The position numbers were made by a program, and so were the translations under genes. The notes under the pieces were generated by a model. It was not told the origin of the DNA. It searched no databases and saw only the letters and a list, made by a program, of their open reading frames with translations. Shown here one piece after another: positions 1 through 21,815 of a stretch of 21,815 nucleotides of DNA. Source of the stretch: an uncultured Collinsella sp. (GTDB taxonomy: Bacteria; Actinomycetota; Coriobacteriia; Coriobacteriales; Coriobacteriaceae); contig USQE01000004.1 of NCBI GenBank assembly GCA_900556675.1, forward strand, positions 1 to 21,815, given 5' to 3'. Each line of letters opens with the position of its first letter. Within the stretch, counting starts at the first letter, position 1.

Positions 1-53
1 TAGCGGCAGGCGGCTTCTACGCCGAACTCTACCGCAGCCAGTTTGCCCAGTGA
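1..53 (+). CDS. ABC exporter ATP-binding/permease protein, C-terminal end only
   Basis: Reading from base 3, the sequence encodes AAGGFYAELYRSQFAQ followed by a TGA stop at 51-53. The GGFYAELYRSQFA pattern is typical of the extreme C-terminus of half-size ABC exporters (fused membrane and ATPase domains, MdlB/MsbA type), where it lies past the ATPase D-loop and H-loop. The rest of the gene is outside the window, so substrate and catalytic motifs cannot be judged. The identification rests on 16 residues and is therefore tentative, although the pattern is characteristic. Confidence 0.6.
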   Translation, partial: AAGGFYAELYRSQFAQ

Positions 54-81
54 GCAAGCCCGTGGTGCAAATTAATCAATC

Positions 82-122
82 GACAGACGGTGGTTTACAT
101 CTGTCCCGTTAGTACTAAGATA
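82..122 (+). promoter_or_regulatory. Putative promoter with overlapping dyad operator upstream of the flavodoxin gene
   Basis: A -35-like TTTACA (94-99) is followed after 16 bp by a -10-like TAAGAT (116-121). A perfect inverted repeat, GACAGA (82-87) and TCTGTC (100-105) with 12 bp between the arms, straddles the -35 box, where a dimeric regulator could compete with RNA polymerase. The -35 box matches consensus at 5 of 6 positions and the -10 at 4 of 6. The repeat could instead be a weak terminator hairpin for the upstream ABC gene, but it has no T-tract. Confidence 0.4.
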
Positions 123-180
123 TTCATCTAATAAATTGCATTAATGGCTCGAGTTTCGGGGGAAACGAGGCAACGTGACT

Positions 181-732
181 ATGACATGCTCTTTGGTGGT
201 CAACAGCAAGAGCGGTAATACCAGGATGGTTTCGGGTGCGATCAAGCGCACTCTGCAGGCTGCGGGCGTTGAGTTTGTCCATGCCGCGGCGTTGAGCGAC
301 GATGCGGATGCAGATCAGGTTGCGCTCGAGGCGCAGGGCGCCTGCGCGGCCGACACAGTGCTCGTCGGTTTTTGGTGCGACAAGGGCGCGTGCACGCCTT
401 CGGTCGCGGCGTTGCTCTCCGCCTTGCACGGCAAGCGCGTCTTTCTGTTTGGCACCTGCGGTTTTGGGGCCGACCAGAGCTATTATCAGCAGATTATCGA
501 TCGTGTGACCTCCAATTTGGCTGAGGATGCCGAGCTTGCGGGTTGGGCGATGTGCCAGGGCAAGATGGGCCCTGCCGTAAAGCAGCGCTACGAGGCCATG
601 CTCGAGCAAGATCCCGACAATGTCCGCTTTAAGATGCTGCTCGATAACTGGGTCGCCGCAAAGGATCACCCCACCAAGGAAGATCTGGACAACATGGCTG
701 CAGCCGCCAAAAAGGCCGTGCTGGGGGAGTAG
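181..732 (+). CDS. Short flavodoxin-family protein (possibly BilS-like)
   Basis: A soluble protein of about 183 aa with a single flavodoxin-like fold. The N-terminal SLVVNSKSGNTRMVS segment is the FMN phosphate-binding loop (S/T-x-S/T-G-N-T). The middle GFWCDKGACTPSVAALL and VFLFGTCGFG segments and the later MCQGKMGP segment are typical of a compact group of anaerobe flavodoxins that, as I recall, includes BilS, the flavodoxin partner of the gut bilirubin reductase BilR. No bilR-like gene is in the window, so that role is only a possibility; a general electron-carrier role is the safe call. ATG 181 is preferred because GAGG at 167-170 lies 10 nt upstream. An in-frame GTG at 175 would have only 4 nt spacing. 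The gene is monocistronic here, with its own candidate promoter, and is followed by a large hairpin element. Confidence 0.75.
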   Translation: MTCSLVVNSKSGNTRMVSGAIKRTLQAAGVEFVHAAALSDDADADQVALEAQGACAADTVLVGFWCDKGACTPSVAALLSALHGKRVFLFGTCGFGADQSYYQQIIDRVTSNLAEDAELAGWAMCQGKMGPAVKQRYEAMLEQDPDNVRFKMLLDNWVAAKDHPTKEDLDNMAAAAKKAVLGE

Positions 733-774
733 CTCCCATCGCTGACGGCGGTCGGTCCATCTTTCTAAATGAAA

Positions 775-902
775 CGTCCTCCCGGGCGTCGGGGCACGAA
801 GTTCCCTGCTCTACAGTCCTGCGCAAGACGAAGGCCACATTAAGTGGCCTTCTTTGCGTACGGAACTCGCGATGAACTTCGTGCCCGCCGCCCGGGAGGA
901 CG
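775..902 (+). repeat. Large hairpin element A: conserved 71-nt core inside a 28-bp variable stem
   Basis: Left arm 775-803 and right arm 875-902 are complementary except for one mismatch and one bulge. They enclose a core (804-874) that carries its own hairpin GAAGGCCAC / GTGGCCTTC (830-838 / 844-852) followed by TTTGCG, which can extend the stem by pairing with CGCAA at 822-826. The same core occurs in reverse orientation at 6157-6228 with about four differences, but there it is closed by a different stem. Element A starts 42 nt after the flavodoxin stop codon, in the sense orientation of that gene. It may therefore act as a 3'-UTR structure or terminator, or be a small mobile hairpin. I do not recognise a named family. 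Confidence 0.8.
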
Positions 903-1510
903 CCTCTTTATTGATGGGAGGCCTGATAGGTCGATGGTTCCGTGCCCGGATGCGTCCAAAGTGGGACGGGCTTTCCGGATGGGCAGGCTTTCGAAAAATG
1001 CGTCCCGGAATTTGCCTTTGGAATGGGACGTAGTTTCCCGTTGAGGTGCTTTGCGGAAAGTGCATCCCACTCTGGGCGGTCGAAGTGGGACACACTTTCC
1101 CAAAGGCGCTCCAACGGGAAATTGCGTCCCATTATTCGGTCAAGAAACGGGATGCATTTTCCCAATGAGAGCAAAACCGGAAAATGCATCCCACAATCAG
1201 CCCTCAAAGTGGGACGCCGTTTCCCAATGAGGCTCAAGCGGAAAATGCATCCCGGAATTTGCGCTCAAAGTGGGATGCGGTTTCCGGTTGAGGGTCTAAG
1301 GGGAAAGTGCGTCCCAGAATCGACGCTTGAAATGGGATGCAGTTTCCCGATGAGGCACTCGACGGAAAATACATCCCAGAAATGGCCTTTGAGCTGGGAT
1401 AAGATTTCCGCGGCATCTCGGATTCTCAAAAATGAGACACGTGATATCGGGCATCGGATGTAGCATTTGCAAAAATGAGTCCACTCCACTCGAATAAAGC
1501 GAGGTCCCTC
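903..1510 (+). other. Non-coding leader region upstream of the surface protein gene
   Basis: This stretch of about 600 bp holds no credible gene. Bases 903-949 are unassigned. Bases 950-1410 are the 62-bp repeat array. Bases 1411-1510 form a short leader with a small hairpin (TCTCA/TGAGA around 1422-1437) and the ribosome binding site GAGG at 1501-1504. I could not identify a convincing -35/-10 pair. Open frames across the array (for example 942-1463 plus and 908-1237 minus) arise from the repeat being low in stop codons and are not considered coding. Confidence 0.6.
950..1410. repeat. 62-bp tandem array of inverted half-sites (array 1)
   Basis: Seven complete units start at 963, 1025, 1087, 1149, 1211, 1272 and 1334. 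They are flanked by a right half-site at about 950-957 and a left half-site at 1396-1410. Each unit is a left half close to GGGACGCACTTTCC, a loop of about 16 bp resembling CAATGAGGCTCAAC, a right half close to GGAAAATGCGTCCC, and a spacer of about 18 bp resembling AGAATCAGCGCTCAAAGT. The two halves are mutual reverse complements, so half-sites alternate in orientation with centres about 31 bp apart. The period is 61-62 bp, not a multiple of three, which argues against a protein repeat. Units have diverged, most of all in loops and spacers, unlike CRISPR repeats. Function unknown. Confidence 0.9.
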
Positions 1511-4500
1511 ATGTACGTTCCACACCCCCGTATCCGTAGGCTGTCGAAAATCCCGCTTGTTGGGACGGCGGCGCTTGCTGCGTTGATCGCCACGAGCGTC
1601 GCCTGCTTCACGGCCACGCCCCAGGTTGCCCAGGCGGCAGACGCGCCCGCAATCACCGATATGACCGAGCAGGATTATCAAGCCCTGGGTCTGGGCACGA
1701 GCGAGGACATTCCGGCCGATACCATTGGCCCCTATTCCACTGATACCCCCACGACGTTTGCCACGCGCAGCGAGGTCTATATGGCAGCTAACGGTAGCCA
1801 TGGCAATCGCTACACTCTGCGCGACAAGCTCGAGAACGTCGAGCGCGGTGACATTGGCGGCAGCAGCAAACTCACCGATGGCTATGGAAGTGTGTGGGGC
1901 GCCGCAAAGTTCTGGCAAAACGTCAACAACTTCGATACGAACAGCGATCTCTACAAGCATAGCGACTACGGTGGCGGCACCTGGTCGTACCTAAGCAACA
2001 ATGAGTCCTCAACAGTACTCGCCAACGACAACAACGGTTTCTCGGGCATTCACGCCACGAGTGTTGAGTTCTGCAGCGACGCCAGCACGGGCAAAAAGAG
2101 CCGCGTTGCCGAGCTCCGTGCCTACGGCGACAGTTCCTCCACGACGATTGACGGCAAGTCATACGCCGGAAAGGTTGAGCTGGTCCTCTACTCGTTTAGC
2201 AACGGGCGTACGCGCACTCTCGACACACACCTGCCGGTGACGGTCAACACTAATATGATGTACGAAGGCCGTTTTAAGTACCTGGATGCCGGTTACCTGC
2301 AAGAGCACGACGCCGTCTTTGATGTCGAGGCGGGCGATGTCGATGGCGACGGCGTCGACGAGCTTTTTGTCTACGCGGGCTGCTATGTCGACGAGAACGG
2401 CGTGCGCAAGGCTGTAGTCGACATGTATGACTTGGAGGGCGGCAACTGGAAGCAAAGCGTCGTCAAGATCGATGCCGGTAACGCCGCGGACTACACCACG
2501 CACAACAAGGGCGGGAACGACTCCTGGACGCAGCTTCAGTCAGCTCCTGTCGTTTCGCTAGCGGCCGGCGACCTCGATCGCGATTTTTGCGATGACCTCG
2601 CCATCGTGGTCTCGGCACCCTACGGCAAGAAGAATATTGATAAGTCGACGCATTGCGAGCTGTTTTCGTGGGATGCATCCAAGGGTGCGCTCGTCCATGT
2701 CGATGCTCTGGGCGACGCGGGCGCAATCTCCCTCTCCGCGAACGGCAAGACCATGGTCGCTGCGAATGCGACGTTCGGCACGTTTGCCGCCTACGATGAA
2801 GAAGGAAAGAAGACGGGTGAAACCGTCACGGGCCTTATTCTTGCGGGCTATGACTGGCAACGCAGCGCTTTTGATTACGGCGCTTCTGACGGCAGCAAGG
2901 GGCTGTACGGCGCGCTGTACCGCTACGCGTATTTTGACTCGGAGTCTGGCGAGTTCAGGCTTTCCGATTGCAAGGAATACAGAGACGGGCTCCTCGCCTC
3001 CTATGGGCTGATGCATGTGCCCAACAGCGCATGGAAGGATAGCGCTCAGGATAAGCGCTATCCGTGCACCTTGGCGCCTATTGCCCTTGCCACTGCCAAC
3101 CTTGACGGCCTGTCCGAGCAGCTGGCGGTCGACGAGGTGCTCGTGGGCGGCGATGTGTTCCGCGACTTTGCCTGCAACACGGCACAGAGCGGGGCTCAGG
3201 GCTTGGGGTCCATGGTCGGAACCATGAGCATGAGCGGTCAGCAATACAACAGCAGCAACAAGCATGACCACAAGGGTATAGAGCAGGTGTGGATCAGCGA
3301 CGTCAAGGCGGGCGGCGTCTCGGGTTCGGACCGCTATAACGAGAGCTTTATCGCCGTGGTGGGCAAGCACCGCGACGAGGACCTGCGCAAGAACGATGAC
3401 TACTATTGGATGACCGCCTCGCATTTTTCGCTCGACGAGAACGGAAAGGTGCGCCGCGGCGAGGAGCAGGTGATTAGCGAGAGCAACCGTCGCGGCACTA
3501 CCTACGGCACATTTATCTCGCTCGCGCTGCCCGATGTCGACAACGACAGCGTCAAGATCACGTACAAGGACCGCTACAAGGTCTATATCAACCCGCGCGT
3601 GCTTGCCGTGCTGCAGGATGCGCCCTATGTTGAGGATCTGGAGCAGGCATACGGCTATCTGGTGTTGGGCGGCACGTCATACGGAGAGGAAAAGGGCACA
3701 GGGACTTCCCAGGGCTATACCATTGGCGCCGAGTTGGGCGTTGCCGTCGAGGTGCAGACCGGTCCGCCCCTGGTCGCGATGAATGCTTCAGTCGATTTTG
3801 CCGCCGAGGGATGCTATGACTACCGGAGCGAGCGCACGGTCAGCGCAAGCGTAAGCTATGAGTCGCATGCCGGCGAGGGTGACAAGGCCGTGCTCTACAC
3901 GATTCCGATGGTCTATTACGAGTATGAGATCGAAAATGAGGAAACTGGTGGCAAGGGCGTGATGGCGGCGCCCGTGTCGCTCGGCGCGCAGACCTCGGTC
4001 GTTAATGTCGAGGCCTATGACCGCATTGCCAAACAGCACAATATGACGCCGCTCAGCTACTTTTTGACCAACCGGTCGGGAGAACCCGGAACCTATCAAA
4101 CGACGCTCAACGGCGAGACTCCCGTTGGGGATTCCTTTGGCCTGGGCAAGCCTGGCGTAACGCGCGCCTACACGCACGATGGGTTTAACGGCGCCGCCGC
4201 GCAGTCGGGGGCGAGCATTGAGCAGACCATCGAAGTCGAGGAGGGCAAGGAGCAGGAGCTCGAGCTCGGCTTGACGCTGAACGGCAGCGTTGTCATGGGC
4301 GCGAAGCTCGCAAAGCACGAGTTGTTTGGTGGCCTGTGCTTTGGTGCCAACGCCGGCTTTACTACGGGTAACTCCTCGAGTGAATCGACCGAATACGGCG
4401 GCACCGTCGACAACCTGCCCGAGGCCGCGCAGGGCAAGTACGGTTTTGTGTGGCGTCTGGGCGTCAACGCGGTGGATGTCGACAAGTTCGAGGCAGACTC

Positions 4501-5599
4501 GGGCGACAAGCTCGGCACCAAGGACACCGACCAGTTCTGGATCGTGGGCTATGACGTTAAGGACGTCGAGACGCCCGACGCGCCGGCCGTGACGGGCTTT
4601 ACGGCAAACGCCGTCGATTCGACCAGCGTTACGTTTAGCTGGGACGATGTACTCGCAAACAAGAGTGGCTTTAGCTACGGCGTGGGCATGCTGCAGAGCA
4701 ATGCGGCGGATGCGGTCGTCAATAGCTGGAAGATTGCCGACAACACGCAGACCTCGCTCAAGTGGGATGGGCTGCAGCCCAATACGGAGTATCGATTCGC
4801 CATCGCCGCCGTTAAGAATGGATCCACGACCGAAACAGGTATTCGCTCGGCAATCATCACGGTCAAGACCATGCCCGATGGCATGACGATGACCGTGAGC
4901 GGACCTGCGGCGGATGCTGCGGAGGGGTCGGATCTTGGATACGACTCTTCGGTTGAGCGCGCGGCGGGAAGCCACCTGACGCTCTCGGCGATTGGCCATG
5001 TGAAGCAACTCGGTGCCGACGATAGCGAAACAGGGCTGGCACCGACCTATATGTGGTACCGCAAGGGCCGCGGCGAGACAGAGTTTAAGCTCGTGGGTGC
5101 CGATGGCAACCTCGCGGCTGGAACGGCCTCAAAGCTCGAGATTGACCTGACCGCAGACGATGACGGTGCGCAGTATTACTGCCACGTGGGATACAACGAC
5201 GTGGGCCTCGACACCGGCACGACGCTCGTGAATATCGAGGCCGAGGAGACGGCGCCCACAACGGTGAACGCCACCCCGATCCGCACGCGCCGCCTGTTCT
5301 CACAGGCAAGTGCGGGCGCCAAGAAGTTCCTGGACCATACGCTGGTAAACACCGCCGGCCCAACCGATTCCGAAGGCTCAAAGGACCCCGAGGCTCCTGA
5401 GACCCCGACGAACCCGGACAAGCCCAAGCCCGACAACGGAGCTAAGACCGACACCAAGGTCAAGACTACGACCACAGCGAAGAACCTCGCAAACACCGGC
5501 GACCAAACATTCGCCCTAGTCGCCACCGCAGCAGCAGCGGGAGCAACGCTCGTAGTGATAGCCCTCATCATGCTGATCAAGCGCCGCAAGACCCACTAG
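1511..5599 (+). CDS. Large sortase-anchored surface protein with FG-GAP-like, FN3 and Ig-like segments
   Basis: A secreted, wall-anchored protein of about 1362 aa. Start ATG 1511 is chosen because GAGG (1501-1504) lies 6 nt upstream and the protein then begins with a clean signal peptide: basic N-terminus, hydrophobic core LVGTAALAALIATSVA, and a probable cut after AQA near residue 40. An upstream in-frame ATG at 1475 has no ribosome binding site. Calcium-loop-like FG-GAP/VCBS motifs occur near residues 275-286 (GDVDGDGVDEL) and 352-365 (GDLDRDFCDDLA), with a weaker one near 673, suggesting a beta-propeller-like region. Residues about 1022-1121 look like a fibronectin type III domain and about 1125-1246 like an Ig-type domain ending in DDGAQYYCHVGY. 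A Pro/Lys/Thr-rich wall spacer precedes LANTG (1326-1330), a hydrophobic stretch (1333-1356) and tail KRRKTH: a sortase signal with Ala in place of Pro. Ligand unknown; adhesion or glycan binding is plausible. A Rho-independent terminator follows. Confidence 0.85.
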   Translation: MYVPHPRIRRLSKIPLVGTAALAALIATSVACFTATPQVAQAADAPAITDMTEQDYQALGLGTSEDIPADTIGPYSTDTPTTFATRSEVYMAANGSHGNRYTLRDKLENVERGDIGGSSKLTDGYGSVWGAAKFWQNVNNFDTNSDLYKHSDYGGGTWSYLSNNESSTVLANDNNGFSGIHATSVEFCSDASTGKKSRVAELRAYGDSSSTTIDGKSYAGKVELVLYSFSNGRTRTLDTHLPVTVNTNMMYEGRFKYLDAGYLQEHDAVFDVEAGDVDGDGVDELFVYAGCYVDENGVRKAVVDMYDLEGGNWKQSVVKIDAGNAADYTTHNKGGNDSWTQLQSAPVVSLAAGDLDRDFCDDLAIVVSAPYGKKNIDKSTHCELFSWDASKGALVHVDALGDAGAISLSANGKTMVAANATFGTFAAYDEEGKKTGETVTGLILAGYDWQRSAFDYGASDGSKGLYGALYRYAYFDSESGEFRLSDCKEYRDGLLASYGLMHVPNSAWKDSAQDKRYPCTLAPIALATANLDGLSEQLAVDEVLVGGDVFRDFACNTAQSGAQGLGSMVGTMSMSGQQYNSSNKHDHKGIEQVWISDVKAGGVSGSDRYNESFIAVVGKHRDEDLRKNDDYYWMTASHFSLDENGKVRRGEEQVISESNRRGTTYGTFISLALPDVDNDSVKITYKDRYKVYINPRVLAVLQDAPYVEDLEQAYGYLVLGGTSYGEEKGTGTSQGYTIGAELGVAVEVQTGPPLVAMNASVDFAAEGCYDYRSERTVSASVSYESHAGEGDKAVLYTIPMVYYEYEIENEETGGKGVMAAPVSLGAQTSVVNVEAYDRIAKQHNMTPLSYFLTNRSGEPGTYQTTLNGETPVGDSFGLGKPGVTRAYTHDGFNGAAAQSGASIEQTIEVEEGKEQELELGLTLNGSVVMGAKLAKHELFGGLCFGANAGFTTGNSSSESTEYGGTVDNLPEAAQGKYGFVWRLGVNAVDVDKFEADSGDKLGTKDTDQFWIVGYDVKDVETPDAPAVTGFTANAVDSTSVTFSWDDVLANKSGFSYGVGMLQSNAADAVVNSWKIADNTQTSLKWDGLQPNTEYRFAIAAVKNGSTTETGIRSAIITVKTMPDGMTMTVSGPAADAAEGSDLGYDSSVERAAGSHLTLSAIGHVKQLGADDSETGLAPTYMWYRKGRGETEFKLVGADGNLAAGTASKLEIDLTADDDGAQYYCHVGYNDVGLDTGTTLVNIEAEETAPTTVNATPIRTRRLFSQASAGAKKFLDHTLVNTAGPTDSEGSKDPEAPETPTNPDKPKPDNGAKTDTKVKTTTTAKNLANTGDQTFALVATAAAAGATLVVIALIMLIKRRKTH

Positions 5600-5625
5600 T
5601 AGCCAGTCGAACATATCGACAACTC

Positions 5626-5665
5626 AAAAACCCGGGTAGCCAAAAAACAGGCCACCCGGGTTTTC
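5626..5665. terminator. Bidirectional Rho-independent terminator of the surface protein gene
   Basis: The arms AAAACCCGGGT and ACCCGGGTTTT form a GC-rich stem, extended by AGCC/GGCC with one mismatch, around an A-rich loop (AAAAAACA). The plus-strand product ends in TTTTCT and the minus-strand product ends in a T-run from the complementary A-tract. It lies 27 nt after the stop codon of the surface protein. Confidence 0.87.
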
Positions 5666-5688
5666 TGTTGAGTGGAGACTCCGCAAGC

Positions 5689-6041
5689 GGAAACTGCATC
5701 CCACAATTAGCGCCCGGAACGGGACACATTTTCCGTCAAGCCCTCATCCGGAAAATCCATCCCAGTTTGAGCGCCCAGACCGGGACGCACTTTCCCAAAG
5801 GGTCCTCAACGGGAAACTGCGTCCCATAATTAGGCCGAGAAATGGGATGAACTTTCCCAATGAGAGCCAACCGGAAACCACGTCCCAGAATCAGCCCCCA
5901 AAGTGGGACGCACTTTCCCAACGAGCCTCAACCGGAAAATACATCCCGGAATCCAGCTGAATAGTGGGACACACTTTCCCAATCGGGTCCCAAGCGGAAA
6001 CTGCATCCCATTCCAGACAAGAATTCCGGGATACACTTTCC
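5689..6041. repeat. 62-bp tandem array of inverted half-sites (array 2)
   Basis: Same family and same orientation as the array at 950-1410. Five complete units start at 5721, 5782, 5844, 5905 and 5966. They are preceded by a right half-site (5689-5702) and followed by a left half-site (6028-6041). Steps between units are 61, 62, 61, 61 and 62 bp. Loops such as CCCAATGAGAGCC and CCCAACGAGCCTC match loops in array 1, so the two arrays are direct repeats on either side of a gene of about 4.1 kb. They could mediate deletion or duplication of that gene by homologous recombination. Confidence 0.9.
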
Positions 6042-6050
6042 GCAAACAAA

Positions 6051-6073
6051 GAAGGCCACATAACGTGGCCTTC
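6051..6073. terminator. Small hairpin matching the inner hairpin of elements A and B
   Basis: GAAGGCCAC (6051-6059) and GTGGCCTTC (6065-6073) form a perfect 9-bp stem with a 5-nt loop. The stem is identical to the inner hairpin of element A, and the preceding CGCAAACAAA resembles the flank in the minus orientation of the core. It may be a decayed partial copy of the element or a terminator stopping transcription out of array 2. The T-run is short on both sides (TTCAACTT; TTCTTTG on the minus strand). Confidence 0.55.
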
Positions 6074-6127
6074 AACTTATATATGTTCGGCGATACACCC
6101 AAGACAAGCCACGCTCCAACAACAGGG

Positions 6128-6257
6128 CGTCTGTCCGGGCGGAGGTATGTAAGGTTCATCGCGAGTTCCGCACGCAAAGGAGGCCACTTAATGTGGCCTT
6201 CGTCTTGCGCAGGACTGTCCGAGCAGGGAACCTTATATGCCTCCGCCCGGACAGACG
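6128..6257 (-). repeat. Large hairpin element B: same core, different closing stem
   Basis: Arms 6128-6156 and 6229-6257 (29 nt each) are complementary with only two non-Watson-Crick positions, both of which would be G-T pairs on the plus strand. The enclosed 72-nt core (6157-6228) is the reverse complement of the core of element A, about 95% identical. The outer arms are unlike those of element A except for a few bases next to the core. On the minus strand the element starts 27 nt after the stop codon of the LTA-synthase-like gene, the same position and orientation relative to its upstream gene as element A. Confidence 0.8.
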
Positions 6258-6284
6258 TTTCAGTTATGAACTCGCAGCTAGTCG

Positions 6285-8585
6285 CTACTTGATCTTGGTC
6301 GTGCCCGGCGCCAGGTTGGGGTCGGTCTCGTTGGCCTCGGTCTGGAAGTGCTCGGTGTACACGTTCTTGCCATCGCGGAACATCTCGTAGTACTGCATCT
6401 TGGCGTAATCCTCGCGCGCCTTGGTGGCGGCTGCGGCTTCGGCGTCGTCACCGGTGACGTTGGAGGAGAGCGCCCAGCGCAGGCTGGCGTCCTCGTAGCC
6501 CACCGAGTTGATGGCGGGCAGCGACTCACGCAGCGTCATGTGCGCCTTCTGGTAGTCGGAGAGGGGTGCGCCGATCAGCTGCATAAGCTGCGTGGACAGG
6601 TAGTTGGTGGACAGGTCGTCGACCTCGCTCGTCTGGTCGCAGCCGGCAACGTCGTAGTTGGCCCAGATGATGTAGTCGGTCTGCCACAGACGCTCCTGAT
6701 GCGTGGCGTCGTCCTCACCGGTAAACCACTTGTCGTTGAACTTGGACGGGAAGAACGGCTGGTGATCGCCCCAGAACACCACGACCACCTTGCGGTCGAG
6801 CTTGCTCAAGGCGTTAAGGAAGTAGCACAGCGCCTGGTCGGACTGCTCGATGCACGAGACGTACTCGTCGACATCGGAGAGCGTGCCGTCCTCGACGGTC
6901 TTGGCGTCCAGATCGGTCGTGTCGATGTTCAGGTGCATCTGCTTGTCGACCGGCAGCAGGCCCGTGTCGTAGCCCGAGTGGTTCTGCATGGTCACGTCGA
7001 AGATAAACTGCGGATCGGCGTTCTGGTCGAGCAGCTCAAGAATCTTGTCATAGGTCGCCTGGTCGGTCACCATACCGCGCAGAGTGTCGGCTCCCTGGAA
7101 GTCGTTGATGGACAGGAACCGGTCAAAGCCAAAGTCCTTGTACACGTTCTCGCGGTTCCAGTTGGTGGCGTGGTTGGGGTGCATGGCCGTGGTGGAATAT
7201 CCGAGCGACTTGAACTGCTCTGCCAGGTCCCCGGTCGTTTCCATGTTGTAGATGGTGTAGGGGTACACGCCCGAGCCCAGGTTGGCCATGGAGTTGCCGG
7301 TCATAAACTCAAACTCGGTATTGGCGGTACCGCCGCCGTAGGCGCTCACGTAGAGCTTGCCGCGGCTGAGGCAGTTGGACAGGTTCTTAAAGTACTGCGG
7401 TCCCTCGTAGCCGGCGCGCATGTTCTGGTAGATCGACAGATCCGAGAAGGTCTCGTTCATGATGGCGATGACCGTGGGCTTCTCGCTGTCGAACTGCTCC
7501 TTTGCGGCGGCGCGCTCATCGCTCTTAGCCGCGTCGGATTTGTCATAGGCCTTGGCGTACTTTTTGAGCGTGGCTTTGGCATCGTCGACGGAGTAGTCGG
7601 CGGGTTTGGGCGGCTTGATAGACTGCGCTGCGCTAATGAAAGCGGGCAGGTAGCCCTCGCGCCAGTAGCTCTCGAGCGGGCGCCAGGTGTAGACGGTGAT
7701 GCCGAGGGTGTTGTAGTAGTCGATGAGCGTGACGTGTGCGGTCACACCGCCCAGGCACAGCACGGCGACGAGCAGGTTGGTGAGCAGCATGCGCTTGGCG
7801 TTGGCGGCGCCCTTCTGACGGTGCGGTGCCACCAGGCCGGCGTACTCGCACAGCAGCATGGCGATGGCGGTAAAGCCCATGGACAGCACGCAGAACAGCG
7901 AGATCGAGAAGGTGTAGCCGGTGCCGGCGACCGCGGCGGCGGTGGAGATGGCCGAAAGGTCGCCCGGCTGGATGGGCATGGATTTAAACGTGATGACGAA
8001 GAACTCGGCAATGCCCAGGACAAAGAGGGCAAAGGCCAAGACCGCGGGGGCTGCGCCGTGGCGCTGGAACAGGAAGAACAGGCCGACCATGAGCGTGGTG
8101 ATGATGGCCCACTCGAGCAGGATGCACAGGGGGTAGACCCAGGTAAAGTCGTGGTTGGACGAGACCTCCATGCCCAGCAGCGCAAAGACGCCGGCGAGCA
8201 GCAGGCACAGGACGGCGGCGACGAGCGGTTTACCCACAAAGGCTCCGCGCAGGCGGGCGAGCTTGCCGGTGGGGGCGGGGGCGTCGGGCCCGGCGAACGC
8301 AAAGACGCGCGGGGCGATGCGGTCGCGGGCGATGCTGGCCCAAGCGCAGCCGGTGAGGATGGCGTTGGTCAGGATGAGCATCACAAAGGCGAGCGGCTCG
8401 TTTTGAGCGACGAGGCCCACGGCGCCCCAAATAGTCAAAAAGACCTGGAACAGGCCGAAGGCGACGCTCCACCCAAGAGCGCTTTTGGCAACGGTGCCCG
8501 ACTGAGCGCGAATGGCCTTGGCCTCGCGCAAGACAAGGTAGACGGTCGCCGCAAGACCGACGAGCGAGATGGCGGCAGCGAACAT
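6285..8585 (-). CDS. LTA-synthase-family membrane protein (sulfatase fold)
   Basis: A polytopic membrane enzyme of about 766 aa. Start ATG 8585 follows a perfect GAGGAG with 7 nt spacing; a GTG at 8600 would add five residues but overlaps that site. The N-terminal half has roughly eight hydrophobic segments, more than the five of classical LtaS. The C-terminal half is an extracellular alkaline-phosphatase-superfamily domain. Visible motifs are NETFSD (metal ligand E378), GGGTANTEFEF with probable nucleophile T420, HPNHATNWNRENVYKDFGFDRF-like substrate-loop residues, MQNHSGY, and WGDHQP with metal ligands D607/H608. The family transfers glycerol-phosphate or related groups from lipids to wall or lipid polymers. 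The exact polymer here is unknown, and Coriobacteriia envelopes are poorly characterised. It is divergent from the nitroreductase gene across 213 bp and convergent with the surface protein gene. Confidence 0.85.
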   Translation of the reverse strand: MFAAAISLVGLAATVYLVLREAKAIRAQSGTVAKSALGWSVAFGLFQVFLTIWGAVGLVAQNEPLAFVMLILTNAILTGCAWASIARDRIAPRVFAFAGPDAPAPTGKLARLRGAFVGKPLVAAVLCLLLAGVFALLGMEVSSNHDFTWVYPLCILLEWAIITTLMVGLFFLFQRHGAAPAVLAFALFVLGIAEFFVITFKSMPIQPGDLSAISTAAAVAGTGYTFSISLFCVLSMGFTAIAMLLCEYAGLVAPHRQKGAANAKRMLLTNLLVAVLCLGGVTAHVTLIDYYNTLGITVYTWRPLESYWREGYLPAFISAAQSIKPPKPADYSVDDAKATLKKYAKAYDKSDAAKSDERAAAKEQFDSEKPTVIAIMNETFSDLSIYQNMRAGYEGPQYFKNLSNCLSRGKLYVSAYGGGTANTEFEFMTGNSMANLGSGVYPYTIYNMETTGDLAEQFKSLGYSTTAMHPNHATNWNRENVYKDFGFDRFLSINDFQGADTLRGMVTDQATYDKILELLDQNADPQFIFDVTMQNHSGYDTGLLPVDKQMHLNIDTTDLDAKTVEDGTLSDVDEYVSCIEQSDQALCYFLNALSKLDRKVVVVFWGDHQPFFPSKFNDKWFTGEDDATHQERLWQTDYIIWANYDVAGCDQTSEVDDLSTNYLSTQLMQLIGAPLSDYQKAHMTLRESLPAINSVGYEDASLRWALSSNVTGDDAEAAAATKAREDYAKMQYYEMFRDGKNVYTEHFQTEANETDPNLAPGTTKIK

Positions 8586-8798
8586 GCTGAGACTCCTCAC
8601 AAACTAAAACGTACGAAAGCGGGGGTTTACCCGATTGTTACCAAGATATGCGCTGCAATTGGTGTCTGCGCACAACAACCAGCCATATTAACGCGCACGT
8701 GTGGCGGTGTGGCGCAATGTAGTGGCGACCTGCGCGATAATGGACGGGAATTACACGGAAACGTAAAGGCTTCTTAAAGAACTAGCGAGGATGAGGCG

Positions 8799-9647
8799 AT
8801 GAACGAGCAGGTTTGCACCAAGGCTGTGGATACGAACGGTTATCCGGTCGAGACGACGGGCAATGCGGTGCTGGACACGTTGGAGCACCGTTCCTCCACG
8901 CGTGTCTTTGCGCGTGATGACGACGACCGCCCCGTGGCGGTGACCGACGAGCAGCGGGCGGCGATTCTGCATGCGGCGAGCCGTGCGCCGTCGGCAGGCG
9001 CTATGATGATGTATTCCATCGTAAGCATTCGCGAGCAGGCTACGCTGGACCGCCTCGCCGACCTGTGCGATCACCAGCCCATGATCGCCAAGGCGCCCTG
9101 GGCACTAATATTTGTGGTCGATTATGCCAAGTGGATCGATCTGTTTGAGCACGTGGGCTGCTTTGAGCCCGAGTTTGTCGAGCGTACGGGCAAGGCGCCC
9201 CGCCGCGCGCCGGGTTTGGGCGACTTTGCCATCGCGGCCCAGGACGCCGTGATCGCTGCGCAAAACGCCGTGGTTGCCGCCGAGGCCCTGGGGCTGGGGA
9301 GCTGCTACATCGGCGATATCGTCGAGAATGCCGAGGAAGTTGCCGAGCTGCTGGACTTGCCGCCCTATACCATGCCGCTGTCGATGCTCATCATCGGCAC
9401 GCCCCGTAAGGAGCGTCCGGCCATTGCGCATCCCGTGGTGAACCTGGTGCACGAGGAGCGCTACTGCCGCGCCGATGCCGCGACCATGGACGCGCAGGTG
9501 GCCGAGATGGACGCGATGTTCCGTCCGCATGCCCGCGAGGTGGGGGAGCGCGTCGTGGACATCTATACCCGTAAGCACACGAGTCCCTTTATGGCCGAGA
9601 TGAGCCGCTCCATGGAGTGGTGGTTCAAAAATTGGCTTGGAAAATGA
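8799..9647 (+). CDS. Nitroreductase-family FMN oxidoreductase
   Basis: A soluble protein of 282 aa. Residues about 24-230 match the nitroreductase fold: VLDTLEHRSSTRVF (R31/S32/S33/R35 form the FMN phosphate-binding start), RAPSAGAMMMY near 62-72, and GLGSCYIGDIVENAEEV with LPPYTMPLSMLIIGTP, the usual second FMN-binding and dimer-interface segment. It is longer than minimal family members because of an N-terminal extension of about 22 aa and a C-terminal helical tail rich in Met, Arg and Trp. ATG 8799 follows GCGAGGAT with good spacing. A GATAAT box at 8736-8741 could be a -10, but no good -35 is visible. The substrate cannot be told from sequence; flavin-dependent reduction of quinones, nitro compounds or enoates is typical. 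Confidence 0.85.
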   Translation: MNEQVCTKAVDTNGYPVETTGNAVLDTLEHRSSTRVFARDDDDRPVAVTDEQRAAILHAASRAPSAGAMMMYSIVSIREQATLDRLADLCDHQPMIAKAPWALIFVVDYAKWIDLFEHVGCFEPEFVERTGKAPRRAPGLGDFAIAAQDAVIAAQNAVVAAEALGLGSCYIGDIVENAEEVAELLDLPPYTMPLSMLIIGTPRKERPAIAHPVVNLVHEERYCRADAATMDAQVAEMDAMFRPHAREVGERVVDIYTRKHTSPFMAEMSRSMEWWFKNWLGK

Positions 9648-9648
9648 C

Positions 9649-9683
9649 GAATGTGACAAAGGGAAAGTCCCTTTGTCACATTC
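9649..9683. terminator. Perfect 16-bp stem hairpin after the nitroreductase gene
   Basis: GAATGTGACAAAGGGA (9649-9664) and its exact complement (9668-9683) enclose a 3-nt loop, AAG, beginning 1 nt after the stop codon. There is no T-tract (CATTCCATATC follows), so it is an atypical terminator, an RNA-stabilising 3' hairpin, or a REP-like palindromic element. Confidence 0.6.
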
Positions 9684-9744
9684 CATATCGCCGAGGTGGC
9701 TTAAAGGCTGTATAAATGTTTATCTAGCTGGGAAAACAGTGCCA

Positions 9745-9771
9745 TTCAAACATGGGCCGATTACCTATAAT
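9745..9771 (+). promoter_or_regulatory. Putative kup promoter
   Basis: A perfect TATAAT lies at 9766-9771, with weak -35 candidates CATTCA (9743-9748, 17-bp spacing) or TTCAAA (9745-9750, 15-bp spacing). Transcription would start near 9778, leaving a 5' UTR of only about 28 nt before ATG 9807, too short for a c-di-AMP (ydaO-type) riboswitch. Confidence 0.45.
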
Positions 9772-9806
9772 TCCTTCGAACATTAAAGTTGGGAGGAAAC
9801 CGGCTT

Positions 9807-11834
9807 ATGGAACAAAAGGCCAAGGAGGCAGCTTCGCACGCTGCGATTCCTGTGAGCATCTCGGCGATGCTCGTCACGCTGGGCGTGGTGTACGGCGATA
9901 TCGGCACCAGCCCTATGTATGTAACCAAGGCGCTCGTTGCCGGCAACGGCGGCATCGGAAGCGTCACGGAGGAGTTCGTGCTCGGCGCGCTCTCCCTTGT
10001 CGTGTGGACGGTCACGCTGCTGACCACCATCAAGTATGTGCTCATCTCGCTGCGCGCCGATAACCATGGTGAGGGCGGCATCTTTGCCCTGTACAGCCTG
10101 GTCAAGCGCTGCGGCAAGTGGCTCATCATCCCCGCCATGCTGGGTGGCGCCGCGCTGCTCGCCGACGGCATCCTGACACCTGCCGTTACCGTTACCACGG
10201 CCATCGAGGGCCTGCGCACCATCCCGGCGGTCCATGCCGTGCTGGGCGATGACCAGGGTCGCGTCGTCGCCATTACGCTCGCCATCATCATCGTGCTCTT
10301 CTTGGTACAGCGCATCGGTACGGCCAAGATCGGTCACGCCTTTGGCCCCATCATGACGCTGTGGTTCCTGTTCCTGGGCGGCACGGGTCTGTTCTTTGTT
10401 TTCCAGCACCCCGCCGTGCTGCTGTGCCTCAACCCGGTGCGCGGCATCGCCTTTTTGCTGAGCCCCAACAACCACGCGGGCATCATGATTCTGGGCAGTT
10501 GCTTCCTCGCCACCACCGGTGCCGAGGCGCTCTACTCCGACATGGGCCACGTCGGCCGCGGCAACATCTACGCTACCTGGCCGTTCGTTAAGTGCTGCCT
10601 GCTGCTTTCCTATATGGGCCAGGGCGCTTGGCTTATGAACAACGCTGCCAACCCCGAGCTCATGGGCATTGCCGACCTCAACCCGTTCTACCAGATGCTC
10701 GCCCCGGGCCTGCGTCCCTTTGCCGTAGGCCTTTCCACCGTTGCGGCCATCATTGCCTCGCAGGCGCTCATCACCGGCGCATTCTCGCTGGTGTCCGAGG
10801 CCAGCCGTCTGGACCTCATGCCGCACATGCAGGTCTTCTACCCTGCCGAGACCAAGGGCCAGCTCTACATCCCCATGGTCAACAACGTCATGCTTGTCGG
10901 CTGCGTCATCGTGGTGCTGCTGTTCCAGAACTCGGCGCATATGGAAGCCGCGTACGGCCTTGCCATTACGCTGACTATGATGTGCACCACGCTGCTGCTC
11001 TTCTTCTACCTGCACGAGGAGCGCAAGCTCAAGGTTGCTCCGTGGATCTTCGCGGCCTTCTTCCTTTTGCTCGAGGGCTTCTTCTTCGTGAGCTCGCTCA
11101 CCAAGTTCTTCCACGGCGGCTATTTCACCATCCTCATGGCTGCACTCATCATGGGCATTATGGTGTGCTGGTACAACGGCACGGCGGTCGAGCAGCGCCA
11201 GTTTACGCTGCTGCCGCTGCGCAGCTACCTGCCGCAGCTCAAGCGCCTGCGCGACGACGACCGTTACGAGCGCATGAGCGACAACGTCGTGTACCTGACC
11301 AAGGACACCCATACCGACTACATCGACCGCGATATCGTCTATTCGATCTTGGACAAACATCCCAAGCGTGCCCGCGCCTGGTGGTTCGTGAATGTCGAGA
11401 CCATGGACGAACCGCACACCTTTGCCTATTCGGTCGAGACGTTCGGCACCGACTACGTGTTCCGCGTGCACCTGTACCTGGGCTACAAGATCAACCAGCG
11501 CGTCAATGCCTACCTGCGTCAGGTTGTTCAGGACCTGGCTGCCACCGGCGAGCTGCCGCCGCAGACGCATGACTACTCGGTCTACAAGGATCCGGGTAAC
11601 ATCGGCACGTTCAAGTTCGTCCTGATCCGTAAGCTTCTGGCGCCCGAAAGCGATGTGGAGCCCAGCGAGCGTACGGCCATCACGCTCAAGTACATCATTC
11701 GCCGCGCCGCCGGCACGCCCGCGCGTTGGTACGGCCTGGAGAACTCCAACGTGAGCTTTGAGTACGTGCCGCTGTTCACCAAGTTCAAGGCCGTGAACAA
11801 GATGCAGCGCCTGGCTCCCAACGAGCGGCCGTAG
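9807..11834 (+). CDS. kup: Kup-family potassium uptake transporter
   Basis: An integral membrane protein of 675 aa, close to the usual Kup length of 620-670. It carries the family signature GVVYGDIGTSPMY at residues 26-38 in the first membrane helix, followed by about eleven more hydrophobic segments up to about residue 450. A soluble C-terminal domain of about 200 residues follows, with DIVYSILDKHPKRARAWWFVNVETMDEP and NIGTFKFVLIRK. Kup proteins are K+/H+ symporters working at low external K+. ATG 9807 has GGAGG at 9792-9796; an in-frame TTG at 9789 overlaps that site and is rejected. The gene leads a cluster with a small membrane protein and KdpD/KdpE-like regulators, which supports a K+ homeostasis role. 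Direct control of kup by that two-component system is inferred from proximity only. Confidence 0.95.
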   Translation: MEQKAKEAASHAAIPVSISAMLVTLGVVYGDIGTSPMYVTKALVAGNGGIGSVTEEFVLGALSLVVWTVTLLTTIKYVLISLRADNHGEGGIFALYSLVKRCGKWLIIPAMLGGAALLADGILTPAVTVTTAIEGLRTIPAVHAVLGDDQGRVVAITLAIIIVLFLVQRIGTAKIGHAFGPIMTLWFLFLGGTGLFFVFQHPAVLLCLNPVRGIAFLLSPNNHAGIMILGSCFLATTGAEALYSDMGHVGRGNIYATWPFVKCCLLLSYMGQGAWLMNNAANPELMGIADLNPFYQMLAPGLRPFAVGLSTVAAIIASQALITGAFSLVSEASRLDLMPHMQVFYPAETKGQLYIPMVNNVMLVGCVIVVLLFQNSAHMEAAYGLAITLTMMCTTLLLFFYLHEERKLKVAPWIFAAFFLLLEGFFFVSSLTKFFHGGYFTILMAALIMGIMVCWYNGTAVEQRQFTLLPLRSYLPQLKRLRDDDRYERMSDNVVYLTKDTHTDYIDRDIVYSILDKHPKRARAWWFVNVETMDEPHTFAYSVETFGTDYVFRVHLYLGYKINQRVNAYLRQVVQDLAATGELPPQTHDYSVYKDPGNIGTFKFVLIRKLLAPESDVEPSERTAITLKYIIRRAAGTPARWYGLENSNVSFEYVPLFTKFKAVNKMQRLAPNERP

Positions 11835-11864
11835 ACGTCGGCGGCTACACGGAGTTAGTTTTTG

Positions 11865-12089
11865 ATGGATAAGCATGAGGCCGGGGAGGTAAACATGGAT
11901 ACAAAGGCGCTCGATGGCCGTGAGGCGGTGGTCGAAATGGTGCGTGAGGCGCGTGTCGACGCCGCCGAAGATCGGTTCTTTACGAATCGTGCCAGCATGG
12001 ACATGGCCGACCGTGTGATCTCGATCGTGGTGACGCTGCTTGTCGCGGCGTGCGTGTGCGCACTGCTCGCGCACGTGCTGTTTGTCTAA
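11865..12089 (+). CDS. Small tail-anchored membrane protein, unknown function
   Basis: The ORF codes for 74 aa from ATG 11865 or 64 aa from ATG 11895. The second start has the stronger site (GGGGAGG at 11883-11889, 5 nt spacing). The N-terminal part is charged and acidic, probably cytoplasmic (EAVVEMVREARVDAAEDRFF). A single C-terminal hydrophobic helix (VISIVVTLLVAACVCALLAHVLFV) ends the protein, so it would be tail-anchored. It lies 30 bp after kup and before the terminator at 12122-12180, so it is probably cotranscribed with kup. No family is recognised; it is longer than KdpF (about 29 aa) and does not resemble it. A regulator or accessory subunit of the transporter is conceivable but unproven. 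Confidence 0.65.
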   Translation: MDKHEAGEVNMDTKALDGREAVVEMVREARVDAAEDRFFTNRASMDMADRVISIVVTLLVAACVCALLAHVLFV

Positions 12090-12121
12090 CGACCGCAGGC
12101 TGCAAAGGCTATACACTTGGA

Positions 12122-12180
12122 ACCACCACAAGGGAAACCACCACAAAGGTGCCTGTCCCTCTGTGGTGGTTTTTGTTTTT
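12122..12180 (+). terminator. Strong Rho-independent terminator with a duplicated left arm
   Basis: Left arm 12135-12149 (AAACCACCACAAAGG) pairs with 12158-12172 with one mismatch, and TTGTTTTT follows. A second, tandem copy of the left arm (about 12121-12134, ACCACCACAAGGG) can pair with the same right arm, because its GGGA also matches TCCC at 12156-12159. Two mutually exclusive hairpins therefore share one T-tract. The phrase GGTGCCTGTCCC in the loop region resembles REP-type palindromes of other bacteria, from memory. Confidence 0.83.
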
Positions 12181-12200
12181 GAGAGAGGGGCTGGGCGCTG

Positions 12201-13826
12201 ATGGACGTCCGTACGGACGGCGATATTGCCGATAGCTTTTGGTGGCGGCGCACAACGCTGACGCGCCGCACTCCTCTGTATGACGCCTGCGTATCGGTGG
12301 GGCTGCTGGTCGCGGCGACGATTGTGGGCGCGCTGCTCGACCATCCGGGTCTCGCGCCGAGCATCATGATCGTCTATGTGTTCGCCGTTCAGCTGTGCGC
12401 ATTCTTTACCTGGAGTCGCCTGTATTGCTTGCTGAGCTCGGCTGCCGCCGTGGCGCTCTACAACTTCTTGTTTGTCGACCCGCGCTGCTCGCTGTCGCTT
12501 ATCGACCGCGTCTATCCCGGCATGTTCTTCATCATGTTCGTGGTCTCGCTTGTGTCGAGCTCGATTGCGTTGGCCCTGCGCCGCGCCTTGGCACAGGCTG
12601 CCGCTAGCGACCGCCGCACGCATATGGTGCTCGAGACCAACCGCATGCTGCAACGGTGCGCCGACCAGCATCAGATCGTTCACGCCATGGCCACGCAGCT
12701 GGCGCGTCTTTCGGGCTGTCCGGTCGTGTGGTACAGCGCCGACGACGAGGGCGATGACCTGCTGCCGCGTGCAACGTACACGGCCGTGGGTGACGCCGCG
12801 CCGGTGCACGAGCTGGCGCCTCAGATGCCGCCGCGGCTCTCGGCGTCCGCCTATGTGGGAACGCCGCTCGACGCCACGTTTGGCGGTTCGGCGTTTTATG
12901 GCATCTACCTGACGGTTCGCACGGGCGACGGCTTCGTGCGCTCGGGCGACCCCGGCTCGGTGGTGGGCGTGCTGGCTATCGTTGCCGAGCCCGACGTGCT
13001 GACACATGAGGAGCGGACACTTGCCGATGCCATCGTGAGCGAAGGCGAGCTGGCGCTCGATCGCGCCCGCGCCATGGAGGCCCGCGAGGAGGCGGCGGTG
13101 CTCGCCAAAAACGAGCAGCTGCGCGCCAACCTGCTGCGCTCCATCTCGCACGACCTGCGCACGCCACTCACCAGTATTTCGGGCAATGCCGACGTGCTGC
13201 TCGACCAGGGCTCGACCGGCACGGCCGTGCTCGATAGCCAGACGCGCCGCGGCCTGCTTCTATCCATTCGCTCAGATGCGCTGTGGCTCAACGCTACCGT
13301 CGAGAACCTGCTCGCCATCACCAAGCTCGAGGGCGGCGGCATGCATCTGTCGACTACGCTCGAGCTCATGGACGATATCGTCGAGGAGGCACTGCGCCAC
13401 GTAAATCCGGCCGTGCGCGAGCACGACCTTAAGGTGGTGGCGTGCGATGAGCCGGCGCTCGTCAACGTCGATGCGCGCCTGATGGTGCAGCTGGTGGTCA
13501 ATCTGGTGAACAACGCCATCACCTATACGCCCGCAGGCTCGCATATCGTGATCTCGATTAGCGTCGACGATGGACGCGTGGCGTGCTCGGTGGCCGATGA
13601 TGGTCCGGGCATCGCACCCGAGGACCGCGAGCGGATCTTTGAGTCGTTCTATACCGCCAACCACGGTCTTGCCGACAGCCACCGCAGCGTTGGCCTGGGT
13701 CTTTCGCTCTGCCGCTCCATTGCGTTGGCGCATGGCGGTAGCATAGAGGTTGCCGCGGCGGACCCGCACGGCTCGGTCTTTACGATTGAGCTTCCCGTCG
13801 CCGACGTTTCGTTTGATAAGGAGTAG
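12201..13826 (+). CDS. KdpD-like membrane sensor histidine kinase lacking the N-terminal KdpD/Usp part
   Basis: 541 aa. After a short cytoplasmic start, four closely spaced hydrophobic segments (residues about 30-130) match the DUF4118 membrane module of KdpD, including LYNFLFVDPRCSL. A GAF-like segment (about 150-275) follows. The HisKA box is SISHDLRTPLTSI with phospho-acceptor H317. The ATPase part has NLVNNAITYTP, DDGPGIAPEDRERIFESF and GLGLSL. E. coli KdpD is about 890 aa with an N-terminal KdpD and UspA-like sensor portion; that portion is absent here and no upstream ORF encodes it. The protein should sense the membrane or a cytoplasmic ligand through the GAF-like region. ATG 12201 follows GAGAGGGG. 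The gene is 4 bp from the regulator gene and clearly forms one unit with it. Confidence 0.88.
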   Translation: MDVRTDGDIADSFWWRRTTLTRRTPLYDACVSVGLLVAATIVGALLDHPGLAPSIMIVYVFAVQLCAFFTWSRLYCLLSSAAAVALYNFLFVDPRCSLSLIDRVYPGMFFIMFVVSLVSSSIALALRRALAQAAASDRRTHMVLETNRMLQRCADQHQIVHAMATQLARLSGCPVVWYSADDEGDDLLPRATYTAVGDAAPVHELAPQMPPRLSASAYVGTPLDATFGGSAFYGIYLTVRTGDGFVRSGDPGSVVGVLAIVAEPDVLTHEERTLADAIVSEGELALDRARAMEAREEAAVLAKNEQLRANLLRSISHDLRTPLTSISGNADVLLDQGSTGTAVLDSQTRRGLLLSIRSDALWLNATVENLLAITKLEGGGMHLSTTLELMDDIVEEALRHVNPAVREHDLKVVACDEPALVNVDARLMVQLVVNLVNNAITYTPAGSHIVISISVDDGRVACSVADDGPGIAPEDRERIFESFYTANHGLADSHRSVGLGLSLCRSIALAHGGSIEVAAADPHGSVFTIELPVADVSFDKE

Positions 13827-13830
13827 CGCC

Positions 13831-14544
13831 GTGCCGAACTCTGCCGTAAAACCGCTCATCTTGGTCGTTGAGGACGATCCCGCCGTCCGCAACCTTATCG
13901 TTGCCGCGCTCGAGGCGCACGGCTTGCGTCATATGGCCGTTGAGACTGCCCATGCCGCCATCGCCGCCGCCTCATCGCAGGCACCGAGCATTGTGCTGCT
14001 CGATCTGGGCCTGCCCGATATGGACGGCGTCAAGGTGGTGGAGTCGGTGCGCGCATGGTCGGGTATGCCGATCATCGTGGTATCGGCGCGCAGCGAGGAC
14101 GCGGACAAGATTCGCGCGCTCGATGCCGGCGCCGACGACTACCTGACCAAGCCGTTTTCGGTCGAGGAGCTGCTTGCGCGCATTCGCACGACGCTCAGGC
14201 GCCTTTCGTATGCGCAAACGGGCGGCGTTGTCTCCGAGGGCTCGTTCGATACCGGTGAGCTGCATATCGATTTTGATGCCGGCATCGCCACGATGGATGG
14301 CGAGGAGCTGCATCTGACGCCGATCGAGTACAAGCTCCTGTGCCTGCTGGCGCATAACGCCGACAAGGAGCTGACGCACCAGTTTATCCTGCACGAGATT
14401 TGGGGCACGGCAACCAAGAGCGACCTGGCGAGCCTACGTGTCTTTATGGGCACGCTGCGCAAGAAGATCGAATCCGACCCCGCGCATCCGCGCTATATCC
14501 AAACGCATGTGGGTATCGGTTACCGACTGGTCACCCAAGGCTAG
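13831..14544 (+). CDS. KdpE-like OmpR-family response regulator
   Basis: 237 aa. The receiver domain (about 8-125) has acidic pocket E14/D15/D16, phospho-acceptor D58 in IVLLDLGLPDMDG, the switch serine in VVSARSED, and K107 in LTKPFS. A winged-helix DNA-binding domain (about 140-235) has LTPIEYKLLCLLA and the recognition-helix region DLASLRVFMGTLRKKIESDP, ending IQTHVGIGYRLV. The KdpE-type wording is strong (WGTATKSDLASLRVFMGTLRKKIE). GTG 13831 is chosen because GGAG lies 7 nt upstream and it starts just after the kinase stop codon; a longer upstream frame overlaps the kinase. The regulated target is unknown. No kdpFABC is present, and kup just upstream is the obvious candidate. Confidence 0.92.
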   Translation: MPNSAVKPLILVVEDDPAVRNLIVAALEAHGLRHMAVETAHAAIAAASSQAPSIVLLDLGLPDMDGVKVVESVRAWSGMPIIVVSARSEDADKIRALDAGADDYLTKPFSVEELLARIRTTLRRLSYAQTGGVVSEGSFDTGELHIDFDAGIATMDGEELHLTPIEYKLLCLLAHNADKELTHQFILHEIWGTATKSDLASLRVFMGTLRKKIESDPAHPRYIQTHVGIGYRLVTQG

Positions 14545-14567
14545 ATCGCCAACCAGCATCCCACTAT

Positions 14568-14636
14568 GAGTTGCGGTGAAATAGTTCCTGTTTGGGCCTT
14601 TACCAGGCATTTTTAGGAACTATTCCACCGCAACTT
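14568..14636. terminator. Long convergent-gene hairpin (21-bp stem)
   Basis: Arms 14568-14588 and 14616-14636 pair over 21 bp with two non-Watson-Crick positions, around a loop of about 27 nt that contains a smaller repeat (GGCCTTTACCAGGC). It fills the gap between the convergent regulator and methyltransferase genes and ends 2 bp from the methyltransferase stop codon, so it probably terminates both. T-tracts are weak. Confidence 0.65.
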
Positions 14637-14638
14637 TG

Positions 14639-17206
14639 TTATTTGCCCTTGGGCTTGCTGGCGTAGAACTTCTTCTTTTTGGGCTTGCCGGCAGGGGAGG
14701 GTTTGCCGTTGCCGTGCGGCCCTCGGTCGCCGGCCTGCGCGTGCGCGGGTGCTGCCGCGCGAGGCTTGCGGGCCTCGGGGTTACGCAGCTCCTCGGTTCG
14801 CTCGGCAATTTCCTCGGCGCTAAAGCCGACCTCGGCCATGGCGTCCTCGATGGGCAGGCGGCGCACGATATAGCAATGATGCACCTTCTGGTTGCGCGCG
14901 AAATCCTCGGGGATGGTCTGCGCCGTAATGTCCTCCAGCACCACGCCCGCGCGCGCGAGCTTGCGCGTCTCGGGACGGAAGCCACGCAGGTTGCAGCTAA
15001 AGATGGCATGTCCACCCTGTGCGAGCAGGCGCGATACGCCGGCCAAAAGCTCAACATGGTCGCGTTGGACATCCCAGGTACGGCGGCCCATCTTGGACGA
15101 GTTCGAGAACGTGGGCGGGTCGACAAAGATCAGGTCCCAGCGGTTGCGCGTCTGGCGCTGGTCGCGAATCCAGGCGAGCACGTCGTCGCGCACAAAGTGA
15201 TGCTGCGGCCCCACAAAGCCGTTCTGACGCATATTGCGCTCGGCCCAGTCCAGGTAGGTGTTGGAGAGGTCGACCGTCACGGTTTCCTCGACGCCGCCAT
15301 CGGCCGCATAGCAGGTGGCGGTTCCGGTGTAGGCGAACAGGTTGAGGAAGCGGCGCGCCTGCTTGGCGTGCTCACGCACCAGGTTGCGGGTGACGCGGTG
15401 ATCCAGGAAGATGCCCACATCCAGATAGTCGTCAAAGTTGACGGCAAAGGTGAGGCCGCCCTCTTCGATGAGCGGCAGACGACGGCGTGCGATATTGGCG
15501 CGCTCGCCCGAGCCGCCCTTGCCGTCGCCCTGCTTGCCGTACTGCGAGCCGCCGCGCGAACGCATGCGGGCCTTGGCGTGCACGTGCTCGGTGGGAACAT
15601 CCAGGATGCGTGGCGCGATGGCCAAGATGTCGAGCATACGGGCCTGGGCCAGTGCGGGGTCGATGGTCTTAGGCGCGGCGTATTCGGCGATGACGAGCCA
15701 GCGGCCCGGCGTCTGCGGGCAGCCCTCGTACAGATCGATGGCGGCGGAGTAGTCGGGTAGGTCGGCATCGTAGACGCGGTAGCAGCTCACGCCCTCGCGC
15801 TTGGCCCACTTGCGGCGCAGACGGGCATTCTTGCGCAGGCGGTTGGCGAACTGCTCGGACTCGGGGATGAGCACGGGCAGCGGCTTGCCGTCGCCCAGGT
15901 CGAGCATGGCGGCAGGCTCGGGCATGGGAGTGTCGGCGGCGTTGTCGTTGACTTCGTCGGCATCCGTGACCTCGGCCTCGGCATCCGCACTAGTCGCAGC
16001 CTCAAACGCTGCGGCGGCGTGGTCGAGCAAAGGCCAGACTTCGACGGTCGCCTCCTCGTTGTTGGGCATGACGGCGATCGAGCGCTCGGGCTCGGCGTGG
16101 AGCGCGCGGGCCAACAATCCATCGCGGGTGAGCGCGGCGACCGGCGCCGCGGCAAGCTCGGGCGCGCGGCGCAGCTCGCCGATGAGCGTCATGGTGTCGT
16201 GCATGAGCGAAAGCGGGGTCTCGGTCGTATCCGCGACCACGGCGGCACCGGCGACAGCGCCCACATGGTCCAGCACGGTGACGGACTTGGCGGCGCAAAA
16301 ATCGACAAAGCGCTTGTAGCCGGCACACTTGACCATGCGCTCAGCGGTCTTGCGGGCGGCGGGGTCGATGTCTACGGCCACGATGCGTGCCTGGCGCTCA
16401 CGTGCTGCCGCCTCGCGCTCGCGTGCCTCGGCAAGCAACTGCTCCCACAGAGCGGCGTCGTGCAGCTGCCAGCCCTCAAAACCCCAGCGCTCGCGTGCAG
16501 CGCCCGGGGCGCGGTCGGTCAGAATGTTCACGGCCTCCAACAGCAGACCGCCACCGGCGCACGAGGCGTCGACCAGCGTGGGCAGGGCTTCGTTCTCGTA
16601 ATCGTCGGCCGTCAGCTCGCGCTCGCACAGTGCAGTCCAGCCGACCTGCGCCAGCACTAGGGCAGCGTAGTCGGGGCGCAGCACGTGTGTGCCCTCGCCG
16701 GCGCGGGTCGCGGCAGGCGGCAGGCGTTTGAACAGCGGGTCGCCCGAAAGGTCCAGGCTTATGCTCGCGCGGCGCTGACGCAGCGAAAGCAGCAGGTGAA
16801 CGTCGGGGTCGGCGGCATCGACATCGGCGCGACGGCCCGTGGTCTCGGCCAGGCGGTCGCACAGCGCGTCTTTGGCGCGCAGGGCAGAGAAGTGCGTGTT
16901 GCGCAGCTGCTCGGTCACGCCGCGGGCGGTAATGGCGATGGTGGCGCCGGGGCGGATGATGGTCTCCCAAGCGATGTCGTAAACGCCGTCGTACAGCTCG
17001 TCGGCATCCTGCGCCTCAAAGCGCCCAAGCACCACAAACACGCGGCTCGCCAAGCGTGACCACAGACAGGCGCGGTAGCCTTCTTCAAGCTCGCCCTCAA
17101 ACGTGGCGCGGCCCTTCAGGCGGCGGACATGCGAAAGCCCGAGGCGTTTAAGCTCATCGGCGAGTGCGGACTCAAAGCCCTCGGGGCAGCTTGCGTAAAA
17201 TTCCAT
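14639..17206 (-). CDS. rlmKL: Fused RlmKL-type 23S rRNA methyltransferase with a degenerate RlmL half
   Basis: 855 aa, against about 700 for E. coli RlmKL. The N-terminus (FYASCPEGFESALADELKRLG ... DLSGDPLF, about 1-170) matches the THUMP region. The following RlmL-type domain is recognisable (DRAPGAARERWGFEGW, AVDIDP), but motif I reads LVDASCAGGGLL (D213) instead of the DPMCGSGT type. The expected NPPY catalytic motif reads DTTE at 326-329. An acidic Ala-rich linker (about 410-445) and FANRLRKNARLRRKWAKREGVSCYRVYDADLPDY introduce the RlmK half, which is intact: NLFAYTGTAT, TVDLSNTYLDWAERN and DPPTFSNS (D696). A Lys-rich tail ends the protein. RlmK makes m7G2069 and RlmL m2G2445 in 23S rRNA; here only the RlmK activity looks secure. 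ATG 17206 follows AGAGAGG. Confidence 0.85.
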   Translation of the reverse strand: MEFYASCPEGFESALADELKRLGLSHVRRLKGRATFEGELEEGYRACLWSRLASRVFVVLGRFEAQDADELYDGVYDIAWETIIRPGATIAITARGVTEQLRNTHFSALRAKDALCDRLAETTGRRADVDAADPDVHLLLSLRQRRASISLDLSGDPLFKRLPPAATRAGEGTHVLRPDYAALVLAQVGWTALCERELTADDYENEALPTLVDASCAGGGLLLEAVNILTDRAPGAARERWGFEGWQLHDAALWEQLLAEAREREAAARERQARIVAVDIDPAARKTAERMVKCAGYKRFVDFCAAKSVTVLDHVGAVAGAAVVADTTETPLSLMHDTMTLIGELRRAPELAAAPVAALTRDGLLARALHAEPERSIAVMPNNEEATVEVWPLLDHAAAAFEAATSADAEAEVTDADEVNDNAADTPMPEPAAMLDLGDGKPLPVLIPESEQFANRLRKNARLRRKWAKREGVSCYRVYDADLPDYSAAIDLYEGCPQTPGRWLVIAEYAAPKTIDPALAQARMLDILAIAPRILDVPTEHVHAKARMRSRGGSQYGKQGDGKGGSGERANIARRRLPLIEEGGLTFAVNFDDYLDVGIFLDHRVTRNLVREHAKQARRFLNLFAYTGTATCYAADGGVEETVTVDLSNTYLDWAERNMRQNGFVGPQHHFVRDDVLAWIRDQRQTRNRWDLIFVDPPTFSNSSKMGRRTWDVQRDHVELLAGVSRLLAQGGHAIFSCNLRGFRPETRKLARAGVVLEDITAQTIPEDFARNQKVHHCYIVRRLPIEDAMAEVGFSAEEIAERTEELRNPEARKPRAAAPAHAQAGDRGPHGNGKPSPAGKPKKKKFYASKPKGK

Positions 17207-17281
17207 GGGTGACCTCTCTGGTTGCGTCGCTCCATTATATGATGGATGCTCCGTTTGCCCTTATCCTCGAAAGGAACCCAT

Positions 17282-18109
17282 ATGATTGATGCGTGCCCCG
17301 ATTCCGCTGTGCTCTTTTTTGACGTGGACGGCACGCTGACGTCGTTCGATCCCGACGATATGACCGATAAGGACTTTTCGGCGGTTCGCCCCTCGCAGAC
17401 GGTGGTTGAGGCGTTTCATGCACTGCGTGATGCGGGGCACAAGGCATTTATCTGCACGGGCCGCCCCCTGTGGCTTATCGCCGATAGCCTGCGTGCGCTT
17501 GACCCCGCGGGCATCGTTGCCATGGCGGGTGCCACGCTCGAGGTCGAGGGCCGTGTGGTACACGAGGACTGCTTTGACGAAGACGTTATCGCGGAGCTCG
17601 CGCGTCGCGTTGTGGATGCCGGCATCGAGGTTTTTTTCGAGTCCAATGCTGCGACCTTTGCGCTGGAGCCTGTGGGCGTTGAGCAGTCGTCTCTGATCGG
17701 CACTTCTGTGGTGCACAGCGCCGAGGAAATGCGCGTCGACGGCAGTCTGCGCGTGGGCAAGGTATGCCTCAGTGTGCCCAGTTTGGCTCGCGTAGCCGGC
17801 GATGACGGCTTTATCGAGCGCTATTTTGAGGCCTGCAACACCGGTGGTCAGAATCGCGAGCTGAGCCCCAAGGGCATCGACAAGGGCGTGGGCGTGGCGC
17901 GAGCGCTGGCGTATCTGGGCCGCGAGGGAAATGCGCGCACCTTTGGCTTTGGCGATTCGGGCAACGACCTGGGCATGCTCGCTGCCGTCGAGACGGCTGT
18001 CGCCATGGGCAACGCCATGCCCGAGGTCAAGGCGGTCGCCGACTACGTGACCGACGATGTCGAACACGACGGCACCGTCACCGCCATGCGCCACTTTGGG
18101 TTGATCTAG
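17282..18109 (+). CDS. Cof-type HAD-superfamily phosphatase
   Basis: A soluble protein of 275 aa. Motif I FFDVDGTLTSF gives nucleophile D14 and acid/base D16; motif II is FICTGR; motif III/IV are SPKGIDKGVGVARAL and FGFGDSGNDLGML. The cap between about 85 and 190 fits the Cof/YbiV C2 type. These proteins dephosphorylate sugar phosphates or related metabolites, and specificity cannot be read from sequence. ATG 17282 is chosen for the upstream AAAGGAA; a longer frame from 17246 has no site. It is divergent from the rRNA methyltransferase gene, with only 75 bp between starts, so their promoters must overlap. Confidence 0.88.
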   Translation: MIDACPDSAVLFFDVDGTLTSFDPDDMTDKDFSAVRPSQTVVEAFHALRDAGHKAFICTGRPLWLIADSLRALDPAGIVAMAGATLEVEGRVVHEDCFDEDVIAELARRVVDAGIEVFFESNAATFALEPVGVEQSSLIGTSVVHSAEEMRVDGSLRVGKVCLSVPSLARVAGDDGFIERYFEACNTGGQNRELSPKGIDKGVGVARALAYLGREGNARTFGFGDSGNDLGMLAAVETAVAMGNAMPEVKAVADYVTDDVEHDGTVTAMRHFGLI

Positions 18110-18122
18110 CGCTGCGCGCGTC

Positions 18123-18208
18123 CCAGGCACCGCATCTCGCCGTTCAAGCCGTCGCTCGCGTACCAAAGTACGCGTCGCTCCTCTTTCACGGCGACCTGCG
18201 GCACCTGG
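18123..18208. repeat. Interrupted long hairpin after the HAD gene
   Basis: Arms 18123-18143 and 18188-18208 match at 17 of 21 positions and enclose an inner perfect hairpin CGCGTAC / GTACGCG (18157-18163 / 18168-18174) with loop CAAA. The outer-stem plus inner-hairpin architecture recalls elements A and B, but the sequence is unrelated. Two outer mismatches would be G-U pairs only in a minus-strand transcript. It is possibly a terminator for the HAD gene, although no T-tract follows directly. Confidence 0.5.
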
Positions 18209-18398
18209 AACACGCTCGCTGACGTTTGCTCAAACTGCGACTCTTTGCTTTTGCATGCTCAATCGATTTATCAATCCAAACACTGAGGTGTTTATACCGT
18301 TCGCCGAGAAGATAAAAACCCGCAGCTCACGCCTTGATAAACGTAGGTAAAGTGTTTAGCAGTGCAACGCCCATGTGCAAGCGAAAGGAATCAGGCAG
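18209..18398 (+). promoter_or_regulatory. Leader region of the transaldolase gene
   Basis: A small perfect dyad, AAACAC / GTGTTT, with a TGAG loop lies near 18278-18293, followed by TATACC. A possible -35 TTGATA (18334-18339) is followed after 17 bp by TAGCAG, a poor -10. The promoter is therefore likely in this region but cannot be fixed. AAAGGAA at 18383-18389 is the ribosome binding site. Confidence 0.3.
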
Positions 18399-19103
18399 AT
18401 GGCAATCAAGGTGTTCGCTGACGGTGCAAACCTCGAGGGCATGCTCGACATGTACGAGAACGGCAACGTTCAGGGTTTCACGACCAACCCGTCCCTTATG
18501 AAGAAGGGCGGCGTGACGGATTACCGCGCGTTTGCCAAGGAGGTCCTGGCCCACATCACCGACGTTTCCGTCTCGTTTGAGGTCTTTGCCGACGACGTCG
18601 AGACCATGGAGGTTGAGGCTCGCGAGATCGCTACCTGGGCCGAGAACGTCTACGTCAAGATCCCGTGCGTGACCACCAAGGGCGAGTCCACCGCCGAGCT
18701 GGTCCGCAAGCTTTCGGCCGACGGCATCAAGGTCAACGTCACTACCATCTTTACGCCTAAGCAGGTCGATGAGATGGTCGAGGCCGTTGACGCCGAGACA
18801 CCGTCCATTATCTCGCTCTTTGCCGGCCGCATTGCCGACACCGGCGTCGATCCCATTCCGTTTATGACGGAGTCGGTCAAGAAGGCCGCCGCCAAGCCCA
18901 ACTGCGAGGTCCTGTGGGCGTCCACGCGTGAGCTCATCAACATCTACCAGGCCGAAGCCTGCGGTTGCCAGATCATCACGGTGCCCAACAGCATCCTGGC
19001 CAAGCGCAAGAACATCGGCCGTGATCCGTACGAGGTCTCGCTCGACACCGTGCGCGGCTTTGCCAAGGATATCGCCTCGCTCGGTTTCCATATCCTGCCG
19101 TAA
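18399..19103 (+). CDS. Transaldolase / fructose-6-phosphate aldolase family protein
   Basis: 234 aa, the size of the short TalC/FSA subgroup rather than the classical transaldolase of about 320 aa. Visible features are an early Asp in VFADGAN (D8), GFTTNPSLMKK (residues about 26-36), the Schiff-base lysine K87 in VYVKIPC, VNVTTIFTPKQ, SLFAGRIADTGVDP and VLWASTRELIN. The enzyme transfers or releases a dihydroxyacetone unit from sugar phosphates in the non-oxidative pentose phosphate network; sequence alone does not separate transaldolase from FSA activity. ATG 18399 has AAAGGAA 9 nt upstream. It lies downstream of the HAD phosphatase on the same strand, but the gap of 289 bp with hairpins argues for separate transcription. 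Confidence 0.9.
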   Translation: MAIKVFADGANLEGMLDMYENGNVQGFTTNPSLMKKGGVTDYRAFAKEVLAHITDVSVSFEVFADDVETMEVEAREIATWAENVYVKIPCVTTKGESTAELVRKLSADGIKVNVTTIFTPKQVDEMVEAVDAETPSIISLFAGRIADTGVDPIPFMTESVKKAAAKPNCEVLWASTRELINIYQAEACGCQIITVPNSILAKRKNIGRDPYEVSLDTVRGFAKDIASLGFHILP

Positions 19104-19132
19104 CGCGAACACTGGCTGCGCCGCGGGTTGTT

Positions 19133-19206
19133 CGCCCCGGCCTTTCCTTTCCCTATCGCTCACGCGCTTCGCGAGGGTCGCCCGAGGGAAAGGTGTGTCC
19201 GGGGCG
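19133..19206. terminator. Three-tier hairpin between convergent genes
   Basis: Outer arms CGCCCCGG (19133-19140) / CCGGGGCG (19199-19206), middle arms CCTTTCCCT (19146-19154) / AGGGAAAGG (19185-19193) and an inner CGCG-CTT-CGCG loop stack into one long interrupted hairpin. It fills most of the 113 bp between the convergent transaldolase and hydratase stop codons and is probably a bidirectional terminator despite lacking a clear T-tract. Confidence 0.55.
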
Positions 19207-19216
19207 TACAGCAACG

Positions 19217-21517
19217 TTACTCGGCAGCGGCCTTGAACTTGTTGTAGTTGATCAGGCAGCCGGCCTTGACGATGGCACGCTCCTCGGCCGTCATATCGGC
19301 AATGTAGAGCTCAATCTGCTCGACCGCACCGTCGGCGCGCACCACGTAGGCGGCGATGTCCTTTAGGTCGCCATCGAGCGCGGCACGGATACCCGGCACA
19401 AAGACGTAGTCGCCCACCTCAAAGTTGGGCTCGGCCTCCATCTGGAAGGGCACCATACCCCAGTTCATCACGTTGGAGCGATAACGCTTGGTGGCGTACT
19501 CGTGGACGATGTTGGCCAGGCCGCCAATTACGCGCTGGCAGCTCGCGGCCTGCTCGCGGGCAGAGCCGTCGCCCGGCTTCTTGGCGTAGAGCATGGAGCC
19601 GTACTCGGTCGCCTTGGCATCGGCCGCGACACCCGCGCCGGCCAGCGCCTCAAACACGCTGGCAAGCTCGGCATCGAGTGCTGCCAGGTCACCCGCGAAC
19701 TCACCGGCCACGCGGCGCTTCTCCACCGCGTCGACCTCCTTGGAGCGGCCCACGTAGGCCGGGTCGCGGCGGCTGAGCGTAAACTCGGCCAGACCCAGCG
19801 GGTTGGAGCGGAAGGAGCTCGTCTCGCCCGAGGGAATGAGCTCGTCGGTCGTAGTGACCGGGTCCATGATCTTGGAGCACACCTTGAGCAGGATATCGTC
19901 GCCGAGGGGCTCCATCGCGGGCCACGGCTTGATGTTGGGGCCTTCGACCAGCTCGTCGGCAGGCTCCGCCTTGCCAAAGCCCCAGTACACGCGCTTTTTG
20001 TACGGCGCGTCGTCAAAGGTGTACTCGCAGGCCTCATCCCAAGTCTCCTCGGGCAGGTCGGTCGCCGGCGTCAGGACGCCGCCGTTGGCAGCCGTCGCCG
20101 CAATGGAACGGGCGTCCATCAGGGCCACGGCGCTCAGCTGGCCATTACCCGGCTTGGAACCCTCGCGGTTGGGGAAATTGCGCGTGGTGTGGCGGATGGA
20201 CAGGCCGTTGTTGGCAGGCGTGTCGCCGGCGCCGAAGCACGGGCCGCAGAATGCCGTGCGCACAATCGCGCCGGCCTCCATAAGGTCGTAAATATAGCCG
20301 CGGCGCGTAAGCTCGAGTGCCACGGGCTGGCTTGTGGGATAGACCGACAGCGAGAACTCGCCGCAGCCGGTGTTGGCGCCCTTGAGCACGCGGGCAGCCT
20401 GGACCACGGAGTCGTAATTGCCGCCCGAGCAGCCGGCGATAACGCCCTGTTGCACGTGCAGCTTGCCGTCGACGATCTTGTCGAGCAGGCTAAAGTGCGT
20501 CTTGCCCTCGCCGATCTTGGCGGCCTCGAGCTCGACCTCATGCAGGATGTCCTCGAGGTTCTCGTTGAGCTCGTCGATCTCAAAGCCGTTGGAAGGATGG
20601 AACGGCAGCGCGATCATGGGCTTGATGCTCGACAGGTCGACCTCGACGCAGCCGTCGTAATAGGCGACATCAGCGGGCTTGAGCTCGCGGTAGTCGTCGC
20701 CGCGGCCGTGCATGGTCAAAAACGCGTGCGTGTCCTCGTCGGTGGCCCAGATGCTCGACAGGCAGGTGGTCTCGGTGGTCATGACATCGACGCCGTTGCG
20801 GTAGTCGGTCGTCATGCTCGCGATGCCCGGGCCCACAAACTCCATGACCTTGTTCTTGACGTAACCCTTGGCAAAGACGGCGCGGATGATGGCAAGCGCA
20901 ACGTCGTGCGGGCCGACACCGGGACGCGGGGCACCCGTGAGGTAGATGGCAACGACGCCGGGATAGGCAACATCGTAGGTGTCACGCAGCAGCTGCTTTG
21001 CCAGCTCGCCACCGCCCTCGCCCACGGCCATGGTGCCCAGAGCGCCGTAGCGGGTATGCGAGTCGGAACCCAGGATCATCTTGCCGCAACCGGCGAAGTT
21101 CTCACGCATAAAGGAGTGGATGACGGCGATGTGCGGCGGGACGAAGATGCCGCCGTACTTCTTGGCCGCCGAGAGGCCAAAGACGTGGTCGTCCTCGTTG
21201 ATGGTGCCGCCCACGGCGCACAGCGAGTTATGGCAGTTGGTGAGCACGTAGGGCAGCGGGAACTGCTCCATGCCCGAGGCGCGCGCCGTCTGGATGATGC
21301 CAACGAAGGTAATGTCGTGGCTCGCCATGGCGTCGAAGCGAATCTTGAGCGCCTCGGGGTCGCCGGACGTATTGTGTGCCTGGAGGATCGAATACGCGAT
21401 GGTGCCGCGCTTGGCATCCTCGGGTGCCTGCGTAATACCGCGCTCGGCAGCCTCGGCCACAGGCACAACCTCGCTGCCGCCGCACAGGTAGATGCCGTCC
21501 TCGTACAGCTTAACCAT
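19217..21517 (-). CDS. Aconitase-family [4Fe-4S] hydratase
   Basis: 766 aa from ATG 21517, which has GGGAG 5 nt upstream; longer in-frame starts have no ribosome binding site. The three cluster-binding cysteines are visible: C363 in [10 protein letters not shown], and C424 and C427 in [10 protein letters not shown], with spacing like that of mitochondrial aconitase. Other family marks are [41 protein letters not shown] and, in the C-terminal swivel domain, [15 protein letters not shown]. The architecture and wording fit the hydratase subgroup (YbhJ-like, with a homoaconitase-type C-terminus) rather than typical AcnA or AcnB. It may be the organism's citrate/isocitrate aconitase or act on a related hydroxyacid. 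No other TCA gene is in the window. Confidence 0.87.
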
Positions 21518-21815
21518 ACTGTCTCCCACTCTGCCCGAAAGGCTCGGGCGCATAGCATACATTCGTTCAATATCGTGCCATAGAACGGTTGCGAGTGGGT
21601 TACGAATCTGCACGTTCACTTTATCTCGGTAAAGTAAAGGGCAAGCCCGGTGCGGTCCGGCAAATTTGGTGCAAGAGCGTCCCTTTCGACTAGTCATTTA
21701 AGAACGTCCCCAATGACTACCCATAACAACGCCGATGTTTAGGCGCGGACAGCGAAAGCCCACCAGAGCGAGCAAGGTGCCTTGAAACAAGGCGGCATTG
21801 ATCTTCTGATCATGC
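21518..21815 (-). promoter_or_regulatory. Upstream region of the hydratase gene
   Basis: This region of about 300 bp holds no confident gene. A perfect dyad, ACTTTA / TAAAGT with 6 bp between the arms (21618-21635), could be an operator about 100 bp before the start codon. Two imperfect direct repeats of about 21 bp (21673-21693 and 21700-21720, both with AAGA-CGTCCC) lie further upstream. On the minus strand an open frame of about 34 codons enters from the window edge and stops near 21697 (ending MGSHWGRS). It could be the tail of a neighbouring gene but has no recognisable domain. No clear promoter was found. Confidence 0.35.

Follow-up and report, generated by a model that had tools for sequence, protein, structure and literature searches.

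The locus analyzed here raises the question of how a stem can keep its two arms complementary while their sequence changes. The window, meaning the whole 21,815-nt stretch of Collinsella DNA that was analyzed, contains two inverted copies, A and B, of an element in which a shared core is closed by long stems. Stems whose two sides change together are commonly accepted as demonstrating a functional RNA, and a sequence-only reading of the window had seen in A and B the signature of selection on structure, possibly in a 3' element or an unusual terminator, or else a core that inserts into the loops of pre-existing palindromes.

Two inverted copies of a hairpin element

The features of the window are as follows.

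775-902, plus strand: copy A, whole element; inverted relative to B
775-803, plus strand: copy A, left outer arm; pairs with 874-902; arm sequence differs among species and copies
806-821, plus strand: copy A, conserved box 1, CTGCTCTACAGTCCTG; columns mostly invariant or near-invariant in 30 copies; recognizable in class-level relatives
830-852, plus strand: copy A, apical helix, GAAGGCCAC-ATTAA-GTGGCCTTC; covarying pairs in the alignment; repeat family D6
858-872, plus strand: copy A, conserved box 2, GTACGGAACTCGCGA; columns mostly invariant or near-invariant; recognizable in class relatives
874-902, plus strand: copy A, right outer arm; pairs with 775-803
6128-6257, minus strand: copy B, whole element; inverted relative to A
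6228-6257, minus strand (the sense strand of B): copy B, left outer arm; 30 nt, 93% complementary to 6128-6157
6210-6226, minus strand: copy B, conserved box 1; from the A/B alignment and a model match at 6146-6240, minus
6179-6201, minus strand: copy B, apical helix; from repeat family D6 and the fold
6159-6173, minus strand: copy B, conserved box 2; from the A/B alignment and the model match at 6146-6240, minus
6128-6157, minus strand: copy B, right outer arm; from the inverted repeat and the fold
175-732, plus strand: Flavodoxin_3 gene, stop codon ahead of copy A (PF12641, E 1.1e-37)
6285-8600, minus strand: sulfatase-domain gene, stop codon ahead of copy B (PF00884, E 6.4e-41)
1475-5599, plus strand: 1374-aa ORF with an fn3 domain, between A and B (PF00041)

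Alignment of A and B bore out the coordinates and general description of the sequence-only reading. The common core forms inverted repeats that are 97% alike over 65 nt (813-877 and 6154-6218), with few differences between the copies, and the stems are self-complementary within each copy (775-803 with 874-902 in A; 6128-6157 with 6228-6257 in B). The description of the stems as non-homologous needs qualification, in that the arms have diverged in the alignment but still share TGAAACGTC, CCGGGCG, and CCGCCCGG...GACGCC. Each copy is predicted to fold as one long hairpin, the two lying in opposite orientations in the window, and each fold is very stable when compared to dinucleotide shuffles (z of -10.8 for A and -8.7 for B, with 0 of 200 shuffles as stable for either copy). 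The distances to stop codons also stand: A begins 42 nt past the stop codon ending at 732, and 27 nt separate the end of B from the stop codon (6285-6287) of the sulfatase-domain gene on the minus strand. A phosphoglycerol-transferase-like role may be proposed for this gene.

Additional repeats are present in the window. Two blocks made up of 61-62-bp repeats (GGGACGCACTTTCCC.../GGAAAATGCATCCC), at 957-1400 and 5685-6043, flank the 1374-aa ORF and also match each other as inverted repeats. At 6038-6078, next to a CGGAA-like remnant, there is an isolated relative of the apical hairpin (GAAGGCCACATAACGTGGCCTTC) that lacks the full boxes, and a piece resembling it occurs in the complete genome G003 (locus L055).

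A dispersed family in the class Coriobacteriia

A and B are members of a dispersed family of non-coding palindromic elements of the class Coriobacteriia. The earlier assessment was limited to the two copies visible in the window; this limit is now lifted, many copies per genome having been found in many genomes. A 77-nt core query matched 35 of 43 genomes of the genus. The core and covariance-model search that had been proposed for Collinsella and Coriobacteriia showed the family to be widespread: a covariance model built from 30 of 34 thinned copies (L012, L018, the plus-strand copy of L033, and L058 were omitted, their arms being poorly paired) matched 61 of 65 genomes of the family and 101 of 197 of the order. 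The highest count in one genus genome was 49 model matches, in G003. Searches at the class and phylum levels used stricter filters and capped scoring, so their counts are lower bounds: at least 115 of 246 class genomes matched at E <=1e-5, with 19 of these outside the order and carrying one or two matches each, and at least 15 of 296 genomes matched in a phylum sample that included few class genomes from outside the order, all 15 belonging to the same order as Collinsella.

Named carriers are the Collinsella loci of site A (the site of copy A) and the record NZ_OY725717.1. This record, labelled plasmid 6 of Collinsella aerofaciens (899,693 bases), gave the single match among plasmid records; it carries genes for ribosomal proteins along with fusA and groEL, and appears to be a piece of a chromosome. 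No match was found to the core among phages, or to one exact pattern among viral contigs. Contigs stop at or near copies of the element in several cases (L061, L069, L174, L246, and contigs C43 and C44 of G001), and draft genomes therefore probably undercount it.

Conserved boxes and variable arms

In the element, a variable apical helix is flanked by two conserved boxes, CTCn(n)ACAGTCCT and TGCGGAACTCGC, and long variable arms close the structure. The boxes oppose each other across an internal loop, beyond which lies an outer arm of about 28 bp in A and B. The columns of the boxes are mostly invariant or near-invariant in the 30-copy alignment, and by eye the boxes can be recognized in class-level copies in which the arms and the apical helix differ. 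Selection probably acts on the boxes, given that they are strongly conserved although in part unpaired. The element matched no Rfam family: Rfam 15 gave 0 matches in the window at the gathering score, permissive E-values yielded at the element sub-threshold matches only (miRNA types and one IRES), none of them convincing, and the one above-threshold match in the fetched loci was an L31 leader in L214, far from the element.

Pairing of the arms was determined for 140 distinct copies, orthologues included. The median was 33 Watson-Crick arm pairs, with a total of 4466; 136 of the 140 copies had at least 8 pairs, and four had 3 or fewer. Many copies with unpaired outer arms would speak against a structured element; the arms were found to pair in nearly all copies. 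Covariation, the other check that had been suggested, was evident in two comparisons: both sides changed at 20 of 29 pairs in the 30-copy alignment, a count that leans toward pairing because the four poorly paired copies were omitted, and 122 of 150 changed pairs were compensated at 17 orthologous sites (described below).

The arm sequences themselves are largely unrelated between sites, a short inner stretch excepted. In genome G214, 15 of 20 copies have in common the inner arm GAGCTCAGTCGCTC together with its mismatches, while their outer arms are unrelated and mostly well paired. Mismatched arms were found at L155, L165, L096, and L073, as well as at L012 and L018, and fit recombination inside the core. 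At L147 and L157, arm types and core types occur in new combinations. Recombination within the core is thus visible both as mismatched arms and as new combinations of arm and core.

Arm change at orthologous sites

To follow change in place, the flanks of 12 sites of G003 were located in 12 related genomes, 10 of which provided stretches. The core was matched in 117 of 128 stretches (those of G003 included), indicating that most of the sites are old; of the 11 stretches without a core, 5 were at L046 and 2 were cut by contig ends. Sites of genome G120 contributed 60 further stretches from three relatives. From 530 same-site, same-orientation pairs we dropped 163 with flanks less than 85% identical and 74 with unequal arm register or weak pairing, leaving 293 pairs in which both flanks were at least 85% identical.

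The arms outpace their flanks, and mostly with both sides changed. Flank divergence in the 293 pairs was 5.1% per nt and arm-pair divergence was 30.4%; note that an arm pair represents two positions and that the flanks may be coding, so the like-for-like excess in rate is perhaps threefold or less. Of 1841 differing arm pairs, 1526 had become another Watson-Crick pair, the remainder being one-sided changes to G-U (90), to A-C (64), or of other kinds (131), and pairs unpaired in both copies (30). Because the 293 pairs are not independent, we also scored the most different pair at each site. At 17 sites, with a flank divergence of 6.9%, 150 arm pairs had changed, 122 of them compensated and 27 one-sided, these being counts from a comparison of present-day copies that does not prove simultaneous change of the two arms. 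The arms of a copy paired with each other at a level of 0.95, compared to 0.61 when paired with the partner arm from the other genome. Flank divergence at L034 is 0.9%, yet 18 arm pairs have changed, 17 of them with compensation. Changes occur in blocks, an example being TTT/AAA to AC/GT. In contrast, where site A has an ordinary terminator, alignment shows its 7-bp stem to be identical in all 15 of the 15 genomes concerned.

Position relative to genes

The sequence-only reading had proposed a 3' element based on the position of A and B behind stop codons. We used a simple, crude gene finder to place 62 copies in G003, G120, and G214; 14 were called inside genes (6 in G120 and 8 in G214) and were left out of the distance test. 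Of the 48 placed copies, 23 follow a co-directed gene, 18 run antisense to the genes on either side, and 7 are found between divergent genes. Sense copies hug the stop codon, with 22 of 23 beginning within 52 nt after it and three overlapping the called gene end, and for antisense copies the stop codon of the facing gene is at a median distance of 169 nt (27 values). This difference is significant by Mann-Whitney test (p 3.4e-6), also when tandem cases only are compared (14 versus 18 values, p 3.8e-5). The proposed placement therefore describes the sense copies but not the 25 of 48 copies that are not behind a co-directed gene. Similarly, the annotated record NZ_OY725717.1 contains ten copies, four in the sense orientation behind a stop codon (of PNPase, two hypothetical proteins, and TsaD) and six antisense to both neighbors, including copies in the regions ahead of rplC, rpsL, groES, and thrB. 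Sense copies could plausibly act at 3' ends, but these numbers indicate that this is not a rule for the family as a whole. In the same record, a convergent pair of copies (L389, positions 52526-52893) separates the genes for two RNA-decay enzymes, ribonuclease J and PNPase.

Site A was compared in 21 genomes, including the window. Six have the element and no ordinary terminator (one being cut by a contig end); the other 15 have an ordinary terminator, and in nine of these a minus-strand copy is found 260-562 nt past the stop codon. The 1374-aa ORF was found in four of 20 named Collinsella loci (L243, L249, L250, and L253), exactly those with a complete copy A, and the two may thus have arrived together; in this tally L246, cut inside A, ends before the ORF, and some of the remaining loci do not extend far enough to show whether it is present.

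Selection on RNA or copying of DNA

These positions bear upon the possibility that the element is a structured RNA at gene 3' ends, either an unusual terminator or a hairpin conferring stability, with arms that covary under selection for the RNA stem. The sense copies close to stop codons, the complementary distribution of element and ordinary terminator at site A, the stable folds of A and B, and covariation at 20 of 29 pairs would all be explained in this manner. An RNA helix under selection tolerates G-U but not A-C, which allows for a discrimination between RNA and DNA, although the yardstick is a general expectation rather than one calibrated on structured RNAs of the same genomes. Mismatches in the arms of the 140 copies, read on the element strand, comprised 40 G-U and 39 A-C. 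Among 114 site clusters, in which some orthologues are still split, the numbers were 92 and 81 (p 0.45). When 98 copies of 11 sites, each oriented singly, were read on the mRNA strand, the numbers were 57 and 79 (p 0.07). The opposite trend was found only in the pairwise count of one-sided changes given above (90 G-U to 64 A-C), which is made over non-independent pairs.

The core can also be inverted. At L039, the core of G003 is inverted relative to that of nine other genomes, and the G003 arms match those of L133; in total, there were 11 inverted pairs among the same-site comparisons. The core at L046 is inverted as well, but there the rest of the intergenic DNA is dissimilar, and this core could have been inserted separately. 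On the 3' side of the arm, T reached a frequency of 0.43 at position 1 and 0.15-0.32 beyond in the 114 site clusters, so that only the first position is enriched and there is no U-tract. This pattern differs from that of an intrinsic terminator, which requires a G+C-rich stem followed by a U-tract. The element also departs from a structured cis-regulatory RNA, for which covariation is present but a G-U preference on the transcribed strand (57 versus 79) is not.

The absence of a G-U excess in three counts, the invertible core, the missing U-tract, and the six of ten antisense copies in the annotated record, some ahead of rplC, rpsL, groES, and thrB, all argue against selection on RNA structure, and we consider an RNA element distinctly unlikely. 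The sequence-only reading was right to see covariation and probably wrong to read it as RNA. The lack of a G-U preference and the invertible core favor arm-to-arm copying of DNA over selection on RNA.

Insertion and mobility

We also considered a small mobile unit, made up of the core and inner arms, that inserts at the centers of palindromes, the outer arms being what remains of the target or of previous insertions, arranged in onion-like layers. The inner arm GAGCTCAGTCGCTC and its mismatches shared by 15 of 20 G214 copies with unrelated outer arms have this appearance, as do several sites where outer arms are kept while inner arms and core subtype differ, and L034, which by eye lies within a larger A/T-rich palindrome. 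Nesting is seen in G120, where at L273 and L295 one element is found inside the center of another, the half-boxes of the outer copy being visible on both sides. Against insertion of this kind, the sites examined yielded no empty palindrome in orthologous position, the core-free stretches L144, L173, L244, and L247 retain part of one arm only, which fits deletion, and most positions are old, a core being present in 117 of 128 stretches from 12 sites. The earlier suggestion of a core inserted into palindromes thus gains the two nested copies but has against it the lack of empty palindromes and the change of arms in place at fixed sites; overall, we regard it as unlikely.

The arms are inverted repeats, as in a MITE, but are not shared between sites, and there was no clean empty site at which a target-site duplication could be scored; the Collinsella sites are mostly occupied, and in the genus of G120 several intergenic regions differ wholesale. 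The sequence YRACCTG is found just outside one arm (left flanks) in several G120 copies. As a general motif outside the arms, ACCTG was rejected, being present in 13 of 114 left and 7 of 114 right flanks compared to a background of about 5%, a weak enrichment.

REP, BIME, and REPIN sequences are short dispersed intergenic hairpins, present in tens of copies, often as inverted pairs, and associated with RAYT transposases. The present family is similar in its dispersed intergenic hairpins, tens of copies, and inverted pairs, but differs in that an internal two-box core is conserved while the long stems are free to vary. Movement as a REP-type element by a RAYT-like Y1 transposase would be consistent with the hairpin shape, with four close convergent pairs in G003, and with the finding that, of 64 genomes searched, all 4 copy-free genomes of the family lack a Y1_Tnp match. 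However, 8 genomes carry copies without a Y1_Tnp match, and none of 20 picked RAYT-like loci had a copy of the element within about 3 kb, so that copies flanking a RAYT gene, as expected for membership in a REP/RAYT system, were not seen at any of these 20 loci. Hairpins beside some RAYT-like genes have other sequences, such as those around GGGTCAGACCC in L377 and L378. We consider such mobilization very improbable, and our search for a recognizing protein among Y1/RAYT transposases found none. The hairpins at L377 and L378 share GGGTCAGACCC or its complement, and their stems differ yet remain paired, making them a possible second case of this mode of stem change.

Comparison with known systems

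No published account of the element family was found in a search of mostly open-access papers. Integron attC sites conserve structure over sequence and act as folded hairpins with conserved outer ends. The present element is similar in keeping structure more than sequence in a folded hairpin, but differs in that conservation falls on the inner boxes and variation on the outer arms. ERIC copies are conserved over their whole length, unlike the present copies with outer arms unrelated between sites. ERIC/IRU (PMC2759123) and other enterobacterial repeat units resemble this family as intergenic repeats of about 100-170 bp that have been likened to MITEs. REP is named in PMC8040213, which also lists 250 palindromic candidate RNAs in a table.

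The closest likeness in mode of change is to template-switch hairpins and quasipalindromes. In the available parts of these reports, template switching between inverted repeats in yeast gives homogenization of the arms and inversion of the spacer (PMC8604942), and template switching is argued to create and maintain hairpins (PMC8794818). Paired arm changes, multi-nucleotide compensated swaps, and spacer inversion are common to those hairpins and to ours. The cases in these parts concern yeast coding genes and rRNA hairpins, unlike the dispersed family with a conserved core at many sites described here.

A dispersed palindrome with an unusual mode of arm evolution

Our preferred explanation, in which we place about even confidence, is that A and B belong to a dispersed palindromic element whose arms are kept complementary mainly by arm-to-arm copying at the DNA level and whose boxes are kept for their function. 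The copying would occur by template switching or quasipalindrome correction during replication; it would fix changes on both arms, replace blocks of arm sequence, and could invert the spacer, here the core. The 122 of 150 compensated changes and the inverted core at L039, as read from present-day copies, fit this process. Arm copying alone would homogenize the internal loop as well; the boxes have instead been kept, making selection on them probable. Their conservation suggests a function, most likely recognition of the folded hairpin by a host or mobilizing protein, and this function would be what lets them escape homogenization. Sense copies behind a stop codon would probably also supply a stable hairpin end to the mRNA, replacing an ordinary terminator.

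Template switching by itself leaves the excess of arm over flank change and the replacement of whole elements unexplained. Arms subject to nothing but template switching would be expected to take up substitutions no faster than neutral flanks, and a mutation hotspot, allele replacement, or diversifying selection must be invoked as well. The swaps of whole arms and core subtype at L034 look like the replacement of one element by another. A further reading is an active system operating on folded DNA: a protein would recognize the two-box core once the hairpin is extruded and cause the arms to be rewritten or exchanged, giving each copy a private self-complementary address around a fixed core; we consider this quite improbable.

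What is new here, relative to other dispersed bacterial palindromes, is a variant with an unusual mode of arm evolution. The family provides a natural test bed for distinguishing covariation driven by replication from that due to selection on RNA. Strong covariation without a G-U preference also serves as a warning for RNA-discovery pipelines, and the conserved boxes may point the way to a protein that binds hairpins in these common bacteria of the gut.
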